DNA of 64,000 nt. Origin: Candidatus Tenderia electrophaga. GTDB lineage: Bacteria > Pseudomonadota > Gammaproteobacteria > Tenderiales > Tenderiaceae. A program made the position numbers and the translations under genes. The stretch covers positions 1,736,001 to 1,800,000 of the forward strand of contig CP013099.1 in NCBI GenBank assembly GCA_001447805.1, in the 5' to 3' direction. The notes under the pieces were generated by a model. The model ran no database searches, had not been told where the DNA came from, and saw only the letters and a program-made list of their open reading frames with translations. Below, piece after piece: positions 1-64,000 of this stretch (within the stretch, counting starts at the first letter, position 1; each line of letters opens with the position of its first letter).

Positions 1-716
1 ACCAGGATGGTATGCTCCCACTGCGCCGACAGGCTGCGGTCCTTGGTCACCACGGTCCATTTGTCCGGCAGCAGCTTGACCTCGCGGCGGCCGGCGTTGA
101 CCATGGGTTCGATGGTGAAGATCATCCCTGGTTTCAGGCTCAGGCCGGTGTCGGGCCTGCCGTAGTGCAGCACCTGGGGGTCTTCGTGGAATTCGGCGCC
201 GATGCCGTGACCGCAATATTCGCGCACCACGGAAAAACTGTTCTGTTCCGCGTATTGCTGGATGGCATGGCCGATGTCTCCCAGCTTGACGCCCGGTTTG
301 ACCATTTCGATGCCCAATTTCAGGCACTCGTGGCTGATCTGGCAGACCCGGCGCGCCAGGATGGAGGGCTCGCCGACGAAAAACATTTTGCTGGTGTCGC
401 CGTGATAGTGGTCCTTGATGACGGTGACGTCGATGTTGACGATGTCACCGCTCTTGAGCACCTTTTGGCCCGGAATGCCGTGACAGACCTGGTGATTCAC
501 CGAGGTGCAGATGGACTTGGGAAAACCGTGATAATTCAACGGCGCCGGAATCGCCTGCTGCTCATTGACGATATAGTCATGGCATAGCCGGTCCAGTTCC
601 TCGGTGGTGACACCGGGCTGCACATGGGGGCGGATCATCTGCAGCACCTCGGCCGCCAGGCGGCCGGCGACGCGCATTTTCTCTATTTCTTCCGGGGTTT
701 TTATCTTGACGGCCAT
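1..716 (-). CDS. map: Methionine aminopeptidase type I (3' end cut by window edge)
   Basis: Removes the N-terminal methionine from nascent proteins in the cytoplasm. Reading the minus strand from the ATG at 716 gives a protein starting MAVKIKTPEEIEKMRVAGRL, typical of type I MetAP. Further in are FPKSICTSVN, the metal-ligand region VNIDVTVIKDHYHGDTSKMF, and HGIGAEFHEDPQVLHYG, which holds the catalytic histidine. About 238 codons are present. The family is about 255-265 residues, so only a short C-terminal piece is missing. It is divergent from rpsB, the usual gammaproteobacterial arrangement. Product recognised by motif and context. Confidence 0.95.
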   Translation of the reverse strand, partial: MAVKIKTPEEIEKMRVAGRLAAEVLQMIRPHVQPGVTTEELDRLCHDYIVNEQQAIPAPLNYHGFPKSICTSVNHQVCHGIPGQKVLKSGDIVNIDVTVIKDHYHGDTSKMFFVGEPSILARRVCQISHECLKLGIEMVKPGVKLGDIGHAIQQYAEQNSFSVVREYCGHGIGAEFHEDPQVLHYGRPDTGLSLKPGMIFTIEPMVNAGRREVKLLPDKWTVVTKDRSLSAQWEHTIL

Positions 717-838
717 GCTGAAGAACCTGAATAAACTACTAAGGAATGGGTATCCCGACCATATTAGCGTGTTTTGCATCTCCTTGTCAGCCCACAGATT
801 TTTGCCTTTTTTCCGGCGCTGGCGCAGGGCCGTGAAGA

Positions 839-867
839 TTGAGCGCAAGGCCGCTTTATGGTATAAA
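839..867 (+). promoter_or_regulatory. Sigma70-type promoter for rpsB-tsf
   Basis: TTGAGC (839-844), a 17-bp spacer and TATAAA (862-867) form a near-consensus promoter. A GC-rich discriminator (GCGCGCC) follows directly, as at ribosomal promoters under stringent (ppGpp) control. The implied start near 873-876 leaves a leader of about 220 nt before rpsB. Seen in sequence; activity is inferred. Confidence 0.7.
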
Positions 868-874
868 GCGCGCC

Positions 875-1095
875 AACCGGATGGAAATTCACCGGTTTGG
901 ACGCAAGGCGCCTGTTGCAACCTCGTCATCGCGGATTTACCCGGTTTGACGGGCGTCTTTAAATAACCGCCGGTTTTGGCCGGCAAATTCACACGTGCAT
1001 CGTCACCGCTGCCTGGGTGCCTCAGGGTCGAATATAGCCACAGAGGTTGGGTCGTCGGGATGTACGGAGGCTTAACCCGATTCAGGAGAATCTAA
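875..1095 (+). ncRNA. Candidate rpsB 5' leader (S2 autoregulatory / t44-like RNA)
   Basis: Transcribed, untranslated leader predicted from the promoter at 839-867 to the rpsB ATG. It ends with the rpsB Shine-Dalgarno AGGAG (1084-1088). Its length and position match the gammaproteobacterial rpsB leader through which S2 represses rpsB-tsf. I cannot verify the covariance structure by eye, so the assignment to the family is tentative. Confidence 0.4.
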
Positions 1096-1908
1096 ATGTC
1101 TAACGTTTCTATGCGTCAAATGCTGGAGGCCGGTGTTCACTTCGGCCACCAGACCCGTTACTGGAACCCGAAGATGGGTCCCTACATCTTCGGCGATCGC
1201 AACAAGATCCACATCATCAATCTGGAAAAGACCCTGCCGCTGTTCAACGATGCCATGAACTACGTCGGCAGCCTGGCGGCCAAGAAGGGTAAAATCCTGT
1301 TCGTCGGCACCAAGCGCGCCGCCCAGGACATCGTCCGTGAAGAGGCCACCCGTTGCGACATGCCCTATGTCAACCACCGCTGGTTGGGTGGCATGCTGAC
1401 CAACTTCAAGACCATCAAGCAATCCATCAAGCGCCTCAAGGAGCTGGAGGCCATGGAGCAGGACGGCCGCATGGAGCGCTTTAATAAGAAAGAGGCGCTG
1501 GGCTATCGCCGCGAGATGGAAAAGCTGGAGCGCAGCCTGGGTGGCATCAAGAACATGGCCACCCTGCCCGATGCGATCTTCGTCATCGATTCCGGCCACG
1601 AAAAGATCGCCATCAGCGAGGCGCACACCCTGGGCATTCCGGTGGTCGGCGTTATCGACACCAACAACGATCCCCGCGCGGTGGATTACATGATCCCCGG
1701 CAATGACGACTCAGCCCGCGCCATTGCCCTGTACGCGCGCGGCCTGGCCGACGCCGTGATCACCGGCCGCGCCTCCGTGGTCAGCGGCGGTGCTGACGAA
1801 TTCGTCGAAGTCGACGATCTGGAAGAAGCGGCCGTGAAGACCACCGTCAAGCAGCCGAAGAAGACCGCGGCGGGGCAGGACGAAGCAGGTAAATCGGCTC
1901 AGGCCTAA
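1096..1908 (+). CDS. rpsB: 30S ribosomal protein S2
   Basis: Structural protein of the small ribosomal subunit, needed for S1 binding. The 270-residue product begins [20 protein letters not shown] and contains the S2 signatures [12 protein letters not shown] and [14 protein letters not shown]. The C-terminus is extended by an acidic, then lysine-rich tail ([20 protein letters not shown]), making it longer than the roughly 241-residue E. coli protein. A good Shine-Dalgarno (AGGAG) precedes the ATG. It is followed by tsf after a hairpin, as in most bacteria, and is probably autoregulated through its leader. Confidence 0.98.
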
Positions 1909-1934
1909 ACGCCGTCGTCGTTCACAGGTCGAAC

Positions 1935-1955
1935 GAGCCGCCCCCTGGGCGGCTC
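1935..1955 (+). terminator. Hairpin between rpsB and tsf (attenuator/processing site)
   Basis: GAGCCGCC (1935-1942) pairs perfectly with GGCGGCTC (1948-1955) across a 5-nt loop. Only ATTGTAT follows, so it is a weak terminator at best. In E. coli a comparable rpsB-tsf structure gives partial read-through into tsf. Seen in sequence; role inferred. Confidence 0.6.
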
Positions 1956-2001
1956 ATTGTATAGACAGATATTAACTAGTTAATTTAGCGAGGTTGAGGC
2001 A

Positions 2002-2883
2002 ATGGCAATTACAGCAGCCCTGGTGAAAGAACTGCGCGAACGTACCGGCGCAGGCATGATGGAATGTAAAAAGACATTGGTGGAAACCGACGGCGACATC
2101 GATGCGGCGATCGAGTTGATGCGTAAAAGCGGTATGGCCAAGGCGGATAAGAAGGCCGGCCGGGTCGCCGCCGAGGGCATTATCGCCATGGCGCGCGGCG
2201 CCGACGCCAAGCAGGCGGTGCTGGTGGAAGTGAATTGCGAAACCGACTTTGTCGCCAAGGGTGATGATTTCACCGCCTTCGCCGACAAGGTCGCACGCCG
2301 CGCCCTGGACGCCGGTGTCGATAGCGCCGAAGCACTGTCGCAAACCGCCATCGAAGACGGCGGCGCCACGGTGGAAGAGGCGCGCAAGGAACTGATCGCC
2401 AAGATCGGTGAAAACATCTCCGTGCGCCGCGTCAGCCGGGTCGAGTCGGGCGGCGTGGTGGGCGCGTATCTGCACGGCAGCCGCATCGGCGTCCTGGTCG
2501 CCGTCGAGGGCGGTGATGAGGCGCTGGCGCGCGACATCGCCATGCACGTGGCCGCCAGCAAGCCTGTCTGCGTAAGCGCCGATGAGGTGCCCGCCGACGT
2601 CATCGACAAGGAAAAGGAGATCTTTTCCGCTCAGGCGGCCGAAAGCGGCAAGCCCGCCGACATCATCGAGAAGATGGTCTCCGGCCGCATCAACAAGTAC
2701 CTGAAGGAGATCACCCTGCTGGGTCAACCCTTCGTCAAGGATCCCGACCAGACCGTCGAGAAACTGCTTGCCGCCAAGGGCGCCAAGGTCACCGGCTTTG
2801 TGCGCCTCGAGGTGGGTGAAGGTATTGAGAAGAAGGAAGAGGATTTCGTCGCCGAAGTCATGGCTCAAGCCAAGGGAGCCTGA
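2002..2883 (+). CDS. tsf: Translation elongation factor Ts
   Basis: Nucleotide-exchange factor for EF-Tu. The 293-residue protein opens [19 protein letters not shown] with the UBA-like N-domain and the signature [19 protein letters not shown]. The core follows with [16 protein letters not shown]. The length matches the family (about 283-295). It lies downstream of rpsB and 3 bp before pyrH, the standard rpsB-tsf-pyrH-frr order. Confidence 0.98.
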
Positions 2884-2886
2884 TAC

Positions 2887-3615
2887 GTGAATGAGGCAGT
2901 GGTAAAAGCTCCGAAGTACAAGCGCATCCTGCTAAAGCTCAGCGGCGAGGCCCTGATGGGTGAGGGTCAATACGGAATTGACCCTGATACCATCAAACGT
3001 ATCGCGGAAGAAGTGGAGGGCCTGGTCAAGGCCGGTATCGAGGTCGGTATGGTGATCGGCGGCGGCAATATTTTCCGCGGCGCCGGACTGGCCGAGGCGG
3101 GCATGGATCGGGTTACCGGCGACCACATGGGTATGTTGGCCACGGTCATCAATGCCCTGGCCATGCAAGACGCCCTTGAGCATCGCGGCATTTACGCCCG
3201 TGTCATGTCGGCCATCAAGATCAACCAGATCTGCGAGGACTATATCCGTCGGCGCGCCGTGCGTCATCTGGAAAAGGGGCGCGTGGTGATCTTCGCCGCG
3301 GGTACCGGCAATCCGTTCTTCACCACCGATTCCGCCGCCAGTCTGCGTGCGGTGGAGATCGGTGCCGACCTGCTGATCAAGGCCACCAAGGTGGATGGGG
3401 TGTATACCGCGGATCCGGTCAAGGACGCGTCGGCGCAACGTTATAGGACGCTGGATTTCGACCAGGTCTTGGATCAGCGCCTGGCGGTTATGGATGCCAC
3501 CGCGATCGTGATGTGTCGCGACTACAAAATGCCCCTGTGTGTATTGAATATCAACAAACCCGGTGCCCTGATGAATGCCTTGTTGGGGAATGAAGAGGGC
3601 ACTTTCGTTCGGTAA
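2887..3615 (+). CDS. pyrH: UMP kinase
   Basis: Phosphorylates UMP to UDP in pyrimidine nucleotide synthesis; a cytoplasmic hexamer of the amino-acid-kinase fold. It shows [18 protein letters not shown], the glycine loop [12 protein letters not shown] and [20 protein letters not shown]. The start is GTG at 2887, only 3 bp after the tsf stop, with AAGGGAG as Shine-Dalgarno inside the tsf end. 242 residues, as expected. Confidence 0.97.
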
Positions 3616-3626
3616 AGGGATTAAGC

Positions 3627-4184
3627 ATGATTGAAGAAATTAAGAAGGATGCCGCGACGCGGATGGGAAAAAGCATCGAGGCCCTGAAAAGCGAATTTTC
3701 CAAGATCAGAACGGGCCGCGCCCACACCAGTCTGCTGGATCACGTCAAGGTGGACTACTACGGCAACGAAGTGCCGCTCAATCAGGCGGCGACGGTGTCG
3801 GTTTCCGACGCCCGCACATTGACCGTGCAGCCCTGGGAAAAGAGCATGGTGCCGGTGGTGGAAAAGGCCATCCTCAACTCCGACTTGGGCCTGAACCCGT
3901 CCACCTCCGGTGAAACGATTCGCGTGCCCCTGCCCATGCTCACCGAAGAGCGGCGCAAGGAGATGATTCGCGTGGTCCGCAACGAAGCCGAAGGCGCGCG
4001 CGTGGCGGTGCGCAATATCCGTCGTGACGCCAACAACGACATCAAAGAGTTGTTGAAGGAAAAAGAGATTACCGAGGACGAGTCACACCGCGGTGAAGAA
4101 GAGATTCAAAAAATCACCGACAAGAACATTGCCGACATAGAACAGTTACTGGCAGTCAAAGAAAAAGATCTCATGGAGATCTAG
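3627..4184 (+). CDS. frr: Ribosome recycling factor
   Basis: Splits post-termination ribosomes together with EF-G. The 185-residue protein has the standard RRF length. It carries [22 protein letters not shown] near the N-terminus and [20 protein letters not shown] in the C-terminal helical region. It is 11 bp downstream of pyrH, in the conserved operon leading to uppS. Confidence 0.98.
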
Positions 4185-4252
4185 TGTTGGAGGGGCCGTG
4201 GCGGTCCCGTCCAAGTTTCAGTGCAATTTGCTCCATACCTGTAGGTAAGCGC

Positions 4253-5014
4253 ATGTCTGAAGGCCCACAAGCGGAAGAATATTACGGCAAGATCCCTCGC
4301 CACATCGCCATCATCATGGACGGTAACGGGCGTTGGGCCAAGCGCCGTCATATGCCGCGCGTGGCGGGGCATCGTGCCGGCGTGGAGTCGGTGCGCGCCA
4401 TTGTGCGGCGTTGCGGTGAGCTGGACGTCAAGGTGCTCACCCTGTTCGCCTTCAGCAGCGAAAACTGGCGCCGTCCGGAACAGGAAGTGGGGCTGCTGAT
4501 GGAGTTGTTCATGCTCGCCCTGCAGCGTGAATCCAAACGCCTGCATCAGAACAATGTGCGGCTCAGGATCATCGGCGATCTGAGCCGCTTTTCCGGCAAG
4601 CTGCGCGGCGAGGTCGACAAGGCCGAGGCCTTGACCCAGGATAACACCGGTCTGCAGCTGGCCATCGCCGCCAACTACGGCGGTCGCTGGGACATCACCC
4701 AGGCGGTGAAGACCATTGCCGGGCGTATCGCGGCCGCCGAGATCGCCGCCGAGGCTGTCTCCGAAGACTTGATTCATCAACAGCTGTGCCTGGCCGACAT
4801 GCCCGAGCCTGATCTGTTTATCCGCACCGGCGGCGAGCAGCGCATCAGTAATTTCCTGCTCTGGCAGCTGGCCTACAGTGAACTCTATTTCACCGACACC
4901 CTCTGGCCCGACTTCAATAAGGATGAACTGGATGCGGCCCTGCACTGGTTCGCCAGTCGCCAGCGTCGTTTCGGACGCACCGGCGATCAGGTGGAGCAGA
5001 TCAGAAGTGCTTAA
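4253..5014 (+). CDS. uppS: Undecaprenyl diphosphate synthase (cis-prenyltransferase)
   Basis: Condenses eight isopentenyl diphosphates onto farnesyl diphosphate to make the C55 carrier lipid for peptidoglycan and O-antigen. From ATG 4253 the product is 253 residues, equal to the E. coli enzyme. It holds HIAIIMDGNGRWAKRR, whose Asp binds Mg2+/pyrophosphate, and the C-terminal signature DLFIRTGGEQRISNFLLWQL. A GTG at 4184 would add 23 residues with no family similarity, so the ATG is preferred. It overlaps cdsA by 8 nt. Confidence 0.96.
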   Translation: MSEGPQAEEYYGKIPRHIAIIMDGNGRWAKRRHMPRVAGHRAGVESVRAIVRRCGELDVKVLTLFAFSSENWRRPEQEVGLLMELFMLALQRESKRLHQNNVRLRIIGDLSRFSGKLRGEVDKAEALTQDNTGLQLAIAANYGGRWDITQAVKTIAGRIAAAEIAAEAVSEDLIHQQLCLADMPEPDLFIRTGGEQRISNFLLWQLAYSELYFTDTLWPDFNKDELDAALHWFASRQRRFGRTGDQVEQIRSA

Positions 5015-5837
5015 GCAACGTCTGCTGACGGCACTGGTGCTCATACCACTGGTGGTGTGGGCTGTGTTGGGCTTGAATACCGAGGTGTTGGCCTTGATCC
5101 TGGCGCTGTTCGTGGTGATCGCCAGTTGGGAGTGGGGCCGTCTGATCGGGTTGAACTCCGTGGTGACGAAAACCGCGTATGCCTTGATGATCGTCACTTT
5201 GTTGCTGTTGGCCCATCTCGGCGCGCGGCAGCTGGCCGGTGTCGGGTTCATGATCTTCGCCCTGGCGGGCGCTTGGTGGTTGGTGGGCGCCGCATGGGTG
5301 TTTGTTTATCGCGGTGCCAAGGGTATCAAGGCGCGGGATACCTTTATCGGTATGCTCGTCGGTATCCTGGTGCTGGTGCCGACCTGGCTGGCGCTGACCC
5401 GCATTCACGGCTTTTCCGCCGACGGTCCCTACCTGATGCTGTTCGTGATGGTGCTGATCTGGGCGGCGGACAGCGGCGCCTACTTCGTCGGCCGCAAGCT
5501 GGGTCGGCATAAACTGGCGCCGGCGGTGAGCCCCGGCAAGACCGTCGAAGGCGTCGTCGGCGGCTTGGTCGCGGCGGGTCTGTTCTCGCTCATCGCCGCC
5601 TTCGGTTTTGAGTTGCCGCTGTTGGGTATCGCCGGTTTTGTCCTCTTGTCCCTGGTGGTGGTGCTGTTTTCCATCGTCGGTGATCTGTTCGAAAGTCTGG
5701 TCAAGCGCCGCGTCGGCGTGAAGGACAGCGGCCAATTGCTGCCCGGCCACGGTGGTATGCTGGATCGTATCGATAGCCTGACCGCGGCGGCACCCATTTT
5801 CGCCCTGGGCTTGAGCCTGTTCGGAGGGGCACGATGA
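5007..5837 (+). CDS. cdsA: Phosphatidate cytidylyltransferase (CDP-diglyceride synthase)
   Basis: Makes CDP-diacylglycerol from phosphatidic acid and CTP at the inner membrane. The product is very hydrophobic with several membrane segments. It ends in the CDS signature region ([45 protein letters not shown]). The GTG at 5007, overlapping the uppS stop, gives [19 protein letters not shown] as first transmembrane segment (276 residues). Upstream ATGs lie inside uppS. Standard uppS-cdsA-dxr order. Confidence 0.95.
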
Positions 5838-7003
5838 TCGGCGTTACCGTACTCGGATCCACCGGCTCCATCGGCGTCAGCACCCTGGATGTGATCGCGC
5901 GCCATGACGATCGCTATCGTGTTGTGGCCCTGAGCGCCAACAGCGACGCCGACCGAATGGCGGCGCAATGCCGTGAATTCCAGCCGGATTACGCGGTGAT
6001 GGCCGATGAGGCGGCCGCCGAGGCCTTGGCGCTGCAGTTGCAGCAGACCGGCCTGGAGACCGAGGTGCTGGCCGGTGAAGAGGGGCTGGTCAAGGTGGCG
6101 AGCTTGGCCGAGACCGATTGCGTCATGGCCGCCATTGTCGGTGCCGCCGGGCTGTTGCCGGCATTGGCGGCGGCGCGTGCCGGCAAGCGTATCCTGTTGG
6201 CGAATAAAGAGGCGTTGGTGGTCTCGGGCCAGATCTTCATGGACGCGGTGCGTGAGAATGGCGCCGTGTTGTTGCCGGTGGATAGCGAGCATAATGCCGT
6301 GTTCCAGTGTATGCCGCCCGGTTACAGCGGCGATATGCTTCACGACGGTGTGCGGCGCATTTTGCTGACCGCGTCCGGCGGTCCGTTTCGCAGTGTCGAT
6401 CTGGCCGAGCTCGAGGCCGTGACACCGGACCAGGCCTGCGCCCATCCCACGTGGGTGATGGGACGCAAGATCTCGGTGGATTCGGCCACCATGATGAACA
6501 AGGGCCTGGAGGTGATCGAGGCGCGTTGGTTATTCAACGCCGAACCGGAGCGGATTCAGGTGGTCATACACCCGCAGAGTGTGATCCATTCGCTGGTGGA
6601 ATACGTGGACGGCTCGGTGCTGGCGCAGTTGGGCAGTCCCGACATGCGTACACCGATCGCCAATGCCCTGGCCTGGCCCGAGCGCATTGCCGCCGGCGTC
6701 AATCAGCTGGACCTGTTCGAAGTGGCGCGCTTGGACTTTGAGGCGCCCGACTTCGCGCGTTTCCCTTGTCTGCGCCTGGCCTACGAGGCCTTGGAGCGGG
6801 GCGGCAGCGCCTCGGCGGTATTGAACGCCGCCAATGAAGTGGCCGTTGCCGCCTTCCTCGACGGCCGTCTCAAGTTCACCGCCATCGCCGCCGTGGTGGA
6901 GCAGACATTGAATGCATTGCCGCCTGCTGCGGCGGATTCCTTGGAGCAGGTGCTGGATGCCGATCGCGAAGCGCGCGCATTCGCCGGGCGCTTGATTAAT
7001 TAA
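5834..7003 (+). CDS. dxr: 1-deoxy-D-xylulose 5-phosphate reductoisomerase
   Basis: Second enzyme of the MEP isoprenoid pathway (DXP to MEP, NADPH and divalent metal). The 389-residue protein starts with the nucleotide-binding motif [19 protein letters not shown]. It carries [13 protein letters not shown], the metal/substrate region [12 protein letters not shown] and [15 protein letters not shown]. The ATG overlaps the cdsA stop (ATGA), implying coupled translation. Its pathway partners ispD and ispF are at 33.8-35.0 kb. Confidence 0.98.
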
Positions 7004-7018
7004 ATAATAGAATTATCT

Positions 7019-8377
7019 ATGGGCACAATTTTATCGTCAGTCTTTTTCTTCATCGTCGCGCTCGGCATCCTGGTCACGGTGCATGAATTCGGCCATTTCT
7101 GGGTGGCCCGCAAAGCGGGCGTCAAGGTGCTCCGTTTTTCCGTCGGCTTCGGCAAACCGCTGTGGAGCAAGACCGCCGGTCCGGATCAGATCGAATACGT
7201 GATCGCCGCCATTCCCCTGGGGGGGTATGTGCGCATGCTGGATGAACGCGAAGGCGAAGTGGCGCCGCATGAACTGCATCGCGCCTTCAATCGCCAACCC
7301 CTGGGCAAACGCTTCGCCGTGGTGCTGGCCGGACCGTTGTTCAATTTCATTCTGGCCATCATCGCCTACTGGCTGATTTTCGTGTTGGGCGTCACCGGCA
7401 TGAAGCCCATCGTTGGGACAGTTGCTGAAGATTCCATCGCCGCCCAGGGCGGCATGCAGGCCGGTGATCGAATCGTCGCCGTCGGCGGCCGCGAGACGCC
7501 CACTTGGTCGGTGGTGGTGGTGTCCATGTTGGAGCATGCCCTGGACAGCGGTGAGGTGGTTATGCGGGTAGCGCCGGCGCAGAGCGACGCCGAGACCCAA
7601 CGGGTAATCCGCTTCGACAAGATCCCGGAAGACCTGAATCGCGGCGGGCTGCTGGACTTTATCGGCATTCGTCCCTATCGTCCGTTGATTCCCGCCTTGA
7701 TCGGTAAGTTGGCGCCCAACGGGGCGGCGGAGCGCGCCGGGCTTGAGGTGGGTGACAGAGTGGTCGCCGCCGACGGGGAGGCGATCAAGGATTGGGAGCA
7801 ATGGGTGGATTATGTGCGCGCCCGTCCCGAACAGACGATAAATGTCGGCGTCGAACGCGACGGCGAACGGATTAATCTGGATTTGACCCCGGCCCGCGTC
7901 GAAGGGGATGTGGGCAAGATCGGTGCCGGCGTGCGGCTGCAGGAGTTGCCCGAGGAGTTGAAGTCCGAGGTGCGTTACGGTCCGGCCGAGGCGCTATTGA
8001 GCGCGACGGTGAAGACCTGGGATATGTCCATTCTGACCTTGCGCATGCTGGGCAAGATGGTGACCGGCGATGTCTCCCTGTCTAACCTCAGCGGTCCGTT
8101 GAGTATCGCGCGTTACGCCGGCTATTCCGCCAGCGCCGGTTTTGTCTCTTTCTTAACCTTTCTGGCGGTGGTCAGCATCAGCCTGGGGGTGTTGAATTTA
8201 TTGCCCGTGCCCATGCTCGACGGCGGCCATTTAATGTACTACATAGTCGAGTTTTTCAAGGGCAGTCCGGTATCAGATGCGGCCCAGATCACGGGCCAGA
8301 AGATCGGTATTGCTTTGCTGTTAGGGATGATGTTGCTTGCCTTTTATAACGATATTCTTCGGTTCTTTGTCAGTTAA
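7019..8377 (+). CDS. rseP: RIP metalloprotease RseP (site-2 protease)
   Basis: Inner-membrane zinc protease that cleaves the anti-sigma-E factor RseA and leftover signal peptides. The zinc site HEFGH sits near residue 20 (VTVHEFGHFWVARKAGV). Two PDZ domains follow (the second around ALIGKLAPNGAAERAGLEVGD). The second active-site motif is near the C-terminus (NLLPVPMLDGGHLMYYIVE), between membrane segments. 452 residues against 450 in E. coli. It sits directly before bamA, coupling envelope-stress sensing and outer-membrane assembly. Confidence 0.97.
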   Translation: MGTILSSVFFFIVALGILVTVHEFGHFWVARKAGVKVLRFSVGFGKPLWSKTAGPDQIEYVIAAIPLGGYVRMLDEREGEVAPHELHRAFNRQPLGKRFAVVLAGPLFNFILAIIAYWLIFVLGVTGMKPIVGTVAEDSIAAQGGMQAGDRIVAVGGRETPTWSVVVVSMLEHALDSGEVVMRVAPAQSDAETQRVIRFDKIPEDLNRGGLLDFIGIRPYRPLIPALIGKLAPNGAAERAGLEVGDRVVAADGEAIKDWEQWVDYVRARPEQTINVGVERDGERINLDLTPARVEGDVGKIGAGVRLQELPEELKSEVRYGPAEALLSATVKTWDMSILTLRMLGKMVTGDVSLSNLSGPLSIARYAGYSASAGFVSFLTFLAVVSISLGVLNLLPVPMLDGGHLMYYIVEFFKGSPVSDAAQITGQKIGIALLLGMMLLAFYNDILRFFVS

Positions 8378-8384
8378 AGCCGCA

Positions 8385-10667
8385 ATGAGACGAGCGCTAA
8401 CCTTGTTGTTGATGTGTCTTGCCCTCGCTTGGACGAGTCTTGCCGCCGCTTTTGAAGAGTTTTCGGTCGACGACATCAAGGTGCAAGGGCTGCAGCGCAT
8501 CAGCGAAGGGACGGTATTCAATTATCTGCCGGTCGAGATCGGCGATCGCATCGGCGAAGCCACCACCCAGCAGATCATTTCGGCCCTGTATAAGACCGGT
8601 TTTTTCAAGGATGTGGTGCTGCTGCGCGACGCCGATACCCTGATCGTCAAGGTGCAGGAACGTCCTTCCATCGCCTCCATTACCATCAGCGGCAACAACG
8701 AGTTGGGCACTGAGGATTTGCAGGAAGGCCTGAAAAAGGCCGGCTTGGTGGAAGGGCGGATTCTGGACGCCTCGCTGCTGGACCGGATCAAGCAGGACCT
8801 GCAACGCCAATATTTCGTGCGCGGCTACTATGCCGTGGAGATCGAGACCGTGGTCGACGAGACCGGTGAAAACCAGGTCGACGTCACCATCAATATTCAA
8901 GAAGGCGAAGTGGCCCTGATTCGAAAGATCAATATCATCGGCGCCGAGGCCTTTGCCGAAGAAGAATTGCTGGATGAGTTTGAGCTTGGTATCCCCGCCT
9001 TTTATGCCGTGTTCAGCGACCGCGATCAATACTCGCGCCAGAAACTGTCGGCCGATATCGAGACCCTCAAGTCGTATTACCTGGACCGCGGCTATATCAA
9101 CTTCAATGTCGAGTCCACCCAGGTCACTATCACACCGGAAAAGAAGGCCGTGTTTATCACCCTCAATATTCATGAGGGGGAACAATTTACTATCGAGTCC
9201 ATTGAGCTGGCCGGTGATCTGATCGTGCCCCGTGAGGAATTGCAGGCGCTGGTCGACCTGCAGCCCGGCGACGTGTTTTCGCGCCGTGAAGTGAATGCCG
9301 TCAGCAGCGCCATCACCGAGCGCCTCGGCAATGAGGGTTACGCCTTTGCCAACGTGAATGCCATACCCGAGATCGATAACGAAAATCGGGAGGTGGCCCT
9401 GACCTTTTTTGTCGACCCCGGTAAGCGTGTTTATGTGCGGCGCATCAATATCACCGGTAACGAAAAGACTGAAGACGAGGTCATCCGGCGCGAATTCCGG
9501 CAAATGGAAGGGGCGTGGGTGTCGACCAGCAAACTGAATCGTTCACAGGTGCGCGTGCAACGCTTGAGCTATCTGGATCAGGTGACCCTGGAAACACCCA
9601 TGGTGCCGAACAGCAGCGATCAGGTTGACGTCAATATGTCGGTCACCGAACGGCCGTCGGGCAGCTTGATGCTGGGCGTGGGGTATTCCGGGGGTGAAGG
9701 GATGCTGTTCAATGCCAGTGTCAGCCAGGAGAACTTTCTCGGCACCGGCAAGCGCGTCAGCACCGAGGTCAATACCAGCGCGGCCAACAAGATCTACAGT
9801 TTTTCCCATACCAATCCCTATTACACCCTGGACGGTGTGAGTCGCAGTGTGCGCCTGTCCTATCGCAAGACCGATGCCGCCGAGGCCAACCTGGCCAACT
9901 ACATCGCCAATGTCTGGGGTGGTTCCATAACCTACGGGATTCCCATGTCGGAATACGATACGCTACGTCTCGGCGTCGGCTATGACAACACCGAGATCGA
10001 AACGACTGTGTTTACGCCACCGTCGTATATCGATTTTCTGGCCGCCAACAGTGATGATTTCGATGTCTACAAGCTGAGTCTGGGCTGGACTCACGATACC
10101 CGCAACAAGACCGTCTTCGCCACGCAAGGGGTGGTGCAGTCGCTGACCACGGACGTGGCCCTGCCCGCCGGTGGATTGACCTTCTACAAGGTGACGTCCA
10201 AGACGCGCTGGTTCCATCCGCTGTCCAAGCGCTACACCGCCTCTTTGGAGTTGGAGCTGAATCACGGCGACAGCTACGGTGACACCACCGAACTGCCGTT
10301 TTTTGAGCGTTTTTACGCCGGCGGCGCCCATTCGGTGCGAGGCTATCGCGCCAATACGCTGGGGCCGCGCGAGAATGATGTAAACTTGGGGGGTGATTTT
10401 CGCGTGGTCGGCAGCGCCGAGCTGATTTTCCCGCCACCGTTTTCCGAACAGAACAGCACGGTCCGTATGAGTGTGTTCTGGGACATCGGTAGTGTCTTCG
10501 ACGAGATCAACAAGTACGAAAGTTCGGAGTTGCGACAATCCGCCGGCGTGTCGCTGATTTGGTTGTCACCCATTGGGCCGTTATCATTCAGTTTGGCCAG
10601 ACCTTTGAATGATGAGCCCGGAGACAGAACTGAGCCGTTCCAGTTCACCTTGGGCACACTCTTTTAA
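8385..10667 (+). CDS. bamA: Outer membrane protein assembly factor BamA
   Basis: Central Omp85-family insertase of the BAM complex. From ATG 8385 the protein is 760 residues. A signal peptide (RRALTLLLMCLALAWTSLAA) precedes five POTRA domains (about residues 22-420) and a C-terminal 16-strand barrel. The barrel carries the L6 motif SVRGYRANTLGPRENDV, here VRGY rather than VRGF, and ends in phenylalanine. A start at 8337 inside rseP would precede the signal peptide and is rejected. skp follows. Confidence 0.98.
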   Translation: MRRALTLLLMCLALAWTSLAAAFEEFSVDDIKVQGLQRISEGTVFNYLPVEIGDRIGEATTQQIISALYKTGFFKDVVLLRDADTLIVKVQERPSIASITISGNNELGTEDLQEGLKKAGLVEGRILDASLLDRIKQDLQRQYFVRGYYAVEIETVVDETGENQVDVTINIQEGEVALIRKINIIGAEAFAEEELLDEFELGIPAFYAVFSDRDQYSRQKLSADIETLKSYYLDRGYINFNVESTQVTITPEKKAVFITLNIHEGEQFTIESIELAGDLIVPREELQALVDLQPGDVFSRREVNAVSSAITERLGNEGYAFANVNAIPEIDNENREVALTFFVDPGKRVYVRRINITGNEKTEDEVIRREFRQMEGAWVSTSKLNRSQVRVQRLSYLDQVTLETPMVPNSSDQVDVNMSVTERPSGSLMLGVGYSGGEGMLFNASVSQENFLGTGKRVSTEVNTSAANKIYSFSHTNPYYTLDGVSRSVRLSYRKTDAAEANLANYIANVWGGSITYGIPMSEYDTLRLGVGYDNTEIETTVFTPPSYIDFLAANSDDFDVYKLSLGWTHDTRNKTVFATQGVVQSLTTDVALPAGGLTFYKVTSKTRWFHPLSKRYTASLELELNHGDSYGDTTELPFFERFYAGGAHSVRGYRANTLGPRENDVNLGGDFRVVGSAELIFPPPFSEQNSTVRMSVFWDIGSVFDEINKYESSELRQSAGVSLIWLSPIGPLSFSLARPLNDEPGDRTEPFQFTLGTLF

Positions 10668-10684
10668 TTCAGGAGGACGTTGTT

Positions 10685-11182
10685 TTGAAAAAACTCACCG
10701 CGAATCTATTGATGTTGGTTGCCTTGCTGGCGCCGTTTGCCGCGGGCGCCGCCGATCTCAAGATCGGCTTTGTCAATGGCACCCGTCTGGTGGAGGAATC
10801 ACCCCAGGCCCAGGCCGCCGCCGAGCGCATCAAGAAAGAATTCGATCCGCGCCAGCAGGAAATCCTCGAGGCCCAGCAGCAGTTGCGCCAGCGCGAGGAG
10901 CAGTTTCTCAAGGACAGCGCCTTCATGAGCGCCGACGAGAAACAGAAAAAGGAACGCCAAATCGTGTCGGCGCAGCGGGAATTGCGTTTGCGAGAGACCG
11001 AATTGCGCGAGGATTTCACCATCCGCCGTAACCAGGAAATGGCCAAGGTGTGGGAGGTGTTGCGCGACAGTATTCAGAGTTACGGCAAGGATCACAATTT
11101 CGATCTGATCCTGTTCGAGGGTGTCTCCTATGCCAGCCCCGAGGTCGATGTGACCGACAAGATTCTCGAACGTCTGAAATAA
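10685..11182 (+). CDS. skp: Periplasmic chaperone Skp/OmpH
   Basis: Trimeric periplasmic chaperone that holds unfolded outer-membrane proteins for BamA. The start codon is TTG (10685), supported by AGGAGG at 10672-10677 with 7-nt spacing. It places a signal peptide (KKLTANLLMLVALLAPFAAGAA) at the N-terminus. The mature part begins ADLKIGFVNGTRLVEESPQA, followed by a long charged coiled coil with the expected OmpH length (165 residues total). It lies between bamA and lpxD, the canonical place. Confidence 0.95.
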   Translation: MKKLTANLLMLVALLAPFAAGAADLKIGFVNGTRLVEESPQAQAAAERIKKEFDPRQQEILEAQQQLRQREEQFLKDSAFMSADEKQKKERQIVSAQRELRLRETELREDFTIRRNQEMAKVWEVLRDSIQSYGKDHNFDLILFEGVSYASPEVDVTDKILERLK

Positions 11183-11194
11183 GCGGGCGGCGCG

Positions 11195-12214
11195 GTGGCG
11201 ATGACCCTGGCTGAAATCGCAGCGCGCTTAGCGTGCGAGCTGCACGGCGACGGCGCGTGTCTGATCCGCGGCGTCGCGACCCTGCAAAACGCCACGCCGG
11301 GCCAGATCGCGTTTCTCGCCAACCGCCGTTACCGCCGTCATCTGGCGACCACCCGGGCCAGCGCCGTCATCCTCGCCGCGGACGATCTGGACGCCTGCCC
11401 GGTGAGCGCCTTGGTCTCCGAGAACCCGTATCTCGTGTATGCGCGGGTGACGGCCTTGCTGAATCCGCCCGCGCCGGTGCCGAACGGTTGCCATCCCTCC
11501 GCCGTCATTGAACCCGGCTGTCACATAGACCCCAGTGCCGCCATCGGCGCCCACTGTGTTATCGGTGCCAATGTCACCATTGGCGCCGCTGCGGTGATTG
11601 GTCCGGGTTGTGTCATCGGCTGTGGCGCTGCCATCGGCGACGCTACCCGGCTGACGGCCAATGTGTCCATCGGCGACGGTGTCAGCATCGGCCGCCGGTG
11701 CTTGGTGCAGCCCGGCGCGGTGATCGGCAGCGACGGCTTCGGCTATGCCCAGGATAAGGCCGCCTGGGTTAAGGTGCCGCAGCTGGGCGGCGTGGTGGTC
11801 GGCGATGACGTGGAGATCGGCGCCAACACCACCATCGATCGCGGCGCCCTGGAGGATACGGTGATCGAGGACGGTGTGATCCTGGACAATCAGATCCAGA
11901 TCGCCCACAACGTGCGTATCGGCGCCCACACCGCCATCGCCGGCGCCACCGCCATCGCCGGCAGCACCCGCATCGGCAAGCGTTGCCAGATCGGCGGCGC
12001 GGTGGGCATCGTCGGCCATCTGGAGATCGTGGACGATGTCTACATTACCGCTATGAGTCTGGTCACTGGTAATATTAGACGGCCCGGCCTGTATTCCTCC
12101 GGGACCCCGCTGGCCGACAATAAGGAATGGCGCCGCAATGCCGCCCGCTTCGGCCAGCTAGACGACATGGCCCGCCGGCTCAAGGCCCTGGAAAAAAAGC
12201 TTGAAGATAACTGA
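11195..12214 (+). CDS. lpxD: UDP-3-O-(3-hydroxyacyl)glucosamine N-acyltransferase
   Basis: Third step of lipid A synthesis: adds the N-linked hydroxyacyl chain from acyl-ACP. The N-terminal uridine-binding domain (about residues 1-100) is followed by a left-handed beta-helix of hexapeptide repeats ([20 protein letters not shown]). The catalytic histidine is in [17 protein letters not shown]. 339 residues, as in E. coli. GTG 11195 and ATG 11201 are both possible starts, differing by two residues. Part of skp-lpxD-fabZ-lpxA-lpxB. Confidence 0.96.
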
Positions 12215-12235
12215 ACGCTATTGGGAAAATGGATA

Positions 12236-12700
12236 ATGCAAGAAGGTAATGACTCATTGAACAGCATGGATATTTATGAGGTGCTCAAGCACCTGCCGCA
12301 CCGTTATCCCTTTCTGCTGGTAGACCGGGTTATCGACTACAAGGTGAACGACTATCTCACCGCCATCAAAAATGTCTCCTACAACGAACCTTGTTTCCCC
12401 GGCCATTTTCCCCATCGGCCGGTGATGCCGGGAGTATTGATTCTCGAAGCCTTGGCCCAGGCCACCGGTATTCTGGCCTATAAGTCCACCGCCCAGACGC
12501 CGACGGAAAAGTCGCTGTACTATTTCGTCGGTATCGACAAGGCGCGCTTTAAGCAGCCCGTGGTGCCCGGCGATCAGCTTACCCTGGAGGTGAAGCTGAC
12601 GCGCACCCTGCGCGGCATTTGGAAATTCGACGGCCTCGCCTGTGTCGACGGCAAGGTGGTGTGCGAGGCTGAATTGATGTGCGCTGAAAGGGATGTGTAG
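12236..12700 (+). CDS. fabZ: 3-hydroxyacyl-[acyl-carrier-protein] dehydratase FabZ
   Basis: Dehydrates 3-hydroxyacyl-ACP in fatty acid synthesis and competes with LpxA for hydroxymyristoyl-ACP. The hot-dog fold motif [13 protein letters not shown] is near the N-terminus. The catalytic His is in [13 protein letters not shown] and the Glu in [16 protein letters not shown] 12236 gives 154 residues; ATG 12266 ([13 protein letters not shown]) and a TTG at 12221 are alternatives. It lies between lpxD and lpxA as usual. Confidence 0.95.
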
Positions 12701-12702
12701 TT

Positions 12703-13473
12703 GTGATAGATGAGCGCGCCATCGTCGATGCCAAGGCCAGCGTTGCAGACGATGTCAGCATTGGTCCGTATTCCATCATCGGTCCTGATGTGGAGATCGG
12801 TGCCGGTACCTGGGTCGGCCCACATGTGATCATCAAAGGGCCTTGCCGCATTGGTCAGGACAACCGCATTTTCCAATTCAGCTCCATCGGAGAAGAGCCG
12901 CAGGACAAGAAATACAATGGCGAGCCCACCCGCCTGGAGATCGGCGACCGCAATGTGATCCGTGAATACTGCACCCTCAATCGCGGCACCGCGCAAGGCC
13001 TGGGCTACACCCGCGTCGGTAACGATAATTGGATTATGGCCTATGTCCATGTCGCCCACGACTGCATGGTCGGCGACAACACCATCTTCGCCAACAACGC
13101 CACCCTGGCGGGGCACGTCAACATCGAGGATTACGCCATCTTGGGCGGCGCTTGCCTGATTCACCAGTTTTGCACCATCGGTACCCACAGTTTCATCGGC
13201 ATGGGCAGTGCCATCGCCAAGGATGTGCCGCCGTATTTGATGGTGTCGGGCCAGCCGGCCCAGCCTCACGGTCTGAACGCGGAAGGCTTGCGCCGCCGCG
13301 GTTTCAGCCCCGAGGCCATCAAGGCCTTGCGGCGGGCCTACAAAATCGTGTACCGCTCTGGTCTTACCGTCACCAAGGCCTTGGAACAACTGGCCGAGTG
13401 CAAAGACGCGTTCGCCGAGGTCGCTGCGTTCGCCGAGTTCATCGCCCAATCCGAGCGTGGTATCGTCAGATAA
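12703..13473 (+). CDS. lpxA: UDP-N-acetylglucosamine acyltransferase
   Basis: First enzyme of lipid A synthesis: transfers a 3-hydroxyacyl chain from ACP to UDP-GlcNAc O3. Hexapeptide-repeat beta-helix (residues about 1-185) with the catalytic His in VHVAHDCMVGDNTIFANNA. A C-terminal helical domain follows (GFSPEAIKALRRAYKIVYR). The GTG start at 12703 is 2 bp after the fabZ stop. 256 residues against 262 in E. coli. Confidence 0.97.
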   Translation: MIDERAIVDAKASVADDVSIGPYSIIGPDVEIGAGTWVGPHVIIKGPCRIGQDNRIFQFSSIGEEPQDKKYNGEPTRLEIGDRNVIREYCTLNRGTAQGLGYTRVGNDNWIMAYVHVAHDCMVGDNTIFANNATLAGHVNIEDYAILGGACLIHQFCTIGTHSFIGMGSAIAKDVPPYLMVSGQPAQPHGLNAEGLRRRGFSPEAIKALRRAYKIVYRSGLTVTKALEQLAECKDAFAEVAAFAEFIAQSERGIVR

Positions 13474-13513
13474 AGGGTCTATTCACAGGCCCTAACAAGC
13501 TACCCAAAGGTCA

Positions 13514-14671
13514 ATGAAAATAGGCATTATCGCAGGCGAGGCATCGGGGGATCTGCTTGCCGCCGGATTGATCACAGCGATCAAGGCCGAACATCCCGAC
13601 GCGCAATTCGAAGGTATCGCCGGCCCGGCCATGGTCGAGGCCGGTTGCCGTGCCCTGTATCCGGCGGAAAAACTGGCCGTGATGGGACTGGTGGAGGTGC
13701 TGGCGCACTACCGTGCGCTGAAACGCATCCAAACCAGCGTGGTGGAACACTTCAGCCGTCATCCGCCCGATGTCTTCGTCGGAGTGGACGCGCCGGATTT
13801 CAATCTCACCGTTGAACGCAAGCTCAAGGCGCGCGGCATCAAGACCGTGCACTATGTCAGCCCCTCGGTGTGGGCCTGGCGCCAGTACCGGGTGAAGAAG
13901 ATCGCGCGCGCCGTGGACTTGATGCTGACCCTGTTCCCCTTCGAGGCCGAGTTTCACCGCCACCATGGGGTGAAGGTGGAATTCGTGGGCCATCCCCTGG
14001 CGGAGATGATCCCGCTGCAGGCCGATGTCGCCGCCGCCCGCCAGCGGTTGGCGCTGCCGCAGGACAAAAAGCTCGTGGCCTTGCTACCGGGCAGTCGCAT
14101 GTCCGAGGCCAAGCAGTTGGCCGGCTTGATGCTCGACGCGGCAGGCCGGGTGGCGGCAGAGCACCCCGGTGTCGAGTTCGTCATGCCCTTGGCTACGCCC
14201 GCCATCCGCAGTTACGTAGAGGCGCTGCGCGATGACTCGGCGGACGGCCCCGCCTTTCACCTGGTCGATGGTCGTTCGCGCGAGGTGATGGCCGCGGTGG
14301 ATGTGATCCTGCTGGCCTCCGGTACCGCGGCGCTGGAGGCCATGCTGTTCAAGAAACCCATGGTGGTAAGCTATAAACTCGCCCCCTTGACTTATGCCAT
14401 CGTGCGGCGCCTGGTCAAGACAGCCTATGTCTCCCTGCCCAATATTCTGGCCGGGGAGGAGTTGGCAAAGGAGCTGATTCAAGCCGAGGCCACGGCCGCC
14501 AATATGGCCGCCGAGGTGCTTCGATTGTTGCGCGATGAGGACGCCGCCGCGGCCATCGGTGAGCGCTTCACCCGGATTCATCGCACCCTTAAACAGGACG
14601 CCAGCCGCAAGGCCGCCCGGGCGGTGCTGGAATTAACCGCCGCCGGCGTCGCAACGGATTCACCCAGCTGA
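13514..14671 (+). CDS. lpxB: Lipid-A-disaccharide synthase
   Basis: GT19 glycosyltransferase that joins UDP-2,3-diacylglucosamine and lipid X at the inner membrane. It begins KIGIIAGEASGDLLAAGLI and shows FVGVDAPDFNLTVERKLKA, YVSPSVWAWRQYRVKKIA, LLPGSRMSEAKQLAGLM and LASGTAALEAMLFKKPMVV. 385 residues, family length. It ends the Lpx cluster. In enterics rnhB-dnaE follows directly; here two genes and an IS intervene. Confidence 0.97.
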   Translation: MKIGIIAGEASGDLLAAGLITAIKAEHPDAQFEGIAGPAMVEAGCRALYPAEKLAVMGLVEVLAHYRALKRIQTSVVEHFSRHPPDVFVGVDAPDFNLTVERKLKARGIKTVHYVSPSVWAWRQYRVKKIARAVDLMLTLFPFEAEFHRHHGVKVEFVGHPLAEMIPLQADVAAARQRLALPQDKKLVALLPGSRMSEAKQLAGLMLDAAGRVAAEHPGVEFVMPLATPAIRSYVEALRDDSADGPAFHLVDGRSREVMAAVDVILLASGTAALEAMLFKKPMVVSYKLAPLTYAIVRRLVKTAYVSLPNILAGEELAKELIQAEATAANMAAEVLRLLRDEDAAAAIGERFTRIHRTLKQDASRKAARAVLELTAAGVATDSPS

Positions 14672-14826
14672 TGAAAATGCCAATGCACAAATCTACTAAC
14701 AAGTCTTTCATGATGAGTACCGATGTGCCGAAACCGCTGGCCGCAGGGCCGCGGCCGTCGAGCGTAGCGGGACGTGTTCACAGCCTGTGTCAGAACATGG
14801 GTATTCATCACTTAAGTCGTGCGCGT

Positions 14827-15180
14827 ATGTTACGAAGGTTCATTCCCAGTTTGATCGGGGTCGTGCTGTTGTCCGCCTGCGGCGTGGACAAGGAGCATCC
14901 CAAATACGATCAGCGTCGCTATGATGAATTACAGCGGGCCAATTGCCATGACATGGCCTCGGTCTTGTCATCCAGACTGTTGATGGAGACGCCTGAGGAG
15001 TTTGATACGGCCCTGAAACGTTGTCAGGACACCAAAAGCCTGAGCTTCGAGGAGTACCAGGCGCTGGCGGATTACGGCCGCGAAACGGGTGAATGGGATA
15101 TCTATGCCGTCTATCCGGAGAAGCGCTCCAGCACGGCGCCCACGCACGCGAATCCTGCGCCTGAGCCGCAACCCCGGTGA
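14827..15180 (+). CDS. Small putative lipoprotein of unknown function
   Basis: Reading from ATG 14827 gives 117 residues. A short hydrophobic signal ends in the lipobox LLSAC, with lipidated Cys at residue 18 followed by Gly-Val-Asp. The rest is hydrophilic and ends in a Pro-rich tail (HANPAPEPQPR). A longer frame back to 14671 (ATGA overlap with lpxB) has no signal at its start, so the internal ATG is preferred. It lies between lpxB and the IS-split c-di-GMP gene, 60 bp ahead of the latter, so the two may have shared a transcript. Family not recognised. Confidence 0.6.
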   Translation: MLRRFIPSLIGVVLLSACGVDKEHPKYDQRRYDELQRANCHDMASVLSSRLLMETPEEFDTALKRCQDTKSLSFEEYQALADYGRETGEWDIYAVYPEKRSSTAPTHANPAPEPQPR

Positions 15181-15239
15181 GAAATGCGGGCTAGCTCACA
15201 TTCAGAACTCGAATAATCGATCATCAATCAGACAACAAA

Positions 15240-15584
15240 ATGAGTTTTACACGCCTGTCACTGCGTACCGTTATGGTCATCTTCATGGCGCTGACCAGTA
15301 TGATTTTGGTGCTGGTAGCGTGGGAGGTGTATCGTGATTCCGCCCTCGACAGCCAGCGCCAGTCCTTGCAAGAGGTGCTGGCGCGCGAGACCGAACGGGT
15401 AATGCAGCAGGTGCGCGAAGCCAGCGCTGAACTGGCGGCGGCGATCCAAACCGACGCCGACTTTCGGCAGGCCTTGGCGGCGCAGGATAATGACCGCCTG
15501 GCGCAGATACTGGGGCAGCAGTTTCAGCGCTACCATGTCACCTCCGGCGTGCTCAATCTGGTGCAGCTCACTGCTGTCCCATAA
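15240..15584 (+). pseudogene. N-terminal piece of IS-interrupted GGDEF-EAL gene
   Basis: The first 110 codons are native: a short cytoplasmic start, a membrane segment (TVMVIFMALTSMILVLVAW) and the beginning of a periplasmic sensor region with coiled-coil character. At 15569 the frame runs into the left inverted repeat of the IS and ends after four foreign codons (TAVP). Native codons end ...VLNLVQL. The frame resumes at 16852 as Y-A-Y-D-T-S-Y after the second copy of the target duplication. The two pieces would join in frame into an 801-residue protein. Confidence 0.9.
15560..15569 (+). repeat. Target-site duplication of the IS, left copy
   Basis: GGTGCAGCTC is repeated directly at 16842-16851 on the other side of the IS. 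It is 9 or 10 bp, depending on whether the last C belongs to the inverted repeat. This length fits IS4-family duplications. Confidence 0.9.
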
Positions 15585-16841
15585 ACATGGAATAAAAAAG
15601 GCTTAAATCCCAACAAGTTGTTACAATGAAAGTGCGACCAAACACTGTAATAACAGAGAGATTTAAGCCATGGCACATCATAATACTATTTTCGCACAAT
15701 TGCTAAAATTCGTACCGAGACATGAATTTGAAAGCCTCTCAAAAACGCATCATGAAGGTAGACAGTTGCGGAAAACAAGCCGCTGGTCCCAGTTTGTCGC
15801 GTTGTCTCTGGGGCAATTGGCAGGCCGCCATAGCCTAAGGGATATTGAGAGCAATATGAGCGCACAATCCAGTCGTCTTTATCACTTAGGAGCCAAACCC
15901 ATTGCACGCTCAAGCCTGGCCAGATTAAATGAAAAGCAACCTGCTAAGTTATATGAGGCCTTGTTTGCAAAGCTTTATGCCAACTGTCAGAAGCTGACGT
16001 CCGGCCACCGGTTCCGTTTCAAGAACAAGCTCTATTCATTAGACGCCTCCTTGATTGACTTATCACTAAAAATATTTCCCTGGGCCCACTATGCCTTGGG
16101 AAAATCAGCAATGAAACTCCACCTGAGTTTAGATCATGATGGATACATCCCGAATTTCGCAGCTATTACCGAAGGTAAAGCATCCGATATAGAAATAGGG
16201 AGAACACTCCACTATAGCAAAGGCAGCATCGTCGTCTTTGACAAAGGATATACGGACTATGAATGGTTTAAGGCCCTTAATAACAAGGGTATTTTCTTTG
16301 TTACCCGGATCAGGAAGAATGCCATATGGAAGATTGAAGAGCGAAGAGCCGTCGATAAATCCAAAGGACTGACATCGGATCAAACAATCGTTTTAACAGG
16401 TGTTAAGCCAAAAAAGATCGGCATGCCAAAGCTACGACGAATTGGCTATCGAGATCCTGAGAGCGGAAAAGCCTATGAGTTCCTGACAAATAATTTCGCT
16501 TTAAGTGCACAGACCATCGCAGAGATTTATAAAGAACGGTGGCAAGTAGAATTATTCTTCAAATGGATCAAACAAAATCTAAAGATCAAGGCCTTCGTGG
16601 GCAATAGCAAGAATGCCATTATGACGCAGATATGGATCGCGCTCTGTACCTATTTGATACTGGCCTATTTGAAATTCAGTGCCAAGCTAGGATGGTCCTT
16701 ACAAAGTATGTTGCGATTATTGCATCTGAATTTGTTTCTACGAAGAGACCTGATGGCATTACTTCGTGGTGATCCGCCAAAACAAAATGCTCTGGAAATA
16801 CGGCAGCTATGCTTGGTGTAAAAGTTTATGGGACAGCAGTG
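15569..16841 (+). mobile_element. Complete IS4-family insertion sequence (about 1.27 kb)
   Basis: The ends are perfect 18-bp inverted repeats, CACTGCTGTCCCATAAAC at 15569-15586 and its complement at 16824-16841. The element is flanked by a GGTGCAGCT(C) direct repeat and carries one full-length transposase. It is clearly AT-richer than the genes on both sides. Intact ends, an open transposase frame and an undegraded target duplication suggest a recent insertion. No name can be assigned without a database search. Confidence 0.95.
15670..16821 (+). CDS. IS4-family transposase (DUF4372 N-terminal domain)
   Basis: DDE transposase of 383 residues. The N-terminus (HNTIFAQLLKFVPRHEFESL) is typical of the DUF4372 domain found in one IS4 subgroup. 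Candidate catalytic residues are Asp in YSLDASLIDLS, Asp in VVFDKGYTDYEWF, and Glu in the IS4 signature Y-2-R-3-E-6-K (YKERWQVELFFKWIK). GAGAG upstream can serve as ribosome site. The stop lies 2 bp before the right inverted repeat. No internal stop or frameshift is visible, so it could be active. Confidence 0.95.
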   Translation: MAHHNTIFAQLLKFVPRHEFESLSKTHHEGRQLRKTSRWSQFVALSLGQLAGRHSLRDIESNMSAQSSRLYHLGAKPIARSSLARLNEKQPAKLYEALFAKLYANCQKLTSGHRFRFKNKLYSLDASLIDLSLKIFPWAHYALGKSAMKLHLSLDHDGYIPNFAAITEGKASDIEIGRTLHYSKGSIVVFDKGYTDYEWFKALNNKGIFFVTRIRKNAIWKIEERRAVDKSKGLTSDQTIVLTGVKPKKIGMPKLRRIGYRDPESGKAYEFLTNNFALSAQTIAEIYKERWQVELFFKWIKQNLKIKAFVGNSKNAIMTQIWIALCTYLILAYLKFSAKLGWSLQSMLRLLHLNLFLRRDLMALLRGDPPKQNALEIRQLCLV

Positions 16842-18927
16842 GGTGCAGCTCTATGCCTACGACACGTCCTACGAGGTGGTCGCCTGGTCTCAGCTCGGAC
16901 CTTCGGCACGGGGCGAGGTCGGCATCATTTGCCAAGAACTGCTGGCGCGGGCCAGACAGCGGCGCGGCGCCGAGCATATCAAGATCCTTTCAGGGTTGTG
17001 CCAATGGAAAGGGCGCGCCTATTTTTCCCTCATCGTGCCCGTCGGCGGTATCCAACAGCAGGGCTATCTGCAGTTGGTCACGGACCCGTTGGCGAACATG
17101 GTCAATCTGGAACAGTTTCTCGACATGCCCGTCAGGCTCAGTTCGGTCAACGGCGATCGGGTCTACCGCTCTCATGCCTGGCGCGGCGGCGCGGCGGGCC
17201 AGGACTTTATCACCGCCCATTACTGGCTGCAGGGCGGCGCTGGGGGGCGCCTGACCCAGGTCAGTGTGCAGCACGATCTGGACCTGTTCAACCAGCAGGT
17301 AACGGAGAGCCGCAATCTGCTCATGACCCTGGCCGGCGTGATCACCTTAGTGATGGTGCTGTTCACCCTGTGGGTGTTGCAGCAGTCCATGCTTCGCCCC
17401 ATGCGTGCCTTTATCAATCAGCTCAACCTGGTGCGCAGCGATCGACGCAATCTGGGCAGGCCTATCGAGTTGCCCGCCAACGCCGAGCTGCGTGAGCTGG
17501 TACAGGTGTTCAACGACATGAGTCGGGAACTGGCCGTTGCCTATGAGGAATACGAAGACCTGGCCTTCACCGATCAGCTCACCGCGCTGCCCAACCGTGC
17601 CCTGTTTCTCGACCGTTTGAGGCAGCTCATCCTGCTGAGCAAGCGCAAGAGCGAGCGTTTCGGCGTCATGCTGTTGGATCTGGATAGTTTCAAGGAGGTC
17701 AACGATACCCTGGGGCACCATCTGGGGGATGAATTGCTCAGGCACATCGCCCTGCGCCTGCAGCGTATCCTTCGCGCCTCCTCCACCATCGCCCGCGTGG
17801 GCGAAGACAATACCGGCGAAGAGCCGGGCAAGGCCCTGCTGGAGGCGGAAGAGACCACCGTCGCCCGTCTCGGCGGCGACGAGTTCGCCTTTCTGCTGCC
17901 CAACCTGGGCGGTGTGGACGGGGCGGTCGCTGTCGCCCGGCGCGTGACCGAGGCGCTGGAAGCGCCGGTGGACGTGGACGGCAATTTGATCGTGGTCGCG
18001 GGCACCTTGGGCCTGGCGATGTTTCCGGAGCATGGCGACAGTGCCGAGACCCTGCTGCGCCGCGCCGATGTGGCGCTCTACGTGGCCAAGCATATCCAAA
18101 GCGATTTCTCCGTCTATGATCCCGCTTATGACCGCAACAGCGTCAAGCAGCTGGCGTTGAAGGCGGAACTGCGCAGCGCCATCGATGATGATCAGCTGCT
18201 GCTCTATTACCAGCCCAAGCTCGATCTGGAGAAGGGCTGTGTCGCCTCGGTGGAGGCGCTGGTGCGCTGGCAGCACCCAGAACAGGGCTTGATACCGCCC
18301 AATCAGTTCATTCCCATGTCGGAACAGCGCGGCCTGATCGGGCCGCTGACCGAGTGGGTAATCCACACGGCCTTGCAGCAACACCGCAGCTGGCAGGAGC
18401 AGGGCATTGATGTGAAAATCGCCGTCAATCTTTCCTCGCGGGTGTTATATGACTTGTCGCTGCCCGCTAAGGTCGAACAGGCGCTGGTCAAGGCCCAATT
18501 GTCGCCTGCGGCCCTGGCGCTGGAGATCACCGAAGAGGCCACCATGCTGGATCCGGAGCGTGCCATGATCATCCTGCAGCGGCTCAACGAAATGGGTATC
18601 TCCCTCTCCATCGACGATTTCGGCACCGGTCATTCCTCGCTCAGCTATCTCAAGCGCCTGCCGGTGGATGAGATCAAGATCGACCGCTCCTTCGTCATGG
18701 AAATGGAAAGCTCGGACAATGATGCCAAAATCGTGCATGCCACCATCGATCTGGCCCACAACCTGGGTCTGAAGGTGGTGGCCGAAGGGGTGGAATCGGA
18801 GCATATCCTGAGCATGTTAAAGACGCTCAACTGCGATTACGCCCAGGGCTTTCATTTGAGCCGGCCGGTGGCCGCCGACGACTTGGTGAAATGGTTGGCG
18901 GTTTCCGAATATCGTTGCGGCATATAA
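16828..18927 (+). pseudogene. C-terminal piece of IS-interrupted GGDEF-EAL gene (catalytic domains intact)
   Basis: Remaining sensor region, a second membrane segment (LAGVITLVMVLFTLWVLQQ), a HAMP-like linker, a GGDEF domain with intact GGDEF at 17872-17886, and an EAL domain (EAL at 18253-18261, DDFGTGHSSLSYLKRLP, KIDRSFVMEM). The frame stays open for 699 codons. Its first ATG (16828) lies inside the IS right inverted repeat, in frame with the host sequence. A truncated membrane-anchored diguanylate cyclase/phosphodiesterase is therefore possible. No convincing Shine-Dalgarno precedes that ATG. Called a disrupted gene; residual activity is open. Confidence 0.85.
16842..16851 (+). repeat. Target-site duplication of the IS, right copy
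   Basis: Direct repeat of 15560-15569 (GGTGCAGCTC) immediately after the right inverted repeat. Precise loss of one copy plus the IS rejoins the host frame. Confidence 0.9.
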
Positions 18928-18953
18928 AATCACAAATCACGAAGGGAGGATAA

Positions 18954-19526
18954 ATGGAACTGGGGAGAATGCTGATCGCAGGCGTGGATGAAGTCGGGCG
19001 CGGCCCCCTGGCCGGGCCGGTGGTGACGGCGGCGGTGATTCTGGACCCGGACATGCCCATCGACGGGCTGGTGGATTCCAAGCTGTTGCGCCCGGAGCGC
19101 CGCGAGGCATTGGAGCCCTTGATCAAGCAGCATGCCCTGGCCTGGGCGATCGGCCGCGCCGATGTAGATGAGATCGACAGCCTCAATATCCTGCACGCCA
19201 CGATGCTCGCCATGCAGCGCGCCGTGGCCGGCTTGGCGCTGCGTCCGGCACGGGTGCTGGTGGACGGCGACCGTTGTCCGGATTTCGGCTGTCCCGCCGA
19301 GGCGGTGATCAAGGGTGACCAAAGTGTAGCGGCCATCTGTGCCGCCTCCATTCTGGCCAAGGTGTGCCGCGACCGAGAAATGATCGAACTGGATGGACTC
19401 TATCCCGGCTACGGCTTGGCCAGTCACAAGGGCTATGGCACCAAACAGCACCTGGAGGCGCTGCAATCGCACGGGGTGAGCGTGATCCATCGGCGCAGTT
19501 TCGGTCCGGTGCAGCGCTTGCTTTAA
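18954..19526 (+). CDS. rnhB: Ribonuclease HII
   Basis: Cuts RNA in RNA-DNA hybrids and removes misincorporated ribonucleotides. It has the type 2 RNase H start [20 protein letters not shown] with catalytic Asp-Glu, and later [19 protein letters not shown] and the conserved [15 protein letters not shown]-type stretch (here [19 protein letters not shown]). 190 residues, near the E. coli length. GGGAGG precedes the ATG. It is followed by dnaE as in enterics. Confidence 0.97.
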
Positions 19527-19657
19527 GCACCGCCGCGCAGTTCACGGCTTATGACAATAATGTAATTAATACATTCAGTTACCTGTAGTTGTTCGTGTTG
19601 TTTATTGAAATCTTTCGTCGCCACATGCGTTTTTTGCTGACGCGTATTTAGGTTAAT

Positions 19658-22600
19658 ATGAGCGCCATGCCCGCACCCTCATTCATCCATTTGCGCGTCC
19701 ACAGCGAATACTCGCTGGTCAACGGCATCACGCGCATCAAGCCCTTGGTCAAGGCCGCCCGGGCGGCGGGGATGCCGGCCCTGGCGCTCACCGACCAGTG
19801 CAACATGTTCGCCATGGTCAAGTTCTACAAGGCCGCCCTGGCCGAGGGCCTGAAGCCCATCATGGGGGCGGACTTGTGGCTGTTCGAGGACGAGAATCAT
19901 GGCCAACTCAGCCGTCTGGTGTTGCTGTGTCAGAACCGCGCGGGCTACCTCAATCTCAGCCGTCTCATCACGCGCGCCTATCGCGAAGGCCAGCACCGCG
20001 GCATGGCCACCATCCAGCGCGCTTGGCTCGAGGGCAGCAGTGACGGTCTAATCGCCCTGTCCGGTGGGCGGCAAGGCGATGTGGGTCAGCAATTGATCAG
20101 TGGCCACCCGGAGCAGGCCGCCAAACTCCTGGCCGACTGGCAGCGCCTGTTTCCGCAGCGCTATTACCTGGAGCTGCAGCGCACCGGCCGCGAAAACGAG
20201 GAGTTTTATATCCAGCAGGCCGTGGCCCTGGCGAGTCAGGCCGAGGTGCCGGTGGTGGCCACCAACGATGTGCATTTCCTCAAGCGCGAGGATTTCGAGG
20301 CCCACGAGGTGCGCGTCTGCATCCATGACGGCCGCACGCTGGACGACAAACGCCGGCCCAAGCACTATTCCGACCAGCAGTATCTGCGCACCCCCGAGGA
20401 GATGGTGGAACTGTTCAGCGACATCCCCGAGGCGCTCGAGAACACGGTGGAGATCGCGCGGCGCTGCAATCTGCCCCTGACCCTGGGCAAGTATGTACTG
20501 CCCGATTTCCCTATTCCCGGCGGCATGACCGAGGATGAGTATTTCCGCCAGCGCGCCCGCGACGGTCTGACGCAGCGCCTGCGCCTGCTGTTCGACCCGG
20601 CGGCGCCCGACTTCGAGCAACGCTGCCGGCCCTATTGGGAGCGCCTGCAGATCGAGCTGGACGTGATCCTGGGGATGGGCTTTCCCGGCTACTTTCTGAT
20701 CGTGTCCGACTTCATCGCCTGGGCCAAGCGCAACGGCATCCCGGTGGGGCCGGGGCGCGGCTCGGGCGCCGGTTCCCTGGTGGCCTATGCGCTATTAATA
20801 ACCGACCTAGATCCATTGGCATACGACCTACTCTTCGAGCGATTTCTCAACCCTGAGCGGGTCTCCATGCCCGATTTCGATGTCGACTTCTGCATGGACC
20901 GGCGCGACGCGGTCATCGACTACGTGGTGCAGACCTATGGCCGCGACCAGGTCTCCCAGATCATCACCTACGGCTCCATGGCGGCCAAGGCCGTGGTGCG
21001 CGACGTGGGCCGTGTCTTCGGTCATCCCTACGGCCTGGTGGACCGCATTGCCAAGCTGATCCCCTTCGAGATCGGCATGACCCTGGAGAAGGCCCTGCAA
21101 CAGGAAGAGCAGCTGCGTGAGCTGTGCGAGCAGGACGAGGACGTCAACACCCTGATCGAAATGGCCCGCGCCCTGGAGGGTACGGCGCGCAACGCCGGCA
21201 AGCATGCCGGCGGCGTGGTGATCGCGCCCACGGCGCTGACCGATTTCTGCCCGCTCTATTGCGAGCCCGGCGGCGCCAACCTGGTCACCCAGTTCGACAA
21301 GGACGATGCCGAGGCGGTGGGCCTGGTCAAGTTCGACTTCCTCGGCCTGCGCACCCTGACCATCATCGACTGGGCTCTGAAGGCGGTCAATGACCTGCGG
21401 CAAAAGCAGGGCGAGGCGCCGCTGGATATCACCCAGCTGCCCCTGGATGACGAACAGAGTTTCCGCCTGCTGAAGAACTGCGAGACCACCGCCGTGTTCC
21501 AGCTCGAGTCGCGCGGCATGAAGGACCTGATCAAACGCCTGCAGCCCGACAGCTTCGAAGACATCATCGCCCTGGTGGCGCTCTTTCGCCCCGGCCCGTT
21601 GGAGTCGGGCATGGTGGACGATTTCATCAACCGTAAGCACGGCCGCGCCCGGGTGGAGTATCCCTTCCCGGAGACCGAGGAGATCCTCGGCCCCACCTAC
21701 GGGGTCATCGTCTACCAGGAACAGGTCATGCAGATCTCCCAGGTCATCGGCGGCTACTCCCTGGGCGGCGCCGACCTGCTGCGCCGCGCCATGGGCAAGA
21801 AGAAACCCGAAGAGATGGCCAAGCAGCGCAAGCTCTTCATGGCCGGGGCGCAGAAGGGCGGCTTCGACACCGAAAAGGCCGGCGCCCTGTTTGACTTGAT
21901 GGAGAAGTTCGCCGGGTACGGCTTCAACAAATCCCACTCCGCCGCCTACGCCCTGGTCTCCTACCAGACCATGTGGCTCAAGGCCCATTACCCGGCCGCC
22001 TTCATGGCGGCGGTGCTGTCCGCGGATATGGACAACACCGACAAGGTGGTGATGCTCATCGAGGAATGTCGTCAGATGCAGCTCACCGTGCAGACGCCCG
22101 ACATCAACCGCTGCATGACCAAGTTCACGGTGGCCGATGATGGCTCGGTGCTTTACGGTCTGGGGGCGATCAAAGGGGTGGGCACGGGGGCCTTGGAGGC
22201 CATCATCGCGGAACGCGAAGACCACGGTGCGTTCCGCAATCTGTTCGATTTCTGCAAGCGTATCGATTTGCGCAAGGCCAACCGCCGTCTGCTGGAGGCC
22301 CTAATCCGCGCCGGTGCCCTGGACCGGCTCGGTCCCAATCGCGCCACCCTGATGGCTTCATTGCCGGCGGCCATCCAGACCGCCGAGCAGTTTCATCAAA
22401 ATCGTAATGCCGGCGTTTCCGACATGTTCGGCTTCGATGCGCCGCAGCCGGATGACGCCCTGGTGGACTTCGTCCACGCACAGGATTGGCCCGATAAGCT
22501 GCGGCTGCAGGGGGAAAAAGAGACCCTGGGGCTGTATCTGACCGGGCATCCCATCGATCGTTACGAGACCGAATTGGAACGCTTCGTCAGCTGCCGCCTG

Positions 22601-23134
22601 GCCGGGCTCAACCCGGATCGCAATCAGACCGTCATCATCGCCGGCCTGGTGGTGGCGGTACGCACCATGAACACCAAGCGTGGCGACCGGATCGCCTTCG
22701 TCACCCTGGATGATCGCACCGGCCGCATTGAGACGGCGGTGTTCTCCGAGGGCTATCAGAAATACCGTGACCTGCTGGTCAAAGACCGGGTGCTGGTGGT
22801 GGAGGGCACGGTCAGCGTGGATGAATACTCTGGCGGTTTTCGCATGAGCAGCGACCATGTCTATGAGTTTGAGCAGGCGCGCGAGCGTTTCGCCAAGCGC
22901 CTGGAGATCCGCATCGGCCCCGAGCAGGCCGCCAACGGCTTCGTCGATTCCCTGGGGCAAATCCTCAAGCCCTTCAACGAGGGCGGCTGTCCGGTGTGGC
23001 TGGATTACGCCGGCCAGGGCGCCCAGGTCAAACTGGTGTTGGGTAACGCCTGGCAGGTCCGGCCCACCGACGAACTGCTGCTGCGTTTGGGCGAGTTGGC
23101 CGGGAATGACCATGTCAACCTGGTCTATGCTTGA
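19658..23134 (+). CDS. dnaE: DNA polymerase III alpha subunit
   Basis: Replicative polymerase catalytic subunit. The N-terminal PHP domain starts FIHLRVHSEYSLVNGITR. The palm holds GPGRGSGAGSLVAYAL and the catalytic aspartates in MPDFDVDFCMD. The fingers include NAGKHAGGVVIAP and KFAGYGFNKSHSAAYALVS. A C-terminal OB fold (IIAGLVVAVRTMNTKRGDRI) completes the 1158 residues (E. coli 1160). A short stretch at about 20790-20860 uses rare codons (TTA, ATA, CTA) unlike the rest. Lies between rnhB and accA. Confidence 0.98.
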   Translation: MSAMPAPSFIHLRVHSEYSLVNGITRIKPLVKAARAAGMPALALTDQCNMFAMVKFYKAALAEGLKPIMGADLWLFEDENHGQLSRLVLLCQNRAGYLNLSRLITRAYREGQHRGMATIQRAWLEGSSDGLIALSGGRQGDVGQQLISGHPEQAAKLLADWQRLFPQRYYLELQRTGRENEEFYIQQAVALASQAEVPVVATNDVHFLKREDFEAHEVRVCIHDGRTLDDKRRPKHYSDQQYLRTPEEMVELFSDIPEALENTVEIARRCNLPLTLGKYVLPDFPIPGGMTEDEYFRQRARDGLTQRLRLLFDPAAPDFEQRCRPYWERLQIELDVILGMGFPGYFLIVSDFIAWAKRNGIPVGPGRGSGAGSLVAYALLITDLDPLAYDLLFERFLNPERVSMPDFDVDFCMDRRDAVIDYVVQTYGRDQVSQIITYGSMAAKAVVRDVGRVFGHPYGLVDRIAKLIPFEIGMTLEKALQQEEQLRELCEQDEDVNTLIEMARALEGTARNAGKHAGGVVIAPTALTDFCPLYCEPGGANLVTQFDKDDAEAVGLVKFDFLGLRTLTIIDWALKAVNDLRQKQGEAPLDITQLPLDDEQSFRLLKNCETTAVFQLESRGMKDLIKRLQPDSFEDIIALVALFRPGPLESGMVDDFINRKHGRARVEYPFPETEEILGPTYGVIVYQEQVMQISQVIGGYSLGGADLLRRAMGKKKPEEMAKQRKLFMAGAQKGGFDTEKAGALFDLMEKFAGYGFNKSHSAAYALVSYQTMWLKAHYPAAFMAAVLSADMDNTDKVVMLIEECRQMQLTVQTPDINRCMTKFTVADDGSVLYGLGAIKGVGTGALEAIIAEREDHGAFRNLFDFCKRIDLRKANRRLLEALIRAGALDRLGPNRATLMASLPAAIQTAEQFHQNRNAGVSDMFGFDAPQPDDALVDFVHAQDWPDKLRLQGEKETLGLYLTGHPIDRYETELERFVSCRLAGLNPDRNQTVIIAGLVVAVRTMNTKRGDRIAFVTLDDRTGRIETAVFSEGYQKYRDLLVKDRVLVVEGTVSVDEYSGGFRMSSDHVYEFEQARERFAKRLEIRIGPEQAANGFVDSLGQILKPFNEGGCPVWLDYAGQGAQVKLVLGNAWQVRPTDELLLRLGELAGNDHVNLVYA

Positions 23135-23204
23135 CGCGTGTTTCCCCGCGTCCGTAAACCGTTTAGAATACTGCTCATTAACCAATTGACGGCCAAAGAG
23201 AATA

Positions 23205-24161
23205 ATGCGTTTCCTAGATTTCGAACAACCCATCGCCGAACTTGAAGCCAAGATTGAGGAGCTGCGCAACGTCAGCAGCGACAACGATCTCAACATCTCG
23301 GAAGAGATCGGCCGCCTGGAAACCAAGAGCAGCAACCTGATCGACCAGATCTTTTCCAAGCTCAACGCCTGGCAGGTGTCGCAATTGGCACGTCACCCCA
23401 GCCGCCCGTATACCCTGGATTACATCGGGCAGATCTTTACCGACTTCGAGGAGCTGCACGGCGATCGCGCCTATGCCGACGACGCCGCCATCGTCGGTGG
23501 CGTGGCACGCCTGGACGGCAACCCGGTGATGATCATCGGTCAGCAAAAGGGCCGCGACACCCGGGAAAAGGTCAAACGTAATTTCGGTATGCCGCGCCCC
23601 GAAGGCTACCGCAAGGCCATGCGCCTAATGCATATGGCCGAGCGTTTCAAGCTGCCCATTCTCACCTTTATCGACACCCCCGGCGCCTATCCCGGCATCG
23701 GCGCCGAGGAGCGCGGTCAGAGCGAGGCCATCGCGCGCAACCTGTTCGTCATGTCGGAACTGAAGACGCCCATTATCTGCACCGTGATTGGCGAAGGCGG
23801 TTCCGGCGGTGCTCTGGCCATCGGCGTGGGCGATCGCGTGATGATGCTGCAGTACGCCACCTATTCGGTGATCTCGCCCGAGGGCTGCGCCTCCATCTTG
23901 TGGAAGAGCGCGGAGAAGGCCTCCGATGCGGCCGAGGCCCTGGGGCTGACCTCCGCCCGCTTGAAAGAGCTGGGCTTGATCGATCGCGTGATTGAAGAAC
24001 CGCGCGGTGCCGCCCATCGCAATCCGGCGCAAATGGCCGCCAAGGTCAAACAAGCCCTGCTGGAAGAGCTGGATGCATTACAGAATATGGATACAGAGAC
24101 TCTGCTGCGCCAGCGGTATGAGCGTTTGATGGGGTTCGGGCGCTACAACGAACGCAGTTGA
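23205..24161 (+). CDS. accA: Acetyl-CoA carboxylase carboxyltransferase subunit alpha
   Basis: With AccD it transfers the carboxyl group from biotin to acetyl-CoA to make malonyl-CoA. The 318-residue protein begins [20 protein letters not shown]. It contains [59 protein letters not shown] and [17 protein letters not shown]. Standard length and position after dnaE. Confidence 0.98.
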
Positions 24162-24205
24162 TAACGGAGACGTGCAGCGCCGCTCCCGCCCCTTTACCCC
24201 CGTCC

Positions 24206-24311
24206 TCATCCCCCCCTTTGAAAAAGGGCACCCGAAATTCGGGCATAAAGGGTTAGGGGGGATTTTAAGACGTTTAAATCCCCCTCGATCCCCCTTTACA
24301 AAAGGGGGAGG
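24206..24311. repeat. Two inverted copies of a C5/G5 palindromic REP-like repeat
   Basis: Two related units face each other between accA and tilS. One reads ATCCCCCCCTTTG...AAAGGGTTAGGGGGGATTT (24206-24269). The other reads AAATCCCCCTCGATCCCCC TTTACAAAAGGGGGAGG (24275-24311). Each can fold into a C/G stem. Similar sequence lies at about 33467-33510 and 35013-35041. The last GGAGG of the second unit is 12 nt from the tilS ATG and may be its ribosome site. Confidence 0.7.
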
Positions 24312-24323
24312 CCAAATCGTACA

Positions 24324-25667
24324 ATGAGCCGGGCCAGGCCAGACATGCTTACCCCCGAGACATTGCAGCATGCAATGCCACCCTTGGCGCGCGACAAAGT
24401 TGTCTGGGTCGCCTACAGCGGCGGCTGCGACTCCCATGTCCTGCTGCATCTCCTGAGTCAGCTGCGCAAATCAGTGCCGTTCGAACTCAAAGCCGTCTAT
24501 GTCGATCATGGTCTCAGTCCCAATGCCGCCCAATGGGGCGAGCACTGTCGCGTGGTGTGCGCAGAACTCGCAGTTGAAATTCTCACGCTCAATGTGGATG
24601 CCACCCCCCAAGACGGCGCAAGCCCCGAAGCCGCCGCGCGCCAGGCCCGCTATGCCGCCATCAAGACGCTGCTCAAATCCGGCGACACTCTCTGCACCGC
24701 CCATCACCAGGAGGACCAGGCCGAGACCCTGTTATTGCAACTGCTGCGCGGCGCCGGCCCCAAGGGCCTGGCCGGTATGCCGCCGAGTTCGCCACTGGGC
24801 CTCGCTACGCAAGTGCGACCATTGTTGGGTTTCAGCCAGACACAACTGCGCGACTACGCCGAACAATACGGCTTGCAGTGGATCGAAGACGAAAGCAACA
24901 GCGACACCGGCTTTAACCGCAACTACCTGCGCCACGAAATCCTGCCCCGTTTGCGTGAGCGCTGGCCCGCCAGCGACGCCACCATCGCCCGCAGCGCCGC
25001 TCACTGCGCCGAAGCCGCGCGGTTGATGGAGGTGTTGGCGGAGCAGGATTTCCAATCGGTCAAGTCTGTAAGCTCGACCGAACTGGAAATCGAAGCGCTG
25101 CTTCGACTCGAGAATGCACGGCAGAAAAACCTGCTGCGCTACTGGATTCATCAGGCAGGTTTGCCCCTGCCATCCGAGATTAAGCTGCAACACATTCTCA
25201 GCGACGTGCTGACAGCGGCGGAGGACAAGATGCCGCTGGTGGCCTGGCCCGGTGCCGAAGTGCGCCGTTATGACGGCCGGCTGTATGTGATGGCGCCGTT
25301 GCCGGAATTCGACACGACGCAGGTGATTGAGTGGGCCGATCTCAGTCGCCCGCTTGAATTACCTGACGGGTCAAGGTTGTGCTGCGAATCAAGCGATCAA
25401 CGTCCGGCGCTGGACCTCAAGCGGCTGCGGCAGGGGAGGGTGACCGTTCAGTTTCGTCAGGGCGGGGAGAGATGCCGTCTTGTCGGCAGTCAGTATCACA
25501 AAAGCCTGAAGCAGGTCTTTCAGGAACGAGCTGTGCCGCCGTGGCGGCGATCCAGAATTCCGTTGCTTTACGTTGACGATATGCTGGTGGCGGTGGTTGG
25601 CGTATGCGTAACGGATGTGCTTTTTACCACAGAATTCGCCCACGGGTCGGTTGTTCGGCTATCTTGA
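24324..25667 (+). CDS. tilS: tRNA(Ile)-lysidine synthetase
   Basis: ATP-dependent modification of C34 in the minor tRNA-Ile(CAU) to lysidine. N-terminal PP-loop SGGCDSHVLLHLLSQL, then VYVDHGLSPNAAQWGEHC, HHQEDQAETLLLQLLRGAG and IEDESNSDTGFNRNYLRHEILP. The C-terminal TilS domain includes VQFRQGGERCRLVG and FQERAVPPWRRSRIPLLYVD. 447 residues. The start at 24324 is favoured because the GGAGG of the adjacent repeat precedes it; ATG 24345 is the alternative. Confidence 0.95.
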   Translation: MSRARPDMLTPETLQHAMPPLARDKVVWVAYSGGCDSHVLLHLLSQLRKSVPFELKAVYVDHGLSPNAAQWGEHCRVVCAELAVEILTLNVDATPQDGASPEAAARQARYAAIKTLLKSGDTLCTAHHQEDQAETLLLQLLRGAGPKGLAGMPPSSPLGLATQVRPLLGFSQTQLRDYAEQYGLQWIEDESNSDTGFNRNYLRHEILPRLRERWPASDATIARSAAHCAEAARLMEVLAEQDFQSVKSVSSTELEIEALLRLENARQKNLLRYWIHQAGLPLPSEIKLQHILSDVLTAAEDKMPLVAWPGAEVRRYDGRLYVMAPLPEFDTTQVIEWADLSRPLELPDGSRLCCESSDQRPALDLKRLRQGRVTVQFRQGGERCRLVGSQYHKSLKQVFQERAVPPWRRSRIPLLYVDDMLVAVVGVCVTDVLFTTEFAHGSVVRLS

Positions 25668-25854
25668 GTGATTTTGTGGCGCTAAGCCGGTAATATCCTG
25701 GGCGTTTTTAATGGTTTGTGGTAGATTAGTAGCCGCTTAAGAACAATAAACATGCTGGTCGCTGTTGTTTATCGGGGGTCGGGAAGGGGTAGGCCTTTCG
25801 ACTATTCTCCTGAATCCTTACAGGCGGCCAGACGAGTAGGGGGTCGCTGTAGTC

Positions 25855-28800
25855 ATGTCTTTTTCTGCGCGTATTTGTGCTTCTTTTTTTTCGTTCCTTA
25901 TTATTCTCTCCTTGTTTGCTTCCGAGGCATTGGCCGAAACCAGCGGTGGAATTTCGGGGACTGTAACGGCTGCCGATAGCGGTGAAGCCTTAAGCGATAG
26001 GTCGGTATACCTCTATCGCTTCGATGGTGGTTTCGTGTCCTGGGCAAATACGGACCCTAATGGCAATTTTCAATTTAACGATCTCGCTGCCGGTCCCTAT
26101 TACCTGAGGGTGTGGGGAGAGGACTATATTGATGAGGTGTATTCCGGGGTGGAGTGCGTAGACCAGTGTGATGTCACAGCCGGGACGGCTGTCATGGTAA
26201 CTGCAGGAGAGGTTTCTACCGGAATTGATTTTGTCTTGCGGCGTGGAGGGGTTATAAGCGGCACCGTGACCATGGCCGATACGGGAAACGCGCTTAGCGA
26301 TCGATTCGTAACTGTCTATGACGCGCATGGAAATCAAGTTTGGTCTTTTGCAAACACTGACATTGACGGTGAATTCCAGCTCGTCGGGCTTCCCAGTGGT
26401 AGCTACTATGTGCAGGTCCATGGTCGGGACTATATTGATCAAGTGTACTCCGGGGTTGAGTGCGCAAAATATTGGTGTGATGTCACCGAGGGGAAGGCAG
26501 TTGCGGTGATCGCCGGGGAATCCGTTGCCGGCATCGATTTTACCCTTGATCGAGGGGGCTCCATCAGCGGCGTGGTAAAGGCGCTGGACACCGGCCTGCC
26601 CCTCGGCGGCCACTCTATCAAGATTTACGCCGAAGGCGAGGAGTCGGTCGTCGCGCACGAGTTTTCGGCACAGGATGACGGTAGTTATGCTGTCATGGGG
26701 CTGCCGGCAGGCGATTATTTCGTGGTCGCAGAGGGGGCCGGTGACTATATCGGGCAGTACTTCGGCGGCCCTCTCTGCGTAGGCTGGTGCTCCAGACCAT
26801 CCGGCACCCTTGTCACCATTGTAAAAGGACAAGACAGTGCCGGCATCGATCTTCTGTTGACCAAGGGCGGTATGATCAGGGGGGTGGTCAGTTCTGCTGA
26901 AGGCGGGGCACCTGTCGTCAACGCAAGGGTCTCGGTGGGTGATGTCGCCGGGGGCTCGGTGTGGACTAACTCGCAGGGTGAGTATCAAATTGGCGGCCTG
27001 GTGACGGGTGACTACTATGTACAAGTCTCCACAAATGGGCACGGCGGCATGGCATACGGCGATGTGCCCTGCCCGAGCGTTGACTGTGATTTGTCCCAGG
27101 CCAGCACCGTTGAGGTGGTGCAGGGACAGATCGTTGACGGTATCAATATCACTATGGCGCCCACCGGCAGCATTGCCGGCACGCTGCGCGATCAAGCTAC
27201 CGGCCTGGGCTTGGGCTATCAACTTGTCGAAGCCTATTCCTGGGATGGACGGCCTGCAGGCGACGCATGGACCAACGAGCGCGGGGCTTATCATATAGAC
27301 GGGCTGTTGCCGGGCGCCTATTTTGTCGCCGGCCCGGTCAATAGTGATTATATCCGTACGATTCATGGCGGACCGGAGTGTTTAGGGCCGTGGCGCTGTA
27401 TGCTGGTTCTAGCCACTGCCGTGGAGGTCCTCCCAGACCAGGACACTACCGGAATAGATCTGGTGTCGCGCAAAGGTGGCGAAATATCGGGTGTGGTGAC
27501 AGATGCAGATTCCGGAACGCCCTTGTCCAATGTATATATCGAAGCGTATGGGGGAGCATACTCGGGAAATGCATATACGGATGGCCAAGGTGGATATCGC
27601 ATCAGCGGACTGCCACCCGGCACCTACACAATCCTTGCCCATGACGGGCGAACGCATAGCCGACAGGCCTATGGTGACTATCCCTGCGACGGCTGCAATA
27701 TCGAACTCCTGGACGACACCGGCATTAGCGTTACTACAGGCCAGAGCATTTCCGGAATCGATTTCGCATTAAATGCGAAACAGGTGCCGGATACCGGAAT
27801 CAGCGGCAGGGTGATTGCGGGCGACACCGGGCGGCCGCTAAAAGGTATACACATAGGGATCAGGGACCCGGACGGCATGGGTGTCGCTAGTGCGGTGACG
27901 GATGGAGAGGGCCGTTATCGAGCCGCGCTGCCTCCCGGCGACTACTATGTTGAGGTTCATCCTAAAGAGTACGTTGCAGAACACTATGATGGGGCACCAT
28001 GTCCGAACCATTTTTGCGATACGGTCGACGGCACGCTGGTTACCGTGGCCGCAGGTCAGCTCGTCACGAACATTGATTTCAGCTTGACCAAGGGAGGAAT
28101 GATCTCCGGGACGGTGACTGCTATCGATGGCAAGTATCTCGGCAAATCTGTATACGTAAAGGTGGTTGATCTCGATGGCTGGTACGTTGCGAGTAGCTCG
28201 ATCGATGCCATGGGTAGTTATCGTATCGTCGGCTTGCCGGCGGGGAACTATTTTGTGAGCGCCATATATTTTAGCAGTGCTCCCGTGCCACCTCTATATA
28301 CGGGCAAGGTATACAAAGGCGAGGATTGTGTCCCGGGGTGTTTCAATGTGGTCAAGGGTACCCCCGTGCGCGTTGCCGAGGGCGCGTCAGTAGCGGGTAT
28401 CGACTTCACCCTCCATCGCGCCGGCGCGATCAGCGGTACCGTCCGTGCCGCGGACACGGGCGCAACCGTCGCCCACGCGCGGGTTGAGGTCTATGACGGC
28501 GATTCCGAGTTGCTGCTTTCCGGCGTAGCGAATGCCCAGGGTGAATATCGCCTGGGGGGACTGCCCACCGGCCGGTATTATGTGAAGGTTGTACCCGTGG
28601 TTAAACGGCAGAATGGCCATGTATATTCCGCGCCGTTACCAGAAGCGGTTGATTATATGGCGACGCTGTTTGGTGATCTCCCCTGCGTCAATCTGTGTGA
28701 TGTGACGCGCGGGGTCGCTGTGAGTGTCACCATGGGCGAGACCACGTCGAATGTGGATGTCGCGCTGAGTCGGGGAGATGGTATAGCCGGTAAAGTGATC

Positions 28801-29223
28801 ACTGGGGAGACGGGGGTCGGGGTGCCCTATGTTCTTCTTTCGGTCTTCGATTCGGCCGGCACCTGGGTGGGATTTCAGGCCTGGACCGATGCCAATGGTG
28901 ATTACCGGGTGCGCGGATTGTCGCCGGGTCGCTACTACCTTCTGGCCCTTGGGGCAGATAAGGAGGATAACCAACTTTTCGATAGGCTGCCCTGTTCCTC
29001 CGAGGAATGTGTGATTACCGATGGCACGGCCGTTGAGGTTGTCCGGGGCCGTGATACTACAGGTATTGATTTCGTGTTAGGCGGTGTGGTTGAGGAACAG
29101 CCGATTGACGCTGTGCCGGCTGACAGCGGTGGCGGCCTAATCGGTTGGCAGCTTCTGGTGTTGATGCTGTGTTGGATGTTGTATGCCCGTGCAGCATGCT
29201 TGCGGCGCGACCGCGCATGGTAG
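25855..29223 (+). CDS. Large secreted protein of ten Cys-pair carboxypeptidase-regulatory-like repeats, GlyGly-CTERM-like tail
   Basis: 1122 residues. A signal peptide (cleavage near ...ASEALA-ETSGG, residue 28) is followed by ten tandem repeats of about 105-110 residues resembling carboxypeptidase regulatory-like/Cna-B beta-sandwich domains. A repeat runs ISGTV...D(S/T)G..L, a Gly-Tyr strand, G.YYV.V, a cysteine pair (for example GVECVDQCDVT, GAPCPNHFCDTV, RLPCSSEECVIT), then GT.V.V..G....GIDF.L..GG. Every repeat keeps a C-x(2-5)-C pair, suggesting one disulphide each. The C-terminus (DSGGGLIGWQLLVLMLCWML, then RACLRR-type basic residues) resembles a GlyGly-CTERM signal processed by rhombosortase in type II secretion. 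No partner gene is nearby. Substrate and function unknown; an extracellular stalk or adhesin is the likely role. Confidence 0.75.
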   Translation: MSFSARICASFFSFLIILSLFASEALAETSGGISGTVTAADSGEALSDRSVYLYRFDGGFVSWANTDPNGNFQFNDLAAGPYYLRVWGEDYIDEVYSGVECVDQCDVTAGTAVMVTAGEVSTGIDFVLRRGGVISGTVTMADTGNALSDRFVTVYDAHGNQVWSFANTDIDGEFQLVGLPSGSYYVQVHGRDYIDQVYSGVECAKYWCDVTEGKAVAVIAGESVAGIDFTLDRGGSISGVVKALDTGLPLGGHSIKIYAEGEESVVAHEFSAQDDGSYAVMGLPAGDYFVVAEGAGDYIGQYFGGPLCVGWCSRPSGTLVTIVKGQDSAGIDLLLTKGGMIRGVVSSAEGGAPVVNARVSVGDVAGGSVWTNSQGEYQIGGLVTGDYYVQVSTNGHGGMAYGDVPCPSVDCDLSQASTVEVVQGQIVDGINITMAPTGSIAGTLRDQATGLGLGYQLVEAYSWDGRPAGDAWTNERGAYHIDGLLPGAYFVAGPVNSDYIRTIHGGPECLGPWRCMLVLATAVEVLPDQDTTGIDLVSRKGGEISGVVTDADSGTPLSNVYIEAYGGAYSGNAYTDGQGGYRISGLPPGTYTILAHDGRTHSRQAYGDYPCDGCNIELLDDTGISVTTGQSISGIDFALNAKQVPDTGISGRVIAGDTGRPLKGIHIGIRDPDGMGVASAVTDGEGRYRAALPPGDYYVEVHPKEYVAEHYDGAPCPNHFCDTVDGTLVTVAAGQLVTNIDFSLTKGGMISGTVTAIDGKYLGKSVYVKVVDLDGWYVASSSIDAMGSYRIVGLPAGNYFVSAIYFSSAPVPPLYTGKVYKGEDCVPGCFNVVKGTPVRVAEGASVAGIDFTLHRAGAISGTVRAADTGATVAHARVEVYDGDSELLLSGVANAQGEYRLGGLPTGRYYVKVVPVVKRQNGHVYSAPLPEAVDYMATLFGDLPCVNLCDVTRGVAVSVTMGETTSNVDVALSRGDGIAGKVITGETGVGVPYVLLSVFDSAGTWVGFQAWTDANGDYRVRGLSPGRYYLLALGADKEDNQLFDRLPCSSEECVITDGTAVEVVRGRDTTGIDFVLGGVVEEQPIDAVPADSGGGLIGWQLLVLMLCWMLYARAACLRRDRAW

Positions 29224-29237
29224 CGCTCCGATAACAG

Positions 29238-29325
29238 CGCCTTCCCGCCATCTCCGGATGACTGTTCCAGGGTGCCGGCGCAGAGGTTGACCGCCACGTT
29301 GATTTTATGCAGCTTCTCTTTTAGT
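29238..29325 (-). pseudogene. Possible remnant of an EAL-domain gene
   Basis: Read on the minus strand, this stretch gives KEKLHKINVAVNLCAGTLEQ, closely resembling the conserved EAL-domain strand 'VAVNLSA..L' of c-di-GMP phosphodiesterases. No EAL, no upstream domain and no continuation are present; after about 25 codons the similarity is lost. A short decayed fragment is the simplest reading, but chance similarity cannot be excluded. Confidence 0.35.
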
Positions 29326-29419
29326 TAGTCTGAAACTCTCAGTATTAGTGTTTTTGCATGTGTATATGTTCGCAGGGGCGGGGCTGGCTGTTTAACGCCT
29401 GCGCTGATTCATTCAGGTT

Positions 29420-29437
29420 GTCCCCCAAACGGGGGAC
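29420..29437. repeat. Short perfect inverted repeat
   Basis: GTCCCCC-AAAC-GGGGGAC forms a 7-bp stem with a 4-nt loop. There is no T-run on either strand close enough for a classical terminator. It may be a minimal relative of the C5/G5 repeats found elsewhere in the window. Confidence 0.5.
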
Positions 29438-29566
29438 GGGAGTTGGCCAGCCGAGCCAAGCAGGGCCGAGCCAATCGACCGAGTGACAGTCATCAGGAGG
29501 GGACAAGCGCCTGCGGGATGCATTGAGAACCCCCCCCGTTTCTGGTAGTCTGCACTCCCGTCTTGA

Positions 29567-31228
<1,662 letters not shown>

Positions 31229-31243
31229 CTGAGTAAGGACACT

Positions 31244-32083
31244 ATGAGCATGAAACTGTGCGGATTCCAAGCAGGCCTGGACAAGCCCATTTTTCTCATC
31301 GCCGGACCCTGCGTCATCGAGAGCGAGGCCCTGGCGTTGGAGACCGCCGGCGCCTTGAAGGAGATGTGCGCGGCGCTCGGCATGCCCTTCATCTACAAGT
31401 CGTCCTTCGACAAGGCCAACCGCACCTCCAGCCAGAGCTTCCGCGGGCCGGGCCTGGACGAGGGGCTGCGTATCCTGCAGAAGGTCAAGAAAGAGATCGG
31501 TGTGCCGGTGCTGACCGACGTGCATGAAGACACACCGCTGGCCGAGGTGGCCGAGGTGGTCGACATCATGCAGACGCCGGCCTTCCTCTGCCGCCAGACC
31601 AATTTCATCCAGAACGTGGCGCGCCAGGGCAAGCCGGTCAATATCAAGAAGGGCCAATTCCTGGCCCCCTGGGACATGGCCAACGTGGTGGCCAAGGCCA
31701 AGGAGGCGGGCAACGAGCAGATCCTGGTGTGCGACCGTGGTGTCTCCTTTGGCTACAATACCCTGATATCCGACATGCGCGGCCTGGCGGTGATGCGCGA
31801 TACCGGCTGCCCGGTGGTCTTCGACGCCACGCATTCGGTGCAGCAGCCGGGCGGGCAGGGGCAGCGTTCCGGCGGTCAGCGCGAGTTCGTGCCGGTGCTG
31901 GCGCGCGCCGCGGTGGCGGCCGGAATTTCCGGGCTGTTCATGGAGACCCACCCGGACCCCGACAAGGCGCTGAGTGACGGTCCCAACGCCTGGCCGCTGG
32001 GTAAGATGCAGGCCTTGTTGGAAACGCTGCAACACATCGATCGCGCCACCAAGGCGGGCGGCTTTTTGGAACAAAGTCTGTAG
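31244..32083 (+). CDS. kdsA: 3-deoxy-8-phosphooctulonate (Kdo8P) synthase, metal-dependent type
   Basis: Condenses arabinose 5-phosphate and PEP to Kdo 8-phosphate for lipopolysaccharide. 279 residues with [20 protein letters not shown] and [13 protein letters not shown]. The N-terminal strand reads [14 protein letters not shown], with Cys at residue 23 where E. coli KdsA has Asn. Cys marks the metal-dependent class known from Aquifex. It is 15 bp after pyrG and 65 bp before eno. Confidence 0.97.
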
Positions 32084-32124
32084 AGATTTACACAGCCGAA
32101 CTGAATTCAGATCCTACGCATTAA

Positions 32125-33432
<1,308 letters not shown>

Positions 33433-33466
33433 GGCATTGCGTTATCGCGCAACTCTTCAGTTTGGG

Positions 33467-33510
33467 TTTAAGTTCCCCGCTTTCCTAAAGGGGGGACAGG
33501 GGGGGGGTAA
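33467..33510. repeat. C/G palindromic REP-like repeat between eno and ftsB
   Basis: TTTAAGTTCCCCGCTTTCC followed by TAAAGGGGGGACAGGGGGGGG belongs to the same family as the repeats at 24206-24311 and 35013-35041. The arms are imperfect. It lies between stop and start of two core genes and may also end eno transcription, though no T-run follows. Confidence 0.6.
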
Positions 33511-33555
33511 AGGCAAAACCAAGGCGCCCATCCGTGACAAGTGCACCCTGTTTTT

Positions 33556-33837
33556 ATGAAATGGATTATCGCCATCCTTGTTATCCTGCTGCTGTCACTG
33601 CAGTACAAACTCTGGGTGGGGCAGGGCAGCTTCGCCGAGGTATCACGGCTGCAACAGGCCATCGAAAAACAACGGACCACCAACGCCCGACTGCGCGGGC
33701 GCAACGCCGCCCTGGATGCCGAGGTGCAGGACCTTAAAAAAGGCGTGGAGGCCGTTGAAGAACGCGCCCGTAGTGAATTGGGCATGATCAAAAAAGATGA
33801 AACCTTCTTCCAGATCATCGATGAACAACAGGAATAA
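33556..33837 (+). CDS. ftsB: Cell division protein FtsB
   Basis: Small bitopic divisome protein that works with FtsL and FtsQ. From ATG 33556 it has 93 residues: a membrane segment (KWIIAILVILLLSLQYKLWV) and a periplasmic coiled coil rich in Gln/Glu/Arg (EVSRLQQAIEKQRTTNARLR). It ends with ARSELGMIKKDETFFQI, typical of FtsB/DivIC. A GTG at 33541 would only add five residues. It overlaps ispD by 17 nt, the usual ftsB-ispD linkage. Confidence 0.95.
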   Translation: MKWIIAILVILLLSLQYKLWVGQGSFAEVSRLQQAIEKQRTTNARLRGRNAALDAEVQDLKKGVEAVEERARSELGMIKKDETFFQIIDEQQE

Positions 33838-34528
33838 ATACTATTGTGTGGTGCCGGCCGCCGGTGTCGGCAGCCGGATGGGCACGGCCGTGCCGAAACA
33901 GTACCTGCGCCTACACGGCAAGACGGTTATCGAGCATACCCTGGCCAGGCTTTGCGCCCATCCGTTGATCGAAGGCGTGGTGGTGGCCATCGGTGCGGAC
34001 GACCAATACTGGCCGCAACAACAGTTACCCGATCCGGACAAGATTTACGTGGCGCAGGGCGGCGCGGAGCGTTGTCACTCCGTGCTTAATGGTCTGCAGT
34101 TTTTGAGCGGTTTTGCCGATGTCGACGATTGGGTGCTGGTCCACGACGCGGCGCGTCCCTGTCTGCATCATGACGATATCAGCCGCATGATCGATATGCT
34201 TAGCGATCACCCCGTCGGCGGGCTGTTGGGGGTACCGGTGGCCGACACCGTCAAGCGCAGCAATCCCGCCGGCGAGGTACTGCAAACCGTCAGTCGCGAC
34301 CATCTCTGGCGTGCCCTGACACCGCAGATGTTTCGCCTGAGCCAACTGCAGCAGGCGCTGCAGGCGGCGCTGGATGAGCATTTTCTCGTCACCGACGAGG
34401 CCTCGGCCATGGAGCATGCCGGTCTCAAGCCGCATATGGTCGAGGGCCGCGCCGACAATATCAAGATCACCCGGCCTGAAGACTTGTCACTGGCCGAGTT
34501 ATATCTGGCCCAACAGGAGACGGCCTGA
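33821..34528 (+). CDS. ispD: 2-C-methyl-D-erythritol 4-phosphate cytidylyltransferase
   Basis: Third MEP-pathway step: couples CTP to MEP. From ATG 33821, inside the ftsB end, it has 235 residues. The nucleotide-binding motif is [20 protein letters not shown], followed by [16 protein letters not shown] and, near the C-terminus, [18 protein letters not shown]. It overlaps ispF by one base (TGATG), so translation is probably coupled. Confidence 0.97.
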
Positions 34529-35007
34529 TGAGAGTCGGTCACGGCTATGACGTGCACAGATTTGCCGAAAACAGGACCTTGATTCTGGGCGGCGTCACCA
34601 TCCCTTACGCATTGGGTATGGCGGCGCATTCCGACGGCGACGTGCTGATTCATGCCCTTATCGATGCCCTGCTGGGCGCGGCGGGCATGGGCGACATCGG
34701 CGCTCACTTTCCCGATACCCGCGCCGAGTTCGAAAACATCGACAGCCGCATCCTGTTGCGTGATGTCATCAGCAAGATGAGTGATGAAGGTTTCAGTATC
34801 GGCAACGCCGACATTACCCTCATCGCCCAGGCACCCAAAATGAATCCCCACCTCCCCCAGATGAAAAAGAATCTCGCCGCCGACCTGCAGGTCGGCGAGT
34901 CGCGCCTGAACATCAAGGCCACTACCACCGAAGGGCTGGGCTTTGCCGGGCGCAAGGAGGGCATCGCCTGCCATGCGGTGGTGTTGCTGCTTGAATCCGG
35001 TGATTAA
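34528..35007 (+). CDS. ispF: 2-C-methyl-D-erythritol 2,4-cyclodiphosphate synthase
   Basis: Fifth MEP-pathway step; homotrimer with Zn2+. 159 residues beginning [20 protein letters not shown] (metal ligands Asp and His). [20 protein letters not shown] and [10 protein letters not shown] follow. The C-terminus shows [20 protein letters not shown]. Coupled with ispD. Confidence 0.98.
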
Positions 35008-35012
35008 CGATG

Positions 35013-35041
35013 TCCTCCCCCCCCTTTGCCAAAGGGGAAAA
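35013..35041. repeat. C/G palindromic REP-like repeat between ispF and truD
   Basis: TCCTCCCCCCCCTTTGCC followed by AAAGGGGAAAA is a third occurrence of the window's CCCCCTTT...AAAGGGG repeat. It occupies most of the ispF-truD gap. Confidence 0.6.
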
Positions 35042-35061
35042 CAGCAAAGCCAATAACTAAA

Positions 35062-36075
35062 ATGCCAACGACAATAACGCTAGCCCACGCCCTCGGCCAA
35101 CCAACTCTCAAGGGCACCGTTCGCGCCACTCCCGAAGATTTTCAAGTAGACGAAGTGCTGGGCTTCGATCCCGACGGCAGCGGTGAACACGCCTGCCTTC
35201 ATATCCGCAAGCGGGGCGCCAATACGGCCGACGTCGCCAAGCAGCTGGCCCGCCTGGCCGGGGTGAAACACATGGACGTCAGTTACGCCGGTCTAAAAGA
35301 CCGCCACGCCGTTACTACCCAGTGGTTCAGCGTCTACCTGGGCAACACGCCCGAACCGGACTGGTCGCAACTGGAAAACGAATCGGTTAAAATCCTCACC
35401 GCCACGCGCCACCGACGCAAGCTCAGGCGCGGCACGCTCAAAGGCAATCGCTTCAAGTTGTGGCTGCGTGAGTTGCAGGGCGATACGGCTGATCTGGGAC
35501 AGCGGCTGCAAACCATCGCCGCGACGGGGGTGCCCAATTACTTCGGTGAACAGCGCTTCGGTTACGACAACCTGGAAAAGGCCGGCGCCATGTTCGCAGG
35601 CCGCATCAAGGTCAAGGACAGGAATAAGCGCAGCATCTATCTTTCTGCCGCGCGCGCGGCGATCTTCAACCATGTCCTGTCACAGCGCGTCGCGGCCGGT
35701 ACTTGGAATTGTGGTCTGAACGGCGATGTCATGATGCTGGCCGGCAGTCACAGCATCTTTCCGGTCGAACAAGTGGATGAGGACATCGAACGCCGTATCA
35801 AGGAGCAGGACATCCACCCCACCGGGCCGCTATGGGGCCGGGGCGCCTTGCCCAGCGGTGCTGAAGTCAATACCCTGGAACGGACCTGTGGCGCGGCGCA
35901 TGCCGTGTTCTGCGAAGGCCTGGAACGTGCCGGCATGCGCCAGGAGCGCCGCGCCTTGCGTCTGCCGCTTGGGGAACTGGAGTGGCGGCTTGATGGGCGG
36001 GACCTGTGGCTTGCCTTTTTCCTGCTTTCGGGCAGCTATGCCACCGCCGTATTGCGCGAGTTGGTCTCGGCGTAA
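35062..36075 (+). CDS. truD: tRNA pseudouridine(13) synthase TruD
   Basis: Converts U13 of tRNA-Glu to pseudouridine. From ATG 35062, 337 residues, with the catalytic Asp in DVSYAGLKDRHAVTTQWFSV, then VPNYFGEQRFGYDNLEKAG and GRIKVKDRNKRSIYLSAARA. The longer frame from 35026 would start inside the repeat and is rejected. In enterics ispF-truD continues to surE-pcm-nlpD-rpoS; here it meets the convergent tamB. Confidence 0.96.
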   Translation: MPTTITLAHALGQPTLKGTVRATPEDFQVDEVLGFDPDGSGEHACLHIRKRGANTADVAKQLARLAGVKHMDVSYAGLKDRHAVTTQWFSVYLGNTPEPDWSQLENESVKILTATRHRRKLRRGTLKGNRFKLWLRELQGDTADLGQRLQTIAATGVPNYFGEQRFGYDNLEKAGAMFAGRIKVKDRNKRSIYLSAARAAIFNHVLSQRVAAGTWNCGLNGDVMMLAGSHSIFPVEQVDEDIERRIKEQDIHPTGPLWGRGALPSGAEVNTLERTCGAAHAVFCEGLERAGMRQERRALRLPLGELEWRLDGRDLWLAFFLLSGSYATAVLRELVSA

Positions 36076-36087
36076 TCCATAGGCGCG

Positions 36088-39000
36088 TCATTCGCCCCGC
36101 TCAAAGGTATACAACAGATCGGCCGATTGCTCGGCGCCGGATTCGGCGATGAGTTGCCAGCTGTCGGTAATTTCGTAGCGCAGTCTGAGGGTATTCACGG
36201 CGTCGATCAGGCCTACGCCGTAGCTGATGTAGAGATCAGGGGAAAGATAACGCCCCATCAGCAGTGAAGCTTCTTGACCCGACTGGGAGGTCTCCACCCG
36301 CACTTCGTCCAGGCCGAAGCGGTCGCCGATCTTGCGCGCCAGAAAATCTCCGCCTTTGAGCCCCAGGGCCAGGGCCGCACCGGCCACCAGCGAGCCGTCC
36401 GAGGACGCGCCTTCCTCCAGCGGCCGGCCGAGCAGTAAGTAGGCCAGGGCATCGGTCTGGCCCATGGCCGGGTTGCTGAACACGTCGAATTTGGGATTGC
36501 GCAGGGTGCCGGAGACGCTGACGCCCGCGGTCACATCCTGCACCCGGCGCACGGCGCGCAGGTCCAGGCCGGGGTTATTGAGCGGACTGCTGGCGAACAA
36601 CAGGCGGCCGCGGACAATCTCCAGGCGCTGGCCATAGGCGCTGTATTGACCTTCCACCACACTCAGTTCACCCACCCCGATGGTGGGCTTGCCGGGCTCG
36701 CTCTTCAGCACCACATTGCCGGTGATGCGCCCTTCGAAGCCGAAGCCGTTAAGGAAGACGCGCTCGCTGAGAATCAGCCGGATATTGCTGTAAATCTTCC
36801 AGTCTTCTTCGGGTGCGGACTGCGCCCCCTCGATGCGCACGTCATCGGATGGCAGCTTGGCGTTGCTGATATCGGTGGGCTGAAGCTTGGCATAGGGAAC
36901 TCTGACCGTACCTTCGACATCGATACGGCGGCCCTTGATGTGGATGGAAAGTTCCGGTGAGACATCGATTCTGGCCTCGGGGATGCTGGAGACTTCCAGG
37001 TCCTTGCCGCTGATATCGATCCGCGTCGGCCATCCGGCCTCCGGTTGCAGCTGGGTCTCGCCCCGGGCCTGGACATGACCGTCGCCGGACTCGGCATCGA
37101 GTTGGTAGTTGAGTTTGCGATCATTGCCCTCGGCCTTGAGATTGATATTCTTGATATGCAATCCGAGCCGCGGAATGTCCATGGCGCCGTCCTCCAATGC
37201 CAGCCGCCCGCTGACTTGCGGTGCCCCGAGCGTGCCGCGGGCGCTTGCCTCCACGGTGAGCAGCCCCCGGATGTCGCGTGCTTCGTAGATCATGCCCTGC
37301 AGCAGATCCAGCTGATCCAGTTTCAGGCTGGCCGAGGCCTTTAGCGGTTGGGTGTCGGGGTTGAACTCAAGCGCATTGAAGCGCGGCAGTTCGGCCTTGA
37401 CGCTTAGCGAGTCCCGCGCAGTCACCGTGAGTTGCAGGCTGGCCTGTAAGCCGTCCTGGTTCAGGCTGAGATTGGCCTGGCCCCCTTGATAATCCCAATG
37501 CTCCATCTCATTGTCCAGCATGCGTACATCGACACTGCCGGGATGCAATTGCACCTGCCCATCGGCGCGCAGCTGTTGTTGTTTGTTGAGCGAGGCCTGC
37601 AGGGTGAAATCCGCTTCGCCGCTCAGCGCCATGCGCTCCTTCAGCAAGGGGGAGAACACGGCCAGCGGAAAATTCGTACTTTCGAGCTTAGCGTTCCAGG
37701 TTTGTCGGGCGTAATCGATATGCAGGCAGGCATGGGCCGCGTCACTGTCAAGACACATGCGCTGCAGAACCACCTGTTGCTCGGAGAGCCGCAATTCGAC
37801 GGCTTGGCGTTGTGCCCAGTCGCCGAACTGCGGGCTGGTGATGCGAACGTCGTGCACCTGGCCGTGCCAGGTGTGTTGCCGCAGGGTGCCGGTGGCATGC
37901 AGTTCGATGGCAGCGTCCGCGTGCGTGATCTGCAGCGCAAGCTGCTGCCGGCCTCGTTCATTGTTCAGGTCGACAGCGATGGATTGCAGGGTTTGGCCGG
38001 CCAGTTCGAGCTGCTCGGCGCGGGCCTGCAAGGCGACTTGTTGCCAGCGGAACAGATCGGCTTCACCATTCGCTTTGATGCTGCCGATGGCGTAGTTGCG
38101 CCAGGCCAGGGACTGGCCGCTGAGTTGCAGCTGCAGCAGCGGCGTGGCGCGTGCGCCGCGCAGCGTGCCGGAGGCCGACAGGCTACCCTTCATATCTGGA
38201 TGCAGTTGTGACAATTGCGGCGAGACCAGTTGCCAGTCCAGTTGCAATTGCGCCCCGATAGCGCCGTGGGCCTTGACCACCGATTCGGCCGAGCGGAATT
38301 CGAGTTGGTGCAACGACAGCGTGTCGCCCTGCCAGTCCAGACTGCCCGAGAGTTGCACCGGACGCTGCTGCAGGCGGCCGTCGAATTGTTTGATCGCCAG
38401 GCTGGCGGACAGGCCGCCCTGCGTATCGCCCTCGCTGTCGATCTTGAAATTGATTCGCCCCGGCAATTGGGCCAGGCGCTGGCCGGGGTCGAGGCCGCGG
38501 GCGGTGAGTGTGGTCTGCCAGCTGAAGCCCTCGGCCCAATCCAGCTTGACAGGTCCGGTGATGCCGCCGTCCAGGGTCAGCAGCCGGGCCTCGATGATAT
38601 CCAGCCCCGTCAGGGTGCCCGTGCCGATACCGCGCAGGTGACTGTCATTCCAATAGGGGCTGCTAAGATCACCGGCCAGGCTCCATTGGTAATCCTCCAA
38701 ACCGCCCTTGATATAGGCGCTGCCGTGGGCGCTGCTGATTTGACTTTCGCCTTGCAGCGGCCAGCCGATGCCGTGCCAGGCGAGGGCGAATTCGCCCTGT
38801 TTGCTCTGTGGTTGCAGCTCGCCATGCAGGCTGGCGCGGCGCCGACCGTCGGGCGATTGGAGAAGCAACTGGTCGACTTGAATCCGATCCGGGCTGGCGG
38901 TCAGCAGGAATTCAGCGTCGATGTCGGACCATTGCTCGGAACGGCTGCGGAAACCACCTTCCAAGGTCTGTTGTTGCAGGTCGCCCTGGATGCGGGTATC

Positions 39001-39831
39001 CAGCGCCAAGCTCGCCTGGGGCAGATCGGGTCCCAAGGCTTGCAGGGGAAATAGCTCGGCCTTGATCTGGCCTTCCCAATGGGGCCGACGCAACAGATCG
39101 CGCAGGTTCAGCTCGGCGCGCGCGGAGATGGGTTGATGTAAAGCGTGACTCAAGTGTGTGCCATCGAGGTCGCCTTTGAGCGTCGCTTGGCCACGTGCGC
39201 GGCCCACCGGCGTGTGCTCCACCTGCCAATTGAAGCTTAGATCATGGCGATACATATCACTCAGTTCGGCGGTGCCGCGCGCTTCCAGCCGGGCGTTGAG
39301 GGCGGACAGCTGCAGGCGTTTAAGCTTAAGCTCATCCCAGTGCAAGGATGCGGCCAGGCCCAGGTGGTCGATGCTGATGGGGGGTTGCTCGGGACGCCGG
39401 ATTTGAATCTGATGCAGCTCGAGCCTGGCAAGGGCGACGCTGACGGGAACGGCGATACGTGGCAGCGCGGTGACGCTGTTCGCACCGGATGGCTGCGCAG
39501 CGGGCAGGTCCACGGTGAGTCGTTGAGCGGAGATGTCGCTGAAACGCAGTTGTCCCACCAGCAGGGCGCTGGGACTCCAGTCCAAATGCAGTTGTTCGAT
39601 CTCCACCGCCATGCCGTCGTCCTGGCGATAACTGAGCGTGGCGATGTCCACCGGCCCACTGAGACGGCCGCGCAGTTGTTCCAATTGCAGGTCGCCGGGC
39701 AGATAGGGATGTGCCTGTTCGACTGTCCAGCGCAGGCCTGATTCGGTGTTGAGGATCCAGGTCAGGAAAAGTAACAGGCCGAATAACAGCATCAACAGCG
39801 CGGCACGTAGGATGTTGAACCAGCGCTTCAT
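36088..39831 (-). CDS. tamB: Translocation and assembly module subunit TamB (AsmA-like, DUF490)
   Basis: Large inner-membrane-anchored periplasmic protein working with TamA; it bridges the envelope and is implicated in phospholipid transport and autotransporter assembly. An N-terminal membrane anchor (AALLMLLFGLLLFLTWILN) is followed by a very long repetitive beta-rich region. The conserved C-terminal DUF490/TamB domain includes SSPLNNPGLDLRAVRRVQDV and ALAYLLLGRPLEEGASSDGS. 1247 residues against 1259 in E. coli. It begins 4 nt inside the tamA end, so the two are translationally coupled. Confidence 0.95.
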   Translation of the reverse strand: MKRWFNILRAALLMLLFGLLLFLTWILNTESGLRWTVEQAHPYLPGDLQLEQLRGRLSGPVDIATLSYRQDDGMAVEIEQLHLDWSPSALLVGQLRFSDISAQRLTVDLPAAQPSGANSVTALPRIAVPVSVALARLELHQIQIRRPEQPPISIDHLGLAASLHWDELKLKRLQLSALNARLEARGTAELSDMYRHDLSFNWQVEHTPVGRARGQATLKGDLDGTHLSHALHQPISARAELNLRDLLRRPHWEGQIKAELFPLQALGPDLPQASLALDTRIQGDLQQQTLEGGFRSRSEQWSDIDAEFLLTASPDRIQVDQLLLQSPDGRRRASLHGELQPQSKQGEFALAWHGIGWPLQGESQISSAHGSAYIKGGLEDYQWSLAGDLSSPYWNDSHLRGIGTGTLTGLDIIEARLLTLDGGITGPVKLDWAEGFSWQTTLTARGLDPGQRLAQLPGRINFKIDSEGDTQGGLSASLAIKQFDGRLQQRPVQLSGSLDWQGDTLSLHQLEFRSAESVVKAHGAIGAQLQLDWQLVSPQLSQLHPDMKGSLSASGTLRGARATPLLQLQLSGQSLAWRNYAIGSIKANGEADLFRWQQVALQARAEQLELAGQTLQSIAVDLNNERGRQQLALQITHADAAIELHATGTLRQHTWHGQVHDVRITSPQFGDWAQRQAVELRLSEQQVVLQRMCLDSDAAHACLHIDYARQTWNAKLESTNFPLAVFSPLLKERMALSGEADFTLQASLNKQQQLRADGQVQLHPGSVDVRMLDNEMEHWDYQGGQANLSLNQDGLQASLQLTVTARDSLSVKAELPRFNALEFNPDTQPLKASASLKLDQLDLLQGMIYEARDIRGLLTVEASARGTLGAPQVSGRLALEDGAMDIPRLGLHIKNINLKAEGNDRKLNYQLDAESGDGHVQARGETQLQPEAGWPTRIDISGKDLEVSSIPEARIDVSPELSIHIKGRRIDVEGTVRVPYAKLQPTDISNAKLPSDDVRIEGAQSAPEEDWKIYSNIRLILSERVFLNGFGFEGRITGNVVLKSEPGKPTIGVGELSVVEGQYSAYGQRLEIVRGRLLFASSPLNNPGLDLRAVRRVQDVTAGVSVSGTLRNPKFDVFSNPAMGQTDALAYLLLGRPLEEGASSDGSLVAGAALALGLKGGDFLARKIGDRFGLDEVRVETSQSGQEASLLMGRYLSPDLYISYGVGLIDAVNTLRLRYEITDSWQLIAESGAEQSADLLYTFERGE

Positions 39832-41600
39832 AGATCCGGCCCCACGTTAATATGAATACGCCAAGGTTCGCCCGGCTGACTCAGGGCCGACGCCAGGTCA
39901 AGGCGCACGGGGCCGATGGGTGTTTGCCAGCGCAGGCCGAAGCCGGCGCCGTATTCCAATGGGTCATTCATGTTGTTGATGGCATTGCCCTGGTCATAAA
40001 ACACTGCCACCGCCCAATTTTTATTCAGACTGTGCTCCAGCTCTACGCTGCCGACCAGCAAATGTTTGCCGCCTACGACGCGGCCCTGATCATTGACGGG
40101 GCCGAGGGACTGGTAGGAGAAACCGCGTACGCTTTGGGAGCCGCCGGTAAAAAAGCGTACCGAGGCGGGCAGCTCATTGAACGCCTGCGTCCAGGTGCTG
40201 CCGGCCCTGCCGCGCAGGATAATCCGGTTGCTACCGAGGAAGGAGCGGATCAACTTGGCCGACAGTGTCGCCTGGGTAAAGTTGGTGTCGGACAGCACGG
40301 CGTCGCTGGCGCCGCGCACGCCCAGCTGCAGGCGCATGCCGTTGTCGACATCGGCGATGTCGTCGGCCCACACCCGACTCCAGTCGGCGCCAGGGATTAA
40401 CAGTTTGGAGCGACCGCTCTCGTCGGCGATGGTGAAGGTTTCGTCCTGATAGTTGAGCGACAGCACGCGGCGCCAGGGACCCGGCGTCTGCACCAGGCTG
40501 ACGCCGATGTTACGCACCAGGCTGTCGCTGGTGTCGGTGGTGGTGTCCACCACGGCGGCGTTAAAGGCGACCTCTTCGGTGGTGGGGTCGCCGATGGGGA
40601 TATGGTAATTCGCGCTGACGCTTTTGCTGATGCCTGAGACCTTGATTTCACTATCGAAACGGTGGCCATACCGATTGACACGCGGGATGGCCCAGCCCAG
40701 TTTGGCGCGTGCCTTGGTGTCGCTGCCGTAGCCGATGCCAATGGTGTACTTATGGCGTTTGCGCGGTGTCAGTTTGACGTTTACCGGCACTGCGTGTTGC
40801 GGATTGGTGCTGGTATCCGGCTCGATTTCGATGTCGTGAAAATAGTCGCTATTCGATAATGCCTGCTGCAGTGCGATCAGCTCGCTGACCCGATAGGGAT
40901 CGCCGCGCTCGAAGGGGATGAAACGGCGCAGGAAATCCTCTTCGAGCACGTCCTGGTTGAGGTGGATTTCACCGAAGTGATAGCGCGGTCCGCTATCGAA
41001 CTCCAGTTCGATGCTGGCATTGTATTGTTCCAAGTTGATGAGGATGCGTTGGCGAATAAACTTGCTTTCGAAAAACCCCAGCTCACTGGCACTCTGAACG
41101 ATGTCGGATTTGGCCGCTTCGTAGCGTACCTGATTCAGTACATCGCCGCGCTGCAGGGGAAAGTTGCTGAACTCCCGGCTCAGTTCGGGTGTGTCGCGGC
41201 CGTCTCCTCTTAACTCCACCGTGACGCTCGCCAGTCGCAGCGGTTCGCCGGGATCGATAACATATTCGGCGCGCCAGCTTTCCTCGCTGATACGGTCGAG
41301 CCGTGTGTCGATCTCGGCGCGGTAATAGCCGTAGGGTTTCAGGGCGGTACGGATCTCTTCCTTCGCTTTCTGGTGCAGGCGCTTGATACGGCCGGCGCTG
41401 AGCAGCGGATGGCCGCGCTGCTGCTGAATGCTCAGCAGCAACTGTACGTTGGTCAACAGCTCGTCCTCGACTCCCCGGATGTTGACATCGACATTAGGTG
41501 CAGCCAGCACCGGGACGCTGAGACAAAACAGCAACAGGCTGCACCACAGGTACTGGGTACGGCTGAATAAGGCGGATCGTGACTTATCTTCAAAAAGCAT
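39828..41600 (-). CDS. tamA: Translocation and assembly module subunit TamA (Omp85 family)
   Basis: Outer-membrane partner of TamB. 590 residues: a signal region (LWCSLLLFCLSVPVLAA), POTRA domains (about residues 35-270) and a C-terminal 16-strand barrel. The barrel has the L6 motif FTGGSQSVRGFSYQSLGP and ends GPVRLDLASALSQPGEPWRI. Family length is about 577 residues. First gene of tamA-tamB on the minus strand. Confidence 0.96.
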   Translation of the reverse strand: MLFEDKSRSALFSRTQYLWCSLLLFCLSVPVLAAPNVDVNIRGVEDELLTNVQLLLSIQQQRGHPLLSAGRIKRLHQKAKEEIRTALKPYGYYRAEIDTRLDRISEESWRAEYVIDPGEPLRLASVTVELRGDGRDTPELSREFSNFPLQRGDVLNQVRYEAAKSDIVQSASELGFFESKFIRQRILINLEQYNASIELEFDSGPRYHFGEIHLNQDVLEEDFLRRFIPFERGDPYRVSELIALQQALSNSDYFHDIEIEPDTSTNPQHAVPVNVKLTPRKRHKYTIGIGYGSDTKARAKLGWAIPRVNRYGHRFDSEIKVSGISKSVSANYHIPIGDPTTEEVAFNAAVVDTTTDTSDSLVRNIGVSLVQTPGPWRRVLSLNYQDETFTIADESGRSKLLIPGADWSRVWADDIADVDNGMRLQLGVRGASDAVLSDTNFTQATLSAKLIRSFLGSNRIILRGRAGSTWTQAFNELPASVRFFTGGSQSVRGFSYQSLGPVNDQGRVVGGKHLLVGSVELEHSLNKNWAVAVFYDQGNAINNMNDPLEYGAGFGLRWQTPIGPVRLDLASALSQPGEPWRIHINVGPDL

Positions 41601-41805
41601 TCTGGACAGGTAATAAGCGCCGGGTTAGTGGGTGAATTGGCCCGATTCGACAGCCCCCTTGTGCGCAGCTAAGGAATCGTTTTTTAACAAAATAATACCA
41701 TCGCCGGGGCGGCGCATTGATAATTGTTTGTCGGCCCGCGTCGCTGTCGACGAGGATGTGGAAACAGGTGAGGAGGGGGGGGATGAACGGGACAGGCAGA
41801 CCTGA

Positions 41806-41831
41806 CCCTGAGTGAGGATATTCACTCAGGG
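41806..41831. terminator. Strong hairpin downstream of the DUF2892 gene
   Basis: CCCTGAGTGA (41806-41815) pairs perfectly with TCACTCAGGG (41822-41831) over a 6-nt loop (GGATAT). It lies 25 bp after the stop of the minus-strand DUF2892 gene and about 200 bp before tamA. No U-run follows on the minus strand, so intrinsic termination is uncertain. It could be an mRNA 3' stabiliser or a protein-binding site. Confidence 0.5.
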
Positions 41832-41855
41832 GATGCGCGCCACACTCGGGTGGTG

Positions 41856-42239
41856 TTACTTGCCTGTCTTGGTTTTACTGCTCACGGCGCTGTTATCGCG
41901 CTCACTGCCGGGTACGCTGCAGTCATAACCGTCGCGGCAGTGGACGTCCTTGCCGATGGCGGATTCGACCTCGTAGGGAAAGGTACCGCATTGATTGTGG
42001 CTTGATGTGTCACAGGACTTGACATGGCTGGCGGCATAGAACGGGTCCCAGCCCAACATACCGGTGAGCAGGGGATAAAGCGCGACAAGTGGCAGATAGG
42101 CATACCAGCCCAGTGTGACGCCCCGGTACAGGTCGAGAAACACAATCCCCACCAGGGCTAAGCCGATCAGGGTACGAACCACTCGATCCAGCCAGCCGAC
42201 ATTCTGTATTGCGCCCAGGTTTTTGTAGGCGAGTTGCAT
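41856..42239 (-). CDS. DUF2892 (YgaP-like) inner-membrane protein with Cys-rich tail
   Basis: 127 residues from the ATG at 42239. The N-terminal NVGWLDRVVRTLIGLALVG and two membrane segments are the DUF2892 pattern, with GMLGWDPFYAASHV after the second. A hydrophilic tail adds four cysteines (KSCDTSSHNQCGTF, VHCRDGYDC), more than the domain needs. The start is fixed by an extreme Shine-Dalgarno (AAAGGAGGTGAT, 42244-42255). It is downstream of and codirectional with the Crp/Fnr regulator, with an inverted repeat between them. Function unknown; DUF2892 proteins often accompany rhodanese or redox genes. Confidence 0.8.
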   Translation of the reverse strand: MQLAYKNLGAIQNVGWLDRVVRTLIGLALVGIVFLDLYRGVTLGWYAYLPLVALYPLLTGMLGWDPFYAASHVKSCDTSSHNQCGTFPYEVESAIGKDVHCRDGYDCSVPGSERDNSAVSSKTKTGK

Positions 42240-42243
42240 GGTA

Positions 42244-42255
42244 ATCACCTCCTTT
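42244..42255 (-). promoter_or_regulatory. Very strong ribosome binding site of the DUF2892 gene
   Basis: On the minus strand AAAGGAGGTGAT is a 12-base match to the complement of the usual 16S 3' end. GGAGG lies 8 nt before the ATG at 42239. It rules out the longer reading that starts at 42260. Confidence 0.85.
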
Positions 42256-42307
42256 GGCATTGCAGTTGGTTACAGGTATTAATATAGAAACTATGGCTGA
42301 GAATATC

Positions 42308-42322
42308 TGTGACAAACTCACA
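42308..42322. promoter_or_regulatory. CRP-like inverted repeat TGTGA-N5-TCACA
   Basis: A perfect dyad, TGTGA-CAAAC-TCACA, lies between the Crp/Fnr-type regulator gene and DUF2892, about 70-85 bp upstream of the latter's start codon. Canonical CRP sites have a 6-bp spacer, so this may be the site of the local regulator or of CRP with altered spacing. Binding is inferred. Confidence 0.5.
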
Positions 42323-42347
42323 TATAAAAGGCATCTTTTAGTGTGGC

Positions 42348-43013
42348 TTAGATGGCGCCGAGGGCCGCGCGATCGGTGATTTCGATACTGCCGCGATGCA
42401 GTTTCAGCCAGCCGTTGCGTTCGAATTCCTTGAGTAAGCGGCTGATGACTTCACGTGCGGTACCGAGCTCGGTGGCCACAGCCTGATGGGTCGTTTGCAA
42501 GCGCGGCTGTTGCCGGGTGCATTCGAGTAGAAATTGCGCCAGACGATGATCCAGATGGCCGAAGGCCACCTCCTCAACTAGTGTCACCAGCTCGCTCATG
42601 GCGTCGTCGATAGAACTGTAAATCGCATTACGCAGCTGCGGGCTTTTTTCCAGCAACTGTTTGAATGCCGCCTTGGGAATTGTGAGCAGTTCCACCTCGG
42701 TTTCGCTAAAGGCCTCGGCGGGATAGCGCTGGCCGCCCAACAAACAGCTGTTGGTGAGTTTGCAGCTTTGTCCGGGAAGGACGTGATACAGCACAATTTC
42801 GTGGCCGTTGTCGGTGAGTTTTTGTACCCGCATGCTGCCTTTTAATAGCAGTAGAAACCCCGCGCAGCTTTCACCTTCATAAAACAGCCGCGTGCCGGCG
42901 GGAAAATGCTGCACCTGCACCTGCTTGACCAACCAGTCTCGGTCTTTGGCATCAAGTTGTTGCAGGGCGGGGAAAGATTCAAACACAGTCGAACGACTGG
43001 TCAGCATAGCCAT
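42348..43013 (-). CDS. Crp/Fnr-family transcriptional regulator
   Basis: 221 residues. The N-terminal cyclic-nucleotide-binding-like domain (about 20-135) includes PAGTRLFYEGESCAGFLLLL and LLGGQRYPAEAFSETEVELL. A dimer helix and a C-terminal winged HTH follow, with recognition region VATELGTAREVISRLLKEFE. The N-terminal cysteine cluster of FNR is absent, so it is not an Fe-S oxygen sensor of that type. Effector unknown. It is probably autoregulatory and/or controls the DUF2892 gene through the dyad at 42308-42322. Confidence 0.88.
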   Translation of the reverse strand: MAMLTSRSTVFESFPALQQLDAKDRDWLVKQVQVQHFPAGTRLFYEGESCAGFLLLLKGSMRVQKLTDNGHEIVLYHVLPGQSCKLTNSCLLGGQRYPAEAFSETEVELLTIPKAAFKQLLEKSPQLRNAIYSSIDDAMSELVTLVEEVAFGHLDHRLAQFLLECTRQQPRLQTTHQAVATELGTAREVISRLLKEFERNGWLKLHRGSIEITDRAALGAI

Positions 43014-43181
43014 ATCTCCCGGTCATACAGTTTAATCGGTTGCTTGGGCCTGCCCGTTGCCCGGGTGTAGTCAACGGGATGGCGCGGGTATAAATCTTTG
43101 ATCAGAACATGCTTAAGTATAGGCCCCCCTGTCAGGGATTGACATGGGTACGACTGCGGCCTGCGCCGTTACAGGGCATTA

Positions 43182-43209
43182 TTGCTTCAACTAGGGTTAG
43201 TAATATACT
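43182..43209 (+). promoter_or_regulatory. Candidate promoter for the DUF211 gene
   Basis: TTGCTT (43182-43187), a 16-bp spacer and TATACT (43204-43209) lie 31 bp upstream of the DUF211 ATG, in the 227-bp divergent gap to the Crp/Fnr gene. Sequence match only. Confidence 0.45.
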
Positions 43210-43240
43210 GAATTCAGAACTCTTATAACGGGATCAAACA

Positions 43241-43516
43241 ATGGCCATAGTCACGCGAGTTGTACTGGATGTGCTCAAACCCCACCGCCCCAACGCCCTG
43301 GAATTTGCCAGCCAGTTGGCCGATCTGGACCCCGGCTATCAGGTCAATCTGGTGGTGCAGGAGGTGGACGACAAGACTCAGAGCCTGATCCTCAGCATCA
43401 GCGGCGCAAAGCTGGATTTTGACGAAATCAGTCGCAATATCACCACCATGGGCGGGTCGGTGCACAGTATCGACGAAGTGGATGTGCGCGGCGGGGGCGC
43501 CGAGGCGGCGCCTTAA
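43241..43516 (+). CDS. DUF211 domain protein
   Basis: 91 residues, the usual size of DUF211 proteins, small ferredoxin-like folds best known from archaea. It opens AIVTRVVLDVLKPHRPNALE and continues EFASQLADLDPGYQVNLVVQ and TMGGSVHSIDEVDV. No signal or membrane segment, so cytoplasmic. The next gene, 19 bp on, encodes a VIT1-like membrane protein, suggesting that the small protein serves or regulates it. Molecular function not established to my knowledge. Confidence 0.8.
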   Translation: MAIVTRVVLDVLKPHRPNALEFASQLADLDPGYQVNLVVQEVDDKTQSLILSISGAKLDFDEISRNITTMGGSVHSIDEVDVRGGGAEAAP

Positions 43517-43535
43517 TCAACCCGAGGCCGCATTC

Positions 43536-44129
43536 ATGTTCGCCAGGCTTCGTTATCTCGTCGAACTCAGTCATGCCCACCGCATCGCGCGGCGCTACTT
43601 CGTTACCAACGGGTTTGACGGCGTGTTGGCCATGCTCGGCCTGTTGATGGGATTTCGGGTGACCGGCTCCAGCCCCGTGGAGGTGATGGTCGGCGCCTGT
43701 CTCGGCACCGCCGTGGCGCTGCTGATGAGCGGACTGACCAGCGCCTATATCAGCGAATCGGCCGAGAAGGCACACGAACTGCGCGAGTTGGAAAAATCCA
43801 TGGTGACCTCGCTGGACGACAGCGCCCATGCCGAGGCGGCGCGGCTGATGCCCTGGCTGATCGCCCTGGTCAACGGCCTGTCGCCGTTGTTGCTGGCGCT
43901 GCTCATCCTGCTGCCGCTGTTGCTGGCACAGCGGCAAATTTGGCCGTCTGCCCTGCCGGTGCTCGACAGCGCCATTGTCATCGCCGTCTTGCTGTCATTT
44001 TTGTTGGGCGTGTTTCTGGGCCGCTTGAGCGGTCGCTTTTGGCTGTGGACCGGCGCCCGTGCGCTGCTGATCGCCGTGGTCACCGCCGCGCTTATCTTGC
44101 TGCTGAACCAGTTTCTGGAAAGCCCGTGA
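43536..44129 (+). CDS. VIT1/CCC1-like integral membrane protein
   Basis: 197 residues from ATG 43536; longer readings overlap DUF211 and lack similarity. The N-terminus RIARRYFVTNGFDGVLAMLG followed by GFRVTGSSPVEVMVGACLGT resembles the first helices of VIT1/CCC1 iron/manganese transporters. EKAHELRELEKSMVTSLDD forms a cytoplasmic loop, followed by three more hydrophobic segments ending near the C-terminus. It fits the short TIGR00267-type relatives that pair with DUF211. A metal transport role is inferred from the fold; the ion is unknown. Confidence 0.7.
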   Translation: MFARLRYLVELSHAHRIARRYFVTNGFDGVLAMLGLLMGFRVTGSSPVEVMVGACLGTAVALLMSGLTSAYISESAEKAHELRELEKSMVTSLDDSAHAEAARLMPWLIALVNGLSPLLLALLILLPLLLAQRQIWPSALPVLDSAIVIAVLLSFLLGVFLGRLSGRFWLWTGARALLIAVVTAALILLLNQFLESP

Positions 44130-44144
44130 GCGAAGCGGCCTGGC

Positions 44145-44598
44145 ATACGGCCGCCGCGGCCGCCCGATGAAAGCATCTTCGCCGGTTGGAGGCGGCAGCA
44201 CCTGGTGTGGGTCGGATTGTTAATCGGCGCGGTCTCGCTGGCGGCTCAGGCATGGGCCTATGAACGCGGGACGCACTGGCGGACTCTGGTGTTGACCGTA
44301 CTCACCTTTTTGTCAGCTGGCCCATGTGATGGTGATCCGTTCCGAGACGCAGTCGTTGTGGCGGCAAGGGGTGTTGTCCAATCTGCCATTGCTTGGGGCT
44401 GTGGTGTTGCAGTTGGCGGTGACTTACGTGCCGGGGTTGAATACGATCTTTAAGACCGAGGCGTTGAGTTTGTTTGAGTTGGGCGCCTGTTTTGTATTGC
44501 CGTTGATTGTGTTTGGGGCAGTTGAAATTGAGAAGATGTTGCGGCGGGCGCGGACGAATCTATTCGTCGTGAATTTATATTTTCCCCCTATTCCGTGA
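44145..44598 (+). pseudogene. C-terminal remnant of a cation-transporting P-type ATPase, frameshifted
   Basis: Two frames together read as the last membrane helices of a Ca2+-type P-ATPase: RPPRPPDESIFAGWRRQHLV, WVGLLIGAVSLAAQAWAYERG, then after a +1 shift QLAHVMVIRSETQSLWRQGV, LPLLGAVVLQLAVTYVPGLN and FGAVEIEKMLRR. The shift lies at the T5 run 44307-44311; dropping one T restores TFCQLAHV. All upstream domains (actuator, phosphorylation, nucleotide-binding) are missing. It is not a copy of the intact ATPase at 60774-63482, whose C-terminus differs. It begins 15 bp after the VIT1-like stop. Confidence 0.8.
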
Positions 44599-44821
44599 TT
44601 TGAGTCGTGGTTTTTTTCCTCTGTCGACTTCCAGTTTTGATGATGGAGGCATTGACTTAACTGCTAAATGTTTGAGACATACGAACCAATTTCTACGTAT
44701 TATTGTTCTATTCCATTCATTAGTAGTAGTGAGTATTGATTTAATTGTGTTCTGTGGCCACATTAGGATGTGGCGCGAATATCGAATTTAATAACGTTCT
44801 GAAAATCCATGAGCAAAGGGG
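44599..44821. other. AT-rich spacer before the globin-coupled cyclase
   Basis: Markedly AT-rich compared with the surrounding genome and matching the composition of the following cyclase gene. No gene, terminator or clear repeat seen. Probably part of the same acquired segment. Confidence 0.4.
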
Positions 44822-45982
44822 GTGCTTATCAAACAAACAGAGAAAACGCTGCTTGAGCAGATGCAGATTGGTGATTTTGAGATTGAACAGCGCAAAACTC
44901 TTTTTTCTTTAACGGACGCCAACATTGCAGCGCTCAAGTCAGCAAAACCAATAATCGACGCTAATATTGACGATTTAGTGTCTAAATTTTATGAGCTGCA
45001 AACGAGCATTCCAGAAATTTCATTGCTGATTGGAGATGCGGACACCTTAAACCGTTTGCGTCATGCTCAACGAAAGTACGTAGTTGATCTGTTTTATGGT
45101 TTATATGATCTTGAATATGTAAACAATCGCCTTCGGATCGGGCTGGTACACAAGCGAATCGGTGTTGAGCCGAAACTCTATCTTTCAGCGATGTATGCAC
45201 TCAAGAGATTGCTGTATGACTTGCTGACTCAAGAGATACAAGACCTAGGGCAACGGGAAGAAGTGCTTGCGGCACTTGAAAAGCTATTATTGTTTGACAT
45301 AAGTCTTGTGTTTGATACTTACATCAGGAGTCTGCTTTCTGAAATTGAGATTTCGAAAGAGAAATCCGATCAATATGCACAAGATCTAGAATACAAGATA
45401 AAAGAACGCACCCGCCAACTTGAGCATTTGTCTCGTACAGACCCATTGACAGGCTTGTTAAATATGCGACACCTGGTGGATATTCTCACCGGGACTTTGC
45501 GAGCGGCTCAGCGACGCGCTGAGCCTGTGAGCCTTGTGTATATCGATATTGATGATTTTAAAGCGCTCAACGATACGCGCGGTCATCAATATGGCGACGA
45601 AGTGCTCAGGATTTTAGGCGCGTCCATCGCAAAGGTTTCTCGCAAAGAAGATAGTTGTTTTCGCTATGGTGGCGATGAGTTTTGTATTATTTTGCCGAAT
45701 TGCACGGAAGACGCGGCGTTGGAATTATATAAACTGCGTCTCAGTGAGGAAGTGTTGGATAAATCGAAGGAAATCGTATTAAGTATCGGTATTGTTCAGA
45801 CAGGTCCGTTGGAGTATTTGGAGCCGGAAGCGTTAATCAGGAAAGCCGACAGACGAATGTACAAGGCAAAGCAGGCAAAAAAATCCAGGTTAAAAAATAC
45901 GGATATGAACACCTTGCGTTATGACCCTTCCGGCTCTTCATCAAAGGAATATAATGACAACAAGGTGCGGGATAAAAAATAA
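44822..45982 (+). CDS. Globin-coupled sensor diguanylate cyclase (DosC-like)
   Basis: 386 residues. The N-terminal heme-globin sensor domain (about 15-170) has the proximal histidine at residue 110 in RIGLVHKRIGVEPKLYLSAM. A linker coiled coil follows, then a GGDEF domain with RTDPLTGLLNMRHL, YIDIDDFKALNDTRGHQYGD and intact active-site RYGGDEFCIILPN. It should make c-di-GMP in response to O2 or another heme ligand. The start is GTG 44822; ATG 44861 is an alternative. The gene is AT-rich and uses codons unlike its neighbours, a sign of transfer. The tail is charged and unconserved. Confidence 0.9.
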   Translation: MLIKQTEKTLLEQMQIGDFEIEQRKTLFSLTDANIAALKSAKPIIDANIDDLVSKFYELQTSIPEISLLIGDADTLNRLRHAQRKYVVDLFYGLYDLEYVNNRLRIGLVHKRIGVEPKLYLSAMYALKRLLYDLLTQEIQDLGQREEVLAALEKLLLFDISLVFDTYIRSLLSEIEISKEKSDQYAQDLEYKIKERTRQLEHLSRTDPLTGLLNMRHLVDILTGTLRAAQRRAEPVSLVYIDIDDFKALNDTRGHQYGDEVLRILGASIAKVSRKEDSCFRYGGDEFCIILPNCTEDAALELYKLRLSEEVLDKSKEIVLSIGIVQTGPLEYLEPEALIRKADRRMYKAKQAKKSRLKNTDMNTLRYDPSGSSSKEYNDNKVRDKK

Positions 45983-46166
45983 AGGGGGGACGGCTTAGCC
46001 GATAACTTCAATTTGGCCATTGACGGCTCGAGTAAAGCCAGCGGCCCTGACATGCCCTTTAACCTTCGTTATAGGACCTCTAGTCAAACCCGGTCATAAT
46101 CGCTCACGAGTGAGGATTTATCCTCAGCTGGATGCGTATCCACGCTCATGGAAAGGATTAATGAGG

Positions 46167-47285
46167 CTATGCAGGCCGAATCCGCTGCATATTCTTAACC
46201 CGCGCCTCGTACGCCTCCCGGGCAATGCGGCAATCCTCAAGAAAATACGGCAGTTCACTCAACAATAAGGCCTGCGGCCCGTCCACCAAGGCCTTGGCCG
46301 GCGCCGGGTGAAAATCTACCAGCACCATGTTGGCCCCGGCGATAATGCCCTGGGCGGTGACGTGGAAGACATCCATGATGCCGTCGGGCGAGGCTTCACG
46401 ACTGCCGACGGAGTGCGACGGGTCGACACACACCGGCATGCGGGTGAGGCGTTTGACGACCGGCACATGGGCGAAGTCGACAAAGTTACGGTGCGGGTCG
46501 CCCATGTTGGTCTTCATGCCGCGCAGGCCGAAGACGACTTTGCGGTTGCCTTCGGAGGCCAGGTATTCGGCGGCGTTGAGCGACTCTTCCAGCGTGATGC
46601 CGAAGCCGCGCTTGAGCAGCACGGGCATTTCCTGTTGACGACCCACCGCCTTGAGCAGTTCGAAGTTCTGGGTATTGCGGGTGCCGATCTGCAGCATGAC
46701 CCCGGTGGGGTGGCCGGTTTGTTCCAGCGCCTGTTGGATCTCGTGGACGTGCTGGTCGCTGGTGACCTCCATGGCGATCACCTTGATGCCGTATTTACCC
46801 GCCAGCTCGAAGACGTAGGGCAGGCATTCGGCGCCGTGACCCTGAAAGGCGTAGGGGCTGGTGCGCGGCTTGTAGGCGCCCATGCGGGTGGTGACCTGGC
46901 CGTGGTCCTGCAGAGTCTTCATCATCTGTTCGACGTGGCTTGGATTGTCCACCGCACACAGGCCGGCGAAGATGTTGAGATTATTTTGGCTGAAGGTGAC
47001 GCCGTTGTATTCGAAATGGCTGGAGCGATTGTCATCTTTGTGACGGCCCAGAACGCGGTATTCCTGGGATACGCGCACTACCCGCTCGACGCCGGGTAGG
47101 GCGCTGATCTCGACATCTTTCAGACCCTTGGTGTCACCGACCAGGTAGAGTTCGGTCAATACTTGCTGGGCGCCGGTTTCTTCGTGCACGCGCACCTGGA
47201 TGCCGCTCAGGTTGGCAAGGTAATCCATGACGGCAGTGTAATCGGGGCCGGATTTGTCGATGCCTGGTTCGAGTATGACAATCAT
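46167..47285 (-). CDS. 3-deoxy-7-phosphoheptulonate (DAHP) synthase, type I-beta
   Basis: First enzyme of the shikimate pathway (PEP + erythrose 4-phosphate). 372 residues: an N-terminal ferredoxin-like regulatory domain (IVILEPGIDKSGPDYTAVMD to about residue 70) and a TIM barrel with GAYKPRTSPYAFQGHGAECL, MLQIGTRNTQNFELLKAVG, PVLLKRGFGITLEES and CVDPSHSVGSREASPDGIMD. This is the I-beta lineage, related to KdsA, rather than the AroF/G/H I-alpha type of enterics. It is 71 bp downstream of aguB on the same strand; linkage may be incidental. Confidence 0.93.
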   Translation of the reverse strand: MIVILEPGIDKSGPDYTAVMDYLANLSGIQVRVHEETGAQQVLTELYLVGDTKGLKDVEISALPGVERVVRVSQEYRVLGRHKDDNRSSHFEYNGVTFSQNNLNIFAGLCAVDNPSHVEQMMKTLQDHGQVTTRMGAYKPRTSPYAFQGHGAECLPYVFELAGKYGIKVIAMEVTSDQHVHEIQQALEQTGHPTGVMLQIGTRNTQNFELLKAVGRQQEMPVLLKRGFGITLEESLNAAEYLASEGNRKVVFGLRGMKTNMGDPHRNFVDFAHVPVVKRLTRMPVCVDPSHSVGSREASPDGIMDVFHVTAQGIIAGANMVLVDFHPAPAKALVDGPQALLLSELPYFLEDCRIAREAYEARVKNMQRIRPA

Positions 47286-47356
47286 TGTGCTTGGTGTCCG
47301 TTGCGGTTGCGGGATTCAGGGACCGTATTATTTCATAATTTGCCGGACGCGTCTGG

Positions 47357-48250
47357 TTAGTCGCGGTATCTCAAACTCAGGTCGGCGTAGTCGTCGATAC
47401 GCCGGTCGCGCAGATAGGGCCAGATGCGGCGCACCGCTTCGCTGCGGCCGAGATTGACTTCAGTGATCAGCACGGCGGCTTCGGCGATGGGGGCCTCGGC
47501 GAGAATCTCGCCCTGGGGACCGGTGACGAAGCTGCTGCCCCAGAATTGGATGCCGCCGCCCTGGCCGCTGGGATCGGCCTCGTACCCGGTCCTGTTGCAG
47601 GACAGCACCGGTATGCCGTTGGCCACGGCGTGGGCGCGCTGAACGGTAATCCAGGCCTCGCGTTGGCGCTGTTGCTCGGCCTGGTCGTCGCGCGGGTCCC
47701 AGCCGATGGCGGTGGGGTAGAACAGCATCTCGGCGCCGGCCAGGGCCATCAGCCGCGCCGCCTCCGGATACCACTGGTCCCAACAGACCAGTACGCCGAG
47801 GCGGCCGACGGAGGTGTCAATGGGGGTGAAGCCCAGATCGCCGGGGGTGAAGTAGAACTTCTCATAGAAGCCGGGATCGTCGGGAATGTGCATTTTGCGG
47901 TATTTACCGGCCAGGCGCCCATCGCGTTCCAGCACTACCGCGGTGTTGTGATACAGGCCGGTGGCGCGTTTTTCGAATAGGGAGGCGACGATGACCACCT
48001 TGCATTGCTTGGCCACGGCGCCGAGCTGCTCGGTGCTGGGGCCGGGGATGGTTTCGGCCAGGTCGAACTGGGCGGTGTCTTCGGTCTGACAGAAGTACAG
48101 GCTGTTATGCAGTTCCTGCAGCAGCACCAGCTCGGCGCCCTGGGCGGCGGCCCGCTTCACAGCGTCGAGGTTGGCGGCCAGGTTGGCCTGCAAATCGTTA
48201 TCGGCGACGCTGCGTTGAACCAGCGCGACTTTTAGGATTCGTTGCTTCAC
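47357..48250 (-). CDS. aguB: N-carbamoylputrescine amidase
   Basis: Hydrolyses N-carbamoylputrescine to putrescine, CO2 and NH3. Nitrilase-superfamily enzyme of 297 residues with the Glu-Lys-Cys triad: Glu in LLQELHNSLYFCQ, Lys in GKYRKMHIPDDPGFYEKF, Cys in VLVCWDQWYPEAARLMALAG. The GTG start at 48250 overlaps the aguA stop by one base (TAGTG). The longer reading runs into aguA and has no similarity. Confidence 0.95.
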   Translation of the reverse strand: MKQRILKVALVQRSVADNDLQANLAANLDAVKRAAAQGAELVLLQELHNSLYFCQTEDTAQFDLAETIPGPSTEQLGAVAKQCKVVIVASLFEKRATGLYHNTAVVLERDGRLAGKYRKMHIPDDPGFYEKFYFTPGDLGFTPIDTSVGRLGVLVCWDQWYPEAARLMALAGAEMLFYPTAIGWDPRDDQAEQQRQREAWITVQRAHAVANGIPVLSCNRTGYEADPSGQGGGIQFWGSSFVTGPQGEILAEAPIAEAAVLITEVNLGRSEAVRRIWPYLRDRRIDDYADLSLRYRD

Positions 48251-49284
48251 TATAGCGGGACTCCTGCGGGAATTTGCATGGTGACGCAGTGCAGGCTGCC
48301 GTATTGCTCGATCAGCGGTTTGCAGTCGATGCCGATGATCTGGCGCTGTGGAAAGCATTCGCCCAGCCGTTGCAGGGCGAGGGCATCATGGGCATCGTGA
48401 TAGGTCGGTACCAGCACGGCGTCGTTGATAATCAGAAAATTGGCGTAGGTGGCCGGCAGGCGTACGCCGTCTTCGTTATAAATGGCCTTCGGCAGGGGCA
48501 GGGCGACGCGCCGATAGGGCTCGCCATTCACTTGCCGGAAGGCCGCCAGTTCCTCCGCCATGGCCTGCAGCGGGGGCCCGTGTTCGTCGGCCGGGTCGTC
48601 ACAGCTGACATGGCAGAGGGTGTCGGGCGCACAGAACCGCGCCAGGGTATCGACATGGCTGTCGGTATCGTCACCGGCCAGGTGGCCATGGTCCAGCCAT
48701 AAGACCCGCTCGGCGCCCAAAAGTTTATGTAGGCGTTGTTCCAGGGCGATCTTGCCCATGCCTGGATTGCGCTGTGGCGACAACAGACAGCGGCTGGTGG
48801 TGAGCACGGTGCCCTGGCCGTCGCTTTCGATGCTGCCGCCTTCCAGCACCAAATCGATGGTCTCGATGGGCGTGTCGCCGAAGGCGTTCTGGCTGCACAG
48901 GTGACGGGTGACGGCGTTGTCCAGGCCGGCGTCGTATTTACTGCCCCAGCCGTTGAATATGAAGTCCAGCAGCACCGGGCGGCCCTGCTTCAGGACGGTG
49001 AGGGGGCCGTGATCGCGCGCCCAGGTGTCATTAGAGGGGACGCTGTAGTAACGCACCCGCTCGGGGTCGACACCGCGATCGATGAGGCAGCTGCGGATGT
49101 GACTTTTGTGGGATTCATTCCAGCAGACGATCACCACCCGTTCGCGCAGGGAAATATGGTAGGCGATGTCGCAAAACACCGGTTCCACCCGGCTCAGAAG
49201 CGCCTGCCAGTCGCTGTGGGCATGCGGCCAGGTCAGCATGACGCCGCTCTGCGGCGCCCATTCGGCGGGAAGTTGGGTCACCAT
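48250..49284 (-). CDS. aguA: Agmatine deiminase
   Basis: Converts agmatine to N-carbamoylputrescine and ammonia; with AguB it forms the arginine-decarboxylase route to putrescine. 344 residues of the PPAD family: PAEWAPQSGVMLTWPHAHSD, PSNDTWARDHGPL, FNGWGSKYDAGLDNAV, LEGGSIESDGQGTVLTTSRC, LDHGHLAGDDTDSHVDTLAR. The catalytic Cys is near the C-terminus in YGSLHCVTMQIPAGVPL. First gene of aguA-aguB. Confidence 0.96.
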   Translation of the reverse strand: MVTQLPAEWAPQSGVMLTWPHAHSDWQALLSRVEPVFCDIAYHISLRERVVIVCWNESHKSHIRSCLIDRGVDPERVRYYSVPSNDTWARDHGPLTVLKQGRPVLLDFIFNGWGSKYDAGLDNAVTRHLCSQNAFGDTPIETIDLVLEGGSIESDGQGTVLTTSRCLLSPQRNPGMGKIALEQRLHKLLGAERVLWLDHGHLAGDDTDSHVDTLARFCAPDTLCHVSCDDPADEHGPPLQAMAEELAAFRQVNGEPYRRVALPLPKAIYNEDGVRLPATYANFLIINDAVLVPTYHDAHDALALQRLGECFPQRQIIGIDCKPLIEQYGSLHCVTMQIPAGVPL

Positions 49285-49301
49285 TGTGTCTCGCTCATAA
49301 A

Positions 49302-49329
49302 CGCAAAAAAAATCCGGCCGCGGCCGGAT
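49302..49329 (-). terminator. Intrinsic terminator of the small secreted-protein gene
   Basis: The GC palindrome ATCCGGCCGCGGCCGGAT (49312-49329) is followed, on the minus strand, by a run of eight Ts (plus-strand A-run 49304-49312). It stops transcription from the gene at 49364-49660 before aguA. Confidence 0.85.
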
Positions 49330-49363
49330 CGGGTGGTGATCTAGGCTTAGGCTACGCCGGATT

Positions 49364-49660
49364 CTACTGCGGCTGCTCGCTGGTGGCTACAGAATGAATC
49401 ACGCGGCGGTCTTCAAAATAGACCATCATGCCATCATATTGCCAGCGGCTGATGGGCGGATCACCCACGGTGTGGAGGCGCTGGGCCGGTTCGCCGAAAA
49501 AGCGCCTCACCTGTTGCATCTCCATCCCCCGCACGGGCATGGAGCCAAGACCGGCGGCGGATTGGCGCGCTGCGGTTTGCGCATTGCTTTGGGCCACCGC
49601 GGTGGCGGGCAGGATCACGGCGAGGCAGAGGGGCAGTAGCAGGCGCAGCAGTGTAGGCAT
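49364..49660 (-). CDS. Small secreted protein with BamE/SmpA-like motif, unknown function
   Basis: 98 residues. Signal peptide (PTLLRLLLPLCLAVILPATA, then VAQS). The mature protein is short and ends with a compact conserved unit: PVRGMEMQQVRRFFGEPAQR, then GDPPISRWQYDGMMVYFEDR and RVIHSV. The 'GM..QQV...FGEP' pattern is like the BamE/SmpA fold, but no lipobox is present. It stands alone between a terminator and the cyclase gene upstream. Conserved hypothetical protein; periplasmic. Confidence 0.75.
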   Translation of the reverse strand: MPTLLRLLLPLCLAVILPATAVAQSNAQTAARQSAAGLGSMPVRGMEMQQVRRFFGEPAQRLHTVGDPPISRWQYDGMMVYFEDRRVIHSVATSEQPQ

Positions 49661-49728
49661 AGGGATTCCCTGTAACGACGATATCCATGTTATCGGAAGC
49701 GCAGCGGCGGATGTTAGCCGCCGGGGAT

Positions 49729-50667
49729 TTATTCGGCGGCGGCTTGGTAGCGGCAGCAGTTTCTGCCACCGCTCTTGGCCTCATACAGGGCGGCGTCGGC
49801 GCGCGCGAACAGGCTCTCGCGGGTTTCGCTGTCGCGCTGGGTACAGGTGACACCGATACTGACGGTGGTGGAAACATGGGTGCCGTCGCAGATGATGCAG
49901 GTTTCTTCGATCTTCTGCCGCAGGCGCTCGGCCAGCAGGGTGGCACCGTCACGATCGGTGTTGCTGAGCAGGATCAAAAATTCCTCGCCACCGTAGCGAA
50001 ACACCATGTCGGAACTGCGGATAGCGGTCTTGGCGGCCTCCGCCACGGCCTTGATGACGCAATCACCCACGGCATGGCCGTAGTTGTCGTTGATTTTTTT
50101 GAAATGGTCGATGTCCATCGCCAGCAGCGACAGCTGGGTCTTGTGGCGGATGGCAAGATTGACTTCCCTGTCGATCACTTCGTCCATGCTTGCCCGGTTG
50201 TTGACCCCGGTGAGGGGATCTTTGTGCGCGGCCTCGACTGCCTTTTTGTAGAGCAGGGCGTTGCGCAGCGGATAGACCAGACCACACAGCAGGGTTTCGA
50301 TCAGTGTGGTCTCGGCCTTGGTAAATTTCTTGCGCCGGCTGATGACCAGTTCGCCCAATGTCTCGCCGGATACCACCAGGCGATAGGTGCAGGAGTGCGC
50401 GGCGCTGTTGCCGATGCTGTGCTTGATCCCCAGTTCGTCCTGGGTGTAGCTGATGGATTGATAGTCCACCAGGCGAATAATTTCGTGGGCGAAGATATCG
50501 ATGAGTTGGCTGACGTCCAGGGTGGTCTGGAGGATGCCCGACAGGCGCAGCGCGTGTTGCAGTTCGTCCTGGCTGTCGTCCTGCGGCAAGGGCATGACCA
50601 TGGCCAGATTGCCCAGGCGATCGTAGCGGGGTTGCTTGTGTTCTTGTTGTTGTATAACTGCGCTCAT
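49729..50667 (-). CDS. Diguanylate cyclase with GAF-like sensor domain
   Basis: 312 residues, cytoplasmic. The N-terminal GAF-like domain (about 40-155) includes LRLSGILQTTLDVSQLIDIF and TYRLVVSGETLGELVISRR. The C-terminal GGDEF domain has HKDPLTGVNNRASMDEVIDR, AMDIDHFKKINDNYGHAVGD and active-site RYGGEEFLILLSN (GGEEF, an active variant). AGGAGG upstream of ATG 50667 fixes the start; a TTG two codons earlier is discarded. It is divergent from the PilB/GspE-like ATPase over a 370-bp gap. Confidence 0.93.
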   Translation of the reverse strand: MSAVIQQQEHKQPRYDRLGNLAMVMPLPQDDSQDELQHALRLSGILQTTLDVSQLIDIFAHEIIRLVDYQSISYTQDELGIKHSIGNSAAHSCTYRLVVSGETLGELVISRRKKFTKAETTLIETLLCGLVYPLRNALLYKKAVEAAHKDPLTGVNNRASMDEVIDREVNLAIRHKTQLSLLAMDIDHFKKINDNYGHAVGDCVIKAVAEAAKTAIRSSDMVFRYGGEEFLILLSNTDRDGATLLAERLRQKIEETCIICDGTHVSTTVSIGVTCTQRDSETRESLFARADAALYEAKSGGRNCCRYQAAAE

Positions 50668-51037
50668 AAGCAAAAAACCTCCTGACTGCCCCTAGCTATG
50701 CGAGATGCATGCCAATCTCGAGTATAAATCCCTAAAAACTATTAAAACAGTAAGTTATATCCCAAGCTCGGCATGGCGGCGATTCTATCGTCAACACATT
50801 GACAGGCTAATGGCACCACAAGTTCCCTGGTAATACGCTGCTGCGACACAATTCCGACGCATGCCCGAACATTAAAATTTACCTTTATTCATGGTGATAC
50901 GGAAATAAATTATAGAGCTACTAGAGAAATATGCAACAAGTGTGTGTAATTCCCCGGGGGGCACAATCTTGCCGCGTATATAAAGGTAAAGGTCAAAGAG
51001 GGCGATGATCCTATATGGATAATCCAGCCACGCGGGT
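50668..51037. other. Divergent intergenic region between cyclase and PilB/GspE-like ATPase
   Basis: 370 bp, AT-rich relative to both genes, as expected of a two-way promoter region. A TATATAAAGG stretch near 50978 and several A/T-rich blocks are present, but no promoter pair could be fixed with confidence. No open frame of note. Confidence 0.4.
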
Positions 51038-52792
51038 GTGAGCAAGATGCAAACCTATGCCGTAAAAACCGACAACGATCTGAAGGCGCTGCTGCGTGTG
51101 CACAAACGCATGCCCGATATGCAGCTGGGCGATGCCTTGATTGAGGAGGGAATGATCAGCGCGGAGCAGTTGGAAACAGCGTTGGAGGCCCAGCGCCAAT
51201 ACAAAACCAGCAACCAGCATCTGGGACAGATATTGGTGCAATCCGGTTTGGTCACGCCCGAGCAATTGACGGTGGGCTTGGCGCACAAGCTGGCGATTCC
51301 GTATGTCAGCATCGCCGAGTTCGAAATCGAGCCTCAGCTAATCAGCCGGGTACCGCCGGAATTGGCTCAGCACTACAAGGTGCTGCCGTTGGCCAATTTC
51401 AACGGCAGCTTGGTGGTGGCCATGATCAATCCCTTCGACCAGGCCGCCGTCGATGCCCTGCGCTTTAATTCAAAAATGAACATCGAGGTGGTGATGGCCT
51501 CGAGCGAGGAGGTCGTCGAGGGGGTGAACAAGCACTACAGCAGCTACGAAGAGATGGAGGCGCTGGAAGATCTTAAGCTCGACCCAATCACCGAGCCCGC
51601 TTCCAACGAGCAGGCCCTGCATAGGGTCGAGGCCGAGGCCAAGAAAAAGCCCATTGTGCGCCTGCTCAACTCCATCGTGTTGCAGGCGGTCAACACCAAG
51701 GCCTCGGACATCAATATCCGGCCGGAAAAGGAGCGCGTCAACGTCTTCTTCCGCGTCGACGGCAAGATGCAGTTCGTTCGCAGCCTGAGCCGCAATCTGC
51801 TGCCGGCCCTGGTGAGCCGGGTCAAGATCACCGGTCAAATGGACATCTCGGAGCGGCGCCTGCCACAAGACGGACATGCCCGCCTGCTGCGCCAAGGCAA
51901 GCAGATCGATCTGCGTATTTCGGTGGTGCCCACGGTCAACGGCGAGAGCGTGGTGATTCGCATATTGGATAAGGATGCGGGTCTCAAGCCGCTGGACGCA
52001 TTGGGCTTCAGCCCCGATGAGCTCAGGCAGATCCGGCGCCTGATCAGTCGTCCCAACGGCATCTTTCTGGTGACGGGCCCGACCGGTTCCGGCAAATCCA
52101 CCACGTTGTATGCCGTGCTCAACGAAGTCAAGCAGCGCAACCCCCACATTCTGACGGTGGAGGATCCGGTGGAGTACGACATGGCGGGGGTGGAGCAGGT
52201 GCAGATCTCGCTGGCCAAGGGCTACACCTTTGCCGAGGCCTTGCGCCACTTCCTGCGCCACGACCCGGACGTGATTATGGTGGGTGAGATCCGTGACGAG
52301 GAGACCGCTCGCATCGCCAACAAGGCGGCGCTGACCGGTCATCTGGTATTCAGTACCCTGCACACCAATGATGCCGCGTCCACCGTTACGCGCTTGTTGG
52401 ACATGGGCATCGAAAGCTACCTGCTCAGCACCACGCTGTTGGGCGTGATGGCCCAGCGCCTGGTGCGGGTCAACTGTCCCGACTGCAGCGCCGAGGAGAG
52501 CGTGGAGCCGTATATCCGCAAAACTCTCAATCTGGCGCCGGACGAAAAATTCCAGCGCGGTGCGGGCTGCTTCAAGTGTCATTACAGCGGCTACCATGGT
52601 CGTACCACCGTCATTGAATTATTGCGCGTCACTCCCGAAATCGCGCAACTGATTATCGCCGGACGGCCCGCCAGGGAGATTGCCGACACGGCCGTCAGCC
52701 AAGGCATGCGCAGCCTGCAGCAATGTGCCTTGGACCTGGCCCGGCAGGGCAGAACCTCGCTGGAAGAGGTCTACGCCCTGTTTACGGAGTAG
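51038..52792 (+). CDS. GspE/PilB-type secretion/pilus assembly ATPase with MshEN-like N-domain
   Basis: 584 residues. The N-terminal MshEN-like domain has two half-motifs (MQLGDALIEEGMISAEQLET and HLGQILVQSGLVTPEQLTVG), the module that binds c-di-GMP in MshE. The first Arg of the classic RLG is replaced by Gln and His. The ATPase domain has Walker A VTGPTGSGKSTTLYAVLNE, Asp box DPVEYDMAGVEQVQI, Walker B VIMVGEIRDEETARIANKAA and a C4 zinc module (NCPDCSAEE...GCFKCHYSGYHG). Start GTG 51038 or ATG 51047. No other type II secretion or type IV pilus gene is adjacent. Confidence 0.92.
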   Translation: MSKMQTYAVKTDNDLKALLRVHKRMPDMQLGDALIEEGMISAEQLETALEAQRQYKTSNQHLGQILVQSGLVTPEQLTVGLAHKLAIPYVSIAEFEIEPQLISRVPPELAQHYKVLPLANFNGSLVVAMINPFDQAAVDALRFNSKMNIEVVMASSEEVVEGVNKHYSSYEEMEALEDLKLDPITEPASNEQALHRVEAEAKKKPIVRLLNSIVLQAVNTKASDINIRPEKERVNVFFRVDGKMQFVRSLSRNLLPALVSRVKITGQMDISERRLPQDGHARLLRQGKQIDLRISVVPTVNGESVVIRILDKDAGLKPLDALGFSPDELRQIRRLISRPNGIFLVTGPTGSGKSTTLYAVLNEVKQRNPHILTVEDPVEYDMAGVEQVQISLAKGYTFAEALRHFLRHDPDVIMVGEIRDEETARIANKAALTGHLVFSTLHTNDAASTVTRLLDMGIESYLLSTTLLGVMAQRLVRVNCPDCSAEESVEPYIRKTLNLAPDEKFQRGAGCFKCHYSGYHGRTTVIELLRVTPEIAQLIIAGRPAREIADTAVSQGMRSLQQCALDLARQGRTSLEEVYALFTE

Positions 52793-52861
52793 ATTTATTC
52801 AGTTTCGTTTAACCCTGCTTGGCTAATCTGCGGCTGTAGTCAACAAACAAGGGTTAATGCG

Positions 52862-53515
52862 ATGAAGTCAGACTCAAAAACAAGTATCAATGTTTGGGAC
52901 CCGCTGGTGAGGGTGTTTCACTGGTCACTGGCGCTGTTCTTTATTGTCTCTTATCTAAGCGGTGATGAAGAGTCGCTGCTCCACGTCTGGTCCGGTTACG
53001 CCATTGTGACATTGTTGGCTATCCGAATCGTATGGGGGATTATCGGTTCTAAATACGCGCGCTTTTCCAATTTCGTTTATGGGCCGGCCGAGATTCGCGG
53101 CTATGCGAAAGGCATGCTTAAGGGTGATGCGCCACGCTATATCGGCCACAATCCGTTGGGCGGACTGATGATCGTCGTCTTGCTTCTAAGTCTGATGGCG
53201 ACCACCACCACCGGCATGCTTTACTACGGTGCGGAAGAGGGCAAAGGGCCGCTGGCCGGTGTCGTGGCAGAGCAAAGCATTATCATGCCCAGCCTGGTCA
53301 GCAGTGCCCACGCCGATGACGACGGGCATGAGGCCAAAGAGCACGGCGATGAACGGTATGAATACCTGGAAGACCTGCATGAATTCTTCGCAAATTTCAC
53401 ACTATTCTTGGTGATGATCCATCTCGCCGGCGTGTTGGTGGAAAGCGCGTTTCATAAAGAGAGTCTGGTAAGGGCCATGTGGACGGGGCGGAAACGGGTC
53501 GGGCCGCAAGTTTGA
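52862..53515 (+). CDS. Cytochrome b561-type membrane protein
   Basis: 217 residues. VWDPLVRVFHWSLALFFIVS with heme-ligand His opens a four-helix di-heme cytochrome b (Ni/Fe-hydrogenase b-subunit/b561 fold). Other helices include LHVWSGYAIVTLLAIRIVWG, HNPLGGLMIVVLLLSLMATT and LFLVMIHLAGVLVESAFHKE. The loop before the last helix is long and His/Asp/Glu-rich (SAHADDDGHEAKEHGDERYE), unusual for the family. It stands alone; an electron partner such as a cytochrome c is not in view. Confidence 0.88.
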   Translation: MKSDSKTSINVWDPLVRVFHWSLALFFIVSYLSGDEESLLHVWSGYAIVTLLAIRIVWGIIGSKYARFSNFVYGPAEIRGYAKGMLKGDAPRYIGHNPLGGLMIVVLLLSLMATTTTGMLYYGAEEGKGPLAGVVAEQSIIMPSLVSSAHADDDGHEAKEHGDERYEYLEDLHEFFANFTLFLVMIHLAGVLVESAFHKESLVRAMWTGRKRVGPQV

Positions 53516-53540
53516 TTCGTCGAACCGCGTAAGCTAACAG

Positions 53541-53560
53541 AGGGCCCAGGGAAGGGCCCT
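53541..53560 (+). terminator. Probable terminator after the cytochrome b gene
   Basis: AGGGCCC (53541-53547) pairs with GGGCCCT (53554-53560) across a 6-nt loop, followed by the weak T-tract TGACTT. It lies 25 bp after the stop. Confidence 0.55.
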
Positions 53561-53748
53561 TGACTTAATGTATCAGCGCCAGAACATACGAGCCTGTGAG
53601 TCCCAAATGATGATGCCTCTACGTGGATGTGCGCGCGGCACTCCCTGCCCTGATGTCCGTCTATAATCCGTTGTGAACAGTGCTGTTTTAAATCCACTGT
53701 GATTGTATTAATCTAAAGGTACAGTCCGCAGTCGATAGCTAGGAGAGC

Positions 53749-54261
53749 GTGTTGACCGTTCGTAGAGCAGAGGGGACCTCTCTATTTCACCACCTGGGGG
53801 CGTTGGTCCTGTTTGTCGGATTGTGGTGGTTGCTAAGCGGTGAAGATCGGCAATCCTGGATTGTGGGTGTACCCACCATTATCCTGGCCTGGTGGGTGTT
53901 TTCGCGCAGTCGCGGCGCGGTGCTGGTGCCGGTGCGTTTGGGCCCCTTGGTTTCTTTTCTGCGTTTGTTCTTCAATTTCAGTGTTCGAGGCAGCGTTGAT
54001 GTGGCCCGGCGGGTCTTGTCGCGTGAAATGGATATTGATCCCGGCGTAGTCAGATTTACCTTTACTAAATTGGCTCCCGGTGGCGGACGCTTGTTGTTCG
54101 TCGCAGTAATCGGGTTATGTCCCGGCACACTCTGCTTTGATCTCGGCGATGATTCGGTGAGTGTCCATGTATTGGATCGCAACGCCCCCATAAACGATGA
54201 GTTGTGTCGCGTGGAGGCGGCCATCGCTGCTCTGTTCGGGCCCGTGGCGGAGAGTGCTTGA
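53749..54261 (+). CDS. mnhE: Mrp/Mbh-like antiporter subunit E (MnhE)
   Basis: First gene of a nine-gene cation/proton antiporter operon. 170 residues: two N-terminal membrane segments (LGALVLFVGLWWLLSG; WIVGVPTIILAWWVF), a third at LVSFLRLFFNFSVRGSVDVA, and a C-terminal domain with LLFVAVIGLCPGTLCFDLG, the usual MnhE 'PGT' region. GTG start with AGGAGA upstream. Overlaps mnhF by one base. Confidence 0.9.
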   Translation: MLTVRRAEGTSLFHHLGALVLFVGLWWLLSGEDRQSWIVGVPTIILAWWVFSRSRGAVLVPVRLGPLVSFLRLFFNFSVRGSVDVARRVLSREMDIDPGVVRFTFTKLAPGGGRLLFVAVIGLCPGTLCFDLGDDSVSVHVLDRNAPINDELCRVEAAIAALFGPVAESA

Positions 54262-54536
54262 TGGACGCCTTTTATCTGCTCATGGCCTTGATATTACTTA
54301 TAACTATACTGTTCGGGCTGATTCGGGTGGCGCGCGGCCCGGCGGCGGCCGACCGTATGTTGGCAGTGCAATTGTTCGGCACCACGGGCGTGGCCGTTGT
54401 GTTGTTGTTGGCCAAGGGGCTTGATCAACCGCGCTTGTATGAGGTGGCGCTGGTGTTCGCCGTCTTGGCCGCCATCGTTTTGATAGGATTTGTACGCTTG
54501 TACTGGCGCACCGAGGAGCGACGGGCAGGATCATGA
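54261..54536 (+). CDS. mnhF: Mrp/Mbh-like antiporter subunit F (MnhF)
   Basis: Small membrane subunit of 91 residues with three helices (LMALILLITILFGLIRVARG, DRMLAVQLFGTTGVAVVLLL, YEVALVFAVLAAIVLIGFVR). RGPxxADRMLAVQ is the MnhF signature. ATG 54261 overlaps the mnhE stop (TGATG); earlier starts lie inside mnhE. Confidence 0.92.
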   Translation: MDAFYLLMALILLITILFGLIRVARGPAAADRMLAVQLFGTTGVAVVLLLAKGLDQPRLYEVALVFAVLAAIVLIGFVRLYWRTEERRAGS

Positions 54537-54826
54537 TCGAGTGGCTGGCCGCGGTATTGATCCTGGCAGGCATGGTGTTCTTTATCGCCGGAACGGTGGG
54601 CCTGTTGCGTCTGCCGGATGTGTATTGCCGCCTCCATGCGCTGAACAAGGCCGATAATATCGGGCTTGGCTTGGTGGTATTGGGGTTGCTGATTCAGGCC
54701 GACAGCCTACGCCAGGTGCTGCTGCTTGTGTTGATCTGGTTGTTGGTGTTGTGCGCCAGTGTGGTCGGCGCCTACCTGGTTGCCAACCGCGCACACTTAA
54801 AAGGGATGGCCCCGTGGCAACGCTGA
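54533..54826 (+). CDS. mnhG: Mrp/Mbh-like antiporter subunit G (MnhG)
   Basis: 97 residues, three helices, with the MnhG signature VGLLRLPDVYCRLHALNKAD. Overlaps mnhF by four bases. It should sit in the antiporter membrane domain next to E and F. Confidence 0.93.
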   Translation: MIEWLAAVLILAGMVFFIAGTVGLLRLPDVYCRLHALNKADNIGLGLVVLGLLIQADSLRQVLLLVLIWLLVLCASVVGAYLVANRAHLKGMAPWQR

Positions 54827-55107
54827 GTGAGTCGGTGCTATGGGGCTTTGACCTGATCATGGCGGCGTTGTTGCTGGGTTTAAGCTGGCGCCTGATGCGT
54901 TGCCGCGACGTGTTTACGGCGGTGGTATTGTTCATTGCCTTCGGTTTGGTAATGGCCTTGGTATGGGTGCGTCTCAATGCCCCGGACGTGGCCCTGGCCG
55001 AGATCGCCATCGGCGCCGGTGTTACCGGCGCCCTGTTGCTGACCGCGCTGGCACGGCTCGAGCATCACGATACGGTTCAAGCCAAGGATCAGAACCATGC
55101 GCCTTGA
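54814..55107 (+). CDS. DUF4040/MbhD-like subunit (MrpA C-terminal-domain homologue)
   Basis: 97 residues, three helices, containing FGLVMALVWVRLNAPDVALA followed by EIAIGAGVTGALLLTAL, the DUF4040 signature. This unit is the C-terminal part of MrpA in Bacillus and a separate protein (MbhD) in archaeal Mbh. GTG 54814, with AAGGGA upstream, overlaps mnhG; the longer reading from 54751 lies in mnhG. Confidence 0.88.
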   Translation: MATLSESVLWGFDLIMAALLLGLSWRLMRCRDVFTAVVLFIAFGLVMALVWVRLNAPDVALAEIAIGAGVTGALLLTALARLEHHDTVQAKDQNHAP

Positions 55108-55840
55108 TGAAGCGCCCTTGCCGCAACGTCGCTGGCTGCAGCCACTCATCATCGCCACCTTGACGCTTGTCGCGGCCGCGCTGATCTGGGCCGTGTTCAC
55201 CATGCCGGACGCAGCGCGACCGGCGCGGCAATTGGCCTTTGAGCGCCTGAGCGAGAGTGGCGTCAGTAATCCGGTGACGGCAGTACTGCTCAATTTTCGC
55301 GCTTACGATACCTTGCTTGAGATCAGCGTGTTGTTGTTGGCGCTCACCGCCGTGTGGGCGGTGGGGCGGGTCCAGCCGCCGCTGCCGCCCGCCGATGCCA
55401 ATTTCATGCTCAAAAGCACCGCCCGGCTGTTGACACCGGTGTTGATCCTGGTGAGTGGCTACCTGCTCTGGACCGGCGCCAAGACCCCCGGCGGCGCGTT
55501 TCAAGCGGGCTCGGTGTTGGCGGCGGCGCTGCTGCTGCAGTTGTTTGCCGGACAACTGTCACTGCGCCTGGCGCATTGGTCGATGGCGAGCTGGCGCTGG
55601 TTGACGGCGCTGGGTCTGATGGTGTTCGTATTGGTGGCGCTGGCCATGGCCCTGGCCGGGCGTCATTTGCTGGAATATTCCCCTGCCGGTGCCGGCCGTT
55701 GGATCCTGTTGATCGAAACGGCGTTGACCGTCTCCATCGCCGCCATGCTGACCGGCCTGTTTCTCGGCTGTGAGCCGCCCGCCTTGTTGCGTCACCGTCC
55801 TGGCATCGACACGCGCGCACGCGAGCAAACGGATGAGTAG
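55097..55840 (+). CDS. Fused MbhE-like / MnhB subunit
   Basis: 247 residues. The N-terminal part (to about 100), with LNFRAYDTLLEISVLLLALTA, is the MbhE-like unit. The C-terminal part, with LLTPVLILVSGYLLWTGAKT, PGGAFQAGSVLAAALLLQ and four helices, is the MnhB domain. Bacillus MrpA carries the first unit at its own C-terminus, and archaeal Mbh has the two as separate MbhE and MbhF. Overlaps its neighbours on both sides. Confidence 0.88.
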   Translation: MRLDEAPLPQRRWLQPLIIATLTLVAAALIWAVFTMPDAARPARQLAFERLSESGVSNPVTAVLLNFRAYDTLLEISVLLLALTAVWAVGRVQPPLPPADANFMLKSTARLLTPVLILVSGYLLWTGAKTPGGAFQAGSVLAAALLLQLFAGQLSLRLAHWSMASWRWLTALGLMVFVLVALAMALAGRHLLEYSPAGAGRWILLIETALTVSIAAMLTGLFLGCEPPALLRHRPGIDTRAREQTDE

Positions 55841-56117
55841 CGGCCAGTTTTTTGCCGTGGTCGGGGTATTGTTGTTTGTCTCCGGACTGGGCGGCGCCAT
55901 GATCAGCGCCCATGTGGTGCGCCGCATCCTGGCGTTGAACGTGGCCGGCAGCGGGGTGTTCTTATTGTTGGTGGCCTTGGCCTATCGAGGTCAGGATGCG
56001 GTGCCGGACCCCATCCCCCACGCCCTGGTGCTGACGGGCATCGTGGTGGCGGTCTGCACGACCGCCTTGGCGCTGGTGTTAGCTGTGCGGCTGGCCCAGG
56101 AAAGGACACATGAATGA
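55833..56117 (+). CDS. mnhC: Mrp/Mbh-like antiporter subunit C (MnhC, NuoK-like)
   Basis: 94 residues, three helices, of the NuoK/MnhC family, with RRILALNVAGSGVFLLLVAL and DPIPHALVLTGIVVAVCTTA. ATG 55833 overlaps the previous stop by 8 nt. The frame before it lies within the preceding gene. Confidence 0.92.
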   Translation: MSSGQFFAVVGVLLFVSGLGGAMISAHVVRRILALNVAGSGVFLLLVALAYRGQDAVPDPIPHALVLTGIVVAVCTTALALVLAVRLAQERTHE

Positions 56118-57574
56118 GCGCGGTAATGCCGGTGTTTTGGCCCCTGCTGGCCGCCGTGGCGCTGGCCGCGTTTCCGCGCGCGGTGCGTGTCTGGATCGGA
56201 CTGGTGGGCGTCGGTACGGCATGGGCGCTGGCGCAGTTATACGAGCGCATTGGCAACGCGGGCCCGCTGCGCTATCAATTGGGCGGCTGGGGCGCGCCGT
56301 TGGGGATCGATCTCTACATCGACGGTCTCGCCCTGTTCATGCTCATCACCACCTGGTTGGTGGGCTTGGCCGTGTCCTTATATGCGCTGGGCTATTTCGC
56401 CGGCGCCGAGCATAAGGCGCGCGAAGGGCGCTACTTCTGGATACTCTGGTTCTTTCTCTGGGCGGCCTTGAATGCCCTGTTCATGTCGGCCGACCTGTTC
56501 AACCTCTACGTCACCCTGGAGCTGGTGAGTATCGGCGCGGTGGCGCTCACTGCGCTGTCGGCGAGCAAGGCGGCCCTGACTGCGGCGCTGCGTTATCTGC
56601 TGGTCGGTTTAGTGGCCTCGCTGAGCTACCTCATGGGCGTGGCGTTGCTCTACAGCGGTTACGGTCAACTTGATATCTACGCCTTGGCCGGGGTGGTCAC
56701 GGCCCAGCCTCTAACCTGGTGCGTCATGGCCCTGATGCTGGCGGCGGTGATGATCAAGACGGCGCTGTTTCCGCTGCACTTCTGGTTGCCCCCGGCCCAC
56801 AGCAGCGCCCTGGCGCCGGTCAGCGCGCTGCTGTCGGCCCTGGTGGTCAAGACCGGTTTTTATCTCTTTGTGCGCCTGTGGTTCGAATTGTTCGAATCCG
56901 TGACCACTATGGCACTGGCCAATCTGGTGGGTGTCTTGGGTGCGGCCGCCGTGTTGTGGGGGTCGATTCAGGCACTGCGCACGGCGCGCCTGAAACTGCT
57001 TATCGCCTATTCCACGGTGGCTCAGTTGGGCTATCTGTTCTTGTTGGCGCCACTGGCCATGTCCACCGTCGGGGCGGTGGCTTGGAGCGGGGTGTTTTAT
57101 CTGCTCATCGCCCATGCCTGCGCCAAGGGGGCGTTGTTCCTCAGCGCCGGCACCATAATGAAAGTGCTGGGGCATGATCGTCTCAATGAATTGCAGGGGC
57201 TGGGCAAGGTCCTGCCTTTGACCCTGGCTACCTGTGCGTTGGCGGCGGTGAGCCTGGTCGGTTTGCCGCCCAGCGGCGGCTTCGTGGCCAAGTGGTCCTT
57301 GCTGGTGGCCGCCGCCGAGGGTGGACAGTGGTGGTGGATCGTTCTGTTGGCGGTGGGCGGTTTGCTCACCGCCGCCTACCTGTTTCGGCTATTGTCACCG
57401 GCCATGGCCGGGGGGACATTTGAAAATGAAATACGCGAACGGGATTATCCACTCATGGTCTGGCCGGCCTTCGCCCTGGCGGCCTTCGCCCTGGTGCTGG
57501 GTGTGGTGGCCCCGAACTTCTTCGAACTGCTGCTGATCGGTGCGCCGGTCGCGGCGGGAGGCAACGGCGCATGA
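56114..57574 (+). CDS. mnhD: Mrp/Mbh-like antiporter subunit D, first copy (MnhD)
   Basis: 486 residues, about 14 helices, of the NuoL/M/N-MrpD proton-pump family. The conserved TM5 Glu is E136 in LFNLYVTLELVSIGAVAL. The TM7 Lys is in VMIKTALFPLHFWLPPAHSS, the TM8 Lys in SALVVKTGFYLFVRL, and the late Lys in SGGFVAKWSLLVAAAEG. All key residues for proton translocation are present. ATGA overlap with mnhC. Confidence 0.94.
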   Translation: MSAVMPVFWPLLAAVALAAFPRAVRVWIGLVGVGTAWALAQLYERIGNAGPLRYQLGGWGAPLGIDLYIDGLALFMLITTWLVGLAVSLYALGYFAGAEHKAREGRYFWILWFFLWAALNALFMSADLFNLYVTLELVSIGAVALTALSASKAALTAALRYLLVGLVASLSYLMGVALLYSGYGQLDIYALAGVVTAQPLTWCVMALMLAAVMIKTALFPLHFWLPPAHSSALAPVSALLSALVVKTGFYLFVRLWFELFESVTTMALANLVGVLGAAAVLWGSIQALRTARLKLLIAYSTVAQLGYLFLLAPLAMSTVGAVAWSGVFYLLIAHACAKGALFLSAGTIMKVLGHDRLNELQGLGKVLPLTLATCALAAVSLVGLPPSGGFVAKWSLLVAAAEGGQWWWIVLLAVGGLLTAAYLFRLLSPAMAGGTFENEIRERDYPLMVWPAFALAAFALVLGVVAPNFFELLLIGAPVAAGGNGA

Positions 57575-59067
57575 CTTGGCACAGTCTTTTGCCGCTGTTG
57601 TTGGTGTTGAGTTCGCTGATACCGGGCCTGGCCATTTTCTTTCTGCACGAGCGGGCGCGGCGCACCCGTATCGCGCTCAACTTGGGCGGCGCGCTGCTCA
57701 AAACCGGCCTCATGGGGGTGATGATTGCCGGTATTTATGCAGGCCAGGATTTTGAATTCCGCATACCCTTTATGCTGGATTACGACCTGGTCTTGCACGG
57801 TGACGCCATGTCGGTGATCTTCGCCTCGCTGTCCACGGTGCTGTGGTTGGTGACCACCGTCTATGCCATCGGTTATCTGGAAGAATCGCCCAATCGCAGT
57901 CGCTTTTTTGGATTCTTCAGCCTGTGCGTCAGCGCCACCATCGGTATCGCCCTGGCGGGTAACATGATCACCTTCGTCGTGTTCTATGAATTGCTGACCC
58001 TGACCACCTACCCGCTGGTGGTGCATCGCGGCACGCCCGAGGCGCTGCGCGCCGGCAAGATCTATCTTATCTATACTTTGGTGAGCGGCACGCTGTTGCT
58101 GGTAGCGGTGCTGTGGCTGCGCACCCTGGCGGGGCCGTTGGATTTTACCGCCGCCGGCCTGTTGGCTGACATCGATCCACTTCATTATGACGCCTTGATT
58201 ATCATCTTCTGGATGTTGATCGCCAGCCTCGGCGTCAAGGCGGCACTGGTGCCTTTGCACGGTTGGCTGCCCCTGGCCATGGTGGCGCCGGCGCCGGTCA
58301 GTGCCTTGTTGCACGCGGTGGCGGTGGTCAAGGCGGGTGCCTTTGGCATCATTCGCGTGGTCTACGATGTCTACGGCATCGAGTTCTCCGCGCGCCTGGG
58401 GGTGTTGACGGGCCTGGCGGTACTGGCCGCGATTACCGTGATCTATGGTTCGCTGCGCGCCTTGTTTCAGGATGATTTAAAAAAACGCTTGGCCTATTCC
58501 ACGATCAGTCAGGTGTCGTACATCATCCTCGGAGTGGCCATCTTCGGGCCCCTGGCCACTATCGGCGGGGTCACCCACCTGGTGCACCAAGGCATTATGA
58601 AAATCACCCTGTTCTTCTGCGCCGGTAATCTGGCCGAGACCCTGCATATCCATCGCGTCAGTGAAATGGCCGGGGTGGGGCGGCGCATGCCCTGGACCAT
58701 GCTGGCTTTCACCATCGGCGCCCTGGGCATGATCGGTCTGCCGCCGCTGGCGGGCTTTGTCAGCAAATGGTTTCTCGGCGTTGGCGCGGCGGATCGGGAG
58801 ATGGCTTGGGTGCTGTGGGTATTGGCCGCCAGCAGCGCCCTCAATGCCGCTTATTTTCTGCCCATACTATATACCGCCTGGTTCAAACCCCCTCAGCGGC
58901 AGTGGCATGAAGAGTTTCCGCGCGCCCGTTTCGAGACCCATTGGATGTTGCTGTGGCCGCCCGTTGTCACCGCCCTATTGGTATTGCTGGCGGGTCTGTT
59001 CGCCGCGAGTGAGTACAGCCCGTTGAGTTGGTCCAAGATCATCACCGCCCGGGAGTATCTGCAATGA
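57571..59067 (+). CDS. MrpD-type antiporter subunit, second copy
   Basis: 498 residues, same family. TM5 Glu is E140 in ITFVVFYELLTLTTYPLV. The TM7 Lys is in SLGVKAALVPLHGWLPLAMV, the TM8 Lys in HAVAVVKAGAFGIIRVV, and the late Lys in LAGFVSKWFLG. LKKRLAYSTISQVSYIILG follows the broken helix. It overlaps the first copy by four bases. Sequence divergence from the first copy shows it is a distinct paralogue, not a recent duplicate. Confidence 0.92.
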   Translation: MTWHSLLPLLLVLSSLIPGLAIFFLHERARRTRIALNLGGALLKTGLMGVMIAGIYAGQDFEFRIPFMLDYDLVLHGDAMSVIFASLSTVLWLVTTVYAIGYLEESPNRSRFFGFFSLCVSATIGIALAGNMITFVVFYELLTLTTYPLVVHRGTPEALRAGKIYLIYTLVSGTLLLVAVLWLRTLAGPLDFTAAGLLADIDPLHYDALIIIFWMLIASLGVKAALVPLHGWLPLAMVAPAPVSALLHAVAVVKAGAFGIIRVVYDVYGIEFSARLGVLTGLAVLAAITVIYGSLRALFQDDLKKRLAYSTISQVSYIILGVAIFGPLATIGGVTHLVHQGIMKITLFFCAGNLAETLHIHRVSEMAGVGRRMPWTMLAFTIGALGMIGLPPLAGFVSKWFLGVGAADREMAWVLWVLAASSALNAAYFLPILYTAWFKPPQRQWHEEFPRARFETHWMLLWPPVVTALLVLLAGLFAASEYSPLSWSKIITAREYLQ

Positions 59068-60752
59068 GTGCGGCCCTGTTATTCGTTACGCCGCTGTTTC
59101 CCCTGTTGCTGGCAGTCGCCGGGTTGCGTTGGCCGGCATTGTCGCGCTGGAACGCCGTGGGCCTGGCGCCGGCGGTGGCGGTTCTGGTCGCTGTGGAGAT
59201 AGACAGCAGCGCCAGTTACACCTGGTGGCTGCTGGGTAGCGAACTGGGGCTGGACCGCACTGCCTTTGTGTTCCTCTGTTTTACCGTGGTGCTGTGGCTG
59301 ACGGCGGCGCTGCTGGCCAATGGAGAGATAGACGCAGCGCGACGGTCGCGTTTCAGCCTGGTGTTTCTCATGACCATGAGCGGCAACCTGGGCGTGATTC
59401 TGGCCCAGGATGCGGTCACCTTTTATCTGTTTTTCGCCCTGATGAGCTTTGCCTCCTACGGCTTGGTGGTTCAGCGCGGTGACGCCGCGAGCAGGCGCGC
59501 CGGCCTGATCTACCTGGTGGGTATCATGATCGGCGAGGTGGCATTGTTTGTCGCCTTAGTCATGCTTGACAGCGCTGCCGACGGTATCGGTTTTGATGGC
59601 CTGAATAATATCCAAGTGCCGGCGGCGGTCATGCTGTTGTTGCTGCTTGGGTTCGGCATCAAGAGCGGCATGCTGCTCTTGCACGTCTGGATGCCCCTGG
59701 CCTATGCCGCCGCCCCCAGCGCCGCCGCGGTGGTGTTGGCGGGGGCCATGGTCAAGGTGGGGCTGCTGGGCTGGCTGCGTTTTCTGCCCTTGGGCTGGGA
59801 TATCACTGCGGTATGGGGTCAGATATTTTTAGTGGCGGGTTTCGTGGCCGCGTTTTACGGTGTCGTGATCGGGCTGTTGCAACGCAACCCCAAGGTGATC
59901 CTGGCCTATTCCAGCGTTAGCCAGATGGGCCTGATGACGGCCTTGATCGGCGTGGGATTGCTGGCGCCGCAACACTGGCCGAGCCTGCTGACGGTCACGC
60001 TGATCTATGCCGCCCATCACGCTCTCGTCAAGGGCGCCCTGTTTGTCGGGCTGGGGACGCTGGCTGCCAACACCGGTCTCTGGCAGCGGCGCGCGCTACT
60101 GCTGAGTTTCGTCATTGTCGCCCTGGCCATGGCCGGCGCGCCGGCATTGAGTGGCGCCGTCGCCAAGCTGGCCTATAAATCGGCGACCAAAGAGGTGCTG
60201 GATCTGGGGCTGCTGCTCAGCCTTTCTGCCGTGGCGACCGGCCTGTTGATGGCGCGTTTGCTCGATTGTTTGCGCTATCTGCCGCGCAGCGATCGGCCGC
60301 TGAGCCAGGGGCCCTGGTATTTGTTGTTTGCGCTGTTGCTGCTCTGGCCCGCCCTCTGGCCGACGGCGCGTATTTACCTCATCGATACCCTGACGGCGGC
60401 GCATCTTGTCGCGGCCCTGTGGCCGGTGCTGGCCGCGGCGGCGGGATACGGACTGTTCATGTTGCTGCGGCGCTTTGTCTTCCATGGCCTGGATATAGGC
60501 GTGCCGCCCGGCGATGTGCTGATGATTTACGCAGCCGTGGTGCGCGCCTTGGGGCGGACGACGGATTCCGTGGTGCAGTATGTGGCGCAGTCGGCCACGG
60601 CCATCTCGATCGCTTGGCAACAGACGGCGCTGCAAATGCGGCAGTGGCTGCGGGTGGGAGAGTTTGAAGCACTGCTGCTGCGCTGGGAAGTGGCCTGGAG
60701 CTTGTTCCTCGGTTTGATGGTGCTGTTGGTGCTGGCGGCGTTGGTGGTCTGA
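59064..60752 (+). CDS. MrpD/HyfB-type antiporter subunit, third copy, lacking the TM5 glutamate
   Basis: 562 residues from ATG 59064, which overlaps the second copy. The antiporter fold and the Lys residues are retained (GFGIKSGMLLLHVWMPLAYA; GAMVKVGLLGWLRF; SGAVAKLAYKS). However, the TM5 position carrying Glu in both other copies is Ala125 (FYLFFALMSFASYGLV). A longer C-terminus of about 70 residues ends in an additional helix (AWSLFLGLMVLLVLAALVV), like the lateral-helix extension of larger antiporter-type subunits. Last gene of the operon. Confidence 0.88.
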   Translation: MSAALLFVTPLFPLLLAVAGLRWPALSRWNAVGLAPAVAVLVAVEIDSSASYTWWLLGSELGLDRTAFVFLCFTVVLWLTAALLANGEIDAARRSRFSLVFLMTMSGNLGVILAQDAVTFYLFFALMSFASYGLVVQRGDAASRRAGLIYLVGIMIGEVALFVALVMLDSAADGIGFDGLNNIQVPAAVMLLLLLGFGIKSGMLLLHVWMPLAYAAAPSAAAVVLAGAMVKVGLLGWLRFLPLGWDITAVWGQIFLVAGFVAAFYGVVIGLLQRNPKVILAYSSVSQMGLMTALIGVGLLAPQHWPSLLTVTLIYAAHHALVKGALFVGLGTLAANTGLWQRRALLLSFVIVALAMAGAPALSGAVAKLAYKSATKEVLDLGLLLSLSAVATGLLMARLLDCLRYLPRSDRPLSQGPWYLLFALLLLWPALWPTARIYLIDTLTAAHLVAALWPVLAAAAGYGLFMLLRRFVFHGLDIGVPPGDVLMIYAAVVRALGRTTDSVVQYVAQSATAISIAWQQTALQMRQWLRVGEFEALLLRWEVAWSLFLGLMVLLVLAALVV

Positions 60753-60773
60753 GCCGGCTGAGCGACCGAACGC

Positions 60774-63482
60774 TTATTGGTGTACGCCGTGGCGCCGCAA
60801 CAGCCACTTTTCGATTTCCACCATAAACAGTACGCTGGCCGCCACCGGCACAATCAGCCCCCAGCTGGCCAGCGCCAGCGCCGTCGTCCCGAACAGCGTC
60901 TGGGCCGGGGCGGCATAGGTAAACAACAGTTGCATGACCATTAGGATGCCGATGGCCCAGAGCACATAGCGATTGCCGAAGAACCCTGCCCGGTTGAGCA
61001 CACTGCCGGTGATATAGCGGGTGTTGAAGATGTAAAAGATTTCGAACATCACCAGGGTGTTGACCGCCACGGTGCGGGCATACTCCAGCTCCGCGCCCTG
61101 GCTGCGATACCACAGGAACAGGCCGAAGGTCCCGGCGACGATAATGGTGGAGACGAAGCCGATGCGCCACACCAGCATGGTCGACAGGATGGGGGTGCGC
61201 GGGTCGCGCGGCGGGCGCTGCATAACATTGGCCTCGGACGGTTCGAAGGCCAGCGCTAGGGCCAGGGTGACGGCGGTGACCATGTTGACCCACAGGATTT
61301 GCACCGGTGTGATGGGCATGGCCATGCCCAATAAGATGGCGGCGATCAGGGTCAGGGCCTCGCCGCCATTGGTGGGCAGGATGAACAGGATGGCCTTTTT
61401 CAGGTTGTCATAGACGGTGCGGCCTTCTTCCACGGCACTGGCGATGGAGGCGAAGTTGTCGTCGGTGAGCACCATCTCGGCGGCTTCCTTGGAGACCTCG
61501 GTACCTTTACGGCCCATGGCGATGCCGACGTCGGCGCGCTTCAGGGCCGGGGCGTCGTTGACACCGTCGCCGGTCATGGTGACCACATGTCCCATCGCCT
61601 GCAACGCCTTTACCAGGCGCAGTTTGTGCTCCGGGCTGGTGCGGGCATAGACATCCACCTGCTCAAGCCGCTGTGCCAGTTCGGCGTCGTCCATGGCGTC
61701 CAGTTCCACGCCGGTGAGGGTGGCTTCGCCGTCGCCGATGTGCATCTGCTGAGCGATGGCGGTGGCGGTGATGCCATGATCGCCGGTGATCATCTTGATG
61801 CGGATGCCGGCGGCCTGGCACTGGCGCACCGCTTCGATGGCCTCTTCGCGCGGCGGATCCATGAGACCCACCACACCCAGCAGGGTCAGGCCGGACTGGA
61901 CATCATCGAAGTGCAGCTCGCGCTTATGGTCCACGTTGGCGCCCGAGGCAATGGCAAGCAGCCGATTGCCGCGGCGCGCCATGGCATCCATTTGTTGTTG
62001 CCAGTAATTGTGATCCAGCGGGATATCCTCACCGCGCATGCGTTGGCAGCTGCACATCTCCAGGATGCGTTCCGGTGCCCCCTTGATATAGATAAAGCCG
62101 TGACCGGCATGGTCATGGTGCAAGGTAGCCATGTAGCGATGTTCGGATTCGAACGGAATCACATCGGTACGCGGCCATTCCTCGTTCTCCCGCTGCAAAT
62201 CGAGACCGGCCTTGAGGGCCAGGGTGATCAGCGCCCCTTCAGTGGGATCGCCACGCATCTGCCATTCGCCTTGGTGACACTCGACCGCGGCGTCGTTGCA
62301 CAGGCTGGCGGCGCGGCACAACTCCTGCAGCACGGGATATTGTTCCGCATCGACAGGCTTATCATCGAGCAAAAACTCGCCGTGGGGGTCGTAACCGCCG
62401 CCGCTGACCTCAAACAGGCCGCCGGCGGTGGTGACCATGCGCGCGGTCATTTCGTTGCGTGTCAGGGTGCCGGTCTTGTCGGAGCAGATCACCGTCACCG
62501 AGCCCAGGCTTTCCACCACCGGCAGGCGCCGCACAATGGCGTTGCGCCTGGCCATGCGCTGGACACCGATGGCCAGGGTGATGGTCATGATGGCGGGCAG
62601 GCCCTCGGGAATGGCCGCCACCATCAGTCCGACGGCGGCGAGAAACATCTCCGCGGCGCTGTAACCCTTGAATAGCACGCCGAAGGCGAAGGTGGCCGCG
62701 GCAATGAGGATAATGGCCGTCGACAGCCACTTGCCGAATACGGCAATCTGTTGCAGCAACGGTGTGGTGAGTGTTTGCACCTCGCCGAGCAGGGTGCTGA
62801 TGCGACCGATTTCGGTGCGATCGCTGGTGGCGACCACCACGCCGCGGGCCTGGCCCGAGGTGACCAGGGTGCCGGAGTAGGCCATGCAGCTGCGATCGCC
62901 GATGCCGGCCTGTTCCGCTACCGGGTCGACGGACTTGTGCGCTGGCACCGATTCGCCGGTGAGCATGGCCTCGTCGACGCGCAGCTCCTTCACCTGGGAC
63001 AGGCGCAGGTCGGCGGCCACCTTATCGCCCGATTGCAGCAGCACCACGTCGCCCGGCACCAGATCTTCAGCCGGAACGGTAACGGCCTTGCCATCGCGCC
63101 GCACCGTCGCCTGTTGCGACAGCATGTTGCGAATCGCATCGAGGGCCTTTTCCGCCTTGCCCTCCTGGATAAATCCGATCACGGCATTGAGAATCACCAC
63201 CGCCAGAATGACGCCGGTATCGATCCAATGCTGCAAAAAGGCGGTCATCACGGCGGCGCCGAGCAGGACATAGATCAAGACATTGTGAAACTGGCTGAGG
63301 AGGCGCCGCAGCGCGCCGCGTTGTTGCGGCGGCTTGAGGCGGTTGGGGCCGTACTCTTTGAGTCGTGCCTGGGCCTCGGCTGGTGTCAAACCGTCATGCT
63401 TCGTATCCAACTGCGAAAATACGCTGTCGATGTCCTGGCTGTGCCAGGTCGGTGAGGAAGATGCTGTTTCAGGCGTATTCAT
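60774..63482 (-). CDS. Cation-transporting P-type ATPase, type II (Ca2+-ATPase-like)
   Basis: 902 residues from ATG 63482. An N-terminal cation_ATPase_N domain (DIDSVFSQLDTKHDGLTPAE) is followed by the actuator loop LTGESVPAHK, ion-site helix 4 VAAIPEGLPAIMTITLAIGV (PEGLP as in Ca2+ pumps), the phosphorylation site CSDKTGTLTRNEMTARM, KGAPERILEM, MITGDHGITATAIA and the hinge MTGDGVNDAPALKRADVGIA. Six C-terminal helices end FMVEIEKWLLRRHG. It faces the antiporter operon (21-bp gap). Substrate inferred as Ca2+ or another cation; Na+/K+ types share these motifs. Confidence 0.92.
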   Translation of the reverse strand: MNTPETASSSPTWHSQDIDSVFSQLDTKHDGLTPAEAQARLKEYGPNRLKPPQQRGALRRLLSQFHNVLIYVLLGAAVMTAFLQHWIDTGVILAVVILNAVIGFIQEGKAEKALDAIRNMLSQQATVRRDGKAVTVPAEDLVPGDVVLLQSGDKVAADLRLSQVKELRVDEAMLTGESVPAHKSVDPVAEQAGIGDRSCMAYSGTLVTSGQARGVVVATSDRTEIGRISTLLGEVQTLTTPLLQQIAVFGKWLSTAIILIAAATFAFGVLFKGYSAAEMFLAAVGLMVAAIPEGLPAIMTITLAIGVQRMARRNAIVRRLPVVESLGSVTVICSDKTGTLTRNEMTARMVTTAGGLFEVSGGGYDPHGEFLLDDKPVDAEQYPVLQELCRAASLCNDAAVECHQGEWQMRGDPTEGALITLALKAGLDLQRENEEWPRTDVIPFESEHRYMATLHHDHAGHGFIYIKGAPERILEMCSCQRMRGEDIPLDHNYWQQQMDAMARRGNRLLAIASGANVDHKRELHFDDVQSGLTLLGVVGLMDPPREEAIEAVRQCQAAGIRIKMITGDHGITATAIAQQMHIGDGEATLTGVELDAMDDAELAQRLEQVDVYARTSPEHKLRLVKALQAMGHVVTMTGDGVNDAPALKRADVGIAMGRKGTEVSKEAAEMVLTDDNFASIASAVEEGRTVYDNLKKAILFILPTNGGEALTLIAAILLGMAMPITPVQILWVNMVTAVTLALALAFEPSEANVMQRPPRDPRTPILSTMLVWRIGFVSTIIVAGTFGLFLWYRSQGAELEYARTVAVNTLVMFEIFYIFNTRYITGSVLNRAGFFGNRYVLWAIGILMVMQLLFTYAAPAQTLFGTTALALASWGLIVPVAASVLFMVEIEKWLLRRHGVHQ

Positions 63483-63667
63483 AGCTGGACAGTGTGACAG
63501 GAACGTCGCTGACAAGAAAATTCAAGCCTTCCAGAAGGCTATAGGAAGTGACACGCAGGCGCAATATATCCTATGTTAGGGTGGCTGTAACACAGCTATA
63601 TTAAAGTGCATGAGCGCCGATTCCCCGACCGCCCGTCGCTTATGCGGCAAATTCAACAGGAGCCTTC

Positions 63668-64000
63668 ATGATACTGGTTATCAACTCAGGCAGTTCCTCC
63701 ATCAAGTTCGAGCTTTTCGAATCCGAGACATTGGACGTAATCGCCGCCGGTGTGGTGGAGCGCATCGGCGAAGGGCAGGCCCGGCTGCATTATCGCCATC
63801 GGGCCGGCGACGGCTTCGACGAGCAAAGCGACGATGATATGGACATCCCGGACCACGATGCGGGTCTGCGTGAAATCGTGCGGCGTTTGTCCACTTACAC
63901 CGGCGCTTCGGGGGAAAAACTGCGGGGCATCGGTCACCGCGTAGTGCATGGCGGCGAACGCTATAAGGCTGCGGTGTTGATCGACGACGAGGTGATCGAG
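63668..64000 (+). CDS. ackA: Acetate kinase (3' part cut by window edge)
   Basis: Phosphorylates acetate with ATP (reversible) in the acetyl-phosphate pathway. The 111 codons present begin ILVINSGSSSIKFELFES, the ASKHA phosphate-binding start of acetate/propionate kinases. They continue to RGIGHRVVHGGERYKAAVLI, which holds an active-site His and Arg. AGGAG at 63658-63662 precedes the ATG. The family is about 400 residues; the rest lies beyond the window. Confidence 0.93.
   Translation, partial: MILVINSGSSSIKFELFESETLDVIAAGVVERIGEGQARLHYRHRAGDGFDEQSDDDMDIPDHDAGLREIVRRLSTYTGASGEKLRGIGHRVVHGGERYKAAVLIDDEVIE

Follow-up and report, generated by a model that had tools for sequence, protein, structure and literature searches.

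The gene of interest lies on the forward strand at 25855–29223 of the window, by which we mean the whole 64,000-nucleotide stretch that was analyzed, and is a real coding frame for a protein of 1122 amino acids counted from its ATG. The protein consists largely of ten CarboxypepD_reg repeats, and the family model PF13620 matches it in 10 stretches with a score of 294.5 bits, well over the Pfam gathering cut-off of 32.3, which places it in that family as a sequence-only reading of this DNA had anticipated. With repeat borders set by the motif G-x-I-x-G at the start of each module, the first nine repeats are 101, 103, 104, 99, 104, 105, 101, 109, and 118 residues long and the tenth is about 104. 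The sequence-only reading had counted ten repeats of about 108 residues; the count stands, but the length was slightly too high, as the repeats span 99–118 residues and are mostly 101–105. The features of the locus are as follows.

25668–29521, + strand: segment missing from the tilS–pyrG junction of relatives, with approximate borders (comparison with relatives)
25855–25935, + strand: putative signal peptide, residues 1–27, ending A-L-A (by eye: basic N-region, hydrophobic core, AxA)
25945–29088, + strand: ten CarboxypepD_reg/transthyretin-like repeats, residues 31–1078 (PF13620, repeat starts, two-repeat model, Z 12.9 to 5aq0)
26155–26169, + strand: Cys pair 1, residues 101–105, C-x3-C, in the same loop as in every repeat
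26461–26478, + strand: Cys pair 2, residues 203–208, C-x4-C
26776–26790, + strand: Cys pair 3, residues 308–312, C-x3-C
27070–27087, + strand: Cys pair 4, residues 406–411, C-x4-C
27379–27399, + strand: Cys pair 5, residues 509–515, C-x5-C
27685–27696, + strand: Cys pair 6, residues 611–614, C-x2-C
28000–28017, + strand: Cys pair 7, residues 716–721, C-x4-C
28327–28341, + strand: Cys pair 8, residues 825–829, C-x3-C
28684–28698, + strand: Cys pair 9, residues 944–948, C-x3-C
28993–29010, + strand: Cys pair 10, residues 1047–1052, C-x4-C
29089–29124, + strand: short acidic linker, residues 1079–1090 (sequence)
29125–29220, + strand: GlyGly-CTERM-like tail, with SGGG (1091–1094), hydrophobic helix, and basic end (motif rule; low-confidence helix 1094–1115)

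The strong Pfam scores of the protein all belong to repeat-type β-sandwich families, including SdrD_B and SpaA, and no catalytic domain scored above its cut-off, in agreement with the earlier statement that a substrate domain is absent. The type IX sorting domain TIGR04183 scored 45.6 bits and was rejected, its best stretch being internal (residues 147–190 in repeat 2) and not C-terminal. An Rfam search over 25400–29700 gave no matches, promoter and terminator scans at the locus gave scores not above shuffle level, and the opposite-strand reading frame at 28935–29297 matched no Pfam family at E ≤ 1e-5.

The fold of the repeats was predicted from a two-repeat model covering residues 31–234, computed with an alignment (A7) of five window segments, which reached a pLDDT of 92.6 and a pTM of 0.83. 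Among solved structures it comes closest to the transthyretin-like domain of human carboxypeptidase D (PDB ID 5aq0; Z 12.9, 81 residues aligned at an rmsd of 1.4 Å, 28% identity), and across the metallocarboxypeptidase D structures 5aq0 and 1qmu 80–81 residues superimpose at 1.4–1.5 Å, so that a tandem array of transthyretin-like β-sandwiches is virtually certain. Compared with the 82-position Pfam model and the 81 aligned residues, the repeats carry a surplus of about 20 residues, and it is in this region, past the long strand 50–57 and ahead of strand 83–85 of the two-repeat model, that the Cys pair sits. The repeats thus differ from metallocarboxypeptidase D in the longer module with its Cys loop and in having no peptidase domain. 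Foldseek ranked SdrD B domains, an anthrax TIE protein, and Gram-positive pilins at the top, and with the SdrD B, CnaB, and SpaA-type repeats of Gram-positive adhesins and pilins the protein shares the broad tandem β-sandwich fold, as also indicated by the Pfam matches. In SdrD B and CnaB modules a conserved lysine forms an intramolecular isopeptide bond, whereas here there is no conserved lysine, each repeat has a Cys pair, and a Gly-rich tail takes the place of LPXTG. The full-length model, made without an alignment, has a pLDDT of 37.4 and is usable only for the helices at the putative signal peptide (4–27) and the tail; the overall shape of a stalk is accordingly a prediction.

The array of 1048 residues contains 20 cysteines, arranged as ten C-x(2–5)-C pairs with exactly two cysteines in each repeat and with 3, 4, 3, 4, 5, 2, 4, 3, 3, and 4 intervening residues in pairs 1 to 10, which bears out the variable spacing that had been described from the sequence. 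The only cysteines outside the array are residue 8 in the signal peptide and residues 1106 and 1115 in the tail. When 20 cysteines were placed at random in 1048 residues, ten adjacent pairs, each no more than 6 apart, arose in 0 of 200,000 trials, so the pairing is beyond chance; exactly two per repeat arose in 7 of 200,000. The pairing is also no by-product of recent duplication, since the mean identity among the ten repeats is only 34%. With 2–5 residues between the two cysteines a bond is sterically possible.

Homologues of the repeat were sought with a profile built from all ten modules (A1), in searches that scored only the best first-look candidates in each genome, so that all counts are lower bounds, and in phylum and class samples that partly overlap. 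At E ≤ 1e-8 at least 3 of 398 genomes of the phylum sample matched, namely this one and two others whose partial matches end before the Cys loop. At E ≤ 1e-10 at least 3 of 369 genomes of the class sample did so: this one, a genome of another gammaproteobacterial family (G483) with twelve full repeats, and G691 with a single repeat in which, by reading, the loop is kept without the Cys pair. Among 6 genomes of the order of G483, only G483 itself matched. Its homologue (L040 8522–14239) is 1905 amino acids long and has two cysteines in 11 of its twelve repeats and none in the other, with 2 to 8 residues between them; in repeat 9 the usual second cysteine has been lost and another has appeared six residues ahead of the first, so that a pair is retained. 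Its tail, KSGGGAIAPHELLLLLLMICLVCSRQRTGLRKY, is Gly-rich and tripartite by eye, though it fails the strict tail rule given below. The two proteins thus share the repeat type, the Cys pairs, this kind of tail, and a rhombosortase in the genome; the G483 protein differs in having additional sequence toward its C terminus, where PKD-like matches stay below cut-off and a choice_anch_U domain (49.1 bits, cut-off 32) precedes the tail.

In the present genome the only other match to the profile at E ≤ 1e-8 is an SdrD_B protein at C1:3013565, and two loci from a scan of the genome contigs with a further query (A3) proved on reading to hold no Cys-pair array. A scan of viral contigs with the 1122-residue protein found no relative, plasmids searched by tblastn gave 21 records, all below 60% identity, and phages gave two Listeria records at 22% identity; the one plasmid record that was read (H20) holds no cysteine in its reading frame. 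Similar Cys-bearing CarboxypepD_reg repeats probably occur in annotated genomes of other phyla, which weakens any claim of novelty for this repeat. The open-licence literature yielded no paper pairing GlyGly-CTERM with CarboxypepD.

The C-terminal tail, DSGGGLIGWQLLVLMLCWMLYARAACLRRDRAW, is made up as described earlier, with SGGG, a hydrophobic segment, and basic residues, and so has the three-part end of GlyGly-CTERM proteins, in which the Gly-rich motif has no cysteine. By eye the protein also has a signal-peptide-like start, as VesB and other members do, and it differs from VesB, which is a protease, in having no enzyme domain. The GlyGly-CTERM model itself (TIGR03501, at least 15.5 bits at the C terminus) did not recognize the tail, either in the whole protein or alone, which lends the sequence-only reading no support on this point; genome-wide it gave three loose matches (E 1.25 to 3.58), all below cut-off and none of them this protein, and a family scan of the tail alone returned 0 families. 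The family's authors state, in a passage of PMC3237569, that TIGR03501 misses true members. A profile built on 12 tails of this genome and its relatives scored the SGGG tail at 2.3 bits, a value reached by 7 of 174 control C termini, 279 of 5000 full shuffles, and 1483 of 5000 segment shuffles, and the 12 tails themselves scored 2.4 to 32.1 when each was left out in turn. A tail rule, [SGDNAT]GG[GSA] followed by a hydrophobic stretch and a basic end and written with this tail already known, was passed by 6 of the 12 lineage tails and by 1 of 519 reading-frame C termini in the window, that of the 1122-residue protein. Because both TIGR03501 and the 12-tail profile fail on it, we call the tail GlyGly-CTERM-like and not a member.

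The genome has the machinery found with GlyGly-CTERM proteins. One match to the rhombosortase model TIGR03902 exceeds its cut-off (159.6 bits against 84), at C1:1732720–1733175, about 2.8 kb ahead of the window start (1736001), and the protein carries WRLLS, SGVLH, and AHLYGAIGG, which resemble rhombosortase motifs described in part of PMC3237569. A type II secretin is likewise present (596.8 bits against 351), so that both components named in advance as checks were found. A rhombosortase above the cut-off was found in 12 of the 13 genomes tested, this one and G483 among them; as the enzyme also occurs in relatives without the Cys-repeat gene, its presence is no proof of processing. A second protein of the genome (L043 7059–9071, 670 amino acids) has DGGGALNWIMVLGLVLGHWLLRRPQ near its C terminus, followed by a short extension; with TIGR03501 this tail gives 12.6 bits, under the cut-off, and for choice_anch_U the protein reaches 19.1 bits, below the cut-off of 32. 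The 670-residue protein is matched in 8 of the 10 relatives from the family (G001, G002, G003, G005, G006, G007, G009, and G010; not G004 or G008) and in G483 and G691, and a part of the G483 Cys-repeat protein corresponds to its C-terminal region. In 7 of those 8 relatives the tail is readable and by eye runs from glycine-rich through hydrophobic to basic, while in G003 the frame is interrupted ahead of the tail. Together these tails and the rhombosortase of the lineage point to an enzyme that looks functional and to a likely substrate that is conserved; the Cys-repeat protein has the look of a later addition to that set.

The 1122-residue protein has no match in six same-genus and four same-family genomes (completeness 77–100%). 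In G003, G002, and G004 the gap between the tilS and pyrG matches is 141–167 bp, leaving no room for the gene, compared with 3.9 kb here, where homology to relatives restarts near 29521. In G010 the two genes are likewise adjacent, a few hundred bases apart, which is a longer gap; in G001, G005, G006, G008, G009, and G483 tilS was not found in the fetched stretch upstream of pyrG, some of these stretches being short, and these six genomes are uninformative on the point. The GC3 of the gene is 0.60, against 0.71–0.87 for six neighbors. The simplest reading of these sequence comparisons is that the gene was inserted between tilS and pyrG by horizontal transfer; that it was lost in the relatives rather than gained here is possible.

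A disulfide within each repeat very probably accounts for the Cys pairs, judging from the sequence pattern. Over the 22 repeats of this protein and that of G483 the number of cysteines per repeat is 2 or 0 and never 1, which fits the proposed disulfide staple, and in G483 the pair is lost or moved as a unit, as a disulfide predicts. A loop with two closely spaced cysteines in each repeat, and the C-x2-C of repeat 6, could also be expected of metal-binding or redox-active sites, with the array forming a chain of metal- or electron-handling centers. This is improbable, as the spacing varies from 2 to 5 residues here and from 2 to 8 in G483, and none of the ten pairs forms the C-x-x-C-H heme motif. 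In the alignment of the 22 repeats no column has histidine in more than 6 rows, leaving only two conserved ligands per repeat, and none has lysine in more than 7, which argues against a richer metal site and an isopeptide bond, respectively. Disulfides that link neighboring repeats are conceivable in that the loop with the two cysteines could be turned toward the neighbor, and the two-repeat model does place the repeats relative to each other at its pTM of 0.83. Such bonds are nevertheless very improbable, since the G483 repeat without cysteines has neighbors that keep both of theirs, whose partners would then stay unpaired.

The tail may also be an ordinary C-terminal membrane anchor, which would keep the protein in the inner membrane, its array lying in the periplasm; rhombosortase would then play no part. 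The failure of both TIGR03501 and the lineage-tail profile to recognize it is what such an anchor would give. Against this stand the combination of motif, hydrophobic stretch, and basic end, found in this tail only among the C termini of the window, the occurrence of both rhombosortase and secretin in the genome, and the similar end, by eye, of the G483 protein, although that end fails the strict rule. We regard an ordinary anchor as unlikely, yet more serious than either alternative for the cysteines, and consider processing by rhombosortase with retention at the surface to be likely.

Taken together, the protein is best explained as a horizontally gained, disulfide-stapled surface stalk, exported by Sec and processed by rhombosortase, a reading to which we assign a probability of roughly 60% and in which we infer the anchoring and the bonding. 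The stapled, rhombosortase-processed stalk of the sequence-only reading is thus favored by the enzyme, the secretin, the PF13620 fold, and the Cys parity, and is not supported by the two profiles, neither of which recognizes the tail. The parts are of known kinds and their combination is unusual. In VesB of Vibrio cholerae, according to parts of PMC6219818 and PMC13393428, rhombosortase cuts off the tail, leaving a C-terminal glycine whose modification fits glycerophosphoethanolamine, and delivery to the surface is by the type II system; this also takes a second secretion signal, the Ig fold in the case of VesB, according to part of PMC13393428. For the stalk proposed here, Sec would export the chain, with the tail helix holding it in the inner membrane, and the repeats would fold in the periplasm, where the two cysteines of each would oxidize to one disulfide. 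This bond would close the loop inserted after the Tyr-containing strand and may stabilize the module much as an isopeptide bond does in the similar SdrD B and Gram-positive pilin domains. Cleavage by rhombosortase near SGGG would follow, a lipid would be attached to the new C terminus as has been proposed for VesB, and the type II system would carry the protein to the surface, the β-sandwich repeats possibly providing the second secretion signal. At the surface the array would form a stiff, protease-resistant spacer or adhesive stalk, proposed because the chain of ten modules has neither an enzyme nor a recognized binding domain; the chance of such a role is a little short of even. The likeliest function, and the weakest step, is that variable loops of the repeats would mediate adhesion, cell–cell contact, or matrix attachment.

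More tentatively, and with the odds against it, the transthyretin-like repeat with its Cys loop could be a distinct family whose modules are each held by a disulfide staple where the pilin and Sdr repeats of Gram-positives use an isopeptide bond. Gram-negatives with a rhombosortase would thereby have a surface stalk that is mobile, mechanically hardened, and open to fusion with a variety of anchors. If the main reading as a stapled stalk is right, a long non-enzymatic repeat protein would join the likely rhombosortase substrates, and tails under the TIGR03501 cut-off could be genuine candidates. The repeat would then also offer a simple module for comparing the mechanical effect of a loop disulfide with that of an isopeptide bond, and the locus would be an example of a surface stalk acquired by insertion at a housekeeping locus.

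The stretch from the end of the repeat gene to the conserved upstream region of pyrG (29224-29521), for which no counterpart was found in the relatives, contains an inverted repeat of 14 nt, with its arms at 29252 and 29486, and may be a trace of the insertion. Other reading frames of the window are as follows.

25990-27366, minus strand: open frame of 458 aa, antisense to the first repeats of the repeat gene
44822-45982, plus strand: Protoglobin-GGDEF protein

The antisense frame is probably a by-product of codon bias, and the Protoglobin-GGDEF protein is likely an oxygen-sensing diguanylate cyclase.

Repeat proteins and an exported-looking protein were located at one locus of another gammaproteobacterial family (L040) and two of the own genome (L043 and L044).

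L040 8522-14239, plus strand: 1905-aa protein with twelve Cys-type repeats
L044 2558-6427, plus strand: SdrD_B repeat protein (SdrD_B, 613 bits)
L043 7059-9071, minus strand: exported-looking protein of 670 aa, with a tail of DGGG, a hydrophobic segment and basic residues

Besides its Cys-type repeats, the L040 fusion protein has a PKD-like region, a domain of the choice_anch_U type and a tail rich in Gly. The C-terminus of the L044 protein carries a series of DKDGSYSSYDKDGYDKDG-like repeats and ends in GGGGW, with no hydrophobic anchor found there.

The L043 protein has matches in eight of the ten family relatives. Its orthologues in G003 and G001 (loci L058 and L060) contain an in-frame TGA and an in-frame TAA, respectively, which could reflect either true decay or draft-assembly error. 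Compared with the window protein, it is the more likely candidate for a core substrate of rhombosortase in this lineage, the L043 protein being meant.
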